Assembly (NCBI RefSeq): GCF_900100375.1
Contig: NZ_FNEZ01000001.1
Span: 186,001-250,000, forward strand
Reading direction: 5' to 3'
Source: Flavobacterium noncentrifugens
GTDB taxonomy: Bacteria > Bacteroidota > Bacteroidia > Flavobacteriales > Flavobacteriaceae
Length of the DNA stretch: 64,000 nt
Under the pieces are notes generated by a model. The model had not been told where the DNA came from. It made no database searches and saw only the letters and a program-made list of their open reading frames with translations. Position 1 is the stretch's first letter. Each line of letters starts with the position of its first letter. Below are positions 1-64,000 of this stretch, piece after piece. The position numbers were made by a program, and so were the translations under genes.

Positions 1-143
1 ATGAGTTCATCCGTTAACATCGTTGGCGTTTTATCGTAGCCCGAAACGTTCTTGCCGATATTCTTGAAATACCTGGCGAGTGCGCTCATTCCGATGCCTC
101 CGATGCCGATGAAATAGACGTTATGTATTTGGTTTAAATTCAT
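1..143 (-). CDS. murC: UDP-N-acetylmuramate--L-alanine ligase, N-terminal part
   Basis: MurC adds L-alanine to UDP-N-acetylmuramic acid, the first peptide-forming step of peptidoglycan precursor synthesis in the cytoplasm. Only the first 47 codons are in the window; the rest lies beyond base 1. The start is the ATG at 141-143 on the complement. Residues 13-20 read GIGGIGMS, the glycine-rich nucleotide-binding loop typical of the N-terminal Mur ligase domain of MurC. It lies 21 bases downstream of murG on the same strand, the expected order of a flavobacterial dcw cluster. The family call rests on this short motif plus the conserved gene order. Confidence 0.9.
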   Translation of the reverse strand, partial: MNLNQIHNVYFIGIGGIGMSALARYFKNIGKNVSGYDKTPTMLTDEL

Positions 144-164
144 ATTGCTGAGAACCTGCGTTCC

Positions 165-1256
165 TTATTTTATCAATTTTATGATTTCTTCTACGATGTC
201 TTTTGTCGCATTGACTTTTGCTAATTTTTTTATATTTTCCGATAAGCTTTTTTGCAGATTTTCATCTGATAAAAGGTTGTTGAAAATTTTGGTAAATTGG
301 GTGTCCAATTCTACTTCGCGAATCAAAATTGCGCCGTTTTTTTCGGTGATCGATTGCGCGTTTTTCGTTTGATGGTCTTCGGCTACATTGGGCGACGGAA
401 TGAAAATGACCGGTTTCCCGACAATGCACAATTCCGAAACCGACGATGCTCCGGCGCGTGAAATCACAATATCTGCGGCAGCGTAAACCAGATCCATGCG
501 ATCAATAAACGATTTGACTTGTACATTTTCTTTGTTATCAAAATGTTCATATTCATCAAAATACAATTTGCCGCATTGCCAGATAACCTGAACGTTTTGC
601 GCACTGAAATCAACGAGTTCTTTTGCGATTAATTGGTTAATTCTTCTTGCGCCTAGGCTTCCGCCGAGTACCAAAAGTGTTTTTTTGTCTGGATCGAGAT
701 TGAAATATTCGAGCGCTTCTTTGCGCTTGCTTTCAATATCGATTAGATCCTGGCGCACCGGATTTCCGGTCAGCACCATTTTATATTTTGGAAAAAAACG
801 TTCTAAATTTTCGTAGGCGACGCAAATTTTGTCGGCTTTTCTGCTCAATACTTTGTTTGTAATTCCGGGATACGAATTTTGTTCCTGGATAACTGTCGGA
901 ATTCCGGCAATCGATGCGACCTGCAACAACGGACCGCTTGCAAATCCGCCAGTTCCGATGACAACGTCGGGTTTAAAATCACTGATGATCGTCCGGGCTT
1001 TCAATAAACTCGTAAGCAGTTTTACCGGGAAAAGTGTATTGTCGAACGTCAATCTTCGTTGCAAACCTGCGATCCACAACCCTATGATTTTGTATCCGGC
1101 TTGTGGCACTTTTTGCATTTCCATTTTGTCTTTTGCGCCTACAAATAGGAATTCGGCATCGGGGAAACGCAACTTCAATTCATTTGCAATAGCGATCGCC
1201 GGGTAGATGTGTCCACCGGTTCCGCCGCCGCTTAGTATGAATTTAAGTTTTTTCAT
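165..1256 (-). CDS. murG: Lipid II synthase MurG (undecaprenyl-PP-MurNAc-pentapeptide GlcNAc transferase)
   Basis: MurG transfers GlcNAc from UDP-GlcNAc to lipid I on the inner face of the cytoplasmic membrane, giving lipid II. The 363-residue product has the usual length. The N-terminal loop GGGTGGH at residues 10-16 is the classic MurG signature for the lipid-diphosphate acceptor. Further on are the [10 protein letters not shown] segment and a C-terminal [11 protein letters not shown] stretch that matches the UDP-GlcNAc-binding half of GT-B glycosyltransferases. It sits 39 bases after ftsW and 21 bases before murC, so it is almost certainly co-transcribed with both. Confidence 0.97.
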
Positions 1257-1295
1257 TTTTTTTAATAAGTTGCAAGTAACTAATTAACTGAGTTT

Positions 1296-2612
1296 TTATG
1301 TTTTTCCGAGAACGGCGTTCATCGGGTTTGTCTTATCTTCTATTGAATAACTTTCGGGCGTTTCTCCGGCGAGTAGCGCGGCTTCGGCTTCTTCTTCGCG
1401 TTTGATTTGGGCATCGATCATTCGGCGTAATGTTTCTTCCCGTTGTTCTTTTTCTTCTTTTTCGGCAGCGACTTCTTCTTCTTTTTTGGTGACGCCAATG
1501 ATGATTCCGAGTGCGATACAAGTCATCCAGATCGAACTTCCTCCGCTTGAAATCAGTGGCAGCGTTTGTCCGGTTACCGGAAGCAATTCGACAGCAACGG
1601 CCATGTTGATCAATGCCTGGAACACAATTGGAAACCCAACGCCCACGACGACAAGTTTCCCAAATAATGAATTTGCTTTGTGTGCAGCAACGATGAATCG
1701 GAAGAACAGCAGCATGTATAAAGCAAGTACCGTAATTCCGCCAATTAAGCCATATTCCTCCACAATGATCGCGTAGATAAAATCGGATGACGACTGTGGA
1801 AGGAAATTTTTCTGGACGCTTTTTCCTGGCCCGAGCCCCTGAATTCCGCCTGAAGCGATTGCGATTTTTGCTTTTTCGATCTGGTAATCGTCTTCGTCCG
1901 GCTTGTCAGTTGTAAAGTTTTCGAGTCGGCTTTCCCAAGTGTGAACGCGGTTGAAAAATTTCGCATCGGGAAACGCTTTGCTCATTAAGATGAAAAGCAT
2001 CAATGCGGCCACGCCCATTCCGATGATGAAACCAATGTATTTCAATGGATATTTCCCGATGAATGTCAACATCACGACCATAGCAAACATGAGCGCTGCA
2101 GTCGAAAAGTTGGCTGGAAGAATAAACATCAACGTAATAAAAACCGGCGCCCACAATTCCCACAATGAATTTTGGAAAGTGACCGGCGTTTCTCTCTTTT
2201 TCGATAAATAACGTGCGACAAAGATCATCAAAACGATAAATGCCAAGGTGGAAGTCTGGAATGTAATTCCGATGAACGGCACCTGAATCCAGCGGCTGGC
2301 GTTGGCTCCGGCGATGACGGTTCCTTTTATTAGTGTGTATGCCAATAAAATCCAGACGACCGGAAGCGCTACTTTTGAGATCGCACGGAAATAATGATAC
2401 GGCACTTTATGCACCCAGTAAATAATTGCAAAACCGATGCAGATGTGCGCTAAGTGCTTTAACAAATAACCGAGCGTGTTTCCTGTTCCGTGGCCCATAT
2501 AGGCCAGGTTGCTGCTCGCGCTGAAAACAGGCATAAACGAAAACAGTGCTAATAAGGCCACGAATGTCCAGATTACCTTGTCTCCTTTTAGATTGTTTAA
2601 CAGCTGTTTCAT
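1296..2612 (-). CDS. ftsW: Septal peptidoglycan glycosyltransferase FtsW (SEDS family)
   Basis: SEDS-family polytopic membrane protein that polymerises lipid II at the septum together with the FtsI transpeptidase. The 438-residue product has about ten hydrophobic segments, and near its end the LPLISSGGSS motif characteristic of FtsW/RodA. The position between murD and murG in a division cluster favours FtsW over RodA. The C-terminal tail is unusually charged, with runs of lysine and glutamate over the last 65 or so residues, so it is probably a cytoplasmic extension. The gene is separated from murD by 144 bases that hold a family I hairpin repeat, the largest gap inside this operon. Confidence 0.95.
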   Translation of the reverse strand: MKQLLNNLKGDKVIWTFVALLALFSFMPVFSASSNLAYMGHGTGNTLGYLLKHLAHICIGFAIIYWVHKVPYHYFRAISKVALPVVWILLAYTLIKGTVIAGANASRWIQVPFIGITFQTSTLAFIVLMIFVARYLSKKRETPVTFQNSLWELWAPVFITLMFILPANFSTAALMFAMVVMLTFIGKYPLKYIGFIIGMGVAALMLFILMSKAFPDAKFFNRVHTWESRLENFTTDKPDEDDYQIEKAKIAIASGGIQGLGPGKSVQKNFLPQSSSDFIYAIIVEEYGLIGGITVLALYMLLFFRFIVAAHKANSLFGKLVVVGVGFPIVFQALINMAVAVELLPVTGQTLPLISSGGSSIWMTCIALGIIIGVTKKEEEVAAEKEEKEQREETLRRMIDAQIKREEEAEAALLAGETPESYSIEDKTNPMNAVLGKT

Positions 2613-2641
2613 TTTACTTTATTGCTTGTTGTATGATAAAT

Positions 2642-2750
2642 CCCTAGCCCTGATAGAAGCGCAAATCCTTTTTTTTTAATTTAAGATTCCTCTCGCTTCC
2701 TCGAGGTATCTTAAAAAAGATTGCAGCGGATAGCAGGTTCCCGGCTCCTG
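2642..2750 (-). repeat. Family I intergenic hairpin repeat, copy A
   Basis: About 109 bases between the murD stop and ftsW. Read on the minus strand it begins shortly after the murD stop with AGGAGC, continues with GCTATCCGCTG and AATCTTTT, and ends with AAAAGGATT, a degenerate GCGCTTCTATC and GGGCTAGGG. The AATCTTTT and AAAAGGATT blocks can pair, and an inner AGAT-ACCTC / GAGAGG-AATCTT stem fills the middle. The same flanks occur at 19080-19162 and 63267-63391 with different middles. It may act as a transcript-processing or attenuation signal within the dcw operon; that role is inference. Confidence 0.8.
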
Positions 2751-2756
2751 AAAAAA

Positions 2757-4091
2757 TTATAAATTCTGTACTGCCTGCTTAAATTGTCTTCCCCTGTCTT
2801 CATAATTTTCGAACAAATCAAAACTCGCGCAGGCCGGTGACAGCAAAACTGTATCGCCTTTTTCTGCCAAACGCTGTGACATTTTTACCGCATCATTCAT
2901 ATTGTCGACTTCGATCATCACATCTACGACGTTCCCGAAAGCATCGATGATTTTTTTGTTGTCGACTCCAAGGCACACAATCGCCTTGACTTTTTCGCGT
3001 ACCAAAGCCATGAGTTCGCTGTAATCATTTCCTTTATCGACACCGCCAACGATCCAGACCGTTGGCGTATTCATACTGTCGAGGGCAAAAAATGTCGCAT
3101 TAACATTCGTTGCTTTCGAGTCATTGATGTACTGCACGTTCTGGATTTTGAGGACTTTCTCCAAACGGTGCTCGACACCCTGGAAATTCGACAGGCTTTC
3201 GCGGATCGTGGCTTTCCTGATCTGCATCAATTTGGCTACCGATGTGGCGGCCATGGCATTTTTCAGGTTGTGTTTGCCTTCGAGCGCGATGCTTTCGGTT
3301 TCCATGATGAATTCTTCTTCGTTGATGTTAATTTCCATTTTGTTTTGTTTTATGAATGCTCCGTTTTCAAATGTTTTTGTCAATGAAAATGGAATGGTTC
3401 GGGCTTTTATTTTGTTGTTTTTCATCCAGGCTGCAATCGCTTCGTCGTCTGCATCATAAATGAAATAATCTTCCTTGGTCTGGTTCATCGTGATCCTGAA
3501 CTTGGAGTTGATGTATTTTTCGTATTTGTATTCGTATCGGTCTAAATGATCAGGGCTGATGTTCAATAAAATCGCAATGTGCGGCTTGTAATTGATGATG
3601 CCATCGAGTTGAAAACTGCTTAATTCCAAAACATACACATCATATTTGTCTTCGGCAACCTGCCAGGCGAAGCTTTTTCCGATGTTTCCGCCGAGACCGA
3701 CGTTCAATCCTGCCGATTTTAGCAAATGATACGTGAGCATCGTTGTCGTCGTTTTGCCGTTGCTTCCGGTGATTCCGATGGTAGTCGCATCTGTAAATGG
3801 CGCGGCAAATTCAATTTCGGAAATGACCGGGATTTTGGCTTCGACCAATTTTTTGACGATGGGTGATTTCTCTGGAATTCCCGGGCTTTTCATCACGACA
3901 TCGGCGTTGAGAATTTTCTTTTCCGTATGGGTTTCCTCTTCCCATTTGATTCCGTTAATGGTAAGAACTTCTTTATAATTGTCTTTGATCTTCCCGAAAT
4001 CGGATACAAAAACATCATATCCTTTTTTCTTTCCGAGAATCGCTGTGCCGACGCCGCTTTCGCCTCCGCCAAGAATGACAAGCCGCTGCAT
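2757..4091 (-). CDS. murD: UDP-N-acetylmuramoyl-L-alanine--D-glutamate ligase
   Basis: MurD is the ATP-dependent cytoplasmic ligase that adds D-glutamate to UDP-MurNAc-L-Ala. The 444-residue protein has the normal length. It opens with a GGGESG loop (residues 8-13), has the Mur ligase P-loop TGSNGKTTT at about 108-116, and carries the NDSKATN segment typical of MurD domain 3. The ATG shares one base with the mraY stop codon (TAATG arrangement), so translation is probably coupled. Downstream, a family I repeat separates it from ftsW. Confidence 0.97.
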   Translation of the reverse strand: MQRLVILGGGESGVGTAILGKKKGYDVFVSDFGKIKDNYKEVLTINGIKWEEETHTEKKILNADVVMKSPGIPEKSPIVKKLVEAKIPVISEIEFAAPFTDATTIGITGSNGKTTTTMLTYHLLKSAGLNVGLGGNIGKSFAWQVAEDKYDVYVLELSSFQLDGIINYKPHIAILLNISPDHLDRYEYKYEKYINSKFRITMNQTKEDYFIYDADDEAIAAWMKNNKIKARTIPFSLTKTFENGAFIKQNKMEININEEEFIMETESIALEGKHNLKNAMAATSVAKLMQIRKATIRESLSNFQGVEHRLEKVLKIQNVQYINDSKATNVNATFFALDSMNTPTVWIVGGVDKGNDYSELMALVREKVKAIVCLGVDNKKIIDAFGNVVDVMIEVDNMNDAVKMSQRLAEKGDTVLLSPACASFDLFENYEDRGRQFKQAVQNL

Positions 4092-5317
4092 TATCTTAAC
4101 TTTAGGGTTACGATCGATAAAATGGCGAGCAAAATCCCAACGATCCAGAAACGGGTGACGATCTTACTTTCGTGATAGCCTTTTTTCTGAAAATGGTGGT
4201 GCAACGGCGACATCAGAAAAATTCGTCGGCCTTCGCCGTAGCGCTTTTTGGTGAATTTGAAATAACTCACTTGCAATACAACAGACATGTTTTCGACCAA
4301 AAAGATGCCGCATAACAATGGGATCAGCATTTCTTTGCGGACAGCAATTGCTAAAACCGCGATGATTCCGCCAATCGTTAAACTTCCGGTATCGCCCATG
4401 AAAACAGCAGCCGGATAGGAATTATACCATAAAAATCCGATCAGTGCGCCGACAAAAGCCGCGATAAAAACCGTCATTTCACCCGAATTCGGGATGTACA
4501 TGATATTGAGGTAACTCGAGAAAATGATATTTCCGGAAACGAATGTAAAAATCCCAAGCGCGATGACTGAAATGGCAGATGTTCCCGCAGCGAGTCCGTC
4601 GATTCCGTCGGTGAGATTCGCTCCGTTTGAAACTGCCGTAATGATGAAAATCACGATCGGAATGAAAATTACCCAAGCCCAGTTTTCATAATCGTCTCCG
4701 ATCCATTTGAGTACAGAAGCATAATCAAATTCATTATTTTTCAGGAATGGAATCGTTGTTGCTGTCGATTTTTCGTCCAATGGGGTTTGTGAAAAAACAT
4801 TTTCCGTTTGTCTTAACGAAATCAATTTTGGCATGTCTTTTCTGATCGTGACACCCGGATGCAAATACAAAACCGATCCTACGATCAGTCCCAATCCGAC
4901 TTGCCCGATTACTTTAAAAATCCCTTTTAATCCTTGTTTGTCTTTTTTGAAAATCTTAATGTAATCGTCGATAAACCCGATCGTCCCCATCCATAAAGTC
5001 GTTACGATCAGCAAAATGATGTAAATGTTGTTGAGTTTTGTCAATAAAAAAACCGGGATCAATGTGGCGAAAATAATGATCAGTCCGCCCATGGTTGGCG
5101 TTCCCGCTTTTTCATTCTGCCCGGCCAATCCGAGTTCGCGAACTGTTTCGCCAACCTGCTGCCTTCTTAAAAAATTGATGATCTTTTTTCCGAAAACCGT
5201 AGACAAAATCAGCGACAGCATAATCGCCAAACCTGAGCGGAACGTAATGTACTGAAACACGCCTGTACCCGGAATGTTGAGTGTTTTGTCTAAATATTCG
5301 AATAAATAATACAGCAT
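4091..5317 (-). CDS. mraY: Phospho-N-acetylmuramoyl-pentapeptide transferase
   Basis: MraY moves phospho-MurNAc-pentapeptide from UDP onto undecaprenyl phosphate, forming lipid I in the cytoplasmic membrane. The 408-residue protein is polytopic and shows the family markers: GTPTMGGL near residue 70, an acidic DDYIK loop, the [10 protein letters not shown] motif, and a C-terminal MSPLHHHF histidine segment. An insertion of some 60 residues between the first cytoplasmic loops, common in Bacteroidetes MraY, is present around residues 165-225. It follows murE by six bases and overlaps the murD start by one base. Confidence 0.97.
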
Positions 5318-5323
5318 AATTTT

Positions 5324-6787
5324 CTATTTATTGAGTTCTTTCAATAGTTGCGTTACGGTTTCCATGTCATCGAAATGCTGGCGGATGCCTTTAATTTCCT
5401 GGTACGTTTCGTGCCCTTTTCCTGCAATCAGGATGATATCGTTTTGATTGGCGAGCTGGCAGGCAGTTTTAATCGCTTGCTTCCTGTCGACAATCGAAAT
5501 TGTTTTTTTATAATTCTGCGGTTCTACGCCTTTTTCCATTTCAGCGATAATGTCGTTTGGATCTTCGCTGCGCGGATTGTCTGATGTTAGGATTACTTTA
5601 TCGCTTAATGTTGTCGCGATGTGCGCCATAATCGGGCGTTTTGTTGTGTCACGATCGCCGCCGCAGCCTACAACCGTAATCAATTGTTCGTTTTTGGTGC
5701 GGATGTCGTTGATCGTTTTAAGGACGTTATCCAAAGCATCGGGCGTGTGTGCATAATCGACAATGGCGGTAATCTGGTTGTCTGAAATAATGAATTGAAA
5801 TCTTCCTGAAACGCTTTCGAGTTCGGATAACAATCTTAAAACTTCGAAATGATCCAAGCCCAATTCAACTGCAGTTCCGTAAATCGCCAGCAAATTATAC
5901 GCATTGAAAGTTCCGATCAATCGCACCCAGACTTCATTGTCATTGATTTTCAATAGCAAACCTGACAATTGGTTTTCAAGGATTTGCGCTTTATAATCGG
6001 CATATGTTTTTAAAGCGTAAGTCAGTTTTCGTGCCGATGAATTCTGCACCATGACCGAACCATTTTTGTCATCGACATTGACCAGGGCAAAAGCCGATTT
6101 CGGCAAATTGTCAAAAAATGATTTTTTCACATCGCGGTATTCGGCAAAAGTCGGATGGTAATCCAAATGGTCATGCGATAAATTCGTAAACACGCCGCCG
6201 GCAAAATGCAGGGCTTCGGTTCTTTTTTGGTGGATGCCGTGCGAAGAAACTTCCATAAAGCAATATTCCACGCCCACTTCGTTCATTTCCCTCAAAAAAT
6301 GATTGATCGTGATCGAATCCGGAGTCGTGTGTGTCGCCGGATATTCTGTATCGTCAACTAAAATTTTCACGGTCGAAAGCAATCCGACTTTAAAACCCGC
6401 TTTTTTGAACAATTGGTATAATAAAGACGCGATCGTTGTTTTGCCGTTTGTTCCGGTAATGCCAACGAGCTTTAGATTTTGTGACGGATTTCCGAAGTAA
6501 TTCGCCGCCATAAAAGCCATCGCTTTGTTTGTGTCTTTTACCTGAACGTATGTAATTCCGTCGATCATTTTCTCAGGAAAAGTATCGCATACAACCGCAG
6601 TCGCACCAAGGTTGATCGCTTTTTCGATAAATTCATGGCCGTTTGAAACGCTTCCGCGGATGGCAATGAAAACATCGTTCGCGGTGATTTTTCTCGAATC
6701 GAATTCCATTTTTTCAATGGAAATTTCGGTCGAGCCATGAACGGCTTCGATGCCCACTTTGTACAATATTTCTTTTAGGCTGATCAC
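5324..6787 (-). CDS. murE: UDP-MurNAc-L-Ala-D-Glu--meso-diaminopimelate ligase
   Basis: MurE adds the third stem-peptide residue. The 487-residue protein contains the P-loop TGTNGKTT at residues 111-118 and DNPR at 403-406, the motif that marks meso-diaminopimelate-adding MurE rather than the lysine-adding type, so this organism should have DAP-type peptidoglycan. The start codon is GTG at 6785-6787, and it overlaps the ftsI stop in a GTGA tetranucleotide, which suggests translational coupling. As in other flavobacteria, murF is not found next to murE here. Confidence 0.97.
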   Translation of the reverse strand: MISLKEILYKVGIEAVHGSTEISIEKMEFDSRKITANDVFIAIRGSVSNGHEFIEKAINLGATAVVCDTFPEKMIDGITYVQVKDTNKAMAFMAANYFGNPSQNLKLVGITGTNGKTTIASLLYQLFKKAGFKVGLLSTVKILVDDTEYPATHTTPDSITINHFLREMNEVGVEYCFMEVSSHGIHQKRTEALHFAGGVFTNLSHDHLDYHPTFAEYRDVKKSFFDNLPKSAFALVNVDDKNGSVMVQNSSARKLTYALKTYADYKAQILENQLSGLLLKINDNEVWVRLIGTFNAYNLLAIYGTAVELGLDHFEVLRLLSELESVSGRFQFIISDNQITAIVDYAHTPDALDNVLKTINDIRTKNEQLITVVGCGGDRDTTKRPIMAHIATTLSDKVILTSDNPRSEDPNDIIAEMEKGVEPQNYKKTISIVDRKQAIKTACQLANQNDIILIAGKGHETYQEIKGIRQHFDDMETVTQLLKELNK

Positions 6788-8793
6788 GATAATTCTAATA
6801 TAATGGTTGCGTTTTTATCGACATTTTGTCCCGGCTGGATCGATTGTTTTTTGACTTTTCCAATGCCGATGACTTTCACTTTCATTCCGAGATTTCCGAG
6901 TAAAGCCACAGCATCCATTCCGGCCATCCCTTTTAAATTCGGGATCACAGAATCTTTTTCCTGGGCTGCAGCGTAATAATCGGAATAGTCTTTTTCGACT
7001 TTCGGATCTTTCTTGTTCAGGTTTTTGATTTCGTTCATCGAAGGCGCATCGGTAAAAATTTTCTGCGCGATGCGTTTGAAAACCGGCCCGGCCACATCGG
7101 CGCCGTAGTAATTATTTTTTGACGTATTTGGTTCGTGAACGACCACGATGCATGAATATTTCGGGTCGTTTGCAGGAAAATAACCTACGAATGACGAAAT
7201 GTAATGCTTCGCCGTTCCGTCTTTCTTGTTGTAATTCGCTTGGGCAGTTCCGGTTTTTCCGGCCATTGGGAAATCTTTCGAATACAACTTCGCCCCGGTT
7301 CCTTTTTTGACCACATTCGCCAGAACAGCACGCACTTTTTTGAGCGCTTCATCCGAGCAGATTTTCGTATTTGTTACAATCGGATCAAACTTTTTAATCG
7401 TTTTGTTCCATTCTTTGATCTCCGAAACAAATTGCGGTTTGACCATTACGCCATTGTTCGCGACAGCGTTGTAAAACGTCAAAGTCTGCAAAGGCGTGAT
7501 TGAAACGCCATATCCAAATGCCATCCACGGAAGTGAAATCGCACTCCAGTATTTGTCGCCAGGCTGCGGCACATAAGGTTTTCCTTCGCCTTCGAACGGC
7601 AATCCGAGCGGTTTGTTCAATCCCCAATCATTCAAATGAGCAACGAATTGCTTCGGGTCATTTTTATAATTGTTGTACACTGCCTGAACCATGACAGTAT
7701 TTGACGACACTTCGAAACCTCTGGCAAGCGAAATTTTTCCGTAGCCGCCATCGTGGGAATCGTTTACCTTTTTGCCAGAATAAATGACCGTTCCGCCGTG
7801 GCTGTCGTAGACTTCACTGGTGTCGATTTTTTTGTCGTCGAGCAACGCCATCAAATCGGCGAGTTTATAAGTCGAACCAGGTTCGTGTGATTCGCGGATT
7901 GCGTAATTTTCGGTTTCATAATACGTACTGTCGGTTTTCTTGTCACGCCCGAGGTTTGCGATCGCTTTGATGTAGCCGGTTTTGGTTTCCATGACGACAA
8001 CGCAACCGTGATCGGCATCGTATAATTTTAATTGTTTCAGCAACGCGTGGTGCGCAATATCCTGAATGTAGACATCGATCGTTGAATTCACATCATAACC
8101 ATCCTGCGGATCAATTTCATTGACGTCGCGAATGGGTTTCCATTGGCCTTTTGCGATTTTTTGCTTTAGTATTTTTCCGTCTTTTCCGTTCAGATATTTG
8201 CGATACGCCCATTCGATTCCTTTACCGTAATGTCCGGCATTTTCACTTTCGCGTTCGTAACCGATCGTTCTCCAGGCAATTTTCCCGATTGGATATTCTC
8301 GGATGGTCTTTTGTTCAGTGATGATTCCGCCTTTGTATGCGCCGAGGTTGAATAGTGGAAAACTCTTGATTTTCATATATTCGGTGTAGCTCAAATCACG
8401 AGCAACGAGGAAATAACGGCTCTTATTTGCTCTGGCTTTTCTAAGATCAGACTGGAAGTTGCTTGCGGGCTTTCCTAATAATAACGACAAAGAATCGGCC
8501 AAAGCCTTTACATTTTTCTCGAAAGCTTCACCTTTTGGCGCAACCGCATCAAATCGGATCGTGTAATTTGGAATTGAAGTCGCGAGCAAACTTCCGTCAG
8601 AAGAATAAATATTTCCTTTATTGGCCGGAATTACGAAATTTTTAACCGTTCTTTCCTTGGCGAGCTTGCGGTAATAATCGCCTTCAACCCACTGAATGTT
8701 TGTGAGTTTGACGGTTATAGCCACAGCCATGACAAACATTGCAAATGCAACGAGATACATTCTGTAAGAAATATGTTTGTCTTCTACTGCCAT
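6784..8793 (-). CDS. ftsI: Division-specific penicillin-binding protein (PBP3-like transpeptidase) with PASTA domain
   Basis: Class B PBP that cross-links septal peptidoglycan as the partner of FtsW. One membrane anchor spans about residues 12-30. The dimerisation domain follows, then the transpeptidase domain with the catalytic tetrad STYK (Ser307-Lys310), SSN at 363-365 and KTG at 513-515. A C-terminal PASTA-like domain covers roughly 615-669, beginning at the VIPNLKG segment; such a domain is common in Bacteroidetes FtsI. The 669 residues are normal for this group. It overlaps ftsL by ten bases and murE by four. Confidence 0.95.
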   Translation of the reverse strand: MAVEDKHISYRMYLVAFAMFVMAVAITVKLTNIQWVEGDYYRKLAKERTVKNFVIPANKGNIYSSDGSLLATSIPNYTIRFDAVAPKGEAFEKNVKALADSLSLLLGKPASNFQSDLRKARANKSRYFLVARDLSYTEYMKIKSFPLFNLGAYKGGIITEQKTIREYPIGKIAWRTIGYERESENAGHYGKGIEWAYRKYLNGKDGKILKQKIAKGQWKPIRDVNEIDPQDGYDVNSTIDVYIQDIAHHALLKQLKLYDADHGCVVVMETKTGYIKAIANLGRDKKTDSTYYETENYAIRESHEPGSTYKLADLMALLDDKKIDTSEVYDSHGGTVIYSGKKVNDSHDGGYGKISLARGFEVSSNTVMVQAVYNNYKNDPKQFVAHLNDWGLNKPLGLPFEGEGKPYVPQPGDKYWSAISLPWMAFGYGVSITPLQTLTFYNAVANNGVMVKPQFVSEIKEWNKTIKKFDPIVTNTKICSDEALKKVRAVLANVVKKGTGAKLYSKDFPMAGKTGTAQANYNKKDGTAKHYISSFVGYFPANDPKYSCIVVVHEPNTSKNNYYGADVAGPVFKRIAQKIFTDAPSMNEIKNLNKKDPKVEKDYSDYYAAAQEKDSVIPNLKGMAGMDAVALLGNLGMKVKVIGIGKVKKQSIQPGQNVDKNATIILELS

Positions 8794-9137
8794 AATTTTT
8801 TGAAAAATCCTTGTTCAGGTTCTTTTTTGACTTTGATTTTTGTAGGTGGAACCGATGATGGGAAAATTTGTTTTGGTTCCATTTCTTCTGAAACGGTCGA
8901 TTCCATTTTGAGTTTCATGAGTTCCGATCTTCTGTCTACGAATTCAGACCGCAATTCTTTGACCTCACTTGTAAGTGCAATGATTCTGAAAACTTTTTGT
9001 TCGTAGCGTTGCGTATTGGCAATCATCAGGATCGCGAGCAGGATCAAAAAGACAATGAAGCGCCAGTTTTTGGCTGCATTCGCATCTTCGTTGATGAGAT
9101 ATCTTGCTTTTAATATGCTGTAGACTCCGTTTTTCAT
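8784..9137 (-). CDS. ftsL: FtsL-like cell-division protein
   Basis: Small bitopic membrane protein of 117 residues: a short cytoplasmic N-terminus with two basic patches, one hydrophobic segment at about residues 26-41 (FIVFLILLAILMIANT), then a predicted coiled coil rich in Glu, Lys and Leu up to about residue 80. This architecture and the position between rsmH and ftsI fit FtsL, a component of the division complex that bridges to FtsB/FtsQ. Sequence conservation in this family is low, so the call leans on topology and gene order. It overlaps the ftsI start by ten bases. Confidence 0.82.
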   Translation of the reverse strand: MKNGVYSILKARYLINEDANAAKNWRFIVFLILLAILMIANTQRYEQKVFRIIALTSEVKELRSEFVDRRSELMKLKMESTVSEEMEPKQIFPSSVPPTKIKVKKEPEQGFFKKLWQ

Positions 9138-9167
9138 TTTCCTTTTTTCTGCTACTTATTTAAGCTT

Positions 9168-10076
9168 CTATATTTTTTCTGCGATTCTGAGTTTGGCGCT
9201 GCGGGCGCGGTTGTTGATTTTGATTTCGGCGGCATCCGGAACAATGAGTTTTCCGATGGTTTTGAATGGAACAGAGAAATTTCCGAAGAAATCGCGTTCG
9301 GGTTCGCCTTCAAACATGCCGTTTTTAATATATCTTTTCACCAATCGATCTTCTAAAGAATGGTATGAAATGACGCTTAATCTTCCGCCTGGCTTTAGAA
9401 TTTCAAGGGATTGTTCGAGAAATTCTTTTAAAACATGCATTTCCTGGTTCACTTCGATCCGGATCGCCTGATACATTTGGGCTAAGATCTTGTTGCTTTT
9501 ATGTGCAGGAAGAAACCTGCTCAAAACTGTTTTTAACTGTTCGGTATTTTTTATCGGATGGCCTTCACGCGCTTCAATAATGACTCTTGCGATCGCCGGA
9601 GCATTTTTGAGTTCGCCATAATCGTAAAACACACGTTTCAAATTTGCTTCGTCATAATTATTGACCACACTATAGGCGCTGACTTCACTTTTCTGGTTCA
9701 TTCTCATATCGAGTTGTGCATCAAAACGCGTTGAAAAACCGCGTTCAGCGACATCGAACTGATGTGACGAAACGCCTAAATCAGCGAGAATTCCGTCTAC
9801 TTGCCGGATTCCGTGAAAACGCAAAAATCGTTTAATGAACCTGAAATTTTCAGGGATCAATGTAAAACGTTCATCGTCTAAAACATTTGCCTGAGCATCT
9901 TCGTCCTGGTCGAAACCAAACAATTTTCCGTTTGGCCCGAGCCGGTTCATGATTTCTTTGGAATGCCCGCCGCCGCCGAAAGTCACATCCACATAAACGC
10001 CATCAGGTTTGATATCCAAACCATCGACCGTTTCTTTGAGCAAAACCGGATTATGATATTCCATTGTCGTCGTCAT
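9168..10076 (-). CDS. rsmH: 16S rRNA (cytosine1402-N4)-methyltransferase
   Basis: RsmH (MraW) uses S-adenosylmethionine to methylate N4 of C1402 in the decoding centre of 16S rRNA. The 302-residue protein carries the SAM-binding TFGGGGHS loop and the FDQDEDA segment, then the GILADLGVSSHQ and ISYHSLEDR motifs that define the family. Two starts are possible: the ATG at 10074-10076, which gives a 26-base overlap with mraZ, or the internal ATG four codons later directly before EYHNPVLL, which gives a 14-base overlap. The second fits the usual N-terminus slightly better, but I cannot decide between them. Confidence 0.96.
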   Translation of the reverse strand: MTTTMEYHNPVLLKETVDGLDIKPDGVYVDVTFGGGGHSKEIMNRLGPNGKLFGFDQDEDAQANVLDDERFTLIPENFRFIKRFLRFHGIRQVDGILADLGVSSHQFDVAERGFSTRFDAQLDMRMNQKSEVSAYSVVNNYDEANLKRVFYDYGELKNAPAIARVIIEAREGHPIKNTEQLKTVLSRFLPAHKSNKILAQMYQAIRIEVNQEMHVLKEFLEQSLEILKPGGRLSVISYHSLEDRLVKRYIKNGMFEGEPERDFFGNFSVPFKTIGKLIVPDAAEIKINNRARSAKLRIAEKI

Positions 10077-10524
10077 TTACATTTCCCATTACGTCTTCTG
10101 CCAGATCAGCAAAATCTATTTCCGAATTGTCGAGCGATTTTTCATACAAATCTTTGTCCCAGATTTCCACAATATTGACTGCCGATGACAAGACCACGTC
10201 TTTAGAAATTGATCCGAACACGGTTAAATCTTTCGGAATTAACAACCTTCCGAGGTTGTCGATCTCAACTACTTTCACCCCGGCTGTAAACCTGCGGATG
10301 AAATCGTTGTTTTTTTTCACGAAACGGTTCAATTTGTTGATTTTATGCATCATGACATTCCATTCGTCCATTGGATACAATTCCAGGCAAGGTTGAAAAA
10401 CAGAGCGTTTCAGAACAAATCCGTCCTGAAGCGAAGCCGACAATTGCTTTTTTAAAGGCGCTGGCAAAAACAGCCTTCCTTTGGCGTCCACTTTACACTC
10501 ATATGTTCCTACGATGGAATTCAC
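10051..10524 (-). CDS. mraZ: Transcriptional regulator MraZ
   Basis: First gene of the dcw operon. MraZ is a DNA-binding protein with two AbrB-like swapped-hairpin domains that forms a ring-shaped oligomer and represses its own promoter. Both domains are visible, with the hallmarks DAKGRLFLP near the start and DNLGRLLIP in the middle. The protein has 157 residues. The start codon is GTG at 10522-10524, giving the conserved N-terminus MNSIVGTYECKVDAKGR. An array of GTGG boxes upstream (10569-10613) looks like its operator. Confidence 0.96.
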   Translation of the reverse strand: MNSIVGTYECKVDAKGRLFLPAPLKKQLSASLQDGFVLKRSVFQPCLELYPMDEWNVMMHKINKLNRFVKKNNDFIRRFTAGVKVVEIDNLGRLLIPKDLTVFGSISKDVVLSSAVNIVEIWDKDLYEKSLDNSEIDFADLAEDVMGNVNDDDNGIS

Positions 10525-10548
10525 TGTTTGATTTTAATAGAATATCAG

Positions 10549-10556
10549 CAAAAATA
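10549..10556 (-). promoter_or_regulatory. Putative -7 element of the mraZ/dcw promoter
   Basis: The minus strand reads TATTTTTG, an exact match to the Bacteroidetes -7 consensus TAnnTTTG, 24 bases upstream of the mraZ GTG. No convincing TTG is placed at the usual distance. Instead the region that would hold the -33 element is occupied by the GTGG boxes, consistent with a repressor that blocks RNA polymerase. Confidence 0.5.
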
Positions 10557-10568
10557 TAAAATATTTTA

Positions 10569-10613
10569 CCACATAATACCACTTTCTACCACTTTGTTGA
10601 TAAGTTTTACCAC
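10569..10613 (-). promoter_or_regulatory. Putative MraZ operator: four GTGG boxes
   Basis: On the plus strand TACCAC occurs four times; read on the minus strand these are GTGGTA boxes. The GTGG cores are at 10569-10572, 10579-10582, 10589-10592 and 10610-10613. The first three are spaced exactly ten bases apart, one helical turn, and the fourth 21 bases further, two turns. MraZ is known to bind short G-rich direct repeats with about 10-bp periodicity upstream of its own gene, for example three TGGG boxes in E. coli. Position, periodicity and core all agree with an autoregulatory operator. Confidence 0.75.
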
Positions 10614-10784
10614 TTCAGATTCAAATCCGCAACAGCATTCATTTGGCACGCAAAGACTTATTTAACAAATTGTTAAGAAATAAGGATTATTTAAAAAAAA
10701 CAGATTGTGATTGCTTAAAAATTTATCATTTGTATGCATTTTTATCATATTCTGTAGTATTTGGAAAATCGCTGAAAAATTGGT

Positions 10785-10824
10785 TTATTTGAAATCTCCA
10801 ATGTTTTATTTACAGTTCAAATAA
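10785..10824. repeat. 9-bp inverted repeat in the mraZ/hydrolase intergenic region
   Basis: TTATTTGAA (10785-10793) and TTCAAATAA (10816-10824) form perfect arms around a 22-base loop, 34 bases before the -7 element of the hydrolase. It could be a regulator site or a weak hairpin. Apart from this and the promoter elements, the 376-base region 10525-10900 is AT-rich and shows no gene. Confidence 0.4.
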
Positions 10825-10857
10825 CATTAAACCGTGTAGCATTTGCTCATAAAATTA

Positions 10858-10865
10858 TATCTTTG
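10858..10865 (+). promoter_or_regulatory. Putative -7 element for the alpha/beta hydrolase gene
   Basis: TATCTTTG matches TAnnTTTG and lies 35 bases before the ATG at 10901. No well-spaced upstream TTG was found. Confidence 0.45.
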
Positions 10866-10900
10866 TCAACTCCTGCTAACTCGGGAAATCAATAAAACCA

Positions 10901-11665
10901 ATGGAACACGAATTAAAAAAAGAAGGAAAATATAAATATTTCGAAGCCGGAGAAGGCACGCCAATCATCATTCTACACGGATTGATGGGCGGACTTAGCA
11001 ATTTTGACGGTGTTGCGGATTACTTTCCGCAGAACGGCTACAAAGTTGTCATTCCGGAATTGCCGATCTACACACAGAATATCTTAAAAACAAACGTGAA
11101 GGCTTTCTCTAAATACGTCAAGGATTTCATCACTTATAAAGGATTTGAGCGCGTGATTTTGCTTGGGAATTCGCTTGGCGGACACATCGCTTTGTACCAT
11201 ACGAAAATGTATCCTGAAAAAATGCTCGGCCTGGTCATTACCGGAAGTTCTGGCCTTTATGAAAGCGCCATGGGCGACAGCTATCCACGACGCGGAGACC
11301 GCGATTACATCCAGAAAAAAGCAGAAGATGTTTTTTATGATCCGAAAGTCGCAACCCCTGAAATTGTTGAGGAAGTTTATGCGATGGCGAACGACCGAAT
11401 CAAACTGATCAAAACCCTGACGATTGCCAAAAGCGCGATCCGTCACAATATGGCCAAAGATTTGCCTAAAATGCATGTGCCAACGTGTATTATCTGGGGA
11501 AAAAACGACAAAGTAACGCCGCCAGAAGTTGCAGAGGAATTCCACCAGCTTTTGCCAAATTCATCATTGTACTGGATTGACAAATGCGGGCACGCTGCGA
11601 TGATGGAGCATCCGGATGAATTCAACATGCTGATGCATGGCTGGCTGAAAGAAAAGCATTTATAG
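10901..11665 (+). CDS. Alpha/beta-fold hydrolase
   Basis: A 254-residue cytoplasmic alpha/beta hydrolase with a full catalytic triad: nucleophile Ser91 in GNSLGGH, a likely acid in the WGKNDKVTPP segment near residue 203, and His231 in the CGHAAMMEHP segment. An HGLMGG oxyanion-hole motif is at residues 26-31. The substrate cannot be told from sequence; relatives include esterases, lyases and haloperoxidase-like enzymes. It is transcribed divergently from the dcw operon, with a 376-base intergenic region between them, and engB follows after 175 bases with its own promoter. Confidence 0.9.
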   Translation: MEHELKKEGKYKYFEAGEGTPIIILHGLMGGLSNFDGVADYFPQNGYKVVIPELPIYTQNILKTNVKAFSKYVKDFITYKGFERVILLGNSLGGHIALYHTKMYPEKMLGLVITGSSGLYESAMGDSYPRRGDRDYIQKKAEDVFYDPKVATPEIVEEVYAMANDRIKLIKTLTIAKSAIRHNMAKDLPKMHVPTCIIWGKNDKVTPPEVAEEFHQLLPNSSLYWIDKCGHAAMMEHPDEFNMLMHGWLKEKHL

Positions 11666-11763
11666 TAGAAGTCGAACATCACTCGAGGCTTTTGTCGAAC
11701 TGAGCGAAGCTAAAAGTCAAATAACAAACGATCTTAGATAATCGATCCTCAAAAAATAAGTTT

Positions 11764-11807
11764 AAAGTTGAATTTCGTTAGTCATTTGACCTTCGGCATT
11801 CAACTTT
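11764..11807. repeat. 10-bp inverted repeat between hydrolase gene and engB
   Basis: AAAGTTGAAT (11764-11773) and ATTCAACTTT (11798-11807) are perfect arms separated by 24 bases. It may be a transcript-end hairpin of the hydrolase gene or a site near the engB promoter. There is no T-run directly after it, so it is not a canonical terminator. Confidence 0.4.
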
Positions 11808-11816
11808 ATTTTTGAT

Positions 11817-11824
11817 TACCTTTG
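11817..11824 (+). promoter_or_regulatory. Putative -7 element for engB
   Basis: TACCTTTG, 16 bases before the ATG at 11841. Transcription would start within about ten bases of the initiation codon, so an in-frame TTG at 11835 is unlikely to be the real start. Confidence 0.55.
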
Positions 11825-11840
11825 CACAAAATTATTGATC

Positions 11841-12455
11841 ATGAAAATTACCACCGCCGAATTTATCATCAGCAACTCTGAAGTCGACAAATGCCCGAAA
11901 GAAATGCTTCTGGAATATGCATTCATTGGCCGTTCGAATGTTGGAAAATCGTCATTGATCAATATGCTGACAAATCATAAAAATCTCGCTAAAACTTCGG
12001 GAAGGCCAGGAAAAACACAGTTGATCAACCATTTCAAGATCAATAATAATTGGTTTTTGGTCGATTTGCCGGGTTATGGTTATGCAAAAGTTTCTAAGAA
12101 GACAAAATCGGTTTTCCAGCAATTCATCACCGATTATTTTGAAAAAAGAGAACAACTCGTTTGTGCTTTCGTGCTGATCGACATTCGCCACGAGGCGCAA
12201 AATATCGATTTGGAATTTATGGAATACATGGGCGAAAGCGAAATCCCGTTTTGCATTATTTTCACCAAGGCCGATAAGATCAGCAGGGTAAAAATCGACA
12301 TGCACATTGCCGCTTACCGCAAGCAAATGCTGGCTAACAACTGGGCTGAAATGCCAAATTTTTTCGTCACCTCAGCGACCGAAATGACTGGAAAAGAAGA
12401 TGTTCTGAGTTACATTGAAGAAGTCAACGAGGAAATCTTCAGGAATAACGGTTAA
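11841..12455 (+). CDS. engB: Ribosome biogenesis GTP-binding protein EngB (YihA/YsxC)
   Basis: Essential TRAFAC-class GTPase acting in late assembly of the 50S subunit. All G motifs are visible: G1 GRSNVGKS at residues 30-37, G2 around SGRPGKT, G3 DLPGYG, G4 TKAD and G5 near TSATE. I start at the ATG of MKITTAEF (11841) rather than an in-frame TTG two codons earlier, because this gives the conserved N-terminus and a sensible distance from the -7 box. The product is 204 residues, normal for the family. Overlapping inverted arms TTATTTT/AAAATAA follow the stop. Confidence 0.96.
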   Translation: MKITTAEFIISNSEVDKCPKEMLLEYAFIGRSNVGKSSLINMLTNHKNLAKTSGRPGKTQLINHFKINNNWFLVDLPGYGYAKVSKKTKSVFQQFITDYFEKREQLVCAFVLIDIRHEAQNIDLEFMEYMGESEIPFCIIFTKADKISRVKIDMHIAAYRKQMLANNWAEMPNFFVTSATEMTGKEDVLSYIEEVNEEIFRNNG

Positions 12456-12731
12456 AAGTTATTTTCAAAATAATCTCTGACAAATATTTTTATTAAATAT
12501 TCGCCTAAGGTTCTGATTTAAGGCATCAGTTTAATAACACTTAAGCAATTTACACAAAATAGCCTGCAAGCCAAAAATGGCCTTAATGATATGGCATTTT
12601 TTTTAAATTAAAAAAAAAACTTTCTTAGCTTCTTAATTTATTTAACTATTCATTTGCTTTCTCAAAAGAGCATATAGCAGGCCTGCGTTACGCTTTTAAT
12701 TTTTCTCTATTTTAATAAATTAAAACGAAAC

Positions 12732-13892
12732 ATGAAAAAAGCATTAATTTTCACATTATTTGCAGGTGCAATAGTTTTTTATGCCTGTGACAGTACTGAC
12801 GTTATTGAAGAAAACAAATCTGCAGCTGTAACAACTGCAGGAAAACCGCTTCCTCCGGTAAGCCAATATCCCGTAACCGCTATTTACATTAACGACGGCA
12901 TTCCAACTACCTGTGCAAAAAACATCTTAGTATTCGCTAACTGGAATGATTACAACAACACTATTGCACAACTGGACACACATGTTGAATCAGAAGCAGA
13001 TGCTTTTGATGCATCAGTACCGACAGGTTCAACAGATGACCAATACGATGCATTGGCCGCGGCAGCAGGTTTTGATGAAGACAATCCGTTATTGCGTTTT
13101 GAGACACAGTACAATTTTTGTTCACTCCGACTAAAACTTATTACCCTTGAAGATGCTTGGCTTTATGCACAGGGAGACGGAACATGGAATGCTAGCACAG
13201 ATCCTGACAATCATTTCATAGATGACGAAACCGAAAGAACACTTTTAAACGAAGGGGCTGAAGTAATCATTGGAACCGAACCTAAAAATTATGTAATTTA
13301 TAAATTTACAGACGACGCAGGCGGATATATTGCAATTTCCAACATGGATGTAGTTGCATTACAACAAATTAACAGTGGAACCATTCCAACATTTAACCCA
13401 AACGTAGTGGTAACAACACCAAAATCAGCAGTCATCAGTGGTGGCTGTAAAGATAAGCTAACAGAGGTTGCATATGAGGTTGTGAACGGAGAACGTTTGA
13501 AAAGAATTAGTAAGGTTAGACGTGAGTATGGAACAGATGCTGAGGCAGGAACTTCAATATGGAAAGGGCGAATTAAAGCAAAAACAAAAGGGTATAAGAA
13601 AAAGAATGGACATTGGAAAGGAACCAGAACTTATATTACAGCAGGTATAGATGGGGCTGTGATTGGTGATTATGGGATTGCATACGACAATTGTGACGCC
13701 GAAATTTCAAGAGTTTCTGTCAGGGAGAAGAGAAGACGCCATATTAAAGTAAGGATGACAATAGATACTTATGTCACAAATCTTCCAACATTACATAAAT
13801 TTACAGTTAAAGACAATAAGCTCTACAGTCTTCATAAATTAAGACAATCCTTAATCGTAAATAAAGACTTTTTTGACATGTCTACTGATTAG
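12732..13892 (+). CDS. Predicted lipoprotein of unknown function
   Basis: I do not recognise this 386-residue protein. It starts with a lipoprotein-like signal peptide: a basic MKK, a hydrophobic stretch to about residue 17, then FYAC with Cys19 as the likely lipidated residue followed by an acidic DSTD. The first half of the mature part is acidic and rich in Asp, Thr and Ala. The last 130 or so residues are strongly basic, with clusters such as KTKGYKKKNGHWKG and REKRRRHIK, and the DNA there is more AT-rich with AGA/AGG codons. The two halves therefore look like separate domains, perhaps of different origin. It stands alone between engB and a strong terminator at 13918. Confidence 0.75.
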   Translation: MKKALIFTLFAGAIVFYACDSTDVIEENKSAAVTTAGKPLPPVSQYPVTAIYINDGIPTTCAKNILVFANWNDYNNTIAQLDTHVESEADAFDASVPTGSTDDQYDALAAAAGFDEDNPLLRFETQYNFCSLRLKLITLEDAWLYAQGDGTWNASTDPDNHFIDDETERTLLNEGAEVIIGTEPKNYVIYKFTDDAGGYIAISNMDVVALQQINSGTIPTFNPNVVVTTPKSAVISGGCKDKLTEVAYEVVNGERLKRISKVRREYGTDAEAGTSIWKGRIKAKTKGYKKKNGHWKGTRTYITAGIDGAVIGDYGIAYDNCDAEISRVSVREKRRRHIKVRMTIDTYVTNLPTLHKFTVKDNKLYSLHKLRQSLIVNKDFFDMSTD

Positions 13893-13917
13893 ATTTTTTC
13901 AAAAGCATTCAAATTAC

Positions 13918-13954
13918 AAATGCAGCAAGTAAACATACTTGCTGCATTTTTTTT
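13918..13954 (+). terminator. Rho-independent terminator after the 12732 lipoprotein gene
   Basis: A perfect 14-bp stem, AAATGCAGCAAGTA with TACTTGCTGCATTT, closes on a four-base AACA loop and runs into eight T residues. It begins 25 bases after the stop codon. Confidence 0.93.
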
Positions 13955-14054
13955 ATCAATAAAATGTAACGATGTGAAAAACAAGACCTTATTAACACGA
14001 TTTGGTGTGTATTGAATCTTTCCTTCAAAATCCATTAAAAAAGGATCAATAAAA

Positions 14055-14393
14055 TTACTGTTTGGTCAATTCCAGTTTATCTGCAAAATAATCACAGAAA
14101 TCCTTCATGGTATCGGCCATTTTTTCGTCATCGGTAGCACGCCTGAAAGTGTCAGACATGGCCACTAAGGTCTGGTGAAAGAACAATTTCATTTCATCGA
14201 CCGGCATGTCTTTCGTCCACAAATCAATACGCAGTGTTTCCTGCACTTTGCTGTCCCAGATGGAAAGCATCATCGCTTTTGCTTCTTCGGCTTCGATGCC
14301 GCCATCCTGAGCCGACCACATTAGTTTTTCGGGAACGCGGTTTTCATCGAGTTCGACCGTGAATTTTATTTCTGAAGTAATATTATTCGCCAT
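14055..14393 (-). CDS. gldC: Gliding motility protein GldC
   Basis: GldC is a small cytoplasmic protein of the flavobacterial gliding machinery that supports, but is not always essential for, motility. The 112-residue product begins MANNITSEIKFTVELDENR and contains the DGGIEAEEAKAMM and LRIDLWTKDMPVDEMK segments typical of GldC. I use the ATG at 14391-14393; a longer reading from 14438 would extend deep into gldB and lacks the conserved start. The gene overlaps the end of gldB by 11 bases, so the two form one translationally linked unit. Confidence 0.93.
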   Translation of the reverse strand: MANNITSEIKFTVELDENRVPEKLMWSAQDGGIEAEEAKAMMLSIWDSKVQETLRIDLWTKDMPVDEMKLFFHQTLVAMSDTFRRATDDEKMADTMKDFCDYFADKLELTKQ

Positions 14394-15348
14394 TTTTCTT
14401 GGGTTTGTATTTAGATTTTTCAAATATTTCTCTGGCATCCATTTTTAGCATTTGCTGTACGGAAATGTCATTATTTTGCATGAAAGCCCTTACGATTTGC
14501 CAGCCAAGCCAGACTCCGGTGCGCCCAGGCGTTTCATTGTCAATTTCAAGATAGAATTTAGAGAACGGCGCTGGATTGATGAAACGCGGAATCAGTTTCT
14601 GATCGCCGTCATACAACAATTTGTTTTCGATAAAAAAACGCCACATGTAACTTTCATTTTCCTCGCTCCATTTAATCTGCTCGGGCATATAACCCATTTT
14701 ATCGGCATCCGAATATTCAGGCAGCAAAATGTCTTTGAGGTACAATTCCTTGCCGTGGTAGATCATCTGCGAAAGCAAAGTATTGTCTGCCGGAGGCGGG
14801 ATTTTTTTTATTGCAAAAGCAGAAACAATGTCGGGCATAATCTGGGCAGGTTCAAAATTTTGCTTGATGTATTCAGGGAATTGGTAGAACTTGTGCGTCT
14901 TTCCGAGGTACAATTCGAGTGAAATAACCAGTAAACTATCGGCATCAATGACTTTATTCTGATAATCCATTTCAGAAATTACCGTAATAATTTTCGGAAT
15001 TTTAGTTGTCGGAAAATAATATTTGATGTGTTTGTACAGTTCTTCGATCTTTTCTTTTTCGGGAGCAAAATCGGCAAACTTCTTCTCTACTTCGGTATAC
15101 AATTCGCGCCATTGGGGATTTTGCATCTTTTCGATCCAAACACTATCATCGTTCCCTTTCGGAAAAAAAAGCGGATATTCTTCCTTTAATTTCTGTAAAT
15201 CCTGCGGTTTGGTTTCAAAGAACGCTTTATCGAATCGCCCGACTTTCATTTCGACCGGAATTTCTTCGACCGCCTTCTCGACCTTGCTTTTTTTATCACA
15301 GGCGAATAACACAACAATTAGCGTTAAAATTACAAATGTTTTTTTCAT
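14383..15348 (-). CDS. gldB: Gliding motility lipoprotein GldB
   Basis: GldB is an essential gliding lipoprotein in Flavobacterium and is needed for function of the GldKLMN/T9SS-linked motor. The 321-residue product has a lipoprotein signal peptide ending LFAC (Cys17 lipidated) followed by DKKSK. The body matches the family in length and in segments such as VGRFDKAFFE, PPADNTLLSQMIYHGKELY and NETPGRTGVWLGWQIV near the C-terminus, the last reminiscent of DUF2268-type folds. gldC follows with an 11-base overlap, and nadE is divergent 160 bases away. Confidence 0.95.
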   Translation of the reverse strand: MKKTFVILTLIVVLFACDKKSKVEKAVEEIPVEMKVGRFDKAFFETKPQDLQKLKEEYPLFFPKGNDDSVWIEKMQNPQWRELYTEVEKKFADFAPEKEKIEELYKHIKYYFPTTKIPKIITVISEMDYQNKVIDADSLLVISLELYLGKTHKFYQFPEYIKQNFEPAQIMPDIVSAFAIKKIPPPADNTLLSQMIYHGKELYLKDILLPEYSDADKMGYMPEQIKWSEENESYMWRFFIENKLLYDGDQKLIPRFINPAPFSKFYLEIDNETPGRTGVWLGWQIVRAFMQNNDISVQQMLKMDAREIFEKSKYKPKKNGE

Positions 15349-15462
15349 TGGTTTGGCTAAATTAGCATTGGCAAAGTTGTAAATTATTTCTGACAGCTAC
15401 AACTTTCTTAAATTACCCATAAATTAGGGGAAATATACCCGTGAAATCCTTTGGAATATCTT

Positions 15463-15470
15463 TAATTTTG
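15463..15470 (+). promoter_or_regulatory. Putative -7 element for nadE
   Basis: TAATTTTG matches TAnnTTTG, 38 bases before the nadE ATG at 15509. A TTTG at 15450-15453 is too close to be a good -33 element. Confidence 0.45.
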
Positions 15471-15508
15471 CAAATATACATTGCAGCCTTTTAAAATTTC
15501 AAAATACT

Positions 15509-16315
15509 ATGCAAAAAAACAATCCAATCGACGCTTCAAATGTTAATGATCAAATTGTAAACTGGCTGAAGGAATATGCGCTAAATGCGAAAGCAAACGG
15601 TTTTGTTGTCGGGATTTCCGGCGGCATTGATTCGGCCGTCACTTCGACACTTTGCGCACAAACCGGATTGAAGGTTTTATGTGTTGAAATGCCGATCCAT
15701 CAGGCACCAAGCCATGTAAGCCGTGCGAATGAGCATATTGGCCAATTGAAAAAGCGCTTTCCAAACGTTTCGGCTGCGCGCACCGACCTGACTCCGGTTT
15801 TCGAAAAATTTCAGGAACAAGTCCCGGCTGATGCCGAAGAATCCAAAGTAAATTTATCGCTGGCCAATACCAGGGCGCGTTTGCGGATGAGTACTTTGTA
15901 TTATTTTGCAGGAATTTATGGATTATTGGTTGCCGGAACCGGAAATAAAGTGGAGGATTTTGGTGTAGGATTTTTCACCAAATATGGCGATGGCGGCGTT
16001 GATTTGAGTCCGATTGCCGACTTAATGAAATCGGAAGTTTATGCTCTTGGAAGATTTTTAAAAGTTCCTGAATCGATTTTGGTTGCAAAACCTACCGATG
16101 GATTGTTCGGTGACGACCGCAGCGACGAAGACCAGATTGGCGCGAGTTACGACGAATTGGAATGGGCAATGACCGAAAGTGAGGCGGGAAAAACGGTGGA
16201 ATCCTTTTCAGGACGCGAAAAAACAGCTTTTGAAATTTACCAGCGCCTCAATAAAATCAACCAACATAAAATGAATCCGATCCCGGTTTGCATCGTTAAT
16301 CGTCAGAAAGTGTAG
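15509..16315 (+). CDS. nadE: Ammonia-dependent NAD(+) synthetase
   Basis: NadE converts nicotinic acid adenine dinucleotide to NAD+ with ATP and ammonia. The 268-residue length, with no nitrilase-type glutaminase domain, identifies the NH3-dependent form. The ATP-binding P-loop SGGIDS is at residues 37-42. The GTGNKVEDFGVGFFTKYGDG and DLSPIADLMKSEVY segments form the NaAD site. The gene is divergent from gldB/gldC, an arrangement I recognise from flavobacterial genomes. A response-regulator gene follows after 84 bases. Confidence 0.96.
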   Translation: MQKNNPIDASNVNDQIVNWLKEYALNAKANGFVVGISGGIDSAVTSTLCAQTGLKVLCVEMPIHQAPSHVSRANEHIGQLKKRFPNVSAARTDLTPVFEKFQEQVPADAEESKVNLSLANTRARLRMSTLYYFAGIYGLLVAGTGNKVEDFGVGFFTKYGDGGVDLSPIADLMKSEVYALGRFLKVPESILVAKPTDGLFGDDRSDEDQIGASYDELEWAMTESEAGKTVESFSGREKTAFEIYQRLNKINQHKMNPIPVCIVNRQKV

Positions 16316-16359
16316 TTTGTCTAAATTTTGGTTGATATTATATTTTTTTTAACTAAATT

Positions 16360-16367
16360 TAGATTTG
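16360..16367 (+). promoter_or_regulatory. Putative -7 element for the LuxR-type response regulator
   Basis: TAGATTTG, 32 bases before the ATG at 16400. A TTG at 16332-16334 is 25 bases upstream, slightly beyond the usual spacing. Confidence 0.4.
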
Positions 16368-16399
16368 ATTTGTAATTTATAATTTAAAAAATAACGGAA

Positions 16400-17029
16400 A
16401 TGATTAAAGTTTGTTTGGCAGATAATTATCCTGTTGTGCACTTTGGGGTGAAATCTTATTTTAAGGATCATTCCGATATCAGCATAGTAGCCAACGTTGG
16501 AAACTTTTCAATGGTAAAAGATGTTCTCTACAACAAGGAAATTGACGTATTGGTTTTAGACCTGGATCTTGACGGGCTTTCGAGTATCTACGAACTCAAA
16601 GCGATCATCAAAAATTACACAAAAACCAAGATTATAGTTTTTAGTAGTTTTGCGGAACAAATTTATGCGCCAAACGCTATTAAAGCCGGTGTTGCCGGAT
16701 ATGTGCATAAAACTTCAAAACTCGAAGGACTTGGAATCGCGATACAAAAAGTACACTCCGGAAACATCATCCTGAATGATACGATCAAGAAAAACCTCGC
16801 GCTGATTGCCAAGCAAAACAAAAGCGAAAGGCTTTACAGAAAACTTTCAAACCGCGAAATTGAAGTGTTGCGTTACCTTAGCAACGGCAAGAAAAACAAT
16901 GAAATTTCTGCTATTTTAGGATTGAATGAAAAAACGATCAGTACGTATAAATTAAGATTACTCACGAAACTGAATGTAACCAATTTGGTTGATTTGGTGA
17001 ATAAAGCAAAAACGCTGGAGATCGTTTAA
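16400..17029 (+). CDS. NarL/LuxR-family response regulator
   Basis: A 209-residue two-domain regulator. The receiver domain (about 1-120) has an acidic pocket at Asp8 and a likely phospho-acceptor in the LVLDLDLDG strand (Asp54 or Asp56), with the conserved Lys in YVHKTSK. The LuxR helix-turn-helix at about 148-205 contains LSNREIEVLRYLSNG and NEISAILGLNEKTISTYK, close to the DNA-binding consensus. No sensor kinase is adjacent, so this is an orphan regulator whose partner lies elsewhere. Its last four bases overlap the end of dnaG, which converges from the other strand. Confidence 0.92.
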   Translation: MIKVCLADNYPVVHFGVKSYFKDHSDISIVANVGNFSMVKDVLYNKEIDVLVLDLDLDGLSSIYELKAIIKNYTKTKIIVFSSFAEQIYAPNAIKAGVAGYVHKTSKLEGLGIAIQKVHSGNIILNDTIKKNLALIAKQNKSERLYRKLSNREIEVLRYLSNGKKNNEISAILGLNEKTISTYKLRLLTKLNVTNLVDLVNKAKTLEIV

Positions 17030-19002
17030 TTGCTGTATCGAGACATAACACGACCCAGTTTCTTAGAAAAAGCATTGATCAGTTTGTAGTAATCCATGGC
17101 CATTGATAATGGCTCTGTGTTGTCTGCTTCTGGTTCTGATGAGATTTCCGATTTTAATTCTTCTATAATACGGTCGACCAAAAACCAACGCATGGTTAAA
17201 ATCGTTTCAGAAACATATTGTCCAATAGTTTGGTCTTTCAGTTTCACTATAATTTGCTGGCCTTCCCAATTGTGCAGTGATTGCTGCTCTTCGAGCATTA
17301 AAATATCGGTGACTTCGTGCGAAAATTCGGGTTTCAATTCTTTGAGGTAATTTTCAAGGCTGAAGTTTTCGTTCTGATGAAAAAAGGCAATCAGATCGTT
17401 GTAAATATCCCTGAATAAAGGATTTGCCAATTCCACTTCGTCTTCCTGCAGGCTTAAATAAATCCGTTGGTAGACTTTGTATTCTTTCATTTCGGCAACC
17501 TGCTCAATTTCGCCTTGCTCGTTGGTTTTCAAAAGCACATCTTCAAATTCTTCGGTTTTGTTGCCGTAAAGCAATAAAATTTCGATGATTTTTCGTTCAA
17601 GTTCGTATAAAACATCGATTTTTTCGGTAGCAACCGGATTTTCATTTTTAACAACTTCGAATGCTTTTTGCTCTTCTTTGATTTTCTTGCCCGTTTCGGT
17701 AATGTCTTTCTGGACAAGCTGCGCCAAAGTATTCAGCAAAACCTGCTCGGAAATATCCATGATCCTCGAAGTTTCCTGAATGTAAATTTCCCGTTGGATC
17801 CTGTCTTTGATTTTTGAAATGCTCGTAACCATATCGCGAATCAGATCGGCTTTTTTCACCGGATCATTCTTCGATTCGTCCATTAATAACGAAGCTTTGA
17901 ACTGGATGAAATCTTTGGCGTTCGTTTCAAGATATTGCAACAAAGCTTCATAGGAATTTTTTTTTGCAAAACTATCCGGATCTTCGCCATCTGGAAACGT
18001 GCAGACTTTGACGTTCATTCCTTCTTCAAGGATCAAATCGATTCCCCGGATAGAAGCACGCAAACCTGCAGCATCTCCATCAAAAAGCACGGTAATGTTT
18101 TTTGTCAATCGGTTTATGAGGCGAATTTGGTCTGGCGTTAAAGCCGTTCCCGAAGATGCCACTACATTCTCAATTCCCGATTGGTTGAATTGGATCACAT
18201 CGGTATAACCTTCAACTAAATAACAATTATTTTGTTTTGCAATCGCTTGTTTCGCCATGAAAATCCCATAAAGCACTTTACTTTTATGGTAAATGTCGCT
18301 TTCAGGCGAATTGAGATATTTGGCTGCTTTTTTATCATTTCCGAGAATTCTACCACCAAAACCCAATACGCGGCCCGACATGCTGTGGATTGGGAACATG
18401 ACGCGTCCGCGAAAACGGTCGATCAGTCTTTCTTTATTGATCGTGAGTCCGGTGCTTTCAAGAAATTCAAGTTTATAACCCTTCCCGAGCGCTTCTTTTG
18501 AAAATGCATCCCAGATTTCAGGCGAATAACCAAGCCCGAATTTCTTGATGGTTTCATTCGTAAATCCGCGTTCCTTGAAATACGAAAGCCCGATGGCTTT
18601 GCCTTCTTCAGAATTTAAAAGCGTGTCGTGGAAATATTTCTGTGCAAATTCAGAAACGAGATACATGCTTTCGCGAACATCTGTATTGGCTTTTTCCTCA
18701 GCCGTTTGTTCGGTTTCCTCAATTTCGATATTGTACTTTTTCGCGAGGTAGCGAATGGCTTCAGGATAGGTGAAATGTTCGTGTTCCATCAGGAAAGCGA
18801 CTGCGTTTCCGCCTTTTCCGGAGCTAAAATCTTTCCAGATCTGCTTGACCGGAGAAACCATAAATGACGGCGAACGCTCATCAGAAAACGGACTCAGTCC
18901 TTTGAAATTGCTTCCGGCACGTTTCAATTGCACGAAATCGCCAATGACTTCCTCAACGCGGGCAGTTTCAAAAACGGTGTCTATCGTGGATTTTGAGATC
19001 AA
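17026..19002 (-). CDS. dnaG: DNA primase DnaG with degenerate zinc-binding domain
   Basis: DnaG makes RNA primers for replication. The domain order is normal: an N-terminal CHC2-like domain (about 1-95), a TOPRIM catalytic core with VEGYTDVI (263-270), DGDAAG (308-313) and DPDS (341-344), and a C-terminal DnaB-interaction region. The oddity is in the first domain. The four Zn ligands expected by alignment to E. coli Cys40, His43, Cys61 and Cys64 are Ser37, Ser40, Asp58 and Ser61 here, while the surrounding PSFMVSP and KQIWKDF sequence is kept. The start is a TTG at 19000-19002, giving the expected MISKSTIDTVFETA N-terminus; no in-frame ATG fits better. The length is 658 residues. Confidence 0.96.
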   Translation of the reverse strand: MISKSTIDTVFETARVEEVIGDFVQLKRAGSNFKGLSPFSDERSPSFMVSPVKQIWKDFSSGKGGNAVAFLMEHEHFTYPEAIRYLAKKYNIEIEETEQTAEEKANTDVRESMYLVSEFAQKYFHDTLLNSEEGKAIGLSYFKERGFTNETIKKFGLGYSPEIWDAFSKEALGKGYKLEFLESTGLTINKERLIDRFRGRVMFPIHSMSGRVLGFGGRILGNDKKAAKYLNSPESDIYHKSKVLYGIFMAKQAIAKQNNCYLVEGYTDVIQFNQSGIENVVASSGTALTPDQIRLINRLTKNITVLFDGDAAGLRASIRGIDLILEEGMNVKVCTFPDGEDPDSFAKKNSYEALLQYLETNAKDFIQFKASLLMDESKNDPVKKADLIRDMVTSISKIKDRIQREIYIQETSRIMDISEQVLLNTLAQLVQKDITETGKKIKEEQKAFEVVKNENPVATEKIDVLYELERKIIEILLLYGNKTEEFEDVLLKTNEQGEIEQVAEMKEYKVYQRIYLSLQEDEVELANPLFRDIYNDLIAFFHQNENFSLENYLKELKPEFSHEVTDILMLEEQQSLHNWEGQQIIVKLKDQTIGQYVSETILTMRWFLVDRIIEELKSEISSEPEADNTEPLSMAMDYYKLINAFSKKLGRVMSRYSN

Positions 19003-19034
19003 TTGTTGTGGAGAATTGGAAAGTTACAAAGAGT

Positions 19035-19042
19035 CAAAGATA
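19035..19042 (-). promoter_or_regulatory. Putative -7 element for dnaG
   Basis: The minus strand reads TATCTTTG, 32 bases upstream of the TTG start. It is embedded in an AAAGTTACAAAG-rich stretch that resembles one arm of the repeat at 50522-50620. Confidence 0.45.
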
Positions 19043-19079
19043 CAAAGTTTTTAAGTTTATTTCTTGATGAAAATCAACA

Positions 19080-19162
19080 GCCCTAGCCCGGATAGCAGCG
19101 GCATCCTTTTGTGGCGCGCAGCAGAACAAAAGATACAGCGGATAGCCGGAAACAGCTCCTGA
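19080..19162 (-). repeat. Family I intergenic hairpin repeat, copy B
   Basis: The shortest copy of the GGGCTAGGG-ended subtype, about 83 bases, downstream of the 19222-20280 gene and upstream of dnaG. Read on the minus strand it starts AGGAGC, then GGCTATCCGCTG, the helix GTATCTTTTGT pairing with ACAAAAGGATGC around a loop containing the self-complementary GCGCGC, then CCGCTGCTATCC and GGGCTAGGG. GGCTATCC and GCTATCCGGG occur once on each side of the helix as imperfect direct repeats. See 2642-2750 and 63267-63391. Confidence 0.85.
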
Positions 19163-19221
19163 TAATCAAAAAAAGCGCCTCTTTCGAAGCGCTTCAAGTA
19201 TAAAACTAACTCTAACAAAAT

Positions 19222-20280
19222 CTAATTGAAATCGAAACGAACGCCGTATGAAATGTTGTTTTGGTCTGTGGCATTGTCTTTAAAAAGCGGGTTGATGTCG
19301 TATTTTACATACAAGCTGATTTCTTTGTAACCCACATAAGCACTGGCTCCGTAGATGAAATCGTTGACGTTGTAGCTGCCCTTCGTTTTTTGGGTGACAT
19401 CGTTTCCGTCGGCATCTTCGAACTCGAGGATTTGCTTGGATTTGACGTTGAAACCCGCGTAACCGCCAAGTCCGACGCGGAAACTTTCGTGCGTTTTGAA
19501 AATGCGCTTCTCGTCTTTCATTTCGCTGCCTGAAAAATCAAATTCGAGGTGAATTGGAACTACAAGGTTTACATTTCTGAAACGCGAATCTTTAAGATGG
19601 ATTACGGCTTCAACCAAATCGGTTTGCTTGCCGTTTTCTTCGAACAAACGGTTGTCTGTCGGGCGCAAATTGTTGTATTGCAACGACAATCCGTATTTGA
19701 TGTGCAGCAGGTTGTTTTCTTTGAGGATTCTCGTGTTGTTGGTAACGCCCCATTCGTAAAAATGTGACCCAAAATACCTGAAATCGGAATGGGCAAGCGC
19801 TTTATTGGTCACTAAATTGTTTCCTCCGAGCGCAAAAACAAATTGCGATGTCGTCCTGGATTCGCCAAACTCTTTTTCGTTTTTCTTTTTATTATACTTC
19901 CAGCTGATCAGAAACTTTTTAGTCGAATCGTTTTCGGTGATTTTGCCGTCTACCTTTTGCTGCACCAAATCTTTAAGTTCCTGTTCAGCTTGTGCGGTGC
20001 GGTTTTCAATGTTTTTTGCGCGTGTTTCGGCGAGTTGCAATTTTTTATCATCGGCATCTTTAGCAGAGATCTCAGCATTTTCGAGTTGCTGGTTTACGAC
20101 TTCGACTTCGGCTTTGAGTGCTGCTTTTTCTTCTTTGGTAATGGTTTCTATTTTTTCCGCAATCGCTTTGGCACGCGCTTCAAATGTTTGCGTAATTACC
20201 TCGCCTTTAATATCCTGAGCAAATATTTTCGTTAAAAAAAGGCATAGGAAAGTTGTTAAGTAAATGGTGAAATTTCTCAT
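19222..20280 (-). CDS. Predicted outer-membrane beta-barrel protein with coiled-coil N-terminus
   Basis: A 352-residue exported protein without a recognised family name. A Sec signal peptide ends at about residue 22 (KIFAQ). Residues 30-110 are rich in Ala, Glu, Lys and Gln and look like a coiled coil. From about residue 130 the pattern alternates polar and hydrophobic residues with aromatic girdles, for example SLYVKYDINPLF, and ends in a phenylalanine-containing VRFDFN strand, as in outer-membrane barrels. It lies 24 bases after a membrane protein and an ECF sigma gene on the same strand, so it is probably an output or partner of that regulatory unit. Confidence 0.7.
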   Translation of the reverse strand: MRNFTIYLTTFLCLFLTKIFAQDIKGEVITQTFEARAKAIAEKIETITKEEKAALKAEVEVVNQQLENAEISAKDADDKKLQLAETRAKNIENRTAQAEQELKDLVQQKVDGKITENDSTKKFLISWKYNKKKNEKEFGESRTTSQFVFALGGNNLVTNKALAHSDFRYFGSHFYEWGVTNNTRILKENNLLHIKYGLSLQYNNLRPTDNRLFEENGKQTDLVEAVIHLKDSRFRNVNLVVPIHLEFDFSGSEMKDEKRIFKTHESFRVGLGGYAGFNVKSKQILEFEDADGNDVTQKTKGSYNVNDFIYGASAYVGYKEISLYVKYDINPLFKDNATDQNNISYGVRFDFN

Positions 20281-20304
20281 GATTTAGTGATTTTAAGATG
20301 GTGA

Positions 20305-21063
20305 TTAATGATTTTCTTCTTCGAGGTTGTTTCTGTTGGCAAGCGCCACTTTTGCATTTCTGTAATTTTTTCCGACCGAATTGATGACTTTTTCACGGAA
20401 GGTTTGGTCGAGTTCGCCGTCTACTTGTGACAATAAGTTTTTGGCATTTACCTTTACGGATGTTTTGGAATTTTCCGGATTTGATTTTTGCGCCACCGCC
20501 AGAAGCTCGTCAGCTGTCCGGTTGTTGGCTAAAACAACGTTTGATGCGCTGTTCGTTCTTTGATTGATGATTGGTTGATTTTGATTGTTTTGTCCCGAAG
20601 CTTCGGGATGATTGATGGTATTTTCGGCCAGTTGGCTTTCACTTGTTTTTCTGATGTTTTGGATTTGTTTGATTGGTTTTGGATGATCGCTATTTGCATC
20701 TTTTACAATTGGATTTGACGCATCCGCAATTGCTGATGAATCTGTTGGATTTAAAATTTGCTGATTTTGATTTGTCAGATTTGATTGATTTTCAGATGGC
20801 TTTTTTCCATTTTCAAAAACTACATCATCTCTTCTGGAGTCGATCAATTCCTGGGTCGAACTCAAATAAATGGTTCCAATCAATAAAAAACCTGCAATAG
20901 CGGCGGCGATATACAACCATCCGAAATTTCGCTTTGGTTTGTTTTCTTTTTCTTCTGCAACAGTTAGCATCGCATTCAATCTGTCCCAAGCATTCTCACT
21001 AGGGCTGATTTCCCTCCGATTCAGCTTTTCGCTAAAATCCTTCTCCATTTTATTCCGTCCCAT
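20305..21063 (-). CDS. Single-pass membrane protein, probable anti-sigma partner of the upstream ECF factor
   Basis: A 252-residue protein with a cytoplasmic N-terminal region (about 1-46) that includes PSENAWDRLNAML, a short amphipathic segment often seen in Bacteroidetes anti-sigma-like proteins. One transmembrane helix (about 49-68, YIAAAIAGFLLIGTIYLSS) follows, then a long low-complexity periplasmic part rich in Asn, Gln and Ser. The first ATG (21061-21063) overlaps the sigma gene by 14 bases; a second ATG five codons later leaves a one-base gap and is equally plausible. No zinc-binding anti-sigma motif is visible, so the anti-sigma role is inferred from context and topology. Confidence 0.65.
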   Translation of the reverse strand: MGRNKMEKDFSEKLNRREISPSENAWDRLNAMLTVAEEKENKPKRNFGWLYIAAAIAGFLLIGTIYLSSTQELIDSRRDDVVFENGKKPSENQSNLTNQNQQILNPTDSSAIADASNPIVKDANSDHPKPIKQIQNIRKTSESQLAENTINHPEASGQNNQNQPIINQRTNSASNVVLANNRTADELLAVAQKSNPENSKTSVKVNAKNLLSQVDGELDQTFREKVINSVGKNYRNAKVALANRNNLEEENH

Positions 21064-21610
21064 TACTGTAATTTTTTAATTTATTGATCTGCTCCTGCAA
21101 CATTTTCCTGGCGTGGTGCAGTTGCGATTTCGATGTGCTTTCACTGATTCCGAGCATATTTGCGATTTCCTGATGTTTATAACCTTCGATCGCATATAGG
21201 TTGAAAATCATTTTATAACCTTCTGGCAGCGCGTCGATCAGGAACTGAATGTCATCGACACTAAAATTGCTTTCAATATTGTTAAAAGAATCTTCCTGGT
21301 AATATTCATCTTCGAGGAAACTGACCTTCTTTTTCGCCCTGATATATGACAAACATTCGTTAATCATAATCCGGCGGATCCAGCCTTCAAAACTGCCTTT
21401 GTACTCAAAATGCTTCAGATTGGTAAACACTTTCATGAAAGCGGTAATCATCAAATCTTCGGCATCGTGCAAATCTTTAATATATTGGCGGCACACGCTT
21501 AACATCTTTGGGGAAAATCTCGTGTAAATCATTTGCTGTGCCTGTCGGTTGTTTTCGACTGCAAGGCGAATGGTTTCGTGTTCTTCCTGATGTAAATTGA
21601 TGACTTTCAA
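21050..21610 (-). CDS. ECF-type RNA polymerase sigma factor
   Basis: A 186-residue sigma-70 family protein of the extracytoplasmic-function class. Region 2 (about 20-95) has DAEDLMITAFMKVFTNL, GSFEGWIRRIMINE and a CLSYIR stretch. Region 4 (about 120-175) has ALPEGYKMIFNLYAIEGYKHQEIA and ISESTSKSQLHHARKML, the promoter -35-binding helix-turn-helix. The start is a TTG at 21608-21610, giving MKVINLHQ. It is followed, with overlap, by a single-pass membrane protein and an outer-membrane protein gene, which suggests an envelope-responsive sigma unit. Confidence 0.93.
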   Translation of the reverse strand: MKVINLHQEEHETIRLAVENNRQAQQMIYTRFSPKMLSVCRQYIKDLHDAEDLMITAFMKVFTNLKHFEYKGSFEGWIRRIMINECLSYIRAKKKVSFLEDEYYQEDSFNNIESNFSVDDIQFLIDALPEGYKMIFNLYAIEGYKHQEIANMLGISESTSKSQLHHARKMLQEQINKLKNYSNGTE

Positions 21611-21758
21611 AATCGTTATTAAAGAGTTTCTATTAGCATAGACGGGAAACGTTGTGAAATAGTTGTACGAAGAATTAAAAAAAATAAAAATTTTGTGATT
21701 AAACGATTAAAACCTTAGTAAATGCAGGCTTTCGCGGACGAAAAAAATTTATCTTTTT

Positions 21759-22736
21759 TTATTTTTTTCGTTCGATGACGTAATTCACCATCAAAATCAA
21801 CGCTGATTTGAATTCAGATTCAGGATAATTTTGCAACAATTGAAGCGCTTCCTGTTGGAATTCGATCATTTTTTCTTCGGCGTAAGCCAAACCATTGTTG
21901 TTTTTGACAAAAGAAATGACTTCTTTGACCCGCTTTTTATCCTTATTGTGGTTTTTGATCGAATTGATCAGCCAAGATTTTTCCTTGGACGAACAATTAT
22001 TCAGCACATAAATCAGCGGAAGCGTCATTTTTTGTTCTTTGATGTCGATTCCGGTTGGTTTTCCGATCGCTTCTTCGGTATAATCGAACAAATCGTCTTT
22101 AATTTGAAATGCCATTCCGATGAGTTCACCAAATTTCCGCATGTTCTCAACCTGGATTTCATCTTCAATAACTGATTTCGCGCCAAGCGCACAACAAGCT
22201 GCGATTAAAGTCGCCGTTTTCTTTCGGATGATTTCATAATAAATGTCTTCGGTGATATCCAATCTTCGGGCTTTTTCAATCTGGAGCAATTCACCTTCAC
22301 TCATTTCGCGCACGGCAACTGAAATGATTTTCAATAAATCGAAATCACCATTGTCAATCGAAAGCAGCAAACCTTTAGACAACAAATAATCACCGACTAA
22401 AACGGCAATTTTGTTTTTCCAAAGTGCATTAATTGAGAAAAATCCGCGTCGCTGGTTGCTGTCATCGACTACGTCATCGTGGACTAAAGTGGCCGTATGA
22501 ATCAATTCGATAACCGAAGCGCCGCGATAGGTGCGTTCATTTACTTCTCCTTTCGACACCATTTTGGCGGTCAGAAAAACAAACATCGGACGCATTTGTT
22601 TTCCCTTCCGGTTCACAATATAATACGTAATCCGGTTTAACAGCGCCACTTGCGAAGTCATCGACTGGTAGAACTTTTTCTCAAAAAGCTCCATTTCCTG
22701 AAGAATCGGCTGTTTTATTTGTGAAGTAACATTCAT
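21759..22736 (-). CDS. Trans-polyprenyl diphosphate synthase
   Basis: A 325-residue all-alpha prenyltransferase that extends a short allylic diphosphate with isopentenyl diphosphate, most likely to supply the menaquinone side chain. The first aspartate-rich motif DDVVDD (about 85-90, in LVHDDVVDDSNQRRG) and the second DDLFDY near residue 217 chelate the Mg-diphosphate; KGKQMRP near the start is the IPP site. Chain length cannot be read with certainty. The gene is monocistronic with a well-formed promoter that places the transcription start within a few bases of the ATG. Confidence 0.93.
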   Translation of the reverse strand: MNVTSQIKQPILQEMELFEKKFYQSMTSQVALLNRITYYIVNRKGKQMRPMFVFLTAKMVSKGEVNERTYRGASVIELIHTATLVHDDVVDDSNQRRGFFSINALWKNKIAVLVGDYLLSKGLLLSIDNGDFDLLKIISVAVREMSEGELLQIEKARRLDITEDIYYEIIRKKTATLIAACCALGAKSVIEDEIQVENMRKFGELIGMAFQIKDDLFDYTEEAIGKPTGIDIKEQKMTLPLIYVLNNCSSKEKSWLINSIKNHNKDKKRVKEVISFVKNNNGLAYAEEKMIEFQQEALQLLQNYPESEFKSALILMVNYVIERKK

Positions 22737-22743
22737 TGGTTTT

Positions 22744-22774
22744 CAAAGATACTCTTTACGTTTAAAACGGCAAA
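22744..22774 (-). promoter_or_regulatory. Promoter of the polyprenyl synthase gene
   Basis: The minus strand has TTTG (22771-22774), a 19-base spacer and TATCTTTG (22744-22751), an ideal Bacteroidetes promoter. The -7 box ends only seven bases before the ATG, so the transcript should be leaderless or nearly so. Confidence 0.75.
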
Positions 22775-22846
22775 GTGAAAATTGTTATGCTTCAATTAAA
22801 CTATTTAAAATGTCAACGGTCTTAACACCAATTTAAAACCAACCTT

Positions 22847-23662
22847 ATGAAAACCAAGATTTTATATTTAAGCTTGCTGCTGACGTTGGCCGTTGGCTGC
22901 AACAAAGATGACGACAACAATAACGATTCGTCAACGACTTCGGAAGAAATCGCTTCAGCGGCAAAAATTGACAATATTTCTGATGATGTGCTTCAAATCG
23001 TTCAATCGGAATCTGATGAAAGCCAATCGGGAAAAACTACAGAAACGACCGAAAGCTTTTTATCCGACTGCGTAACAACTACAACACAACAAACCGGAAA
23101 TGCTATAGTCAGGACATTGGATTTCGGAACCGCAAACTGCGCTTTATTCAATGGAAATCTAATCCGCGGAAAAATTATTCTGACCTTCAACAATGATTTT
23201 AATGCAGCCACAAGAACCATTTCGTATGCTTTCGACAATTTTTACCACAACGACCGCCATGTAGAAGGAAACAGAACAGTTGTGAAAACGATTTTAGCAA
23301 ATGGGCATCCGCAGGCTACAATCGATTTGAATATGACTGTAACGACTCCTAACGGCGGTGTTTACTTGAGAACCGGACAACGCGTTCGGGAATTTACCGA
23401 AGGTTACAACACGCCAAATATTTTAATCGATAATGTTTTTTCTGTTACCGGAAGCTGGACAACGACCTTGCCATCCGGAAATGTGCAAACGGCAACGATT
23501 ACTTCTGCCGTAATTGCAAAATGGAATTGCATTCATATCGTTAGCGGAGCGATCGATTTTACAAGAAATGGCAACGTTGCAATTTTAGATTATGGAAGCG
23601 GAACCTGCGATGACAACGCGACCATCACGATCAACGGAACCATTCATCAAGTTCATTTATAA
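22847..23662 (+). CDS. Predicted lipoprotein of unknown function
   Basis: A 271-residue protein with a clear lipoprotein signal: MKTK, a hydrophobic core, then LAVGC with Cys18 lipidated and the low-complexity NKDDDNNNDSSTTSEE linker. The mature part is predicted beta-rich, with repeated Thr/Val strands, and holds Cys residues near CVTTTTQQTG, TANCALFNG, KWNCIHI and SGTCDD that could form disulfides. I do not recognise a named domain. The gene ends at a bidirectional terminator shared with rlmN. Its promoter is not evident. Confidence 0.75.
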   Translation: MKTKILYLSLLLTLAVGCNKDDDNNNDSSTTSEEIASAAKIDNISDDVLQIVQSESDESQSGKTTETTESFLSDCVTTTTQQTGNAIVRTLDFGTANCALFNGNLIRGKIILTFNNDFNAATRTISYAFDNFYHNDRHVEGNRTVVKTILANGHPQATIDLNMTVTTPNGGVYLRTGQRVREFTEGYNTPNILIDNVFSVTGSWTTTLPSGNVQTATITSAVIAKWNCIHIVSGAIDFTRNGNVAILDYGSGTCDDNATITINGTIHQVHL

Positions 23663-23675
23663 AAGGTTATTGAAC

Positions 23676-23705
23676 AAAAAACCGCCTTCATCGGGCGGTT
23701 TTTTT
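23676..23705. terminator. Bidirectional terminator between lipoprotein gene and rlmN
   Basis: AAAAAACCGCC pairs with GGCGGTTTTTT around a seven-base loop. The A-run and T-run make it work in both directions between the convergent genes, and its end overlaps the rlmN stop codon. Confidence 0.92.
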
Positions 23706-24747
23706 ACGCTTCTTTGTTTGCAAGTTGCCCGCAGGCAGCATCAATGTCTTTTCCGCGGCTGCGGCGCACTTTTACAATGATGTCGTTTCTTTCGAGTGCT
23801 TTTACATATTCGTTGATCGATTCATCGGAAGCTTGCTGGAATTCGCCGTCATCAATCGGGTTGTATTCGATTAAATTGACTTTACACGGCACATATTTGC
23901 AGAATTTGACCAAGGCATCAATAGACGCTTTATTGTCATTAATATCTTTCCAGACCACATATTCGTAAGTGATTTTGCTTTTGGTTTTTCTGTACCAATA
24001 TTCGAGCGATTCGCGCAAATCGGCTAGTGGAAAATTCGCGGAAAACGGCATAATGCGTGAACGGATTTCATCAATTGCCGAATGCAATGACACGGCGAGT
24101 TTGAATTTTACTTCGTCATCAGCCAATTTTTTGATCATTTTCGGAACACCTGAAGTCGAAACCGTAATCCTTTTCGGCGACATGCCCAAACCTTCATCTG
24201 AAGTGATTTTTTCTATTGCCTTGATCACATTGTTGTAATTCATCAGCGGCTCGCCCATTCCCATAAAAACAATATTCGAAAGCGGTCGGTTGTGGTACAG
24301 TTTGCTTTCGTTATGGATGGCAACCACCTGATCGTAAATTTCATCCGGATTTAAATTTCGCATTCTTTTGAGTCGTGCGGTGGCGCAAAAATTACAATCC
24401 AAACTGCAGCCTACCTGGCTTGAAACGCACGCCGTTGTTCGGGTTAATGTTGGAATCAATACCGATTCGACCACTAGACCGTCATGCAAACGCACGGCAT
24501 TTTTCACCGTTCCGTCTTCGCTGCGCTGCATTTGGTCGACCTTAATGTGGTTGATCACAAAATTATCTTCCAGCATCTGGCGTGTCGGTTTTGCGACGTT
24601 TGTCATGTCTTCAAAACTATGAGCATTTTTGCTCCAGAGCCATTCGTACACCTGATTTCCGCGAAAAGCCTTATCGCCATTCGACACAAAAAAATCACGC
24701 AACTGGTCTTTGGTTAAGGCACGTATGTCTTTCTTCTCGATTTGCAT
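23704..24747 (-). CDS. rlmN: Dual-specificity 23S rRNA/tRNA adenine-C2 methyltransferase RlmN
   Basis: Radical SAM enzyme that methylates C2 of A2503 in 23S rRNA and A37 in some tRNAs. The 4Fe-4S ligands are Cys114, Cys118 and Cys121 in GCSLDCNFC. The methyl-carrying cysteine is Cys339 in DAACGQL close to the C-terminus. Other family marks are the MGMGEPLMNY and ITVSTSG segments. The 347 residues are standard. An ideal -7 box (24752-24759) lies only four bases upstream of the ATG, so the mRNA is probably leaderless. The divergent neighbour is an O-methyltransferase. Confidence 0.96.
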   Translation of the reverse strand: MQIEKKDIRALTKDQLRDFFVSNGDKAFRGNQVYEWLWSKNAHSFEDMTNVAKPTRQMLEDNFVINHIKVDQMQRSEDGTVKNAVRLHDGLVVESVLIPTLTRTTACVSSQVGCSLDCNFCATARLKRMRNLNPDEIYDQVVAIHNESKLYHNRPLSNIVFMGMGEPLMNYNNVIKAIEKITSDEGLGMSPKRITVSTSGVPKMIKKLADDEVKFKLAVSLHSAIDEIRSRIMPFSANFPLADLRESLEYWYRKTKSKITYEYVVWKDINDNKASIDALVKFCKYVPCKVNLIEYNPIDDGEFQQASDESINEYVKALERNDIIVKVRRSRGKDIDAACGQLANKEA

Positions 24748-24751
24748 TTTG

Positions 24752-24759
24752 CAAAAGTA
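24752..24759 (-). promoter_or_regulatory. Putative -7 element for rlmN
   Basis: The minus strand reads TACTTTTG, with only four bases between it and the rlmN ATG, which implies a leaderless transcript. No well-spaced TTG is visible. Confidence 0.5.
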
Positions 24760-24773
24760 GTCTTATTTATCAA

Positions 24774-24801
24774 TTTGTTGAATCGATAATTTATAACTTT
24801 G
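24774..24801 (+). promoter_or_regulatory. Putative promoter of the O-methyltransferase gene
   Basis: TTTG (24774-24777), a 16-base spacer and TAACTTTG (24794-24801), with the ATG at 24817. It is back-to-back with the rlmN -7 box in a 69-base intergenic region. Confidence 0.6.
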
Positions 24802-24816
24802 GCAAAAATTTAAACG

Positions 24817-25458
24817 ATGCACTTTATTTCAGACGAATTGGACGATTATGTGACGCAACATTCTGAGAACGAACCCGAATTGCTATCGGCGCTGAACAAA
24901 GAAACGTACCAGAAGATTTTGCTTCCGCGAATGCTGAGCGGGCATTTCCAGGGGCGCGTTTTGAGCATGCTTTCAAAATTGATCCGCCCAAAATCGATAC
25001 TTGAAATCGGGACTTATACCGGTTATGCGACCTTGTGTTTATGCGAAGGCTTGCAGGAAAACGGCACCGTTCATACGATTGACATCAATGAAGAACTTTT
25101 TGATTTCCAACGAAAATATTTCGACAAATCGCCATGGGGAAACCAGATTATGCAGTATTTGGGCGACGCATTGGAAATTATTCCGAACCTGAATACCAAA
25201 TTCGACCTTGTATTTGTCGATGCGGATAAAGAAAATTACATTGCCTATTTTAACATGATCGTTCCGATGATGGAAAAAGGCGGGATTATTTTATCTGACA
25301 ACGTTTTGTGGAGTGGAAAAGTCCTTGAGCCTTTAAATCCCAAAGACAAAAGCACGAAAGAATTACTGGAATACAATCAATTGTTGAAAGAAGACCCGCG
25401 TGTAGAAACTGTTTTACTACCAATACGCGATGGCTTAACCGTTAGTCGGATTGTCTAA
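24817..25458 (+). CDS. SAM-dependent O-methyltransferase (COMT-like family 3)
   Basis: A 213-residue class I methyltransferase of the type that methylates catechol-like hydroxyls. The SAM-binding loop is ILEIGTYTGYATLCL (motif I, about 61-75). HTIDIN supplies the ribose-binding acid, and FVDADKENY (about 138-146) is the metal-binding DADK motif of cation-dependent enzymes; a second conserved DNVLWSG follows. The natural substrate is unknown. Its end overlaps that of the convergent PAP2 gene by 24 bases. Confidence 0.9.
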   Translation: MHFISDELDDYVTQHSENEPELLSALNKETYQKILLPRMLSGHFQGRVLSMLSKLIRPKSILEIGTYTGYATLCLCEGLQENGTVHTIDINEELFDFQRKYFDKSPWGNQIMQYLGDALEIIPNLNTKFDLVFVDADKENYIAYFNMIVPMMEKGGIILSDNVLWSGKVLEPLNPKDKSTKELLEYNQLLKEDPRVETVLLPIRDGLTVSRIV

Positions 25459-26028
25459 TTGTTCACCTTGCGAAAAATATTTATTGCGGGCGAATTTATA
25501 AATCTGCCAGAATAAAAGCGAAGTCAGAATTCCCCAGATGTAACCACATAAAATGTCTCCGGGATAATGCAAGCCCAGGTAAATCCTGCTGTAAGCAAAT
25601 ACAAGCGGCCAGATAAAAATGAAGCCCATATATTTTACATACGGTTTCAAAACCAGGTATAAAAACATAGCCGAAGCCATCGAATTGGAAGCATGACCTG
25701 AAATAAAACTAAAGGATTTCCGGGTTTGAACGGCTCTGATCAGTTTGGCCAGTTCGGGTTCATTTCCCGGACGCAAACGCTGAAATCCATTCTTGAAAAG
25801 ATTCGTAGTCTGATCTGTAAAGGCAATTAAAAAAGCCATACAAATCAATATCAAAACTGCATGACGCCAGCCCAAATGCTTGAAAACCAAATAAGCAAAC
25901 AATAAAAACATTGGAAGCCAGTTGATTTGTTTGGTGATGAAAGCCCAGAAATTATCCCAGCCTTCGTTTCCAAATCCGTTCAGATACACAAATAATTCGC
26001 GGTCTAAATGCAGTAAATAATCAACCAT
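25435..26028 (-). CDS. PAP2-family membrane phosphatase
   Basis: A 197-residue integral membrane phosphatase with the three acid-phosphatase motifs: KNGFQRLRP (KX6RP), ISGHASNS (SGH) and SRIYLGLHYPGD (SRX5HX3D). Such enzymes dephosphorylate phosphatidic acid or undecaprenyl diphosphate; the latter would link it to carrier-lipid recycling for wall synthesis, but the substrate cannot be assigned. Five or six hydrophobic segments are visible. It shares one base with the upstream tatA gene and converges with the O-methyltransferase gene. Confidence 0.92.
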   Translation of the reverse strand: MVDYLLHLDRELFVYLNGFGNEGWDNFWAFITKQINWLPMFLLFAYLVFKHLGWRHAVLILICMAFLIAFTDQTTNLFKNGFQRLRPGNEPELAKLIRAVQTRKSFSFISGHASNSMASAMFLYLVLKPYVKYMGFIFIWPLVFAYSRIYLGLHYPGDILCGYIWGILTSLLFWQIYKFARNKYFSQGEQLDNPTNG

Positions 26029-26399
26029 TACATCTGGCGTTTGATTGGTCCGGTAATGTCGTCGATTTCTTCTTTTGTCTGGGCGATTCCGGCAGTCGTA
26101 TCATTTACAATCGATTCCTTAAAAGTATGAAGCTGCGCTGGTGTGTCGCCTAAAAGATTTTCTTTTGCCTGATTGATCTGGGCGTTGATGCTTCCGGTAA
26201 TATCGGTAAGTGTCTTTGAATCGAAACCATTGGCTTCGGCACCTTTCTGGATTTCAGATTTGATGTCGTTCGTTGCATTTTTCAACTGCGCCATGCCTTT
26301 GCCTAAAGTGCGGGCAATGTCAGGGATTTTATCCGATCCAAAAAGCATTAAAGCGATAAACATGATGAACATTAATTCTCCGCCGCCAATTCCAAACAT
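26028..26399 (-). CDS. tatA: Sec-independent translocase subunit TatA/TatE
   Basis: TatA forms the pore-like component of the twin-arginine export system. The 123-residue protein has a short N-terminal helix (about 7-21) containing FIMFIALMLFG, followed by the hallmark FGSDKIPDIARTLGKGM hinge and amphipathic helix, and then a long hydrophilic tail. The tail is longer than in E. coli TatA but normal for Bacteroidetes. It precedes the PAP2 gene with a one-base overlap. A region of GTAACTTTG-like sequence lies directly upstream. Confidence 0.93.
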   Translation of the reverse strand: MFGIGGGELMFIMFIALMLFGSDKIPDIARTLGKGMAQLKNATNDIKSEIQKGAEANGFDSKTLTDITGSINAQINQAKENLLGDTPAQLHTFKESIVNDTTAGIAQTKEEIDDITGPIKRQM

Positions 26400-26453
26400 A
26401 ATTCAGTAGTTTAATTACAAGTTTGTAAAGTTACAAAGTTGTACAGTTTTTAA

Positions 26454-26506
26454 AAGCGTTAATTCGTAAATAATTAACATGGTCATTTACGTAATATTTT
26501 ACGCTT
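26454..26506. repeat. Nested inverted repeat downstream of the 26511 gene
   Basis: Outer arms AAGCGT (26454-26459) and ACGCTT (26501-26506) enclose inner arms CGTAAAT (26465-26471) and ATTTACG (26485-26491). It lies just past the stop of the minus-strand 26511-27251 gene and upstream of tatA, so it could stop or process the transcript; there is no strong T-run. Confidence 0.5.
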
Positions 26507-26510
26507 CAGT

Positions 26511-27251
26511 TTATTTTCCCAGCGCGACCATTTTCTTAAATTCTTCATTTTTGGAAATCATGAAATCCATCAATCCAAATTTGGTTTCCTTTACCGTAAA
26601 ATCCTTTACTTTCGGATCGGTTTCGCAATACATCACGAAAAGCTTAATTTCTTCATCTTTCAGATTGAGTGTTTTGTGGAAGAAATTATAATCGAATTTT
26701 TTAAGAACTGATTCAGAGAACTGGAGTTTTTCAACTTCTTCTGGGCGGTTTCTCCTGACTAATTTCGCAATGTCTTTATACAATCTGACGAAATTTACGC
26801 CATTTGGGATTGCATCATAATTAGGCATTGCTATATTATTCGGGGATGATTTTTCATCATCGGCGTATTGCTGATCTACAATGGCCTGTGAATTTTTGAC
26901 TTTTTTCTTTTTCTCTCCTTTTTTCACAACGACTTCGGTAAGTTCGTAAGCGATCGGTTCCATTTTTACCTTGAAATTATCTGGGTTGTCGGTTTCTTTC
27001 AGAACGATTTTCCTGGATTTTAACGTCCAGCCAGAAAGCACGAGCGTATCATTGGCACGAGCCAGAATTTTAAAATAACCATCATTATCTGTAATTGCCG
27101 AAGTTCTCGAACTCGTATTAAAAACCATGATATTTTCGACATTCAGGGAATCTTTCATGACTCTTGCGTTCCAAGTTTTGCGTGCTTCCTGCGCGAATGA
27201 CATTTGACAAATGAAGCAAATCAGGGCGAGTAATTTTATTTTAGTTTTCAT
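26511..27251 (-). CDS. Exported CarboxypepD_reg-like domain protein, paralogue 1
   Basis: A 246-residue exported protein. A Sec signal peptide ends at MSFAQ. Residues 25-110 form a beta-sandwich like the carboxypeptidase regulatory domain (segments ITDNDGYFKI and DTLVLSGW), as found at the N-terminus of many Bacteroidetes outer-membrane proteins. The C-terminal half is alpha-helical and charged, and has diverged from its two neighbours. I start at the ATG at 27249-27251, giving MKTKIKLL; an upstream in-frame GTG adds five residues. It overlaps the end of the next gene by 11 bases and is the last of three tandem paralogues. Confidence 0.75.
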   Translation of the reverse strand: MKTKIKLLALICFICQMSFAQEARKTWNARVMKDSLNVENIMVFNTSSRTSAITDNDGYFKILARANDTLVLSGWTLKSRKIVLKETDNPDNFKVKMEPIAYELTEVVVKKGEKKKKVKNSQAIVDQQYADDEKSSPNNIAMPNYDAIPNGVNFVRLYKDIAKLVRRNRPEEVEKLQFSESVLKKFDYNFFHKTLNLKDEEIKLFVMYCETDPKVKDFTVKETKFGLMDFMISKNEEFKKMVALGK

Positions 27252-27966
27252 TGGATATAATTTCACTGTAATTTAGGGCTAATTTCTTAATATAAAAAAG
27301 CATCAGCGTTTTATTTTTTGCTTCCAATGCCCGAACAAAATCGGGATCTTCAATGATGTAATACTGGAATCCTTTAATATAGATTTGTGGGATTTTGAGC
27401 GTTTCGATGTAGAATTGATCTTCGTAAAGTCCGTCGAGCTTTAGCAGGAGTTTTTCATTTCTTTCTACCTGGACTTCTTTTTTCAGCATCGTTGTTCGTC
27501 CCGAAATTTTATTCAGCAGCGGATCGAGAATTCCCGATTGTGCCGTATAAAGTTTACTTTCTGCAGGCGTGTATTTTTTTTGGCCGGCTGGCATGATCCC
27601 GAGATTTACGGCGTTTATCTGCGAATTTTCATTGACATTGATTTCATTCAGTTCCGTGACTTTCGAAGCCATTTTGAGAATGATCAGGTTTGAATTCAAA
27701 TCTTCGTCCTTAATGATCTTACGGCGCGTTTCGAGGTTTACCGCAGACAGTACCAAGGCATCGCCAGTTTTTGCCGGAATGTGAAACAATCCTTTGGAAT
27801 CTGAAGCTGTCGTGAGCCCGGTTCTTGAATTGAGAACATTGACATTTTCCGCAGCAATCGTATCTGTAAAAATCCGGCCATAAAAAACGCGGTCGACGGC
27901 CTTTTGTCCAATCGACAATTGCACACAGAAAAGAAACGCAATAAGGAATGTAATTTTTAATTTCAC
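27241..27966 (-). CDS. Exported CarboxypepD_reg-like domain protein, paralogue 2
   Basis: A 241-residue protein with signal peptide (cleavage after about LSIGQ), a regulatory beta-sandwich (segments DSKGLFHIPAKTGDALVLS) and a helical C-terminal domain. That domain shares its layout with paralogue 3: a GIMPAGQKKYTPAE segment, ILDPLLNKISGRTTMLKKEV, then a GFQYYIIED stretch. The start is a GTG at 27964-27966. The function is unknown; such proteins are thought to sit in the periplasm or outer membrane. The tight spacing suggests an operon 28764 to 26511. Confidence 0.75.
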   Translation of the reverse strand: MKLKITFLIAFLFCVQLSIGQKAVDRVFYGRIFTDTIAAENVNVLNSRTGLTTASDSKGLFHIPAKTGDALVLSAVNLETRRKIIKDEDLNSNLIILKMASKVTELNEINVNENSQINAVNLGIMPAGQKKYTPAESKLYTAQSGILDPLLNKISGRTTMLKKEVQVERNEKLLLKLDGLYEDQFYIETLKIPQIYIKGFQYYIIEDPDFVRALEAKNKTLMLFYIKKLALNYSEIISNEN

Positions 27967-27999
27967 CGGCTGAAGATTATTTAATTGGCAAAGAAAGCT

Positions 28000-28764
28000 T
28001 TATTCTTTACAAACGCCAAGATTATTCATCTCAATATAAGCCACTGCGAGTTCGCCCATCACAAAAGTAGCCATGGCTTTATTTTTCGAATTCATCGCAT
28101 TGGCAAACCTCTTATTTTCGACGATGTAGTAATAAAATCCACGTACATATTCTTCAGGGATTTTGAGTTTTTGTACAAAATAATCGTGATCGAATGTATT
28201 GTCGATCTTGTCCATCATAAATTCTTTGCGTTCTACTTCGATCGCTTTTCTAAGCATTGCGGTCCTGCCGGAAAGTAGGTTAAACAAAGGATCGATCGTT
28301 AAAGAAGTATTCAAGCCAATTTGAGTATCGAGTCCGGTTGCAGCTTTAAATCTTCTTTCTGCCGGAGTATACGTTTTTTGCCCTTTCGGAATGATGCCGA
28401 GTGCGACTGCATTGATATTTTTATATTGAAAAACCTGTACTTCGTCTAGTTGATGCATCAAAGGCAGCATTTTTACAAAGAACAAATCCTGGACTAAGGT
28501 TTCTTTTGTAATGGCATATTTCAGCCCTTTGAAATTGATTGACGACAGCATTAATGTATCGCCTTCTTTTGCCGGAATCGCAAAATAGCCATTCTCTTCA
28601 GTGATCGCTGCTTTTTCTGTAGAGGTATTGATGACGTAAATTCCGGAAAGGCTGTTGGCATACGCATTAACTTTTCCCCTTAGTGTTTTTCGCGCCACTT
28701 CCTGCGCCTGGATTTGGTTGGGCAGGATTGAAAACACCATAAAAGTAAACAGGAATTTATTCAT
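28000..28764 (-). CDS. Exported CarboxypepD_reg-like domain protein, paralogue 3
   Basis: First gene of the three-paralogue operon. I start at the ATG at 28762-28764 (MNKFLFTFMVFS), which begins a good signal peptide ending at QIQAQ; an upstream in-frame start would put 16 polar residues ahead of it. The product has 254 residues. Residues 25-115 form the regulatory beta-sandwich (ITEENGYFAIPAKEGDTLMLSS). The C-terminal part has GIIPKGQKTYTPAE, TIDPLFNLLSGRTAMLRKAI and GFYYYIVEN, aligning closely with paralogue 2. Function unknown. Confidence 0.75.
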   Translation of the reverse strand: MNKFLFTFMVFSILPNQIQAQEVARKTLRGKVNAYANSLSGIYVINTSTEKAAITEENGYFAIPAKEGDTLMLSSINFKGLKYAITKETLVQDLFFVKMLPLMHQLDEVQVFQYKNINAVALGIIPKGQKTYTPAERRFKAATGLDTQIGLNTSLTIDPLFNLLSGRTAMLRKAIEVERKEFMMDKIDNTFDHDYFVQKLKIPEEYVRGFYYYIVENKRFANAMNSKNKAMATFVMGELAVAYIEMNNLGVCKE

Positions 28765-28911
28765 AACGGCATGAGAAATAGTATTTTGTAAAAGTATTGG
28801 GCTGTCGTCCAAATAAATTGCTAACGGCTTCGTAAAATTGTGTTAATTAAAACGTAAGAAAATTAGTGTCGATTGTTCTGATTTTTTACCTTTAAACTCA
28901 AATTATTTACA

Positions 28912-29619
28912 ATGAAAAACCTGATCATTGCCAGCACATCTACGCTTCACGGCGGAGGATATTTAGACTATTTATTGCCGGAACTCGAAGCTTTTTTTAA
29001 AGATTGCAACACCATTTTGTTCATTCCGTATGCACGTCCGGGCGGCATTTCGCATGATGATTATACCGGTCGCGTGAAGTCGGCTTTCGCCAATATTAAT
29101 AAGAAAGTTCGCGGTTTGCATGAATTTGATTCCCCAAAAGAAGCCATCGAAAACGCCGAAGCCATTTTTACGGGCGGCGGAAATACCTTTTTACTCGTAT
29201 CCCAATTGTATAAAAATAAAGTCATGGATATTTTAGCAAATGCCGTAAAAAGCGGAATTCCATATTTGGGAACCAGCGCCGGAAGCAACATTACAGGTTT
29301 ATCAATGCAGACTACGAATGACATGCCAATTGTTTATCCGCCGAGTTTCCAGACTTTGGGATTGATGCCGTTTAATTTGAATCCGCATTATCTGGATGCC
29401 GACCTGCAATCAAAACACATGGGCGAAACGCGTGAAACACGGATTAAGGAATTCCACCAGTTTAACAATATCCCGGTTTTGGGCTTGCGCGAAGGCAGCT
29501 GGCTTGAGGTTAATGGTGAGAAAATTACTTTAAAAGGAGATTTACAAGCGCGGTTGTTTTTGCACAATCAGGAGCCGAAAGAATTGGAAACCGGAAGTGA
29601 CTTGTCGGGACTGAAGTAA
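28912..29619 (+). CDS. pepE: Dipeptidase E (alpha-aspartyl dipeptidase, peptidase family S51)
   Basis: PepE cleaves N-terminal aspartyl dipeptides in the cytoplasm and belongs to the class I glutamine-amidotransferase-like fold. The 235-residue product has FTGGGNTFLL (about 84-93) and the nucleophile elbow GTSAGSN (about 123-129), where the serine after GTSAG-type sequence is the catalytic residue in S51 enzymes, and a conserved NPHYLDADLQS segment. No neighbour suggests a pathway. Downstream lie two intergenic repeats and a tRNA gene on the other strand. Confidence 0.93.
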   Translation: MKNLIIASTSTLHGGGYLDYLLPELEAFFKDCNTILFIPYARPGGISHDDYTGRVKSAFANINKKVRGLHEFDSPKEAIENAEAIFTGGGNTFLLVSQLYKNKVMDILANAVKSGIPYLGTSAGSNITGLSMQTTNDMPIVYPPSFQTLGLMPFNLNPHYLDADLQSKHMGETRETRIKEFHQFNNIPVLGLREGSWLEVNGEKITLKGDLQARLFLHNQEPKELETGSDLSGLK

Positions 29620-29640
29620 TATTTTTGGATGAAGGTGTCC

Positions 29641-29698
29641 GCGTTAGCGATAGAGGCAAGCACCGCGTGCAGCCGATAGCGCGGCCGAAGGAAACGCC
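29641..29698 (-). repeat. Family I repeat, subtype II, shortened copy
   Basis: On the minus strand this reads GGCGTTTCC, CGCGCTATCGGCTG, then CTCTATCGC and AACGC. GGCGTT and AACGC can form an outer stem. The central ATCTTTT/AAAAGGAT helix of full copies is missing, so this is a 58-base remnant. It lies downstream of the tRNA-Gly terminator in the same relative orientation as the other copies, and resembles 53737-53846. Confidence 0.6.
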
Positions 29699-29709
29699 AA
29701 TAAAATTTG

Positions 29710-29748
29710 AACCATTGAGTGACATTAAGACTTGTATCCTTAATGGTT
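29710..29748. repeat. AACCATTAAG-family hairpin repeat, copy 1
   Basis: A 39-base element with AACCATT at the left end and AATGGTT at the right end, and internal ATTAAG/CTTAAT pieces. It is the shortest and least perfect member of a five-copy family (others at 43751, 43838, 53932 and 55186). Confidence 0.65.
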
Positions 29749-29755
29749 TAAAAAC

Positions 29756-29786
29756 AAAAAACCCCAAACTTTCATTTGAGGTTTTT
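29756..29786 (-). terminator. Terminator of the tRNA-Gly gene
   Basis: On the minus strand, AAACCTCAAA pairs with TTTGGGGTTT (one G-T pair) around a six-base loop and is followed by a T-run. It starts seven bases after the tRNA 3' end. Confidence 0.8.
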
Positions 29787-29792
29787 ATGAAG

Positions 29793-29865
<73 letters not shown>

Positions 29866-29877
29866 ATTACAACGGTG

Positions 29878-29909
29878 CAAATATAAATAATAAGTTTCGT
29901 TTGTTGCAA
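29878..29909 (-). promoter_or_regulatory. Promoter of tRNA-Gly
   Basis: The minus strand reads TTG (29907-29909), a 21-base spacer and TATATTTG (29878-29885). The tRNA starts 12 bases after the -7 box. Confidence 0.72.
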
Positions 29910-30000
29910 GTTTTTTTTGCAAAAAAATCGGAATCTTTTGGGTTTGGGCGGGTAATGAATTTATTATTAAAAAGTTATCGGATAAATTAATTTAAAAAAC

Positions 30001-30459
30001 ATGATACAAATTAGTGAAATCAGTGCTTTGGAGACGTTTAAAGTGCGGCATCCGGTGCTTCGTCCTGGAAAACCTGTTGAAAGTTGCCATTTTGACGGCG
30101 ACGAATTTCTTTCGACCAGACATTTCGGGTTGTTTGTCAATGAAATTTTGGCTGGCGTAATTTCGCTATTTAAACAACATAATGCCGCTTTCGCGAATGA
30201 CAACCAGTTTCAGATCCGCGGGATGGCTGTTTTGGAAAATTTCAGGAAGCGAGGTTTTGGCGAACAGCTTGTGCTGCATGTTGAACATGTTGTGAATGAG
30301 CAATACGGCAATTTGATCTGGTTTAATGCGCGTGAAGTGGCGGTGAAATTTTATTCCAATTTGGGATATATGATCGTTGGCGATGCTTTTGAAATTCCGG
30401 ATGTGGGGACACATTATAAAATGTATAAAATTTTAGATCAAAATTTTGGAATCGTATAA
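30001..30459 (+). CDS. GNAT-family N-acetyltransferase
   Basis: A 152-residue acetyl-CoA-dependent acyltransferase. The acetyl-CoA loop is visible as RGMAVLENFRKRGFGEQLV (motif A, about 78-96, with the RKRGFG pyrophosphate-binding turn). FYSNLGY near residue 118 matches the C-terminal motif B region. The acceptor substrate cannot be predicted. The start at 30001 gives a complete domain. The L,D-transpeptidase gene follows after 44 bases and may be co-transcribed. Confidence 0.88.
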   Translation: MIQISEISALETFKVRHPVLRPGKPVESCHFDGDEFLSTRHFGLFVNEILAGVISLFKQHNAAFANDNQFQIRGMAVLENFRKRGFGEQLVLHVEHVVNEQYGNLIWFNAREVAVKFYSNLGYMIVGDAFEIPDVGTHYKMYKILDQNFGIV

Positions 30460-30503
30460 ATCGTTGGATAAGTAAAATGCTACCTTGCGTCAAAATTTAA
30501 AGC

Positions 30504-32084
30504 ATGCCTAAATATTACCTTTTGTTCTTGTTATTTATTTTTTTAGGTTGTAAAAAAGAACAGCCGAAAAAATCTGTACCCGAAAAAAGCAAAACCGAAT
30601 TCAAGCGCGAACCCAAAAGCATTGCCATCGATTCGATGATTTTAGTCGATAAAAAGAAAGAACGATTGCTGGCTTTTTACCGTTCGCACGGATTTGGAAC
30701 GGTTTGGAATTCGCCAAAAATCAGGAAAACGATCATTGAAGCTTTGGAAGATTCTGAAAATGAAGGCCTGATTCCAAAAGACTATAAAGTACCGACACTT
30801 GAAAAACTCGAAACCAAAACCAATGTTTTATCGGATAGGCAAATGGTTGATTATGATATTTTACTGACGCTTTCGCTGCAGAAATATTTGTGGCATTTGA
30901 CTAAAGGAAAATTAAACCCATCAGAATTGTACCGGGACTGGGATTTGAAGATCAATCAAATGGACATCAATCAGTTGTTATCTAATGCAATAAAAGGCGA
31001 TTCTCTCACAAAAGCAATTGAAAGTGCCAAGCCGCATTACATCGTGTATGTGCGTTTGAAAAAAGCACTGAAAATCATCAATCAATTTCCGAAAGACACT
31101 TTGAAACCGATTGAATTTACGGAGAAAATGATCCGGAATGACACGAACAATTCCATCATTCAAATCAAGCGCAGATTATTGTATTGGAAAGATTTGGATC
31201 CTGTAGACAGTTTGACCAATATATACGATCGTGCGAGCTGGAAAGCAGTCAAAAAATTCCAGTTCCGGCATGGTTTGGTTCCCGACGGCGTCATTGGTTT
31301 GAGTACGGTTACGGCTTTGAACATTTCGAAAGACATTAGAAAAGAACAAATTATAGCAAATCTCGAGCGCTGGAAATGGTTTCCAAAAAATATGGGCGCC
31401 CACTACATCATCGTGAATATTCCGGCGTTTGAGTTAAGGATCATCAAAGATGGCGACACGATTAAAAGAAAACGCGTGGTTGTTGGGAAAGACAAACGCA
31501 GGACTCCGGTGCTTTCCTCGACTTTCAGCAATATCGTTTTTAACCCAACCTGGACCGTTCCGCCAACGATTTTAAAAGAAGACCTGACACCATCTGCGAC
31601 AAGCAACCGCAGCTATTTTGCTTCGCACAACATCACGATCTACGATTACAAAGGCAATATCGTGAGCCCGGAGAAATGGAATCCTGAAAAAGCAAAAGGC
31701 TATCGTTATGTCCAGGCGCCGGGAAATTTAAACTCGCTGGGAAATGTCAAATTCAATTTCCCGAATCATTATACGGTTTATCTGCATGATACGAACCACC
31801 GCGATTATTTCGGAAAAAATTACCGTTCACTGAGTTCGGGTTGTGTGCGCGTGGAAGATCCGTTGCCTATGGCTGTTTACATGCTTGATGATGGAAAAAA
31901 CTGGTCTTTGGAAAAAATCCACGAACTTTTAGAATCCAAAAAAACCACCAGCATCAATTTAAAGCAAAAAATAAAGCTGCACCAATTGTATTGGACAGCT
32001 TCTATGACTGATAAAGGCGAACTGGATTTCAGGGCTGACATCTACAATCTCGATCGGGATCTGTATAAAAAACTAGGAAATTAA
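30504..32084 (+). CDS. L,D-transpeptidase lipoprotein (YcbB/LdtD-like)
   Basis: A periplasmic or membrane-anchored enzyme that forms 3-3 cross-links in peptidoglycan or removes them. The 526-residue product has a lipoprotein signal ending FLGC (Cys16), a helical scaffold domain, a peptidoglycan-binding domain 1 at about 235-275 (AVKKFQFRHGLVPDGVIG), and a YkuD catalytic domain with the histidine of YLHDTNHRDYF and the catalytic Cys447 in SSGCVRVEDP. This order matches the large YcbB class. It is convergent with a second, structurally different L,D-transpeptidase-type gene, and the two ends overlap by 12 bases. Confidence 0.93.
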   Translation: MPKYYLLFLLFIFLGCKKEQPKKSVPEKSKTEFKREPKSIAIDSMILVDKKKERLLAFYRSHGFGTVWNSPKIRKTIIEALEDSENEGLIPKDYKVPTLEKLETKTNVLSDRQMVDYDILLTLSLQKYLWHLTKGKLNPSELYRDWDLKINQMDINQLLSNAIKGDSLTKAIESAKPHYIVYVRLKKALKIINQFPKDTLKPIEFTEKMIRNDTNNSIIQIKRRLLYWKDLDPVDSLTNIYDRASWKAVKKFQFRHGLVPDGVIGLSTVTALNISKDIRKEQIIANLERWKWFPKNMGAHYIIVNIPAFELRIIKDGDTIKRKRVVVGKDKRRTPVLSSTFSNIVFNPTWTVPPTILKEDLTPSATSNRSYFASHNITIYDYKGNIVSPEKWNPEKAKGYRYVQAPGNLNSLGNVKFNFPNHYTVYLHDTNHRDYFGKNYRSLSSGCVRVEDPLPMAVYMLDDGKNWSLEKIHELLESKKTTSINLKQKIKLHQLYWTASMTDKGELDFRADIYNLDRDLYKKLGN

Positions 32085-32783
32085 TTTCGTAGCCAACTTA
32101 TAGCTTCCTGACGGATGGTAGATAAAGATGCAGGATTTGCCTTGGATCGTATTGATAATTTCGTTTGTCAATTCTACTGGAAGTGCAGGACAACCTTGGC
32201 TTCTTCCCAACCTTTTGTGATCACGAACGAACGATTCCGACACATAATCGGCGCCGTGCATCACGACACCGCGGTTGCGTGCATTGTCGTTGATGCCTTT
32301 TTCGAGTCCGTCAAGTTTTAGGGATTGCCCGTGTTTGCCGTTGTAGATTTCGCCTGTAGCGTAAAATCCGAGGCTGCTTTCAAAAGATTCTGCCTTGTTT
32401 GAAAAATGGCTTGCAAATTCTTCGCCGGTATTTCTTCCGTGCGCGACAAGGGAATTAAATAAAACTGTATTGGTTGTCAAGTCAATCACCCACAGCCTTT
32501 TGGTATTTGAAGAAAGGCTGAAATCGATTAACGTAAGCATGTCTTTTTGAATTAAACCTTTTTCTTTCAATGCGAAAAAACCTTCTAAAGCCTTTGTAAA
32601 GCTTTCGAGTTTTGGCATTTCTGAAATCGTACTGGAATGCAGGTTGCCGTAAATTGAAGCGGCATTCATTTCAAAAGCACTACCTGCAGTCGTTGCTAAA
32701 AGTTTGTGGTTTACTGTTGTGGTATGGTTCGTAGAAAATGACATAAATAATAATGCCACCATGGGGAATAGTCTGTAAATCAT
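32073..32783 (-). CDS. Murein L,D-transpeptidase catalytic-domain protein (YkuD_2 type)
   Basis: A 236-residue exported protein with a signal peptide (about 1-18). It belongs to the small murein L,D-transpeptidase-like family: the catalytic pair is likely His176 in VVMHGADYVS and Cys198 in GRSQGCPALP. The substrate side includes LWVIDL and VAHGRNTGEEFA segments typical of the family. It probably modifies peptidoglycan peptides. The gene has a very good promoter at 32820-32849. Confidence 0.9.
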   Translation of the reverse strand: MIYRLFPMVALLFMSFSTNHTTTVNHKLLATTAGSAFEMNAASIYGNLHSSTISEMPKLESFTKALEGFFALKEKGLIQKDMLTLIDFSLSSNTKRLWVIDLTTNTVLFNSLVAHGRNTGEEFASHFSNKAESFESSLGFYATGEIYNGKHGQSLKLDGLEKGINDNARNRGVVMHGADYVSESFVRDHKRLGRSQGCPALPVELTNEIINTIQGKSCIFIYHPSGSYKLATKLIS

Positions 32784-32819
32784 TGTTAATGTTTATGTTA
32801 TACGAATAGATTGGGGTTG

Positions 32820-32849
32820 CAAATATATTCAATAAAATGTACTGGCCAA
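32820..32849 (-). promoter_or_regulatory. Promoter of the 32073-32783 L,D-transpeptidase-like gene
   Basis: The minus strand has TTG (32847-32849), a 19-base spacer and TATATTTG (32820-32827). The ATG is 36 bases downstream. Confidence 0.72.
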
Positions 32850-32978
32850 ATTTTTTAATAAAAAATTATCGTTTAAAAGCATATTTCATCGTCAAAGAGC
32901 ATCTGGTGTATAAAAATACAATTTGGTAAGAACGTTGGGGAACTAAAACGCAGAAAATAAAGTTTTATTGCAAAAGAA

Positions 32979-33008
32979 TTGTGAATATCAGGAATATAGT
33001 TATTTTTG
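32979..33008 (+). promoter_or_regulatory. Promoter of the DUF5916 gene
   Basis: TTG (32979-32981), a 19-base spacer and TATTTTTG (33001-33008), with the ATG at 33029. Confidence 0.72.
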
Positions 33009-33028
33009 TTTGACGAACCAAAGCCTGT

Positions 33029-35458
33029 ATGACTCCGAAATCCTGCATTCTCATTGCGCTTTTCCTGCTAACCTGCACATTTTCGATAGCACAAAAAAAG
33101 TCTTTACAGGCTGTTTCTGTGACTGAAAATATTACAGTTGACGGCAGGCTCGATGAAGAAATTTGGAAAACTGCTCCGATTGCTACCGATTTCGTCATGT
33201 TTGATCCCGATAACGGAAAACCCATCAGCCCTGAAAAAAAGACCAATGTTCAGGTGGTTTACGACAATACTGCAGTTTATATTGCTGCGATTTTATATGA
33301 CAATGAGCCTCAAAAAATCCTGAAAGAAATCACCCAGCGCGATATATTTGGAACTGCTGATAATTTTGGTATTTTCATCAATGGATTCAATGACGGCCAG
33401 CAGGATTTTCGCTTTTTTGTGAGTGCATCAGGCGTTCAGATGGATGCTGTTTTCACAGAACAAAATGGCGAAGACCTGACTTGGGATGCAATTTGGGACA
33501 GCCATGCCCGCATTACCGATGAAGGCTGGGTCATTGAAATGAAAATTCCGTATGCGGCACTGCGTTTTCCAAAAGCCGACATCCAAACCTGGGGCATTAA
33601 TTTTTACCGCGAATTGCGCCGTGACAGGCAGCAATATACCTGGAACCACATTGATACGAAGATTGACAATGAAAGCGCACAGTCGGGATTGCTGGAAGGC
33701 ATACACAACATTTCTCCGCCTACAAGATTGTTTTTCATTCCATATTCTTCTCTATATTATGAAAAAAGTTACGATTATACTGCAAACACTTCCGTTGCAG
33801 ATAGCAAGTTTAAAGTTGGCATGGACATCAAATACGGAATCAACGATTCTTTCACGCTTGATGCGATCCTGGTTCCTGATTTCGGGCAAACACGCTTTGA
33901 CAATGTCGAACTCAATTTAGGGCCATTCGAACAGCAATTCAACGAAAACCGCCCGTTTTTCACTGAAGGAACCGATTTATTCAACAAAGGCGATTTGCTT
34001 TACACGAGAAGAATTGGCGGAAGCCCGTCAACTTCAGGAAAAATTCGCGACAATGAAGTTTTAGAAAGCATTCCAACAACCACAAACCTGATCAACGCTT
34101 TAAAAATTTCAGGCCGAACAAAAAAAGGACTCGGGATTGGGGTTTTAAATGCCATTACTGAAAAAACTTTCGGTTATCTGCGCGACACCGTTACAGGAAA
34201 TATCCGTAAAACGGAAGTCGAGCCGCTTGCCAATTATAATGTGGTGGTTTTTGATCAGCGTTTTAATAAAAATTCATCGGTTTCATTGATCAATACCAAT
34301 GTAACGCGCAATGGCGATTACCGCGATGCGAATGTTTCAGCAATGATTTTCGATCTGAATACGAAGCAAAATACCTACAATGCAGCAGGAAATTTTAAAT
34401 ACAGCTACATCAATGAAATGACCGGAATTGCTGATAAAAAAGGATATTATACCGGACTGAGCCTGGCCGAAACCAGCGGAAATTACCGCTTTAGCGGAGG
34501 TGCGACTTATGTGTCAAAAGATTTCGACGACAACGACCTGGGCATTAATTTTTTTACGAACTACCACGCGCTCTCGTTTGCTGCCAACTACCGCATCCTG
34601 AATCCGAATAAAAACTTCAATTCCTTTAAGCTTTACACCGATGCGTATACCGAATTCCAGAATACGACCGGGCGTATCCAACAGGCCAAATTCAATATTT
34701 TCGTAAATTCGACCACCCGGAAAAATGATTATTGGGGTTACGGATTGAATATCATCCCGCTTAAAACTTACGATTTTTATGAAGCGCGTGTGGACGAACG
34801 CTTTGTTGAAATGCCCGAAAATTACAGGGCGTGGATTTATTTTTCATCCAATTTCAACCGAAAATTCGCTTTCGATTTTGAGCCTTCAATCACTGCAACA
34901 AGCGAAAAAGACCGCTACACTTATGACTTCCTCTTTATTCCAAGGTATCGCGTCAACAACCGCCTGATGCTGATTTACAACTTTAATTACATCCACAACA
35001 ACCACAACAAAGGTTGGGTTGATTTTGACGGCGACGACATTATTTTCGCAAAACGCAACCGCGACACCTATTTGAACACACTTGAAACAAAATATGCGAT
35101 CAACAATAAAATGACTGTAAACCTTGCCGCACGTTATTATTGGTCGTATGCCGAAAACCTGGAGTTTCAAACACTTCAAAATGATGGTACATTGGTGCAT
35201 TCAAACTACAATCAGGACAAAAACTCCAATTTCAATTCCTGGAATGTCGATCTTTCGTATTCGTGGTGGTTTGCGCCCGGAAGCCAGATTTCATTTCTTT
35301 ATCGAAACAATGCGATTACCGATGAATACAATCTGTATGCTGTCAATAAAAATTTCGGAAAAAACTTCACCAATTTATTTTCAGACAACCTGAACAATAT
35401 TTTCTCGGTCAGCATCCGCTATTTCATCGACTACAATGCGGCAAAAAACTGGTTTTAA
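33029..35458 (+). CDS. DUF5916 outer-membrane protein with CBM9-like N-terminal domain
   Basis: An 809-residue exported protein: signal peptide (about 1-21, ending FSIAQ), then a carbohydrate-binding family 9-like beta-sandwich (about 30-210) with TVDGRLDEEIWKTAP and VIEMKIPYAALRFP. The remaining 600 residues are a predicted outer-membrane barrel with many alternating strands, including FDNVELNLGPFEQQFNENRPFF at its start, ending in a W-F terminus. This layout is that of the DUF5916 family, common in Bacteroidetes and of unknown function. It has its own promoter and stands alone. Confidence 0.88.
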   Translation: MTPKSCILIALFLLTCTFSIAQKKSLQAVSVTENITVDGRLDEEIWKTAPIATDFVMFDPDNGKPISPEKKTNVQVVYDNTAVYIAAILYDNEPQKILKEITQRDIFGTADNFGIFINGFNDGQQDFRFFVSASGVQMDAVFTEQNGEDLTWDAIWDSHARITDEGWVIEMKIPYAALRFPKADIQTWGINFYRELRRDRQQYTWNHIDTKIDNESAQSGLLEGIHNISPPTRLFFIPYSSLYYEKSYDYTANTSVADSKFKVGMDIKYGINDSFTLDAILVPDFGQTRFDNVELNLGPFEQQFNENRPFFTEGTDLFNKGDLLYTRRIGGSPSTSGKIRDNEVLESIPTTTNLINALKISGRTKKGLGIGVLNAITEKTFGYLRDTVTGNIRKTEVEPLANYNVVVFDQRFNKNSSVSLINTNVTRNGDYRDANVSAMIFDLNTKQNTYNAAGNFKYSYINEMTGIADKKGYYTGLSLAETSGNYRFSGGATYVSKDFDDNDLGINFFTNYHALSFAANYRILNPNKNFNSFKLYTDAYTEFQNTTGRIQQAKFNIFVNSTTRKNDYWGYGLNIIPLKTYDFYEARVDERFVEMPENYRAWIYFSSNFNRKFAFDFEPSITATSEKDRYTYDFLFIPRYRVNNRLMLIYNFNYIHNNHNKGWVDFDGDDIIFAKRNRDTYLNTLETKYAINNKMTVNLAARYYWSYAENLEFQTLQNDGTLVHSNYNQDKNSNFNSWNVDLSYSWWFAPGSQISFLYRNNAITDEYNLYAVNKNFGKNFTNLFSDNLNNIFSVSIRYFIDYNAAKNWF

Positions 35459-35482
35459 ATTGCTGTTATTTTAAACTTAACA

Positions 35483-35516
35483 TTTGCACACGCTTTTTTC
35501 AAATGCCTTATATTTG
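35483..35516 (+). promoter_or_regulatory. Promoter of gpmI
   Basis: TTTG (35483-35486), a 22-base spacer and TATATTTG (35509-35516). The ATG follows 18 bases later. Confidence 0.68.
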
Positions 35517-35533
35517 TTAAAAATATTTTTCCG

Positions 35534-37051
35534 ATGAACAAAAAAGTAATTTTAATGATCCTTGACGGATGGGGAAAATCGCCAGACCCGAAAGTTTCAG
35601 CCATAGACAATGCCAATGTGCCATTCATTAACGGTTTGTACAGGCAATACCCGAATGCACAATTAAGAACCGACGGACTCAATGTTGGCTTGCCCGAAGG
35701 CCAGATGGGAAATTCAGAAGTGGGCCACATGAATCTTGGTGCAGGCCGCATCATTTACCAGGATCTGGTCAAAATTAACCTCGCCGTCCAGGATAAAACG
35801 ATCAATCAGGAAAAGGAACTCGTCGATGCTTTCCAATATGCCAAAGAGAACAATAAAGACATTCATTTTTTAGGCTTGGTTTCTAATGGTGGCGTGCATT
35901 CGCATATTGACCATTTGAAAGGATTGATCGATGCTTCAGAAGATTTCGGGCTTGAAAAAGTATTCATTCACGCATTTACCGACGGTCGCGATGTCGATCC
36001 AAAATCAGGGACTTTTTTCATAGGCGATTTATTGAACCATCTGAATGGCAAAAAAGCAAAACTGGCTTCTGTCATTGGAAGATATTATGCGATGGACCGC
36101 GACAAACGCTGGGAACGCGTCAAAAAAGCATATGATTTACTGGTGAATGGCGAAGGCGTGCATTCGAAAGATGCCGTGAACAGCATCCACGATGATTACA
36201 ACAAAAACATTACCGACGAATTTATAGATCCCATCGTGATGGTTGATGACAACGACCAGCCAGTTGCAAAAATCAAAGAAGGCGATGTCGTGATTTTCTT
36301 CAATTTCCGCACCGACCGCGGCCGCCAATTGACCGATGCGCTTTCACAAAACGACCACCACGAGCAAAACATGCACAAAATGCAATTGTACTATGTGACG
36401 ATGACCAATTATGATGACACGTTTAAAGGCATTCACGTCATTTACGACAAAGACAACATCACGGAAACATTGGGTGAAGTACTCGAAAAAAACATGAAAA
36501 AGCAAATTCGGATTGCGGAAACCGAGAAATATCCGCATGTGACGTTTTTCTTTTCCGGCGGGCGGGAATTGCCGTTTTCAGGCGAAACCAGGATTTTAAG
36601 AAATTCCCCAAAAGTGGCGACTTACGATTTGCAGCCAGAAATGAGTGCATTCGAACTTGCCGATGCTTTGGTTCCGGAACTCGAAAAAGGTGAAGTCGAT
36701 TTTGTCTGCCTGAATTTTGCCAATGGCGACATGGTTGGGCATACCGGCGTTTTTGAAGCGGCAATAAAAGCCTGCGAAGCCGTTGACAAATGTGTAGAAA
36801 AAGTGATTAGTGCGGCTTTAGCCAACAATTATACGACGATTGTAATCGCCGATCACGGAAACTGCGAAACCATGATCAATCCTGACGGAAGCCCGAATAC
36901 CGCGCACACAACGAATCCGGTGCCGATCATTCTGGTGGATAAAGAACGGAAGCAAATCCACGACGGTGTTTTGGGCGACATCGCTCCTACCATTCTCGCT
37001 TTGATGGGAATTGAGCAACCAAAAGCCATGACGAGACATTCGCTGTTGTAA
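35534..37051 (+). CDS. gpmI: 2,3-bisphosphoglycerate-independent phosphoglycerate mutase
   Basis: GpmI interconverts 3- and 2-phosphoglycerate in glycolysis using two Mn ions and a phosphoserine intermediate. The 505-residue product starts with the metal-binding LMILDGWG (Asp11) and carries the phosphorylated Ser61 in MGNSEVGH. Later metal ligands are in IADHGNCE and TAHTTNPVP. The length and the alkaline-phosphatase-superfamily layout are standard. A promoter lies just upstream and a terminator (37072-37098) just downstream, so it is transcribed alone. Confidence 0.97.
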   Translation: MNKKVILMILDGWGKSPDPKVSAIDNANVPFINGLYRQYPNAQLRTDGLNVGLPEGQMGNSEVGHMNLGAGRIIYQDLVKINLAVQDKTINQEKELVDAFQYAKENNKDIHFLGLVSNGGVHSHIDHLKGLIDASEDFGLEKVFIHAFTDGRDVDPKSGTFFIGDLLNHLNGKKAKLASVIGRYYAMDRDKRWERVKKAYDLLVNGEGVHSKDAVNSIHDDYNKNITDEFIDPIVMVDDNDQPVAKIKEGDVVIFFNFRTDRGRQLTDALSQNDHHEQNMHKMQLYYVTMTNYDDTFKGIHVIYDKDNITETLGEVLEKNMKKQIRIAETEKYPHVTFFFSGGRELPFSGETRILRNSPKVATYDLQPEMSAFELADALVPELEKGEVDFVCLNFANGDMVGHTGVFEAAIKACEAVDKCVEKVISAALANNYTTIVIADHGNCETMINPDGSPNTAHTTNPVPIILVDKERKQIHDGVLGDIAPTILALMGIEQPKAMTRHSLL

Positions 37052-37071
37052 TCTTTCATTCACATAAAAAT

Positions 37072-37098
37072 AAAGCAGCCTTAACGGGTTGCTTTTTT
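37072..37098 (+). terminator. Rho-independent terminator of gpmI
   Basis: AAAGCAGCC pairs with GGTTGCTTT (one G-T pair) around a short TTAACG-type loop, followed by a T-run. Confidence 0.85.
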
Positions 37099-37099
37099 A

Positions 37100-37132
37100 T
37101 TGGCGATAAATTATTTAAAAATCGTACTTTTG
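37100..37132 (+). promoter_or_regulatory. Promoter of map
   Basis: TTG (37100-37102), a 22-base spacer and TACTTTTG (37125-37132), with the ATG at 37152. It begins directly after the gpmI terminator. Confidence 0.65.
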
Positions 37133-37151
37133 CCGACTATAAATTTGATAT

Positions 37152-37970
37152 ATGATTGTCTCAAAAACAAGGGAAGAAATTGAATTGATGCGCGAAAGCG
37201 CCCTTTTGGTTTCCAAAACATTAGGAATGATCGCAGGCGAAATCAAGGCTGGAGTCACGACTTTACAATTAGACAAATTAGCGGAACAATTCATCCGCGA
37301 CCACAATGCCGTTCCTGGTTTTCTTGGTTTGTATGGCTGTCCGTCGACACTTTTAACCAGCGTAAACGAGCAGGTCGTTCACGGTTTACCAACAACACGC
37401 CCCATTGAAGAAGGTGATATTGTTTCGGTAGACTGTGGTGTTTTGAAAAACGAATATTACGGCGACCACGCTTATACTTTTGCCATTGGCGACATCGCTC
37501 CGGAAACACAAAAACTGCTTAAAATCACCAAAGAATCATTATACGTAGGCATCCGTGAATTCAAAGCTGGAAACCGCGTGGAAGACGTTGGAAATGCGAT
37601 CCAGAAATTCACCGAAGCCGAAGGTTACGGTGTGGTTCGCGAACTCGTTGGACACGGCCTCGGAAAAAAAATGCATGAAGATCCCGAAATGCCCAACTAT
37701 GGAAAACGCGGACGCGGGAAATTGTTCATCGAAGGAATGGTCGTTGCGATCGAACCGATGATCAACCTCGGAACCAAAAACATCAAACATTTAAAAGACG
37801 GCTGGACAATTGTCACTGCCGATAAAAAACCGAGTGCGCACTTTGAGCACGACGTCGCTTTAGTTGATGGAAAACCGGAATTGCTTTCGACTTACGCCTA
37901 CATCTATAAAGCTCTAGGCATCGAAAGCGACGAAGAAAACGAATTCAGGAAAGTGCCATTGGTCATCTGA
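37152..37970 (+). CDS. map: Type I methionine aminopeptidase
   Basis: Map removes the initiator methionine from nascent proteins. The 272-residue enzyme shows the pita-bread metal site: Asp in SVDCGVLKNEYYGDHAYTF (two aspartates), His in VGHGLGKKMHEDP, Glu in VAIEPMI and Glu in HFEHDVAL. The HGLPTTRPIEEGD segment is typical of bacterial type Ia enzymes. Its TGA stop overlaps the ATG of the next gene by one base, so the methyltransferase is very probably translated from the same mRNA. Confidence 0.96.
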   Translation: MIVSKTREEIELMRESALLVSKTLGMIAGEIKAGVTTLQLDKLAEQFIRDHNAVPGFLGLYGCPSTLLTSVNEQVVHGLPTTRPIEEGDIVSVDCGVLKNEYYGDHAYTFAIGDIAPETQKLLKITKESLYVGIREFKAGNRVEDVGNAIQKFTEAEGYGVVRELVGHGLGKKMHEDPEMPNYGKRGRGKLFIEGMVVAIEPMINLGTKNIKHLKDGWTIVTADKKPSAHFEHDVALVDGKPELLSTYAYIYKALGIESDEENEFRKVPLVI

Positions 37971-38740
37971 TGAAAAAATTATTCAAGTTTATTTTAAATA
38001 CAATTCCGCGCCCATTGCTTATTCGGTTGAGTTATGTAGCACGCCCGATTCTGGCATTGGCACTCAAAGGAAATACGTTTACCGATCCGATTGACGGAAA
38101 AAGTTTTCGAAGTTTTTTGCCTTACGGATATGGAACACAGCGCAACAATGTACTGTCTCCAAGTACGCTTTCACTCGAAAGGCACCGTTTGCTCTGGTTG
38201 TATTTAAAAAATGAAACAGATTTTTTTTCCGCACCTAAAAAAGTGCTGCACTTTGCCCCGGAACAGGCGTTTTACAAATTGTTCCGAAACCAGAAAAACC
38301 TCGATTATACAACGACCGATTTATTTTCGCCTTTAGCAGATGTCAAAGCAGACATTTGCAATTTGCCATTCGCCGACAACTCATACGACATCATTCTGTG
38401 CAACCATGTTTTAGAGCACATTCCCGACGACACGAAAGCGATGGAGGAATTGTATCGCGTACTCAAACCGGGCGGAATGGGCATTTTCCAGATTCCGCAG
38501 GATTTAAGCCGGGCAACGACATTCGAAGACAATTCGATTACCGATCCCAAAGAACGTGCTGCCATTTTCGGGCAATACGACCACGTTCGTGTATACGGTC
38601 GAGATTATTTTAACAAACTCCGAAGCATCGGATTTAGAGTTATCGAAGAAGATTACACCAAAAAAATTAACCCTGAACTTGTTGAAAAATACTGCCTTGC
38701 CAAAGGTGAAATCATCCCGGTTTGCTACAAGCAACTTTAA
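37970..38740 (+). CDS. Class I SAM-dependent methyltransferase
   Basis: A 256-residue methyltransferase of unknown substrate. The Rossmann part covers about 85-200: VLHFAPEQAFYKLF for motif I (degenerate), ADICNLPFADNSYDIILCNHVLEHI (motifs II-III) and LYRVLKPGGMGIFQIP (post motif). An N-terminal extension of about 80 residues is hydrophobic at the start and includes SLERHRLLWLYL, found in related proteins of Bacteroidetes. It is translationally coupled to map by a one-base overlap. Confidence 0.87.
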   Translation: MKKLFKFILNTIPRPLLIRLSYVARPILALALKGNTFTDPIDGKSFRSFLPYGYGTQRNNVLSPSTLSLERHRLLWLYLKNETDFFSAPKKVLHFAPEQAFYKLFRNQKNLDYTTTDLFSPLADVKADICNLPFADNSYDIILCNHVLEHIPDDTKAMEELYRVLKPGGMGIFQIPQDLSRATTFEDNSITDPKERAAIFGQYDHVRVYGRDYFNKLRSIGFRVIEEDYTKKINPELVEKYCLAKGEIIPVCYKQL

Positions 38741-38811
38741 CATTTCTGCAAAGCGTGAAACAATAACCGTGAACATTATTTGTTATATTTACCATTCGAA
38801 ATTTAACAATT

Positions 38812-40065
38812 ATGCTTAAACATTATTTTACCGCTATTTTATCGTTTTTTGCGATCGCCTTTTCATTTGCCCAGGTAGAAAAAGAAATCGCGCCGCCGTA
38901 TAACATCAGGACGGTGACTTTGACGCAAAACGGCCAGAATATTGTTCCGCTGATTAAGTTTGGAGATTCGTTCCAACTCGAATTTGATGACTTGTTTGGC
39001 AATGAAGCGAATTATTATTATGTGATCCAACACTGTGATTACGATTGGAAACCATCGCAACTCGTTAAAAGTGAATACCTTCAGGGATTTGATGACCAAC
39101 GCATTCAGACTTATACGAATTCCTTTAATACGCTTCAGATTTATTCGCATTATGCATTGGCCATTCCAAACCGGAACACCTCATTATTGGTCAGTGGAAA
39201 TTATGTGATTAAAATCCTCAATGAAGACAAAGACGTCGTTTTTACAAAGAAAATGATCATTTATGAAGATGCGGTAAGTGTTCCGATGCAGGTTAAAAGA
39301 ACCCGGAATGTGAGCGAGATCAACTTCAAGCAAAACCTTGATTTTTCTATCAAGTCGGCTAATATATTATTCCAAAGTCCGCTCAAAAACGTGAAAGTTC
39401 TGCTGTTGAAAAACGGACAAATCAGCACCGGAATTACAAATGTTCCAGCGATGTACACCATTGGCAACGACCTGATCTATAAATACGATGCAGAAACGCA
39501 GTTCTGGGGCGGAAACGAATATATGTATTTTGAAAATAAAGACATCCGCGCAGCGAATAACAACATTGGAAAAGTACAATCTACAGGCGGATTGTACAGT
39601 TCGCTTTTATACACCAACAACGCGCGCGCCGGACAGCAATATACCTTCTATCCTGACATCGATGGAAATTTCATCGTAAAGAACATCAATGCTGAAAACA
39701 ACAACGTCGAAGCCGATTATGCCTGGGTCTATTTTACACTTTCCGCTCCGGCATATTATGGGAAAGGCGATATTTATGTGACCGGAATGTTCAACAATTA
39801 CGCATTGACGCCGGAGTTCAAAATGGATTACAACAAAGACAGGGCAGTCTACGAAAAAGCCATTATGATCAAGCAGGGATTTACGAATTACCAATATACG
39901 ATTGCTGATAAAAACGGCAAGATTGACGAGGCAAATGCGGTCGACGGAAATTTCTACCAGACTGAGAACAACTACTTTGCAATTGTCTATTACCGCGAGA
40001 ACAACCAGCGTTACGATCGCGTGATCGGGAAAGGCGTAGCCAGTTCGGTCGACATCATTAATTAA
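38812..40065 (+). CDS. Type IX secretion system plug-family protein (DUF5103)
   Basis: A 417-residue exported protein with signal peptide ending FSFAQ. It matches the family named after the Plug protein that closes the lateral or periplasmic side of the SprA (T9SS) translocon in Flavobacterium johnsoniae, previously DUF5103. Supporting segments are FDDLFGNEANYYYVIQHCDYDW near residue 60, YLQGFDDQRIQTYTNSFNT, and a late immunoglobulin-like domain with IYVTGMFNNYALTPE. It would act in the periplasm or at the outer membrane during T9SS export. A near-consensus TATATTTA lies upstream at the expected place. Confidence 0.82.
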   Translation: MLKHYFTAILSFFAIAFSFAQVEKEIAPPYNIRTVTLTQNGQNIVPLIKFGDSFQLEFDDLFGNEANYYYVIQHCDYDWKPSQLVKSEYLQGFDDQRIQTYTNSFNTLQIYSHYALAIPNRNTSLLVSGNYVIKILNEDKDVVFTKKMIIYEDAVSVPMQVKRTRNVSEINFKQNLDFSIKSANILFQSPLKNVKVLLLKNGQISTGITNVPAMYTIGNDLIYKYDAETQFWGGNEYMYFENKDIRAANNNIGKVQSTGGLYSSLLYTNNARAGQQYTFYPDIDGNFIVKNINAENNNVEADYAWVYFTLSAPAYYGKGDIYVTGMFNNYALTPEFKMDYNKDRAVYEKAIMIKQGFTNYQYTIADKNGKIDEANAVDGNFYQTENNYFAIVYYRENNQRYDRVIGKGVASSVDIIN

Positions 40066-40216
40066 GGATTTACAATTTTTGATTTACAAATGCTTACGCG
40101 TAAATCGCACATCTGAAATTGTACTTAAAATTTTCTTATCAAAAAAACCATTGTCGCAAACTTCTTGATAATCATAAAATTTAATATTAAAAACACGTTC
40201 CAAAGTCTAATTTTTG

Positions 40217-40224
40217 TAAATTTG
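40217..40224 (+). promoter_or_regulatory. Putative -7 element for apaG
   Basis: TAAATTTG, 23 bases before the apaG ATG at 40248; no clear -33 element. Confidence 0.45.
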
Positions 40225-40247
40225 ACTTCAGATTTTAAAAAATCACC

Positions 40248-40634
40248 ATGGTTTCACAGATCACAAGAGGCATAAAAATTTCGGTCCTGACGGCTTTTGA
40301 AGGCACTTACTTCAAGAACCACAAGATCCATTTTGCCTTTAGTTACGAGATCACGATTGAAAACCACAGTAAGGATTCGGTACAATTAACGACGCGCCAC
40401 TGGGAAATTTTCGACTCGTTAAACGACAAAGAAACCGTTGATGGCGAAGGTGTAATTGGAAAAAAACCGGTATTGAAACCAGGTGAAGCACACACTTACA
40501 GCTCAGGTTGTTTGCTTGCTTCCCCATTCGGATCGATGCGCGGATTTTTTAATATGGTGAATTTTACCTCAACGAAAAGCTTTAAGGTCATTGTGCCAAC
40601 ATTCAGGCTCAGCGCACCTTTCGCACTCAATTAA
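40248..40634 (+). CDS. apaG: ApaG-domain protein
   Basis: A 128-residue protein of the ApaG fold (fibronectin type III-like beta-sandwich). It is named from the corA-linked gene of enterics, but its biochemical role is unsettled. The whole protein is the domain: FAFSYEITIENHSKDSVQLTTRHWEIFDS, then GEGVIGKKPVLKPGEAHTYSSGC and GSMRGFF, all strongly conserved in the family. The last four bases overlap the end of pdeM on the other strand. Confidence 0.93.
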   Translation: MVSQITRGIKISVLTAFEGTYFKNHKIHFAFSYEITIENHSKDSVQLTTRHWEIFDSLNDKETVDGEGVIGKKPVLKPGEAHTYSSGCLLASPFGSMRGFFNMVNFTSTKSFKVIVPTFRLSAPFALN

Positions 40635-41266
40635 CAAACCACAATCACTTCATCATTTGCAATTGCATAGACACAATCGTGTTCGGTAGGGATTAAAAAA
40701 TATGTTCCGGTAAATTCCCCAAATGCAGGCAGGATCATTTGTTTTGGCTTTTTAAAGAAACAGGGTAGTTTTAAAGATTGCCGTCCTATGCCGCGCATTT
40801 TTACAGCTGGGTGAATGTGTCCAGAAAAATTAAAAAAATGGTCGCGTTCTTCGGGATGATGCGTGAGTAAAAACCCATTTGTTGCAATTTCACTGTAAAT
40901 TTCGATTTCCAATTTCTGGTAATGCTTCTTATCGATAACATCGTGATTTCCAGCAACGAGAATAATTTTAGATGTTGTTTCAGAAACCCATTTTTCAAAC
41001 AATTGCCATTCGGTATTTTTTTTACTGTGGAATAAATCACCGAGAAAAATAACCGTTTCGGGATCAAAATAATCCAAAGCAGCATTCATCTGATCGAAAT
41101 TTTTAGACACTGCACTTTCCGGAACTGCGACACCGTGCTTTCTGAAATGCATGACTTTACCGAGATGGACATCCGAGATCAGTAAAATGCTTTTGTTTGT
41201 CCAGAACACAGCACCTGTCGGATGCAAAATAAAAGTGTGGTTTTGTATGGAGATCGTGACGGTCAT
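40631..41266 (-). CDS. pdeM: Ligase-associated DNA damage response endonuclease PdeM
   Basis: A calcineurin-like metallophosphoesterase, 211 residues, that belongs to the ligase-associated repair set. The metal motifs are in order: LISDVHLGK (D-x-H), FLGDLFHSKK (GD), VAGNHDV (GNH) and a late FSGHIHP (GHxH). The ATG overlaps the helicase stop in an ATGA, so the two proteins are translationally coupled. In related systems it is thought to act as a DNA phosphatase or endonuclease on damaged ends. It is the last gene of the cluster. Confidence 0.94.
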   Translation of the reverse strand: MTVTISIQNHTFILHPTGAVFWTNKSILLISDVHLGKVMHFRKHGVAVPESAVSKNFDQMNAALDYFDPETVIFLGDLFHSKKNTEWQLFEKWVSETTSKIILVAGNHDVIDKKHYQKLEIEIYSEIATNGFLLTHHPEERDHFFNFSGHIHPAVKMRGIGRQSLKLPCFFKKPKQMILPAFGEFTGTYFLIPTEHDCVYAIANDEVIVVC

Positions 41267-43731
41267 TTTTCGTTTTTCATATAAGAGGCGGTCATTTTTT
41301 TGATCCTTTCGGCCAAAGTTTCGCTGCTGAGTTTTTCGCGCAGTCGATCAGTGATAATCGGAAAACTGAATGGCGTTGGTTTTTGAGCCTGCTTCCAGAC
41401 GATTTCCTGGTTTTTGATCCGTTCCAACGATTGGATCAAACGGCCTTCTTCCAATTGATGTTCAAAAGTTTCGCGATAGGCTTGCTGGAATAATAAATTA
41501 TCGGGTTCGTAATCCCGAAAGACTTCAAAAATCAATTGTGAGCCGCTTTGCAGGTGTTTGGTTTTGATCATTTTTCCGGGAAATCCGGTGAAAACCAATC
41601 CGGCAATCACGGCAATGTCGCGGAATTTTCGTCGTGCCATTTCTGTTGCGTTCAAGCTTCTTTGCAAATCCGAATGGACATATTCAGTTGAAAATAAATT
41701 GTTGTCAATGACGCTTTGCATGTCAATTTCCTGATCAGACAGCAATTCAAATCCGTAATCATTATAAGCCAGTGAAAACGAAATCGGTGTCAGCAAACTA
41801 ATCCTAAAAGCCAATAAACTCGCCAAAGCTTCATGTACAAATCTTCCTTCAAACGGATAAAAAATCGCATGAAAACCTTCTCGTGTTTTAAATGTTTCTA
41901 TTAAAAACTGGTGCGAACCTGGCACAATCGATTCTTTTCGTTGTCTTTTAAACATCGGCGCAAGCGCTTTGAGTTCGGGCGTTAAATTTTCGGTATTTGC
42001 CGTATACATTTCCTGTCGCAGCATTTCGCTCATTTGTGCCGAAAACGACATACGCCCGCCCATCCAGCTGACCAATCTTGATTTTTTTGACGGATCGGCT
42101 TTTTTAACCAGAACCTGCATGTTTTTTACCTGGTACAATTCGAGTTTTTTTCCGCCAAAAGTAAACGCATCACCGGGTTTCATTTTCGAAATAAACCATT
42201 CTTCGATGCTTCCGAGATAACCGCCGCTAAGGAATTTGACCTGTAAAGTCGCATCGCCCACAATCGTCCCAATTTGCATTCTGTGGTGCATTGCGATCAA
42301 TCGACTGTTGATCTTAAACAAACCGTTGGGTTCAATATCAACTTTTTTATATTCATCATAAGCCTGCAAACTCTGGCTGCCTTTGGTGATAAAATTCAGT
42401 ATCCAGTTCCAGTTGTCTTCGGTCATCGCCTGATAGCAAAAAGTTCCTTTGACTTCATTGAAAATCTCATCCGGAAAAAACCCATCGGAAACCGCCAGCG
42501 TATTGAGATATTGCACCAAAACATCCCACGAATTTAAATACGGAATCCGGTCTTCAACTACTGTTTCCGCCACTGCTTTTTTCAATGCCGATGCTTCGAT
42601 GAGTTCCATAGCATGCGTTGCTAAAAAATGAATGACGCTTTCTTTTCCGGGTTGATGCCCACTCCTGCCCGCTCTTTGCATAAATCTCGCAACGCCTTTT
42701 GGGCCGCCAACTTGTATGATGCTTTCGACTGGTGCAAAATCAACACCTAAGTCCAAACTTGACGTACAAACCACAACTTTTAATTCTTCATTCCGGATCG
42801 CTTCTTCCACCCAAAGCCGCGTTTCCCGATTGATGCTTCCATGGTGCATTGCCATTTCTCCTGCAAATTCCGGATATTTTTCAAGCAACCGCTGAAACCA
42901 GATTTCACAAGCAGATCTGACATTCGTAAAGATCAAAGTCGTTTTGCTTTTTCTGACGATTGCCGCTGCTTCGTCAATCAGGTGCAAACCCATGTGCCCG
43001 CGCCAGGGATACGCTTCCATTTTTTCAGGAATGATCGAAAGCACTTTTATTTTTTTGTCGATATTCGCATGGATCAAAATTGAATTTTCATAGGCTTCCG
43101 AACCCATTCCGAGTAATACTTCTTTGGCTTGTTGCAAATTTCCGATCGTTGCAGAAATGCCCCAAATCCGCATGTTCGGAGCAATCGTCTTTAACCGCGA
43201 CAATGCCAGTTCCATTTGCACACCGCGTTTCGTACCCAGCAATTCATGCCATTCGTCAATGACAATCGCACGGCAATCTTCAAAGGTTTTATCGTAGCCT
43301 TTTGAGGCCAATAACAGTTGCAAACTTTCTGGCGTTGTGATCAGCAAATCGGGCATTTTACGGCTTTGCTTCGCACGTTCCGCATTTGATGTATCGCCGC
43401 TGCGGATGCCAACAGTCATTTGGGCACCCAGATCATTGACGACGCGTTCGGCAGCTTGTTTAATTTCTACCGACAGTGCGCGCAACGGCGTAATCCAGAT
43501 CGCTTTGAGTCCGGGCTTATGTTTGGTTTCATAATCCGGATTGTTTTTGATGTAATCGAGTACGATCGGAATCCAGAGTGCATAGGTTTTTCCGCTGCCC
43601 GTTGGCGCATTCAACAGCCCGTTTTTTCCCTGCAGAAACGCCGTCCAGGTCTCTTTTTGAAACGGAAAGGATTTCCAGCCCTGGTTTTTAAACCAGTTAT
43701 CTGCGATGTTGAAAAGTTGGGTTCTGTTCAT
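41263..43731 (-). CDS. Ligase-associated DNA damage response DEXH-box helicase (Lhr-like)
   Basis: An 822-residue superfamily 2 helicase of the Lhr core type. Motif I APTGSGKT is at 42-49, motif II is the DEWH in VIDEWHEL near 158, motif III is ISATIGN, and motif VI is the QRAGRSGHQPG segment near 365. Beyond the two RecA domains are a winged-helix and the Lhr-specific C-terminal domain with SPGYL-like SGGYLGSIEEWFI. Lhr-core enzymes unwind RNA-DNA hybrids and DNA 3' to 5'. It sits between the ligase and pdeM, with 160 bases of palindromic repeats separating it from the ligase. Confidence 0.95.
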   Translation of the reverse strand: MNRTQLFNIADNWFKNQGWKSFPFQKETWTAFLQGKNGLLNAPTGSGKTYALWIPIVLDYIKNNPDYETKHKPGLKAIWITPLRALSVEIKQAAERVVNDLGAQMTVGIRSGDTSNAERAKQSRKMPDLLITTPESLQLLLASKGYDKTFEDCRAIVIDEWHELLGTKRGVQMELALSRLKTIAPNMRIWGISATIGNLQQAKEVLLGMGSEAYENSILIHANIDKKIKVLSIIPEKMEAYPWRGHMGLHLIDEAAAIVRKSKTTLIFTNVRSACEIWFQRLLEKYPEFAGEMAMHHGSINRETRLWVEEAIRNEELKVVVCTSSLDLGVDFAPVESIIQVGGPKGVARFMQRAGRSGHQPGKESVIHFLATHAMELIEASALKKAVAETVVEDRIPYLNSWDVLVQYLNTLAVSDGFFPDEIFNEVKGTFCYQAMTEDNWNWILNFITKGSQSLQAYDEYKKVDIEPNGLFKINSRLIAMHHRMQIGTIVGDATLQVKFLSGGYLGSIEEWFISKMKPGDAFTFGGKKLELYQVKNMQVLVKKADPSKKSRLVSWMGGRMSFSAQMSEMLRQEMYTANTENLTPELKALAPMFKRQRKESIVPGSHQFLIETFKTREGFHAIFYPFEGRFVHEALASLLAFRISLLTPISFSLAYNDYGFELLSDQEIDMQSVIDNNLFSTEYVHSDLQRSLNATEMARRKFRDIAVIAGLVFTGFPGKMIKTKHLQSGSQLIFEVFRDYEPDNLLFQQAYRETFEHQLEEGRLIQSLERIKNQEIVWKQAQKPTPFSFPIITDRLREKLSSETLAERIKKMTASYMKNEK

Positions 43732-43750
43732 TAAAAAGTTTATTTTTTTG

Positions 43751-43806
43751 AACCATTAAGTACATTAAGGTTGCGCGACTTAATGGCCTTAATGCACTTA
43801 ATGGTT
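43751..43806. repeat. AACCATTAAG-family hairpin repeat, copy 2
   Basis: A 56-base palindrome. The left arm AACCATTAAGTACATTAAGG and the right arm CCTTAATGCACTTAATGGTT pair over 20 bases with one mismatch. It lies between the ligase stop and the helicase start, next to copy 3. Confidence 0.85.
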
Positions 43807-43837
43807 TAATTTTCTTTACCTTATAAGACTATTTTTT

Positions 43838-43892
43838 AACCATTAAGAGATTAAGAAAAGTTAAGCTTAATAACTCTATATTCTTAATGGTT
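43838..43892. repeat. AACCATTAAG-family hairpin repeat, copy 3
   Basis: A 55-base element with AACCATTAAG and CTTAATGGTT ends and less complementary inner arms. Its right end overlaps the TAA stop of the ligase gene by two bases, so the repeat forms the 3' boundary of that gene. Copies 2 and 3 are separated by 31 bases. Confidence 0.8.
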
Positions 43893-45507
43893 AATTTTCT
43901 GTATTTGAAGAAATCATATTTTTGATGTCTTCGATAGAATTGGCTTCTTCGATTTTCTTATCATGCCGCCATCTTAAAATCCGCGGAAATCGTGTTGCGA
44001 CGCCACTCTTGTGACGCTTGGAAAACGCAATTCCTTCAAATCCAATTTCGAAAACCAGCTGTGGTGTGACACTTCGAACCGGCCCGAAACGTTCGAGAGT
44101 GTGTTTCTTGATCCAATCGTCAACTTTGCGAAACTCGGCATCGGTTAAACCAGAATACGCTTTTGCGAAAGTGACCAATTCGCGTTCCCCATTTTCATTG
44201 TCCTGCCAGAGTGCAAAAGTGTAATCAGTAAATAAATTCGCACGCCGGCCCGAACCTCGCATCGCATATGTCAAAACAGCATCAATGACCAGTGGTTCAA
44301 TTTTCCATTTCCACCAATCGCCTTTTTTGCGTCCAACCTGATAGGCAGAATCGCGGCGTTTCAGCATCAAACCTTCTGATTTCATTTCGCGCGCACGCAT
44401 TCTTTCAGTCGTCACATCTTCCCAGGATTTTAAATTTACACGCTCTGAAATCTGTAACGAGAGATTCGAATTTTTAACGGTTTCGTATAATTTTTCGAGC
44501 AAATCGCGGCGCTGGTCATACGGCAAATTTCGGATGTCATTTCCTTCCCATTCCAATAAATCATACGCTTTAATGATGACCGGGGTTTTAGCGAGCAATG
44601 CAGCCGAAACGGTTTTGCGCCCGATCCTGGTTTGCAGATCGTTAAAAGTTCCGATTTGACCTTCCGGAAATGGAAGAATTTCTCCGTCGATTACTGTTCC
44701 GTTTGGAATAATCCCGACGAACGCATGAAATTCCGGATACTTATCCGTTACCAATTCCTCGCCGCGGCTCCAAACGTATATTTTGTCGTCACGGATGATC
44801 GTTTGCGAACGGATTCCGTCCCATTTGTGTTCGATGCTCCAGTCTTCGGGATTTCCAAGGGCTGAAACTTCGCCCTCTATCGGGTAAGCCAAATAAAACG
44901 GAAATGGTTTTGACAAATAATCGCTGCTTTTTTCGTCCAGGATCAATTCCTGAAAGGAGATTTTATCGGGATTCCAGTCGCCCATTAACTTGTAAGCCAG
45001 CAAATCTTCATCGACACCTTCGGCTTTTGAAAGTGCGCGCGTCATCAGTTTCTGACTTACGCCGATGCGGAAACTTCCGGTAATTAATTTGGTAAAAACG
45101 AAGCGTTCGTAATAATTCAGCGCGAGCCAGTTGGTTCTCAGATATTCGCGTTTTTCATCATCAGATTTCTTTTTGAGTGCGATCATTTCCTGCAGGAATT
45201 CGGTCAGGCTTTTGTCAGAATGTTCTTTTGTGGTTGGAATAATGAGCGCGATGGTTTCTGCGAGATCGCCCACGATATGATAGCTTTCCTCGAACAGCCA
45301 AAGCGGAATATTTGCCAGTTCATTGGCCCAAAGCCGCAACAAAGTCGTATTGACCGGGCGTGGTGGCCGGCGGTGTGACAAGATCGCGATTGTCCAGACT
45401 TTATCTTCAGGCGAAGCGCGACGGAAATAGTCGGTCAGTGCGTTTACTTTTACTGACGTTTTGTTGGAGCTGTCGAGGGCTTTGATGAGTTCGGCGAAAT
45501 TTTTCAT
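43891..45507 (-). CDS. ATP-dependent DNA ligase (ligase-associated repair cluster)
   Basis: A 538-residue ATP-dependent ligase, distinct from the NAD-dependent replicative LigA. It has an alpha-helical DNA-binding domain (about 1-205), then the nucleotidyltransferase core with the AMP-accepting Lys228 in HKWDGIRSQ, motifs III/IIIa around DGEILPF, the MLKRRDSAYQVGRKKGDWWKWK motif IV-V region, and an OB-fold domain ending in FSKRHKSGVATRFPRI. It is the core of a four-gene set with exonuclease, helicase and PdeM. The start overlaps the exonuclease stop as ATGA. Confidence 0.95.
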   Translation of the reverse strand: MKNFAELIKALDSSNKTSVKVNALTDYFRRASPEDKVWTIAILSHRRPPRPVNTTLLRLWANELANIPLWLFEESYHIVGDLAETIALIIPTTKEHSDKSLTEFLQEMIALKKKSDDEKREYLRTNWLALNYYERFVFTKLITGSFRIGVSQKLMTRALSKAEGVDEDLLAYKLMGDWNPDKISFQELILDEKSSDYLSKPFPFYLAYPIEGEVSALGNPEDWSIEHKWDGIRSQTIIRDDKIYVWSRGEELVTDKYPEFHAFVGIIPNGTVIDGEILPFPEGQIGTFNDLQTRIGRKTVSAALLAKTPVIIKAYDLLEWEGNDIRNLPYDQRRDLLEKLYETVKNSNLSLQISERVNLKSWEDVTTERMRAREMKSEGLMLKRRDSAYQVGRKKGDWWKWKIEPLVIDAVLTYAMRGSGRRANLFTDYTFALWQDNENGERELVTFAKAYSGLTDAEFRKVDDWIKKHTLERFGPVRSVTPQLVFEIGFEGIAFSKRHKSGVATRFPRILRWRHDKKIEEANSIEDIKNMISSNTEN

Positions 45508-46547
45508 GCGGCGTCTTCATTTCCTTGTTCGAGTTCGGCTTTGTCGGTTTCTGCGGTTTCGCCTTCATCGCCTTCGTACTGAGTATGTTCTGTACGCGCA
45601 TCATAACCGATTTCGCGCAGATATTTTGAAAAAACATCGGAATAACCGTGTGTGCAGATGATCTTTTCTGCACCCGTAGCTTTGATACTGTCAAGTAATC
45701 CGTACCAGTCGCAATGATCGCTCAAAACAAAACCTTTGTCAATAGCGCGTCGTCTTCTGGCACCGCGAAAAGCCATCCAGCCACTCGCCGATCCGGTTAC
45801 AAATGGCGTCATCTTTCTAATCCAGATGCTGCCGTGTGCGCTTGGAGGCGCGAGTACAATATTTCCGGGAAATTCTTCTTTTTTCGTATCGCGTGTGATT
45901 AAAGTTGTTGGTGGAAAATCGACCATCGGACGCAAAACATTTGTCATATTTTCTACGGCGCCATGGGTGAATATTTTGCCATTGCTCGTGTCCAAATATT
46001 TCAAAAGCCGTTGCGCTTTACCTAAAGTGTAGCCAAATAAAATCGACGTTTTTCCTTCTGCCTTGTTTTCTGCCCACCAATTGTTGATGTCGGTCATGAC
46101 TTCGGTTTGCGGAATCCAGTTGAAAGCCGGCAATCCGAAAGTATTTTCCGTGATGAAAGTGTGGCATTTTACAGGTTCGTATGGAACGGAAATCCCATCG
46201 TCTTCGGTTTTATAATCGCCGGTAAACACCCAGACTTCACCTTTGTATTCGACACGGATTTGTGCGCTTCCAATGATATGCCCAGCCGGATGCAGTGAAA
46301 ATTTGACACCATTGATTGTAAAAGTTTCGTTCCAGTCTTTTCCGGTGACGTTGATGTCGCCCAACCGGTGTTTAATGATTGGTACGTTTGTATGGTGCGT
46401 GATGTAATTTTTATGGCCCCAACGCGAATGGTCGGCGTGGCCGTGCGTGATGATCGCGTTTGTGACCGGCCGCCACGGATCTAGATAAACATCTGCCTGA
46501 TGGCAGTAAATTCCTTTGTCGTTAAAAGCCAAGAGTGGGATTTTCAT
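45504..46547 (-). CDS. Ligase-associated DNA damage response exonuclease (metallo-beta-lactamase fold)
   Basis: A 347-residue metallo-beta-lactamase/beta-CASP nuclease related to SNM1/Artemis. The zinc ligands are His35, His37, Asp39 and His40 in THGHADHS, a histidine in HPAGHIIGSAQ, and the GDYKTEDDG acid. Later come the ICTHGYSDVFSKY and LSDHCDWYGL segments of the beta-CASP part. As first gene of the repair unit it probably trims DNA ends for the following ligase. It is followed by the ligase gene with a 4-base overlap. No clear -7 consensus was found upstream, only GTAACTTT-like sequence. Confidence 0.94.
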   Translation of the reverse strand: MKIPLLAFNDKGIYCHQADVYLDPWRPVTNAIITHGHADHSRWGHKNYITHHTNVPIIKHRLGDINVTGKDWNETFTINGVKFSLHPAGHIIGSAQIRVEYKGEVWVFTGDYKTEDDGISVPYEPVKCHTFITENTFGLPAFNWIPQTEVMTDINNWWAENKAEGKTSILFGYTLGKAQRLLKYLDTSNGKIFTHGAVENMTNVLRPMVDFPPTTLITRDTKKEEFPGNIVLAPPSAHGSIWIRKMTPFVTGSASGWMAFRGARRRRAIDKGFVLSDHCDWYGLLDSIKATGAEKIICTHGYSDVFSKYLREIGYDARTEHTQYEGDEGETAETDKAELEQGNEDAA

Positions 46548-46794
46548 TAAAAATATATTTTCATAAAGTTACAAGGAGATCTTTATATAATTAAGCGATA
46601 GATTTACAAGTTTATCCTGAATCAAATGACTTGTTTTCGAAATTTTATTGCAAAAAACCTAAATTTATTGCATCTAAACCGTTATTTAACAGCGCGTTAA
46701 TTGCATCACAATTGTGACCTAGAATCGGATTGCCTGTTTAATTAAAAGCACCTTTACTTAGTGAAAATTCTTTCACGACCTAAACCTACACCTT

Positions 46795-47580
46795 ATGAAA
46801 TTTAGAAAAAGTATTGCAACCGCCCCGTTGTTACTGATGGCTTTCCTTTCAAGTTGCAGCAACGATCAAAGTACTGTTGTTCCATCTGCCAATGAAAATC
46901 AGGCACAAACAAAAAAATTCAATTCAAAAAATTCGTCCGAAGTTAATTTAGGCCTTGCAGGTGATTTTGTAATCCTATCCAAAACCGGAATAACAAACGT
47001 GTTCCAGTCGGATGTCACCGGAGATATTGGATCTAGTCCAATAACAGGTGCAGCAGTGTTGCTGGAATGTGTTGAAGTTACCGGAAATATCTATACAGTC
47101 GATGCGGCAGGACCAGCCTGTAAAATAACCAATGCCACGAGATTGACCGCTGCAATAGGCGACATGCAAACAGCATACACGAATGTCGCGGGAAGGATCA
47201 ATCCAGATTTCCTGAACCTTGGCGCTGGTGATATTGGCGGACGAACACTCACTCCGGGATTGTATAAATGGACGAGCGCATTGCTTATTCCAACCGACAT
47301 TAGCATTTCAGGAAGCCCAAATGATATTTTCATCTTTCAGGTCGATGGCACATTAGATGTAAGTTCTGCTGTAAATGTCACTTTGATTGGTGGCGTACAG
47401 GCAAAAAACATTTACTGGCAAGTTGCCGATGCAGTAACACTGGGAACCACCAGTCATTTTGAAGGCATTATCCTTGGCGGATCTGGAATCAATCTCAAAA
47501 CAGCCGCTTCCATAAACGGCCAAATGCTCGCCCAGACTGCCGTGACGCTTCAAATGAATACAGTCGTAAAACCACAATAA
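46795..47580 (+). CDS. DUF3494 ice-binding protein, predicted lipoprotein
   Basis: A 261-residue protein of the DUF3494/IBP-1 family, a right-handed beta-solenoid with a helix packed alongside that binds ice or shapes ice crystals. The domain runs from about residue 49 (SEVNLGLAGDFVILS) to the end. Family marks include DIGSSPITG, GDIGGRTLTPGLYKW, FIFQVDGTL, KNIYWQVADAVTLGTTSHFEG and INGQMLAQTAVTL. Cys92 and Cys109 are 17 apart, the spacing I recall for the head-region disulfide of Flavobacterium frigoris IBP. The N-terminus is a lipoprotein signal ending LSSC (Cys21), so this version is probably membrane-anchored rather than freely secreted. It stands alone. Confidence 0.93.
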   Translation: MKFRKSIATAPLLLMAFLSSCSNDQSTVVPSANENQAQTKKFNSKNSSEVNLGLAGDFVILSKTGITNVFQSDVTGDIGSSPITGAAVLLECVEVTGNIYTVDAAGPACKITNATRLTAAIGDMQTAYTNVAGRINPDFLNLGAGDIGGRTLTPGLYKWTSALLIPTDISISGSPNDIFIFQVDGTLDVSSAVNVTLIGGVQAKNIYWQVADAVTLGTTSHFEGIILGGSGINLKTAASINGQMLAQTAVTLQMNTVVKPQ

Positions 47581-47606
47581 GAAATAGATAGAATTTTATT
47601 TAAAAG

Positions 47607-47634
47607 AGGCTTGAGTCATTCAAGCCTTTTTTTT
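47607..47634 (+). terminator. Rho-independent terminator after the ice-binding protein gene
   Basis: AGGCTTGA and TCAAGCCT form a perfect 8-bp stem with a five-base loop, followed by eight T residues, 27 bases after the stop. Confidence 0.92.
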
Positions 47635-47707
47635 ATTGACACAAAAATACAAACGGCACCTGAATCTTTTTTATCGTTTCATTATCATATATTCAAAACA
47701 ACATTTG

Positions 47708-47715
47708 TATTTTTG
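47708..47715 (+). promoter_or_regulatory. Putative -7 element for pruA
   Basis: TATTTTTG matches the consensus, 73 bases before the pruA ATG, implying a longer leader than most genes here. No well-spaced TTG was found. Confidence 0.4.
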
Positions 47716-47788
47716 CATACCGTTAAATCAATGCCGATTTTCGGAACGCTTAATTATATAATTGTCAAACATTTAAAATCAACATACG

Positions 47789-49417
47789 ATGCTTAAAGGA
47801 TTTTTTCACGTGCCAAAAGCGGTCAATGAACCCGTAAAATCTTATAAACCCGGAAGCCCCGAAAAAGACAGCGTTTTGGCTGCTTACAAAGCGATGTGGG
47901 ATTCGAAAATCGAAGTTCCGTTGTACATTGGCAGCGACGAAATTAAAACCGGAAACACGAAAAACATTACGGCACCTCACGACCACAAACATGTCGTTGG
48001 AACCTATCATTTGGCCGAGAAAAAACACATAGATCAAGCGATTGAAAATGCGTTAGCTTCGAAAGATGCATGGGCGAATTTACCTTGGGAACAGCGCGCT
48101 GCGATTTTCCTGAAAGCTGCGGAGTTGATTGCCGGACCTTACCGGGCAAGAATCAATGCGGCAACCATGATTGGGCAATCGAAAAATATTTTTCAGGCAG
48201 AAATTGATGCGGCTTGTGAGCTGATTGACTTTTTGCGTTTCAATGTTGAATTCATGACGCAGATTTACGGCGACCAGCCTAAATCGACTTCGGATATGTG
48301 GAACCGAGTAGAATACCGTCCGCTCGAAGGTTTTGTATATGCGATTACGCCATTTAACTTTACAGCAATTGCGGCCAATTTGCCTGCGAGCGCGGCAATG
48401 ATGGGAAATGTTGTGGTTTGGAAACCGAGCGACAGCCAGGTATTTTCGGCGAAAGTGATTATTGATGTTTTTAAGGAAGCTGGTGTTCCCGATGGCGTGA
48501 TCAACGTGGTTTTTGGCGATGCGGCGATGATCAGCAACACGATTTTTGAGCATGCTGATTTTGCGGGCATCCATTTTACGGGATCGACACATGTGTTTCA
48601 GGACATCTGGAAAACCATTGGAAACAACATTTTAAAATATAAAACGTATCCGAGGATCGTTGGAGAAACCGGCGGGAAGGATTTTATCGTGGCGCATCCG
48701 AGTGCGAACGTAAAACAAGTTGCCACCGGAATTGCGCGTGGCGCTTTTGAATTCCAGGGACAGAAATGTTCGGCGGCTTCGAGGGCTTACATTCCGCAGA
48801 GTTTGTGGCCGGCGGTCAAAGAGCAATTGATCACTGACGTGAAATCGATGAAAATGGGTTCTCCAGAAGATTTTGGGAATTTCATTACAGCAGTCATTCA
48901 TGAAGGTTCGTTTGACAAATTGGCCAGTTATATCGACCAGGCTAAAAATGATGCAGATGCAGAAATTATCGTAGGTGGAAATTACGACAAATCAGTGGGT
49001 TATTTTATTGAGCCGACGGTGATCGTAACGACCAATCCGAAATACAAAACTATGGAAACCGAATTGTTCGGACCGGTGATGACAATTTTCGTTTATGAAG
49101 ATGCAAAATGGGCAGAAACGTTAAAACTGGTTGATGAAACTTCGCCTTACGCATTGACTGGCGCGGTGTTTAGCCAGGATCGTTATGCGATTGCAGAAGC
49201 GACAGAAGCGTTGAAAAATGCGGCCGGAAACTTTTACATCAATGACAAACCAACTGGAGCCGTTGTTGGCATGCAGCCTTTTGGCGGCGCAAGGGCATCG
49301 GGAACGAATGACAAGGCAGGATCGGCGATGAACTTGCTGCGTTGGGCTTCGGCAAGAACTATTAAAGAAACTTTTGTGACTCCGGAAGATTATCGTTATC
49401 CTTTTTTGGGAGAATAA
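47789..49417 (+). CDS. pruA: 1-pyrroline-5-carboxylate (glutamate semialdehyde) dehydrogenase
   Basis: NAD-dependent aldehyde dehydrogenase that completes proline breakdown to glutamate. The 542-residue length fits the stand-alone P5CDH form, here without a fused proline dehydrogenase. The catalytic Cys327 is in GQKCSAASRA and the general base Glu293 in IVGETGGKD. The NAD fold includes FTGSTHVF, and ITPFNFTAIA is the P5CDH-type substrate-proximal motif. A terminator follows at 49433. No proline dehydrogenase gene is adjacent. Confidence 0.96.
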   Translation: MLKGFFHVPKAVNEPVKSYKPGSPEKDSVLAAYKAMWDSKIEVPLYIGSDEIKTGNTKNITAPHDHKHVVGTYHLAEKKHIDQAIENALASKDAWANLPWEQRAAIFLKAAELIAGPYRARINAATMIGQSKNIFQAEIDAACELIDFLRFNVEFMTQIYGDQPKSTSDMWNRVEYRPLEGFVYAITPFNFTAIAANLPASAAMMGNVVVWKPSDSQVFSAKVIIDVFKEAGVPDGVINVVFGDAAMISNTIFEHADFAGIHFTGSTHVFQDIWKTIGNNILKYKTYPRIVGETGGKDFIVAHPSANVKQVATGIARGAFEFQGQKCSAASRAYIPQSLWPAVKEQLITDVKSMKMGSPEDFGNFITAVIHEGSFDKLASYIDQAKNDADAEIIVGGNYDKSVGYFIEPTVIVTTNPKYKTMETELFGPVMTIFVYEDAKWAETLKLVDETSPYALTGAVFSQDRYAIAEATEALKNAAGNFYINDKPTGAVVGMQPFGGARASGTNDKAGSAMNLLRWASARTIKETFVTPEDYRYPFLGE

Positions 49418-49432
49418 AAAAATATTTACATC

Positions 49433-49463
49433 AAAAGCCCGTATAAAATTTGCGGGCTTTTTT
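49433..49463 (+). terminator. Rho-independent terminator of pruA
   Basis: AAAAGCCCG pairs with CGGGCTTTT around an 11-base loop and continues into a T-run. Confidence 0.9.
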
Positions 49464-49465
49464 AT

Positions 49466-49473
49466 TACATTTG
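49466..49473 (+). promoter_or_regulatory. Putative -7 element for the T9SS cargo gene
   Basis: TACATTTG directly after the pruA terminator, 21 bases before the ATG at 49495. This supports the internal ATG over an upstream reading that would start inside the terminator. Confidence 0.45.
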
Positions 49474-49494
49474 ACTGAATTTAAAATACTTGAC

Positions 49495-50517
49495 ATGAAA
49501 AAAACTTTACTTTTTAACTTATTTATATTTTGTACGATAGGCGCAATTGCACAAGCGCCAATCAACAATTTCTACCAGCCACAGGACCGGGTCACCTATA
49601 ATGTCGTACAATCGGCAGTACCGCTTGTGCAGGAAACTTCGGGCGCAAATATGAATTGGAATTTCAGCCAATTGACGGCTGTTGGCACTTCTGAAGTGCA
49701 TACCGTCGCACCTACGGCCGAAGAACTTGTCACATATTTAAATACGACAGCCGTAACTGTGACAACGGCAACACTGGGCAGCGACGATTTTTCTAATAAG
49801 ATTTTTTCCAGGACTTCGGGAACAACCGTTTCGATTACCGGCGCCAATACTTCCCAGATCGAATTAATTTACGACACAGACAACGCGACTTTAGGCAATT
49901 TTCCTTTAAATTACGGCTTTACAAATAGCGACGGAATATCGGGAACTTACAATGCCACAGGCGGATATTCTGGTTCGTTTACAGGAAATTCCACTACAGC
50001 AGTCGACGCTTACGGAATATTAACTGTAAATGTAGGTTCAACACCTGCGGCTACGCACATTACGCGTTTAAAAACAACGCAGACCATTTCACTAGATTAT
50101 CTTTTCTTTTCAAATGTTGGCACCGTGACGCAAACGACTTACAGTTATTACAAAAATGGTTCGCCAATGAGCGTTCCTGTTTTTAGAAGCACACATACTA
50201 ACATTAATGTGCCTTTGATGCAGATTGATTATACGACGGACTCATTGGAATCTTTTGAAGCGCAATTGAACACTTCAGATTTCGAAGTTTCCGGCTTTAG
50301 TATTGCGCCAAATCCGGCAACCGATTTTGTTACGATTCAAATGAAAAATAATGAAATTATCCGCAATTTGAAAATTGTAGACGTAAACGGAAGGATCATT
50401 ATCGAATCAAATCCGATTGAAAACACTTTAGATTTAAGCCAGTTGCAGAAAGGAACTTATTTCGCCCAGATCAAGACCGACAGCGGGACATTTGCCAAGA
50501 AGATTATTAAAAATTAG
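49495..50517 (+). CDS. Secreted protein with type A T9SS sorting domain
   Basis: A 340-residue protein: signal peptide (about 1-20, ending IGAIAQ), a beta-rich, Thr/Ser-rich passenger of about 250 residues without a recognised domain, and a C-terminal type A sorting domain of about 75 residues that starts at SIAPNPATDF and ends with GTYFAQIKTDSGTFAKKIIKN-like strands. Such domains send proteins through the type IX system and are usually removed after export. I use the ATG at 49495 because upstream in-frame codons lie in the pruA terminator. Confidence 0.88.
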   Translation: MKKTLLFNLFIFCTIGAIAQAPINNFYQPQDRVTYNVVQSAVPLVQETSGANMNWNFSQLTAVGTSEVHTVAPTAEELVTYLNTTAVTVTTATLGSDDFSNKIFSRTSGTTVSITGANTSQIELIYDTDNATLGNFPLNYGFTNSDGISGTYNATGGYSGSFTGNSTTAVDAYGILTVNVGSTPAATHITRLKTTQTISLDYLFFSNVGTVTQTTYSYYKNGSPMSVPVFRSTHTNINVPLMQIDYTTDSLESFEAQLNTSDFEVSGFSIAPNPATDFVTIQMKNNEIIRNLKIVDVNGRIIIESNPIENTLDLSQLQKGTYFAQIKTDSGTFAKKIIKN

Positions 50518-50521
50518 TGCA

Positions 50522-50620
50522 GGGTTGCAAAGTTACAGAGTCGCAGAGTTTCCTAAAAACGTGAAACTTTGCGACTTTTTTTATGGATAAAGAGGTAAAC
50601 TCTGAAACTTTGTAACTGTG
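50522..50620. repeat. AAAGTTACAGAG-type inverted repeat containing a terminator
   Basis: A family III palindrome of about 99 bases between two convergent genes. The left arm (about 50528-50551, AAAGTTACAGAGTCGCAGAG) and the right arm (50597-50620, read on the minus strand CAGTTACAAAGTTTCAGAGT) agree at 20 of 24 positions. Within the left part, AGTCGCAGAGTTT (50539-50551) pairs with AAACTTTGCGACT (50564-50576) and is followed by a T-run to 50582, a good terminator for the T9SS cargo gene. Confidence 0.8.
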
Positions 50621-50639
50621 AGATTTTGCGACTCTAAAA

Positions 50640-51272
50640 CTACTTGGCCACAAACTTCAACGGCAAATGCACGACTTTTTTAGTTTCGAAAAATTCATCT
50701 GGGAAAAATTCAGAAATGTGGTATTCGGTTGCTTTTGGAAAATCTTTTAATTCTTCTGATAAATCGCCGCCTTTTAGATATAAAATTCCGTTTTTGAGTT
50801 CGTGTTTGTTTTGTTTTTTGATCTTTCCTTTGATCCAACTCACAAAATCGGGCATGTTTGTTACGGCACGGCTGACGATAAAATCGAAATCGCCTTTAAC
50901 GTTTTCGGCGCGCAATTGTTCTGCTTTGACGTTTTTGAGTTCCAATGCTTCAGCAATAGCTTTAACAACATTGATTTTTTTCAGAATGACATCAATTAAG
51001 TAAAACCGCGTTTCCGGAAATAAGATCGCCAACGGAATTCCGGGAAAACCGCCCCCGGTTCCAACGTCTAAAATATAAGTTCCGGGCTCGAACTTTTGCA
51101 CTTTGGCAATGGCCAGCGAATGCAGCACGTGTTTGGTATACAATTCATCGATATCTTTTCGCGAGATCACATTAATTTTCGCATTCCAGTCTTGGTATAA
51201 ACTTTCTAATTTTGCAAACTGTTGTTTCTGAACATCAGACAGATTAGGGAATTGCTTAAGGATTTCTTCCAT
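50640..51272 (-). CDS. rsmG: 16S rRNA (guanine527-N7)-methyltransferase RsmG (GidB)
   Basis: RsmG methylates N7 of G527 in 16S rRNA; its loss gives low-level streptomycin resistance in other bacteria. With the ATG at 51270-51272 the product is 210 residues and starts MEEILKQFPNLS, as in relatives. A longer reading to 51344 would cross the -7 box at 51287, so it is rejected. Visible are LDVGTGGGFPGIPLAI (SAM loop, about 72-87), LIDVILKKI and the VSRAVTNM catalytic-region motif. Confidence 0.95.
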   Translation of the reverse strand: MEEILKQFPNLSDVQKQQFAKLESLYQDWNAKINVISRKDIDELYTKHVLHSLAIAKVQKFEPGTYILDVGTGGGFPGIPLAILFPETRFYLIDVILKKINVVKAIAEALELKNVKAEQLRAENVKGDFDFIVSRAVTNMPDFVSWIKGKIKKQNKHELKNGILYLKGGDLSEELKDFPKATEYHISEFFPDEFFETKKVVHLPLKFVAK

Positions 51273-51286
51273 TCTCAAATTTTTGA

Positions 51287-51294
51287 CAAAAGTA
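51287..51294 (-). promoter_or_regulatory. Putative -7 element for rsmG
   Basis: The minus strand reads TACTTTTG, 14 bases before the chosen ATG. It decides the rsmG start. No good -33 element was found. Confidence 0.5.
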
Positions 51295-51325
51295 ATCATT
51301 TTCTGGATGAAATTTTTCGCGTTTT

Positions 51326-51358
51326 TTTGCGTTTGAACTCTCAATAATGCTATCTTTG
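51326..51358 (+). promoter_or_regulatory. Promoter of the fatty-acid desaturase gene
   Basis: TTTG (51326-51329), a 21-base spacer and TATCTTTG (51351-51358), with the ATG 15 bases later. Confidence 0.7.
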
Positions 51359-51373
51359 AGCACTTAATTTAGA

Positions 51374-52477
51374 ATGTATATGAATACCACAATTCCCACT
51401 TTTTCGAAGCAGGACAGCCTAAAATTTTTCAGGACGCTGAATTCGCGCGTGAACAATTATTTTAAAGACAACAACATCCAACGCACCGGAAACTGGAAAT
51501 TGCACCTTAAAGCCGTGATTTTATTCACCGTTTTCCTGACGCCATATTTTTTGATATTGACCTTGCAAATGCCATTTTGGGTCATGTTGCTTTTATCAGT
51601 TGTGATCGGAATCGGAATGGCCGGAATTGGAATGAACGTCATGCACGACGGAAACCACGGTTCGTATTCGAACAAATCATGGATCAATAAAATCATGGGC
51701 GGAACGATTTATGTCCTTGCCGGAAACGTGTACAACTGGCAGGTGCAGCACAATGTTTTGCACCACACTTACACAAATATTCATGGCCACGACGAAGACC
51801 TTGATGCGGGAAGAATCATCCGTTTTACACAGGAAGCCGAATGGCACCGTTTTCACAAATTCCAGCATTATTACTCGGTTTTCCTTTACGGATTGCTGAC
51901 GTTTAACTGGGCCTTGACGACCGATTTCAAACAAATGAGAAGTTACCTCAAAAGAAAATTATCTTACGGTGAAGCCAAAAGCCCGAAAATTTTATGGACG
52001 ACTTTGATCATTACTAAAGTGATTTACGTTTCAATCTGGATCGTTTTGCCGATCGTTATCGGAATTACCTGGTGGAAAGTATTGCTCGGATTTTTCGTCA
52101 TGCATTACACCGCCGGTTTGATTTTAAGTATCGTATTCCAATTGGCACACGTGGTTGATGAAACGACAAATCCAATCCCGAATGCGGAAGGCGAAATCGA
52201 AAATACCTGGGCGATCCACCAATTGTACACCACAGCCAATTTTGCGCCTAAAAACGCGATCGTCAACTGGTTCACCGGCGGATTAAACCACCAGATCGAA
52301 CACCATATTTTTCCAAATATCAGCCACGTGCATTATTCAAAAATTGCCGAAATCGTCAAAGAAACCGCAAAAGAATGCAACCTGCCGTACCATGAATTCA
52401 AAACCATGCGCGGCGCAGTCATTGCCCATTTCAAACATTTGCGCGACCTTGGCATGAATCCGGCGCTGACCGCTTAA
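51374..52477 (+). CDS. Membrane fatty acid desaturase
   Basis: A 367-residue integral membrane desaturase of the acyl-lipid/acyl-CoA type. All three histidine boxes for the di-iron site are present: HDGNH (91-95), HNVLHH (126-131) and NHQIEHH (305-311), the last with a glutamine before EHH as in front-end or linoleoyl-type enzymes. Two pairs of transmembrane helices lie at about 46-90 and 210-255. It would introduce double bonds into membrane lipids, which helps fluidity at low temperature. An internal ATG two codons in is also possible. The aminotransferase gene follows after 27 bases. Confidence 0.92.
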   Translation: MYMNTTIPTFSKQDSLKFFRTLNSRVNNYFKDNNIQRTGNWKLHLKAVILFTVFLTPYFLILTLQMPFWVMLLLSVVIGIGMAGIGMNVMHDGNHGSYSNKSWINKIMGGTIYVLAGNVYNWQVQHNVLHHTYTNIHGHDEDLDAGRIIRFTQEAEWHRFHKFQHYYSVFLYGLLTFNWALTTDFKQMRSYLKRKLSYGEAKSPKILWTTLIITKVIYVSIWIVLPIVIGITWWKVLLGFFVMHYTAGLILSIVFQLAHVVDETTNPIPNAEGEIENTWAIHQLYTTANFAPKNAIVNWFTGGLNHQIEHHIFPNISHVHYSKIAEIVKETAKECNLPYHEFKTMRGAVIAHFKHLRDLGMNPALTA

Positions 52478-52504
52478 AAGAATCTAACACAACTACTTTT
52501 ATAC

Positions 52505-53692
52505 ATGAACCACCTTCTTTCGGACAGAATCAACAACCTGTCTACGTCACAAACATTGGCTATGGCCGCCCTCGCACGCGAACTCAAAGCACAGGGAAAA
52601 GACATCATCAGTTTAAGCCTTGGCGAACCCGATTTCAACACGCCTGATTTCATCAAAGAAGCCGCAAAAAAAGCGATCGATGAAAATTATAGCACGTATA
52701 CGCCGGTCGACGGTTACATGGAACTGAAAGAAGCCATTGTAAGAAAATTCAAAAGAGACAATAATTTAGACTACAAACCTGCAAACATCGTCGTGTCTAC
52801 AGGTGCCAAACAATCGTTATACAACATCGCACAAGTGATGCTGAACGACGGCGATGAAGTCATATTGCCAGCGCCATATTGGGTGAGTTATTTCGAAATC
52901 ATCAAACTTTCAGGCGGTGTTCCGGTTGAAGTGCCAACATCGGTAGAAAGCGATTTCAAAATTACGCCTGAGCAACTCGAAAAAGCGATCACACCAAAAA
53001 CAAAAATGATCTGGTACAGCTCGCCCTGTAATCCAAGCGGTTCTGTTTACAGCCGCGAAGAGTTGACTGCATTGGCGAAAGTCCTTGAAAACCATCCAAA
53101 TATTATTGTCGTTGCCGACGAGATTTACGAACACATCAATTTCTCCGGAACATTCTGCAGCATTGCATCGATTCCTGGCATGTTCGAAAAAACCGTTACA
53201 GTAAATGGCGTAGCCAAAGCATTTGCCATGACCGGCTGGAGAATCGGATACATCGGCGCACCGGAATTTATCGCAAAAGCCTGTACGAAAATGCAGGGCC
53301 AAGTGACGAGCGGCGCCAATTCAATTGCACAACGCGCCACGATTACTGCTGTTGATGCCGATCCGAAAGTCTTAAACCACATGGTCGAAGCGTTTCACAA
53401 AAGACGTGATCTCGTTGTCGGATTAATGAAAGAAATTCCCGGAATCAAGCTTAATGTTCCCGAAGGGGCATTTTACGTTTTCCCGGACGTTTCCTCTTAT
53501 TTCGGAAAAACCTTAAGAGGAACCGAAATCAAAAATGCAGATGATTTCTCGATGTATTTACTTGCGGAAGCCAACGTTGCCACAGTTACCGGCGACGCAT
53601 TCGGAAACCCGGACTGCATCAGAATGTCCTACGCGACCAGCGAAGACCTGCTGACCGAAGCCATCAAAAGAATAAAAGAAGCACTAGCTTAA
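52505..53692 (+). CDS. PLP-dependent class I aminotransferase (aspartate aminotransferase-like)
   Basis: A 395-residue fold-type I aminotransferase. The PLP Schiff-base lysine is Lys238 in GVAKAFAMTGWRIGY. Also visible are SLGEPDFNTP (substrate arm), NPSGSVYSREEL, and DEIYEHINF holding the Asp/Tyr that contact PLP. The closest-looking group is the Ib aspartate aminotransferases, which also act on other amino or keto acids. It probably shares the desaturase promoter, though no metabolic link is obvious. A terminator begins eight bases after the stop codon. Confidence 0.93.
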   Translation: MNHLLSDRINNLSTSQTLAMAALARELKAQGKDIISLSLGEPDFNTPDFIKEAAKKAIDENYSTYTPVDGYMELKEAIVRKFKRDNNLDYKPANIVVSTGAKQSLYNIAQVMLNDGDEVILPAPYWVSYFEIIKLSGGVPVEVPTSVESDFKITPEQLEKAITPKTKMIWYSSPCNPSGSVYSREELTALAKVLENHPNIIVVADEIYEHINFSGTFCSIASIPGMFEKTVTVNGVAKAFAMTGWRIGYIGAPEFIAKACTKMQGQVTSGANSIAQRATITAVDADPKVLNHMVEAFHKRRDLVVGLMKEIPGIKLNVPEGAFYVFPDVSSYFGKTLRGTEIKNADDFSMYLLAEANVATVTGDAFGNPDCIRMSYATSEDLLTEAIKRIKEALA

Positions 53693-53699
53693 AACATAC

Positions 53700-53727
53700 G
53701 CCCCGGAAATATTTGGGGCTTTTTTTA
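53700..53727 (+). terminator. Rho-independent terminator after the aminotransferase gene
   Basis: GCCCC pairs with GGGGC across an AAATATTT-containing loop and leads into a run of seven T residues and further T-rich sequence. Confidence 0.85.
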
Positions 53728-53736
53728 TTTTTATTT

Positions 53737-53846
53737 GGGCGTCTCCCTGCGGGCCAGGCTATCCGTTTCAATCTTTTTGCCATCAGCTTTTTCTAAAAAA
53801 GAAACATCCGAAAAGCAAAAAAGATTTCCACTGCTATCCTTAACGC
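53737..53846 (+). repeat. Family I repeat, subtype II, full-length copy
   Basis: About 110 bases directly after the aminotransferase terminator. It reads GGGCGTCTCC, CAGGCTATCCG, the helix AATCTTTTTGC (53770-53780) pairing with GCAAAAAAGATT (53815-53826, one bulged base), then CTGCTATCC and AACGC. GGCGT and ACGC ends can form an outer stem. It differs in sequence from copies A-C but keeps the same pairing plan. Confidence 0.75.
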
Positions 53847-53931
53847 AAAACGTAAAAAACTAAAAAATACCTGACAGCCACTGACTGTCCTCCTTTAATT
53901 TCAAATTTAACGCTCACGCCAATACAATTTC

Positions 53932-53993
53932 AACCATTAAGGAGTTAAGGTTCATTAAGTCCAATCTTAATTTTTCTTAATTCCTTAATGGTT
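53932..53993. repeat. AACCATTAAG-family hairpin repeat, copy 4
   Basis: A 62-base palindrome. The left arm AACCATTAAGGAGTTAAG and the right arm CTTAATTCCTTAATGGTT pair at 17 of 18 positions. It ends 14 bases before the purT ATG, so it forms almost all of the purT upstream region. No -7 consensus is visible between it and the gene. Confidence 0.85.
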
Positions 53994-54007
53994 CAAAAAA
54001 AATAACA

Positions 54008-55171
54008 ATGTCAAAAATATTACTCCTCGGATCCGGCGAACTCGGAAAAGAATTCGCCATCGCGGCCCAGCGCATTGGCCAAACCGTTATCGCAGTCGAC
54101 AGTTATGAAAACGCCCCGGCGATGCAGGTTGCACACGGTTTTGAAGTCATCAACATGCTCGACGGCGACGCGCTCGACAAAATCGTGGCCAAACACAAAC
54201 CCGATTTTATCGTTCCTGAAATCGAAGCGATCCGCACCGAGCGTTTTTACGATTACGAAAAAAGCGGCATCACGGTCGTTCCATCTGCGAAAGCGGCTAA
54301 TTTTACCATGAACCGCAAAGCGGTTAGAGATCTGGCCGCTAAAGAACTCGGACTAAAAACGGCGAATTACCGTTATGCTACAACTTCATCAGCATTGCAA
54401 AAAGCAGTTTCAGAAGTCGGCATTCCGTGTGTCGTAAAACCATTAATGTCGTCATCGGGAAAAGGACAATCCACAATTAAATCTGAATCAGACATTGAAA
54501 AAGCATGGAATTACGCCGTGGAAGGTTCGCGTGGTGATGTCGTGGAAGTCATCGTAGAAGCATTCGTCAAATTCAACTCGGAAATCACATTATTGACCGT
54601 CACACAAAACAACAATCCAACATTATTCTGTGCGCCAATCGGACACCGGCAGGAACGCGGCGATTACCAGGAAAGCTGGCAGCCCGCAATCATTTCTGAT
54701 AAAGATTTGTTTGAAGCGCAGGACATGGCCGAAAAAGTCACCGAAGCTTTGGGCGGCGCAGGACTGTTTGGCGTGGAATTTTTCCTTGCGGACGACGGCG
54801 TGTATTTTTCAGAATTGTCTCCGCGTCCGCATGATACCGGAATGGTGACATTGGCGGGAACACAAAACTTCAACGAATTTGAATTGCATTTGCGTGCGAT
54901 TTTAAGCTTTCCGATTTTTGAGATCAGACTCGAAAAAACCGGGGCTAGCGCAGTCATTTTAGCAACTGAAAATTCACAAAATCCAACTTATTCTGGCATT
55001 GAAAATATTGCGGCTTTGCCAAAAACCGATTTCCGGATTTTCGGAAAACCAACGTCGCGATCTAATCGAAGAATGGGCGTTGCTTTGACAAACGACACTT
55101 TGGAAACGCCAATTGAAGAAGTTGTTAATCGTGCTAAAGCTGCGGCTGCATTAGTAACTTTAAAATATTAA
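54008..55171 (+). CDS. purT: Formate-dependent phosphoribosylglycinamide formyltransferase
   Basis: PurT converts GAR to formyl-GAR in purine synthesis using formate and ATP, an alternative to the folate-dependent PurN. It is an ATP-grasp enzyme of 387 residues. The N-terminal domain starts [20 protein letters not shown], and the central domain has the [11 protein letters not shown]-loop. The Mg-binding end is around [27 protein letters not shown], nearly invariant in PurT. It is flanked on both sides by AACCATTAAG hairpins (copies 4 and 5). Confidence 0.96.
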
Positions 55172-55185
55172 GTTTTTATTTTTTA

Positions 55186-55240
55186 AACCATTAAGAGATT
55201 AAGGAAATCAAACTTAATGAACGTTAATTCCTTAATGGTT
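55186..55240. repeat. AACCATTAAG-family hairpin repeat, copy 5
   Basis: A 55-base palindrome just after purT: left arm AACCATTAAGAGATTAAGG, right arm CGTTAATTCCTTAATGGTT, imperfectly paired. It lies between convergent purT and the acetyltransferase gene and may act as their shared transcript end. Confidence 0.8.
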
Positions 55241-55260
55241 TTTGGTCTTGGCTCTGGATT

Positions 55261-55815
55261 CTACTCTTGCAAATTCCGGATGACTTTCGCCGGATTTCCA
55301 ACCGCTAATGAATCATCCGGAATGTCTTTGGTAACGACTGCACCTGCTCCAATTGTACAACGGTTTCCAATAGTGACGCCCGGACAAATAACAGCATTTC
55401 CTCCAATCCAGCAATCATCGCCGATGGTTACGGGTTTTGAAAATTCTGTCGATCGCCTTTCAATGGCATTTAGCGGATGTGTCGCGGCATAAATCTGCGC
55501 GCCTGGCCCAAAAAAAACATTCGACCCAATTTTGATTTTCATCGTATCGAGCACGACGCAATTCACATTAAAATAAACATTTTCGCCCGCTTCGATATTG
55601 TAGCCGTAATCGCAATGAAACGGCGGTTCGATGTACATGTGTTTGTGAGAATTGGGTAACAATTGGTGCAAAATATTGCGTGAATTTCCGTTCATCACAT
55701 ATTCGGTTACGTTTAATTTATGCAGCAGTTTTTTGGCTTTAAGCCGATCAGCGGTAAGTTCTTTATCGTTGGCAAAATAAGATTCGCCGGCAAGCATTTT
55801 TTCTTTTTCGGTCAT
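55261..55815 (-). CDS. Maltose/galactoside O-acetyltransferase-like hexapeptide protein
   Basis: A 184-residue left-handed beta-helix acetyltransferase of the Maa/LacA/NodL group. The N-terminal Mac domain starts MTEKEKMLAGESYF, and is followed by hexapeptide turns (for example IGNRCTIGAGAVVTKDIP) and the CoA-binding VGNPAKVIR near the C-terminus. The catalytic histidine is expected in the AATHPL segment. It acetylates sugars or related molecules; the exact acceptor is unknown. It is 14 bases downstream of an AraC-type regulator on the same strand, so the two probably form one operon. Confidence 0.93.
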   Translation of the reverse strand: MTEKEKMLAGESYFANDKELTADRLKAKKLLHKLNVTEYVMNGNSRNILHQLLPNSHKHMYIEPPFHCDYGYNIEAGENVYFNVNCVVLDTMKIKIGSNVFFGPGAQIYAATHPLNAIERRSTEFSKPVTIGDDCWIGGNAVICPGVTIGNRCTIGAGAVVTKDIPDDSLAVGNPAKVIRNLQE

Positions 55816-55829
55816 TTTGAATTGAAATG

Positions 55830-56696
55830 TTATTTTTTGGACATTCGGAAAGCCGTTGGCGACAAGCCGGTTTGCTTTTTAAATACCCTTGCAAAATAAG
55901 AATAATCGTCGTAACCAAGCGCATCGGCCACTTCATTAACAGATAAATTTTTATCGGTCAGCATGCGTTTGGCTTCGAGAATCACGCGGTTTATAACGAC
56001 TTTGGTTGCCGTTTTTCCGAGAATTTCATTGCTAATGCGGTTCAGGTGCTTTAAGGTAATACTGAGTTTTGACGCGTAAAACGACGGTAGTTTTTCATGT
56101 TTGAAATATCTTTCGATTTCCGTTTCAAATTGCTTAATCTTTGTATTATACGAATGCGCCGCATGCATTTCAGAAACGGCATATTTCCTTGCCATTTCAA
56201 TGTGGATGCAATCCAATAGATTCAGCATTTTGTCTATGCTGAATTTATTTTTGATTGAATTTTCAATGATCATCGCTTCGAAATACGGTAAGATTTGCCT
56301 TTGTTCGTCGGTATTCAGTTGCCATTCGGGCTTGCTCGAATTGGACATATAAAACGGATAATCTTTAACATTTTTCTGTCCGAAATACAAATCGTAGACT
56401 TCCTGTGCATAAATCACTACAAATCCGTCAATATCATCAGACAGATTCCAGTTGTGGATTTGCCCAGGCTGCAGCACGAATAAGCTTCCTGGCTGGATTT
56501 CATACATATCAAAATCAATTTCATGCGTGCCCGAGCCTTTCGTAAAAAACACTAGCAAATAAGAACTGTGCCGGTGCGGTTCTTCCACAAAACTATGTGT
56601 TTGCAAATGACTTTGAAAAGTGTTGACATAAAATTCGCCGCTTTCCGCATTGCATTTAAAACTGCCGACTTCATAAATGGGATATTTTTTCATCAT
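55830..56696 (-). CDS. AraC-family transcriptional regulator
   Basis: A 288-residue regulator with an N-terminal cupin-like ligand domain (about 1-150: PHRHSSYLLVFFTKGSG, then IQPGSLFVLQPGQIHNW, an AraC_binding signature) and a C-terminal double helix-turn-helix (about 190-285) including SVNEVADALGYDDYSYFARVFKKQTGLSPTAFR, close to the AraC consensus. The ligand is unknown. Two tandem ATGs start the gene. It precedes and probably regulates the sugar acetyltransferase gene, perhaps in response to a carbohydrate. Confidence 0.92.
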   Translation of the reverse strand: MMKKYPIYEVGSFKCNAESGEFYVNTFQSHLQTHSFVEEPHRHSSYLLVFFTKGSGTHEIDFDMYEIQPGSLFVLQPGQIHNWNLSDDIDGFVVIYAQEVYDLYFGQKNVKDYPFYMSNSSKPEWQLNTDEQRQILPYFEAMIIENSIKNKFSIDKMLNLLDCIHIEMARKYAVSEMHAAHSYNTKIKQFETEIERYFKHEKLPSFYASKLSITLKHLNRISNEILGKTATKVVINRVILEAKRMLTDKNLSVNEVADALGYDDYSYFARVFKKQTGLSPTAFRMSKK

Positions 56697-56754
56697 GTCC
56701 TGATTGTGCTACTATTGGCGAAGATATAAAAATAAGCGATCACCTTCAGTTATG

Positions 56755-56762
56755 TAACTTTG
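56755..56762 (+). promoter_or_regulatory. Putative -7 element for the DUF983 gene
   Basis: TAACTTTG, 22 bases before the ATG at 56785; no clear -33 element. Confidence 0.45.
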
Positions 56763-56784
56763 ATTAACATTTAAACAATTTAAA

Positions 56785-57144
56785 ATGGCCCTTTCAATTG
56801 TACACCTATTAAAAAACGAATGTCCGAATTGTCATAAAGGAAAAGTCTTTAAAGACAAATCGCTATTTTCTTTCGGATTTCCAAAAATGAACGACTATTG
56901 CAGCCATTGTAATACCAAATTCTCAAAAGAACCGGGTTATTTCTTTGGTGCCATGTATGTTAATTATGGCTTAAATGTCATTCAGGGAATCGGTACTTAC
57001 TTTATTGTACGCCCGTTTTTTTCTGAAACTTTCGACCTGCGGATTTTTCCGGTCATTGCCGGCGTGTTGATCGCACTGACTTTTTTCAACATCAGATTTT
57101 CGCGTTTGTTGTGGATTTACATGCTTAAAAACTACGCCACTTAG
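56785..57144 (+). CDS. DUF983 family small membrane protein
   Basis: A 119-residue protein with an N-terminal zinc-ribbon-like pair of CxxC motifs (Cys13/Cys16 in CPNC and Cys39/Cys42 in CSHC), followed by two transmembrane segments at about 55-75 and 84-102. This is the layout of the DUF983 family, which is widespread and of unknown function. It is divergent from the AraC gene and precedes the two-component system by 153 bases, with no sign of a shared transcript. Confidence 0.87.
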   Translation: MALSIVHLLKNECPNCHKGKVFKDKSLFSFGFPKMNDYCSHCNTKFSKEPGYFFGAMYVNYGLNVIQGIGTYFIVRPFFSETFDLRIFPVIAGVLIALTFFNIRFSRLLWIYMLKNYAT

Positions 57145-57266
57145 AAACTTCGCATTAAATATTCCCGGGTTTTCTGATATCAATAGAAATGGGCAATAAA
57201 AAATCCACATCCTTTAAATCGGCTGGTAAAAGTTCATTTTTGGCAAAAAATTTAGAATTCAATCTT

Positions 57267-57274
57267 TATTTTTG
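57267..57274 (+). promoter_or_regulatory. Putative -7 element for the response regulator/kinase operon
   Basis: TATTTTTG, 23 bases before the ATG at 57298. A TTG at 57240-57242 lies 24 bases upstream, slightly beyond the normal spacing. Confidence 0.5.
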
Positions 57275-57297
57275 TATAAAACGACTAAAAAAGCCGG

Positions 57298-57972
57298 ATG
57301 AAATTACTTATTGTCGAAGACGAACCGAACCTGCTTTCCGTGATCAAACGCGGATTTTCAGAGAACAACCACGATGTAAGTGCCGCAATGGACGGCACGA
57401 CGGCATTGATGATGCTCGAAAACCACCATTTCGATGCAGTGATTCTCGATTTAATGCTGCCAGACATCAACGGACTGGAAATTTGCAGAAGGCTTCGATT
57501 GAATGGGAATTTCACACCTATTTTAATGCTCACCGCGCTCGCAAGTACCGAAAATGTTGTGACCGGATTGCAGGCTGGTGCCGATGATTATCTTGCCAAA
57601 CCGTTTAAATTTTCAGAGCTTGAAGCGCGCATGATGGCGTTGTTGCGCCGTTCCGGGCAAGAGCACAAACAACCTGACATCATTTCTATTGACGATCTTG
57701 AAATTGATATCAAAGCTAAATCGGTCAGGCGCGGCGATGATTTGATCCAGCTTACTGCAAAGGAATTTAGATTGTTGCATTTTCTGGCCCGAAACAACGA
57801 AATGATTGTTTCGCGTGAGCAAATCCTGGACAACGTTTGGGATATCAATTTCGACATGAGCACCAATGTTGTCGATGTGTACATCAATTACCTTCGCAAA
57901 AAAATCGACAAGCCGTACGACACCAAACTCATCCACACCATCAAAGGTTTGGGCTATATCCTAAAACCTTAA
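57298..57972 (+). CDS. OmpR/PhoB-family response regulator
   Basis: A 224-residue regulator with a receiver domain (about 1-118; acidic pair Glu7-Asp8, phospho-acceptor Asp51 in VILDLMLPDING, Thr79, Lys101 in LAKPFKF) and a winged-helix DNA-binding domain (about 128-224) with LTAKEFRLLHFLARN and VVDVYINYLRKKID. It is followed after one base by its sensor kinase. A likely target is the array of 7-base repeats at 59339-59390 ahead of the Usp-like and bestrophin genes, because OmpR-type proteins bind tandem heptamers about 11 bp apart. Confidence 0.95.
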   Translation: MKLLIVEDEPNLLSVIKRGFSENNHDVSAAMDGTTALMMLENHHFDAVILDLMLPDINGLEICRRLRLNGNFTPILMLTALASTENVVTGLQAGADDYLAKPFKFSELEARMMALLRRSGQEHKQPDIISIDDLEIDIKAKSVRRGDDLIQLTAKEFRLLHFLARNNEMIVSREQILDNVWDINFDMSTNVVDVYINYLRKKIDKPYDTKLIHTIKGLGYILKP

Positions 57973-57973
57973 C

Positions 57974-59335
57974 ATGCAGATCCGGAAGAGAATTACAATT
58001 ACTTATGTGACTTTGTCTGTGCTCAGCACATTGCTGCTGTGTTTGGCTGTTCTGGTGCTTTTCCGTCAGAACAACCGCTATTATTTTATTAAAAGATTGC
58101 AGGACCGCGCAAAAATCGTTGCTTCGATCCATTACCAGAACGATCCCCAGAAAGCCGAATATTACCGAAAACTGAAGACCGAAGGCTTAGAAGAATTGAT
58201 AGACGAAAATGATTTTGTCCTGAAAGTTAATGGCGGAAATACGTTTGAATACAATACCGATTTGCAGTTGCCAACGGAATTCTACACCGAAGTCATGCAA
58301 AAAAAATCGGGCTGGATCGAAGAAAGCCACCGTTATTATTACGGACAGGTTTTTGACGAATCGGGACAAAAATACATGGTCATCATTACAGCGAAAGACC
58401 GGCGCGGAAACCTTAGCACCTTATATATTGTCCGGATTTTATTTATTGGCGGACTCGCTTTTATCATTCTGGCCTATTTTCTCGGACGATTTCTGGCGCG
58501 TCGGGTCGTGCTTCCTATGTCTCGGATTACGAAAGAAGTCAAGCGCATCAGTGCTTCCAATTTGCACAACAGATTGCCTCAGCCTGAAAATGATGATGAA
58601 ATGTCTGATCTGACTTCAACATTCAACGACATGCTTGACCGTTTGGAAACATCTTTCGAAATTCAGGCCAACTTCATCAACAACGCTTCCCACGAATTGA
58701 AAACACCAATTACGACGATTATTGCCGAATCGGAAATCATGCTTTTAAAAACACGCCAACCTGAAGAATATCAGGAAGCGCTGACCAACATTTACAACCA
58801 GGCGACACGTTTGGGCAATCTGACGGAAAGCCTTTTAAAACTCACACAAACGGGTTACGACGGACAAAAACAGGTCAAAGATATCGCGCGATTGGACGAA
58901 TTGCTGATGGATGTCAAAGCCGAACTCGACAAATTGCAGCCCGGCAACCGCGTGAGCCTGCGCCTTGATGATTTGCCCGAAGACGATTCGCTATTGTTGA
59001 TTCCGTGCAACAAACCGCTGATCGAACTGGCGTTGTCGAATATCATTTCAAACGGCGTCAAATACAGCAACAATGAGCCGGTTTTTGTAACCATCGGTGC
59101 GAATCAGAAATACCTGACCGTTACGATTACCGATATTGGCATTGGCATTCCTGCCGAAGACATTCCACACCTTTACGAGCCGTTTTTCCGCGGAAAAGAA
59201 GCCTCGCGTTACAACGGTTACGGACTCGGATTGCCATTAGCGATGAAGATTATCCGGATGCACAACGGCGAACTCAAAATCCAGTCGCAACCCGATGAAG
59301 GAACGATTGTAACAATTGTATTCCGCAAAGATTAA
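57974..59335 (+). CDS. Two-component sensor histidine kinase
   Basis: A 453-residue membrane kinase: TM1 (about 8-30), a periplasmic sensor region of some 120 residues, TM2 (about 150-172), HAMP (about 172-226), HisKA with phospho-acceptor His240 in NNASHELKTPI, and an HATPase_c domain with N-box NIISNGVKYS, G1 DIGIGIP and G2 GYGLGLPLA. The architecture resembles CusS/ArlS-type kinases. The sensor region has no recognised ligand-binding motif. One base separates it from the regulator gene, so both are made from one transcript. Confidence 0.95.
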   Translation: MQIRKRITITYVTLSVLSTLLLCLAVLVLFRQNNRYYFIKRLQDRAKIVASIHYQNDPQKAEYYRKLKTEGLEELIDENDFVLKVNGGNTFEYNTDLQLPTEFYTEVMQKKSGWIEESHRYYYGQVFDESGQKYMVIITAKDRRGNLSTLYIVRILFIGGLAFIILAYFLGRFLARRVVLPMSRITKEVKRISASNLHNRLPQPENDDEMSDLTSTFNDMLDRLETSFEIQANFINNASHELKTPITTIIAESEIMLLKTRQPEEYQEALTNIYNQATRLGNLTESLLKLTQTGYDGQKQVKDIARLDELLMDVKAELDKLQPGNRVSLRLDDLPEDDSLLLIPCNKPLIELALSNIISNGVKYSNNEPVFVTIGANQKYLTVTITDIGIGIPAEDIPHLYEPFFRGKEASRYNGYGLGLPLAMKIIRMHNGELKIQSQPDEGTIVTIVFRKD

Positions 59336-59338
59336 AAT

Positions 59339-59390
59339 TTCTAATGTGGGTTCTTAGGAAATTCTAATGTGGCTTTAAGTTGGTTTTAAT
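59339..59390 (+). promoter_or_regulatory. Array of 7-base repeats, putative response-regulator binding site
   Basis: Five related heptamers start at 59339 (TTCTAAT), 59351 (TTCTTAG), 59362 (TTCTAAT), 59373 (CTTTAAG) and 59384 (TTTTAAT), so the spacings are 12, 11, 11 and 11 bases. The first and third are part of a longer exact repeat, TTCTAATGTGG. This is the geometry of PhoB/OmpR-type sites, with 7-base repeats on one face of the helix. The array lies between the two-component operon and the Usp-like gene, ending 42 bases before its ATG. Confidence 0.6.
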
Positions 59391-59432
59391 TTAGCCGCCG
59401 TTGTTTTGTAAGTGTAATCAAAAACACTTATT

Positions 59433-60158
59433 ATGAACAACATACTTATCCCAACCACACTGCAAAAAGACACGGTTTACGCGCTCAAAACTGCGCTGTC
59501 ACAATCTGAAGAAAATTCCAAAACCATTGTTTTGATGTTGCTGAAAGACACGCCTGACACGGCTTCGGCAGCGTTCTGGCTTCGCGACATGCAAAACGGC
59601 CTGACCGGACTTCAGGAAGAAATTCTGGAACAATGCCACGATATGGTTTCATTTCATCCAAATTTCAAACTTCAGGTGCACCAGCAATTTTCTGTTTCAG
59701 GCCCGCTGCTGCGGAATTTTATCGAAGCGCACAACATCGGACTGATCATTCTTCCGGATACTTTCAGGAAATCGCAACTTGAAATCAACCGCTATTGCCT
59801 GAAACTGCTTAAAAATTCTAATGTTCCGATTCTTCAGCTTGCTGCAGAATTTGACGAGCACCAGTTTTCGAAAGCGTTGTACATCGAAAACAGCGACTCG
59901 AATGTGCAGGCGAAAGACTTGCCGAAAATGATCGGCGGGCATTTTTCTTTTCGGATCATCAGCCAGGCCAAATTTTTTGACGACCAGAACCATGAAGAAA
60001 TGACGCCGGTACTTTACGATACGATCTACAAAAACGGCATCGATTTGCTGATTGAAACCCGAAAACCACAGAAAATCAGCCTTTCCAAAAAGCACAAATC
60101 CTCACTAAATGAAAATTTCGGATTGCCTGTACTTTCAGTTTGCGAGCCGGTTTATTAA
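59433..60158 (+). CDS. Universal-stress-protein-like protein
   Basis: A 241-residue cytoplasmic protein without a firm family hit by eye. The N-terminal strand NNILIPTTL, a helix, TIVLMLL, then LIILPDTF and VPILQLA follow the Rossmann-like plan of UspA domains, and a second, weaker half follows (about 150-241). The ATP-binding G-rich signature of nucleotide-binding Usps is absent. It is the first of two genes downstream of the heptamer array and 24 bases before the bestrophin gene, so it may be a cytoplasmic partner of that channel; this is inference. Confidence 0.6.
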   Translation: MNNILIPTTLQKDTVYALKTALSQSEENSKTIVLMLLKDTPDTASAAFWLRDMQNGLTGLQEEILEQCHDMVSFHPNFKLQVHQQFSVSGPLLRNFIEAHNIGLIILPDTFRKSQLEINRYCLKLLKNSNVPILQLAAEFDEHQFSKALYIENSDSNVQAKDLPKMIGGHFSFRIISQAKFFDDQNHEEMTPVLYDTIYKNGIDLLIETRKPQKISLSKKHKSSLNENFGLPVLSVCEPVY

Positions 60159-60182
60159 TTATCATCCTAAAAAATAAAATAT

Positions 60183-61133
60183 ATGCTGTTGAAGAAAAAA
60201 ATCCCCATGAAATATGTCCTGGGAAAAATCAGGGTTGAATTGTTGCTTGTCTTTTTATATGCGACCGCATTTTCGGTTGTCCATTATTTTTACGGATCGA
60301 TCGCACTTGAAATCCCAATTGCCGTGCCCACAATTGTAGGAACCGTAATTTCGTTATTGCTCGCCTTTAAATCAAACCAGGCATACGACCGTTGGTGGGA
60401 AGCGCGAATCATTTGGGGCGGTGTCGTCAATGATTCCCGAACGCTGCTCCGTCAGGTCATCGCATTTTACAAAGATCCGGATTTCTCCGATGAGGCGAAT
60501 CATTTTAAAGAAAGTTATGCCAAAAGGCAAGCGGCCTGGTGTTACAGCCTGGCGCAATCGCTGCGCGGAAAAGATCCGGTTAAAGCAACGAAGCATTTAT
60601 TGAATGACGAAGAACTGCAATTCATACAACGCCACAAACATGTGCCAAATGCCATCCTTATGCTGCATGCAAAAGAATTGACAAAAGCGACACAAAACGA
60701 AAAATTCAATACCTTCCAGCAGGTTGAAATCGACAATACGTTGACGCGCCTTTGCGATTCGATGGGAAAATGCGAGCGCATTAAAAACACGATTTTCCCG
60801 ACGACTTACAGTATGTACATCCGATTTACCTTGTGTTTGTTTATTATTTTATTGCCGTTTGGCGTTGCACAGCATTTGGGCTGGCTGCAGATTCCGGTGG
60901 TTGTGACTTTAGGAGCCGCGTTCTTCCTGATTGAAAAAATGGCGATCCATTTACAGGATCCGTTTGAAAGCCGACCGACTGATACGCCGATGACTGCGAT
61001 TTGCAACAATATCGAAAAAAATTTATTGCAGATGGTGAATGAATTCCGTGACGAATATGAACATGAAATGCCGGATGCAAAATCCAAAACACATCATATC
61101 GAACCATTGCAAAATGCCTATTTCGTATTGTAA
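60183..61133 (+). CDS. Bestrophin-family anion channel
   Basis: A 316-residue membrane protein of the bestrophin/UPF0187 family, which forms pentameric anion (chloride) channels, or in some bacteria cation-conducting ones. The conserved core SNQAYDRWWEARIIWGGVVNDSR is visible near residue 65, with hydrophobic segments at about 20-60 and 215-260, and a late pore-proximal DPFESRPTDTPM stretch. Its position behind a two-component system and a heptamer array suggests regulated expression. The length is normal for bacterial members. Confidence 0.93.
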   Translation: MLLKKKIPMKYVLGKIRVELLLVFLYATAFSVVHYFYGSIALEIPIAVPTIVGTVISLLLAFKSNQAYDRWWEARIIWGGVVNDSRTLLRQVIAFYKDPDFSDEANHFKESYAKRQAAWCYSLAQSLRGKDPVKATKHLLNDEELQFIQRHKHVPNAILMLHAKELTKATQNEKFNTFQQVEIDNTLTRLCDSMGKCERIKNTIFPTTYSMYIRFTLCLFIILLPFGVAQHLGWLQIPVVVTLGAAFFLIEKMAIHLQDPFESRPTDTPMTAICNNIEKNLLQMVNEFRDEYEHEMPDAKSKTHHIEPLQNAYFVL

Positions 61134-61162
61134 GTTTTCGCTGCGGATGTCTTAAAAAGTTT

Positions 61163-61170
61163 TACTTTTG
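61163..61170 (+). promoter_or_regulatory. Putative -7 element for fabD
   Basis: TACTTTTG, 24 bases before the ATG at 61195. An in-frame TTG start codon would lie within this box, which rules it out as the true fabD start. Confidence 0.55.
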
Positions 61171-61194
61171 CTTCCACAAACAAAAGAACAGACT

Positions 61195-62085
61195 ATGAAA
61201 GCATATATTTTTCCGGGACAGGGCGCCCAATTTACCGGAATGGGTAAAGAATTGTACGAGCAATCGGACCTTGCAAAAGAACTTTTTGAAAGAGCCAACG
61301 AAATATTGGGTTTCCGTATTACCGACATTATGTTTGAAGGTACGGCCGAACAGTTAAAAGAAACCAAAGTCACGCAACCGGCAGTATTTTTACATTCGGT
61401 AATCCTCGCAAAAACGATGAATGAAACGTTCAGGCCTGAAATGGTGGCCGGACATTCCTTAGGCGAATTTTCTGCTCTGGTTGCCAACGGCGCTTTATCA
61501 TTCGAAGATGGGTTAAAACTGGTTTCACAACGTGCGATTGCGATGCAGAAAGCCTGCGAAATTACACCTTCAACAATGGCAGCAGTTTTAGGGCTTGACG
61601 ATAAAATCGTTGAAGATGTTTGCGCTACGATCGACGGCGTTGTAGTTCCTGCGAATTATAACTGCCCGGGACAACTGGTAATTTCAGGAGAAACATCAGC
61701 AGTGGAAAAAGCTTGTGTAGCGATGAAAGAAGCGGGCGCAAAAAGAGCGTTGATCTTACCTGTAGGCGGTGCATTCCATTCGCCAATGATGGAACCGGCG
61801 CGTGAAGAATTGGCCGCAGCCATTGAAAGTACAACATTTTCACAACCGATTTGCCCGGTATATCAAAATGTGACGGCAAGCGCAGTTTCAGATCCCGAAG
61901 AAATCAAAAAGAATTTAATCATTCAATTGACCGCTCCGGTAAGATGGACGCAATCGGTACAGCAAATGATTAAGGACGGCGCGACTTTGTTTACTGAAGT
62001 TGGCCCCGGAAATGTACTTCAAGGATTGGTTAAGAAAATTGATGGCTCCGCTGAAACGGCGTCGGCAACACCAATTAATGGATAA
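61195..62085 (+). CDS. fabD: Malonyl-CoA:ACP transacylase
   Basis: FabD transfers malonyl groups from CoA to acyl-carrier protein, starting fatty-acid elongation in the cytoplasm. The 296-residue product starts MKAYIFPGQGAQ, has the active-site Ser88 in GHSLGEFSA, His195 in GGAFHSPMM, and the QPAVFLHS and GPGNVLQGLV segments of the family. The ATG at 61195 is used because the only upstream in-frame alternative (TTG at 61168) lies within the -7 box. A terminator follows at 62111. Confidence 0.96.
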   Translation: MKAYIFPGQGAQFTGMGKELYEQSDLAKELFERANEILGFRITDIMFEGTAEQLKETKVTQPAVFLHSVILAKTMNETFRPEMVAGHSLGEFSALVANGALSFEDGLKLVSQRAIAMQKACEITPSTMAAVLGLDDKIVEDVCATIDGVVVPANYNCPGQLVISGETSAVEKACVAMKEAGAKRALILPVGGAFHSPMMEPAREELAAAIESTTFSQPICPVYQNVTASAVSDPEEIKKNLIIQLTAPVRWTQSVQQMIKDGATLFTEVGPGNVLQGLVKKIDGSAETASATPING

Positions 62086-62110
62086 TTGATAATTGCCTTG
62101 ATTGTGTATA

Positions 62111-62143
62111 AAAAAAGTCCCGAACTATGTCTGGGACTTTTTT
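62111..62143. terminator. Terminator between fabD and galE
   Basis: AAAAAAGTCCC pairs with GGGACTTTTTT around an 11-base loop. A-run and T-run on both sides make it usable for both convergent genes. Outside it, ATTGATAATTG (about 62085-62095) and CAATTATCAAT (about 62203-62213) form weak inverted flanks. Confidence 0.9.
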
Positions 62144-62201
62144 ATGTTATATTGAACGCAATACATTTATGCGCAAACCACGCATTATCAATCGTCCATT
62201 A

Positions 62202-63224
62202 TCAATTATCAATTGACCTGATCTTTTTCTCCCATTTCCAAGCGCTTTCCAAAGCATCTTCCAAAGTCGATTGCGCTTTCCAGCCAAGAACATTGTTCGC
62301 TTTGTCAGTATTTGCATAAGCAGACGTAATATCGCCTTCGCGCCTTCCGACGATTTTATAAGGTAATTTTTTGCCGCTGACTTTTTCGAATGTTTGAATG
62401 ACTTCGAGAACCGTACTTCCTGTTCCAGTTCCAACGTTAAAGGTTTCCACTTTTTCGGAATTTTGCTTGTTTAATAATCTTTGCATCGCTACGACATGTG
62501 CTTTTGCAAGATCGACTACGTGAATGTAATCGCGTACGCAGGTTCCGTCCAGTGTTGGATAATCGTCGCCGTAAACTGACAATTCCTGGCGCAATCCAGC
62601 TCCCGTTTGCGTAATAAAAGGCACGAGATTTTGCGGAACGCCGATTGGCAATTCCCCGATTTCAGCTGTTGGATGCGCGCCGATCGGATTGAAATAACGC
62701 AATAAGATTGCATTGATTCCGCTTACTTTACAAGTTTCCGTAATGATCTCTTCCCCGATTTGCTTGGTATTTCCATAAGGCGAAGCTGCCGGTTGAACCG
62801 AAGCATTTTCTGTGATCGGCATTTTTTCAGCCTGGCCATAAACGGTGCAAGAAGAGCTGAAAATAAAGTTGGCTTCGTCTTTAGCCTGCAATTGCTGAAG
62901 CATGTAAACCAAAGTATTGATATTGTTTTCGTAATACAGCAACGGATTTTCGACGCTTTCGCCAACGGCTTTTGAAGCGGCAAAATGAATCACACCGGAA
63001 ATATCAGCATGCCTTTTAAAAAAATCAATGACTGCAGATTTTTCACGCAGGTCGAAGTTTTCGAAGATTGGCATTTTTCCGGTGATGGCAACAATTCCTT
63101 TCAAGACTTCGTCTGAAGAATTTGATAAATTATCTACAATTACAACGTCGAAGCCTTCATTTTGAAGCTCGACAACGGTATGGGAACCGATAAAACCTAA
63201 ACCTCCTGTGACTAAAATTTTCAT
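62202..63224 (-). CDS. galE: UDP-glucose 4-epimerase
   Basis: GalE interconverts UDP-glucose and UDP-galactose (and in some enzymes the N-acetyl forms) for surface polysaccharide or galactose use. It is an extended short-chain dehydrogenase of 340 residues: the NAD loop GGLGFIG is at 7-13, FSSSCTVYG supplies the catalytic serine, and the Tyr150-x3-Lys154 pair is in SPYGNTK. VETFNVGTGTGSTVLEVI marks the C-terminal sugar-binding part. The next gene upstream, a sugar aminotransferase on the same strand, is separated by a family I repeat, hinting at an envelope-sugar locus that continues outside the window. Confidence 0.95.
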   Translation of the reverse strand: MKILVTGGLGFIGSHTVVELQNEGFDVVIVDNLSNSSDEVLKGIVAITGKMPIFENFDLREKSAVIDFFKRHADISGVIHFAASKAVGESVENPLLYYENNINTLVYMLQQLQAKDEANFIFSSSCTVYGQAEKMPITENASVQPAASPYGNTKQIGEEIITETCKVSGINAILLRYFNPIGAHPTAEIGELPIGVPQNLVPFITQTGAGLRQELSVYGDDYPTLDGTCVRDYIHVVDLAKAHVVAMQRLLNKQNSEKVETFNVGTGTGSTVLEVIQTFEKVSGKKLPYKIVGRREGDITSAYANTDKANNVLGWKAQSTLEDALESAWKWEKKIRSIDN

Positions 63225-63266
63225 TAAACTTTATTTGTATTTGATGATTTTCTTTTGGAAACAACT

Positions 63267-63391
63267 GCCCTAGCCCTGATGGAAGCGGCATCCTTTTGCG
63301 GCATTTGAAATTAAAAGGAGAAAGTCCTGTGGGCTTTAGGTAAATACTCCAATGCCGTAAAAGATATAGCGGACAGCAGGAAAAAGCTCCT
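63267..63391 (-). repeat. Family I intergenic hairpin repeat, copy C
   Basis: The longest copy, about 125 bases. Read on the minus strand it begins AGGAGC, overlapping the stop codon of the aminotransferase, continues with GCTGTCCGCT and ATATCTTTTACGGCATT, then an unpaired middle, and returns with AATGCCGCAAAAGGATGCC, CCGCTTCC and GGGCTAGGGC. Besides ATCTTTT/AAAAGGAT, the CGGCATT/AATGCCG extension is specific to this copy and is fully complementary, which argues for selection on structure. Confidence 0.85.
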
Positions 63392-64000
63392 AATTTAAAA
63401 ATTCTAAAATCGAATCGGTGATGAATTTAATTTGCTCGTCATCGAGTTCCGTATGCATGGGCAAAGAAAGCACTTCTTTGACCAATTGGTTCGTGATTGG
63501 GAAATCTTCTTCCCTGTATCTTGAATCGATGTATGCCTTTTGCGCATGCAGCGGAATTGGGTAATAAATCGCGCACGGAATGCCTTTGTCAAGCAAATGC
63601 TGCATCAATCCGTCGCGGTTTGCATCGACAATCCTTAATGTATATTGGTGAAAAACATGGCTGTCTTTGTCGCCTGAAATAAACGGCGTGACGATATTTT
63701 TATGGTTTGCCAACGCTGCAGAATATTTCTGGGCTGCATTTTGGCGTGCGTCATTATAGTGGTCGAGTTTTGGCAGTTTTGCATTTAAAACCGCTGCCTG
63801 AATGCTGTCTAATCTCGAGTTTACGCCAACCACATCATGGTGGTAACGCACATACATGCCATGGTTTACAATGCCGCGAAGTTTGTGTGCGAGTTCGTCG
63901 TCGTTTGTGAAAATCGCGCCGCCATCGCCATAGCAACCTAAATTTTTAGATGGAAAAAAAGACGTTGAAGCAACATGCCCGATGACGCCCACTTTCGTTT
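63390..64000 (-). CDS. DegT/DnrJ/EryC1/StrS-family sugar aminotransferase, C-terminal part
   Basis: A PLP-dependent aminotransferase that acts on nucleotide-linked keto-sugars, for example in WecE/PglE-type pathways. The gene enters from beyond base 64000. The visible 203 codons hold the PLP lysine in TSFFPSKNLGCYGDGGA and the following NHGMYVRYHHDVVG and NSRLDSIQAAVLNAKL segments, diagnostic for the family. A GTG at 63990-63992 is internal, since the frame stays open and conserved upstream of it. The stop codon lies at the edge of a family I repeat. It probably belongs to a surface-glycan locus with galE. Confidence 0.92.
   Translation of the reverse strand, partial: TKVGVIGHVASTSFFPSKNLGCYGDGGAIFTNDDELAHKLRGIVNHGMYVRYHHDVVGVNSRLDSIQAAVLNAKLPKLDHYNDARQNAAQKYSAALANHKNIVTPFISGDKDSHVFHQYTLRIVDANRDGLMQHLLDKGIPCAIYYPIPLHAQKAYIDSRYREEDFPITNQLVKEVLSLPMHTELDDEQIKFITDSILEFLN

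Follow-up and report, generated by a model that had tools for sequence, protein, structure and literature searches.

Sites bound by response regulators of the OmpR/PhoB type have a standard form: 7-bp motifs in tandem, separated by 4-bp spacers (PMC4415409; PMC4832192). At the PHO box such direct repeats are occupied by PhoB head to tail. Motif number and spacing both count: the PhoP protein of Mycobacterium tuberculosis has a higher affinity for three or four tandem motifs than for two, and its affinity falls when the spacer is changed, for example from 4 to 5 bp (PMC4832192). In the Bacteroidetes, the promoter carries a -7 element at -12 to -5, and transcription begins 4-5 nt after it (PMC6847099); the element occupies the same position in Flavobacterium psychrophilum (PMC9723704). 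No mapped sites of OmpR-type regulators in Bacteroidetes were found by title among the literature matches listed. The order regulator, kinase, operator and target is familiar from the heavy-metal systems CusRS, CopRS and CzcRS. For the bestrophin channels, the eukaryotic members are chloride channels with a neck formed by I, F and F, and the Klebsiella protein KpBest (PDB 4wd8 and others) is reported as a Na+ channel with a neck of I, I and F (PMC8496536). The cellular role of bacterial bestrophins is not described in the literature matches listed or in the available part of one review (PMC8496536). Searches combining bestrophin with two-component, Flavobacterium, universal stress protein or response regulator gave nothing relevant in titles and abstract starts of the matches listed.

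The locus described here lies in the window, a stretch of 64,000 nucleotides from Flavobacterium noncentrifugens (contig NZ_FNEZ01000001.1, positions 186,001 to 250,000). Five heptamers are placed between a regulator-kinase gene pair and the genes for a Usp-like protein (usp) and a bestrophin (Table 1). This context had been proposed in the original prediction and is borne out by the coordinates and by Pfam, with the Usp-like protein recognised by its predicted fold. It is very probable that the array is the operator of the adjacent OmpR/PhoB-type regulator, which would activate usp-bestrophin in response to a signal from the kinase. The site resembles the PHO box in its 7-bp direct repeats and 4-bp spacers (PMC4415409; PMC4832192), and differs from it in its number of repeats (five), in its 12-bp first step, in its motif (TTCTAAT, against CTGTCAT in Escherichia coli) and in preceding a -7 box of the Bacteroidetes type. 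The operator type and the class of mechanism are familiar; the bestrophin target and its swappability are not.

Table 1. Features of the locus (window coordinates) and gene content of the sister modules.
Feature	Position	Strand	Basis or remark
Response regulator, OmpR/PhoB type (Response_reg + Trans_reg_C), recognition helix TNVVDVYINYLRKKID	57298..57972	+	Pfam
Sensor histidine kinase (HAMP, HisKA, HATPase_c)	57974..59335	+	Pfam; stop codon just before array
Heptamer 1, TTCTAAT	59339..59345	+	read directly; last four letters TAAT in 114/114 loci
Heptamer 2, TTCTTAG	59351..59357	+	read directly; 12 bp after heptamer 1
Heptamer 3, TTCTAAT	59362..59368	+	read directly; downstream of kinase stop in 114/114 loci
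Heptamer 4, CTTTAAG	59373..59379	+	consensus NATTAAG
Heptamer 5, TTTTAAT	59384..59390	+	consensus NTCTAAT; ends 10 bp before -7 box
-7 promoter element TTGTTTTG	59401..59408	+	consensus TTAnTTTG; TTTG at fixed distance from array; PMC6847099
Dyad TAAGTGT-N8-ACACTTA	59409..59430	+	spans inferred start and leader to near the usp start codon
Tandem Usp-like protein	59433..60158	+	AlphaFold model, Foldseek; Pfam Usp at E ≤ 1 in 12/18 aligned members
Bestrophin family channel (Bestrophin_2)	60183..61133	+	Pfam PF25539, 218.3 bits (cut-off 27); KpBest structures, E about 1e-35
Sister module G441: SulP gene, then Usp-like gene			SulP by Pfam PF00916
Sister modules G483, G496: Usp-like gene, then SulP gene			SulP by Pfam PF00916
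Sister module G514: Usp-like gene, Lipocalin_4-like gene (weak, E 0.023), DUF1275 membrane protein			Pfam
Sister modules G032, G013: Usp-like gene, further gene, DUF1275-type membrane protein			assigned by eye

Direct reading of the array gives steps of 12, 11, 11 and 11 bp between the five TTCTAAT-like heptamers, exactly as claimed. Only heptamers 1 and 3 are exact copies of TTCTAAT and the other three diverge; because the copies differ from each other, the window yields no match to a strict pattern of three heptamers, even with 3 mismatches allowed. Scored against a template of five TTCTAAT heptamers, the array reaches 29 of 35. The next best site in the window with the same spacing scores 23 of 35, and the best score outside the array on either strand, with steps left free between 10 and 12, is 25. 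In 200 simulated first-order Markov windows, scored on both strands, the best values are 26 with the same spacing and 27 with free steps, and the array outscores all 200 of the 200. Chance origin is ruled out by these scores together with the conservation across loci.

The Usp-like protein was searched in 398 genomes of the genus and is present in 117 at E ≤ 1e-30, of which 114 (without G413, G418 and G396) were examined as orthologous loci. Five heptamers lie between kinase and usp in every one of these 114 loci, with template scores of 27 to 33 (maximum 34) under a template that imposed the spacing. The invariant array positions are T4 A5 A6 T7, T16 A18, T25 T27 A28 A29, A39 and T49 A51, and the mean information falls from 1.63 bits over the heptamers to 1.05 over the spacers and 0.50 over the 10 bp that follow. 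A set of loci from named genomes (the best 80 of 146), overlapping with the 114, consists entirely of Flavobacterium or 'Flavobacteriaceae bacterium', including F. caeni and F. johnsoniae CI04. In all 80, the array is present with scores of 26 to 33 and TTTG stands at the same distance; the complete gene order is kept in 78, one exception being a 3.2-kb contig. A search for the same array ahead of orthologous pairs had been proposed as a check, and its loss in relatives that keep the gene order had been set as the case against the operator; the array is present throughout both sets and no such loss is seen. A profile of the Usp-like protein run over 397 family genomes that represent 237 genera gives 3 matches at E ≤ 1e-12, all in Flavobacterium.

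Regulator, kinase, usp and bestrophin follow each other in order on one strand in 85 of the 88 loci fetched as 5-kb stretches. Three loci (G236, G074 and G305) keep the array before usp, with no bestrophin within 1.4-1.5 kb after usp. Another, G141, has no usp in its stretch and carries five heptamers, more T-rich, with the same steps and promoter before bestrophin. The array therefore follows the sensor pair, and either target gene is dispensable to its presence.

The position of the promoter is equally constant. The TTTG of a -7-like element is found at one fixed distance past heptamer 5 in 114 of 114 loci, so that heptamer 5 and the 8-base element stand 10 bp apart. In relatives this element is mostly TTAnTTTG; it departs from the Bacteroidetes consensus TAnnTTTG, with TT for TA in the window and T at alignment column 64 in 114/114. 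By the start-site rule of PMC6847099, heptamers 5 to 1 would lie at about -29/-23, -40/-34, -51/-45, -62/-56 and -74/-68 from the inferred start. An array that ends just ahead of a weak proximal element is, by inference, placed as an activator in contact with the polymerase would need it.

In the proposed mechanism, the membrane kinase, when active, would phosphorylate the regulator, and regulator subunits would bind the array head to tail. Heptamers 2-5, at 11-bp steps, probably act as one cooperative block, which is plausible from the tandem-motif affinity data for PhoP (PMC4832192), and heptamer 1 may be the site of one more subunit, an extra contact one base out of phase. Since the -7 box lacks the consensus TA, it is proposed that the bound block, 10 bp away, recruits RNA polymerase and so switches on usp and bestrophin, which would be co-transcribed as an operon. 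The PhoB/OmpR geometry that had been predicted, 7-base repeats with 4-base spacers, is present in three of the four steps in all 114 loci; the first step, 12 bp and not 11, is a point against the operator model.

Other explanations of the array have to be weighed against activation by the adjacent regulator. The repeats might be conserved merely as the end of the kinase coding sequence or as simple AT-rich repeats, with no operator function. The kinase frame does run into the array in 103 of 114 loci, its stop codon ending within heptamer 2 (at array column 19 in 80 loci, at column 13 in 23), so that in most relatives part of the operator doubles as kinase coding sequence. A coding artefact is nevertheless rejected for heptamers 3-5, which lie past the kinase stop in all 114 loci. 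It is largely rejected for heptamers 1-2 as well: in the remaining 11 loci, including the window, the kinase stops before the array, all five heptamers and their spacing are kept and heptamer 1 is always TTCTAAT, and letters 4 and 7 of heptamer 1 never change, although a change there would be silent in the overlapping kinase frame. Sequence in the spacers and in the 10 bp that follow is also more variable than in the heptamers. This explanation is highly improbable. Repression by the same regulator, in which heptamers 4-5 over -40 to -23 would block RNA polymerase and kinase signalling would relieve or impose the block, is unlikely. Members of the OmpR family can repress, as RprY does in Porphyromonas (PMC3646045), and heptamers 4-5 lie, by the inferred position, where polymerase would bind. 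The departure of the -7 box from TAnnTTTG speaks against it, as such a box is expected to need help. This argument is tempered by four sister modules in which the 10-bp distance is kept and the box is TAnn(T/C)TTG, so that weakness of the box is no general trait of the layout.

It is rather less likely still that another OmpR-type regulator mainly binds the array and that the neighbouring pair is unrelated to it. TTCTAAT-like arrays also stand beside other kinases of the subfamily, so recognition may be shared; against this, the array adjoins the kinase in 114/114 loci, the regulator precedes the kinase in the 88 loci that cover it, and the 17 module-bearing genomes searched showed no second strong array. 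A model built from the array was run against 29 genomes, with 150 first-look candidates scored per genome, so that weaker arrays can escape. At this depth, the module array is the top match in 17 of 17 usp-bearing genomes (E 7e-16 to 3e-7), and no second strong array appears in them, the next match in any being E 0.0023 among the matches listed; the T-rich array of G141 has E 0.3. Of the 11 genomes without usp, G013 has the best match (6e-5, adjoining a related kinase), followed by G038 (2.5e-4, within a coding frame) and G004 (0.001, on the far side of a related kinase). In the window's own genome, a three-heptamer pattern with 2 mismatches finds this array (as two overlapping matches) and one other site, and the reversed control pattern finds 15 sites. 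A large regulon is not supported by the single strong array per module-bearing genome (17/17, 150 candidates scored each). To this extent the 'closed module' of the original prediction stands, as one strong array per genome fits a dedicated output. The word 'closed' is too strong: weaker or shorter sites are possible, and a further repeat, of CAYAA, precedes the regulator gene in 45 of 88 relatives.

This CAYAA repeat (for example in L071 and L083) has an 11-bp period, often reads TTCATAATTAAATCATAATT and lies before the promoter of the regulator gene; none is seen upstream of the window's own regulator gene. Autoregulation through it is possible in those relatives. In G141, a three-heptamer TCTAAT array (L188) stands before a gene whose product has a secreted or outer-membrane-like start. 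The TTCTAAT type of heptamer may serve other systems too.

The regulator is an OmpR/PhoB-type response regulator, with a receiver domain (PF00072, 100.9 bits) and a winged-helix Trans_reg_C domain (PF00486, 93.4 bits), both over their cut-offs. The best NCBIfam models for the pair come from the heavy-metal systems. The regulator scores 227 bits against TIGR01387 (CzcR/SilR/CopR; cut-off 279.2) and the kinase 174.9 bits against TIGR01386 (cut-off 292.55), and with both scores under the cut-offs, filing the pair in the CzcR/CopR and CzcS/CopS families is rejected. The output differs as well, being here a Usp-like protein and a bestrophin. Several more distant kinase relatives precede genes that, by eye, resemble metal or RND efflux parts.

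The recognition helix, nearly invariant in its TNVVDVYI part, reads TNV(V/I)DVYI(N/T)YLR in the 88 regulators covered by the stretches of the 114 loci; its T, N, V, D, V, Y, I, Y and R do not vary. Among the sister modules, the six nearest regulators have the helix TNVVDVYVNYLR, of the form TNVVDVYV, and TTCTAAT-type arrays. Among distant relatives, arrays of the TTCTAAT type accompany related helices in L213, L214 and L216, three heptamers are present at L207 and two at L208, and no array is seen at the loci of L205 and L212. Three regulators (L209, L210 and L211) have the helix TGVIDVFMNAIR; CTTAAG-type repeats are present at L209 and L211, and no array is seen at L210. The helix TGVIDVFM thus accompanies CTTAAG-type 11-bp repeats in two of these three, a hint of a helix-to-heptamer code in this kinase/regulator subfamily. 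The link between helix and array is a correlation rather than proof of binding, and is an imperfect one among distant relatives.

Most relatives also keep a dyad, with some paired changes, in the stretch from the -7 box to the usp start codon; its usual form there is TA(A/T)GTATAA-N-TTATAC(T/A)TA. In 76 distinct leaders, compared in a fixed register and with kinship ignored, 556 of 684 cells pair, against at most 522 in 1000 partner shuffles. Pairing depends in part on AT-rich letters, because a register slid by 2 still pairs up to 428 of 684 cells (158-161 when slid by 1). The third pair is T-A in 28 leaders, A-T in 22 and unpaired in 15. No leader fold is predicted in L141 and L157 and hardly any in L147 and L134, and Rfam gives no match at 57000-61200. 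Of two possible readings, a DNA site bound by a second regulator seems somewhat more likely than a hairpin in the mRNA, because the outer pairs of the dyad would lie upstream of the transcript under the 4-5 nt rule (PMC6847099). A dyad over the start site hints at control beyond the adjacent regulator.

The Usp-like protein of the window has no credible match of its own to Pfam Usp (PF00582), and 12 of 18 aligned Usp-like members match this family at E ≤ 1, the best at 2.6e-5. Its AlphaFold model has a mean pLDDT of 82.2, and the best Foldseek matches in the PDB are the tandem universal stress proteins Rv2623 and UspE, with E-values of 1e-7 to 1e-5, a sequence identity near 10% and low TM-scores by query of about 0.5-0.6. 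On this model, the protein is predicted to have the tandem Usp fold. An ATP-binding G-rich loop is a motif of the universal stress protein superfamily; none is seen by eye in the alignment of the Usp-like protein. The Foldseek list also holds KCC2, NCC and KCC-1, structures and C-terminal regulatory domains of cation-chloride cotransporters, at E 4e-5 and weaker. These matches would at most suggest a regulator of ion transport.

The bestrophin belongs to the same channel family as KpBest over most of its length. Its neck residues, read from an alignment, are T54, L58 and F62, and differ from the I, I, F of KpBest (PMC8496536). As they also differ from the chloride-type motif (PMC8496536), an anion-channel reading from the neck is not secured; with a neck unlike either type, ion selectivity is not readable from sequence. 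Two further bestrophin paralogues are present in the window's genome (G000:C19:17809-18660 and G000:C15:99516-100331; 43% and 37% identity), and the 5-kb stretches around both hold no usp match. In L004, L006 and L048 the gap between usp and bestrophin is longer and filled with short TTCTAAG/CTTAG-type repeats on both strands, which could form a long hairpin.

Relatives of the kinase were sought in 100 genomes of the family, where 4 of the 99 others have one at E ≤ 1e-60, and in 20 chosen genomes of the genus. The six closest kinases outside the module (35-41% identity) all belong to units of regulator, kinase, TTCTAAT array and target. These sister modules (G441, G483 and G496; G514, G032 and G013) share with the window a Usp-like gene and a membrane protein after the array. 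They differ in that the membrane protein is another one and that the Usp-like protein has single-domain length. The small Usp-like proteins are named by their start and position, and the five tested all score under the Usp cut-off of 24 bits, the best at 21.3 bits. In G441, G483, G496 and G514 the last heptamer is followed after exactly 10 bp by a TAnn(T/C)TTG box, as it is by eye in G032 and G013. A strict N10 pattern is present in 6 of 18 loci of kinase relatives, against 0.028 expected from shuffles, one of the six (L209) being of the CTTAAG class; L203 and L204 have N10-TAAATTTG by eye. As these sister modules are built alike but carry SulP or a DUF1275-type protein, the design is not limited to bestrophin. 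SulP is an anion transporter family, and by analogy its place in the sister modules suggests that the bestrophin may have an anion role; DUF1275 is of unknown function. Literature matches listed for SulP with universal stress protein and two-component hold nothing relevant. Tentatively, these modules may be interchangeable Flavobacteriaceae cassettes, made of this regulator-kinase type, a TTCTAAT operator, a Usp-like protein and a swappable membrane protein (bestrophin, SulP or DUF1275-type).

For a Bacteroidetes regulator of the OmpR type, the array provides a precise and testable geometry of operator and promoter. With a dedicated two-component system and one clear target promoter, the signal of the kinase would tell when the channel is needed. 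The exchange of bestrophin, SulP and DUF1275-type proteins opens a comparative route to guessing the transported ion. Should the cassettes all serve one purpose, the bestrophins of bacteria would be ion channels under regulation, perhaps carrying bicarbonate or some other anion, and the Usp-like protein would gate the bestrophin or report on it.
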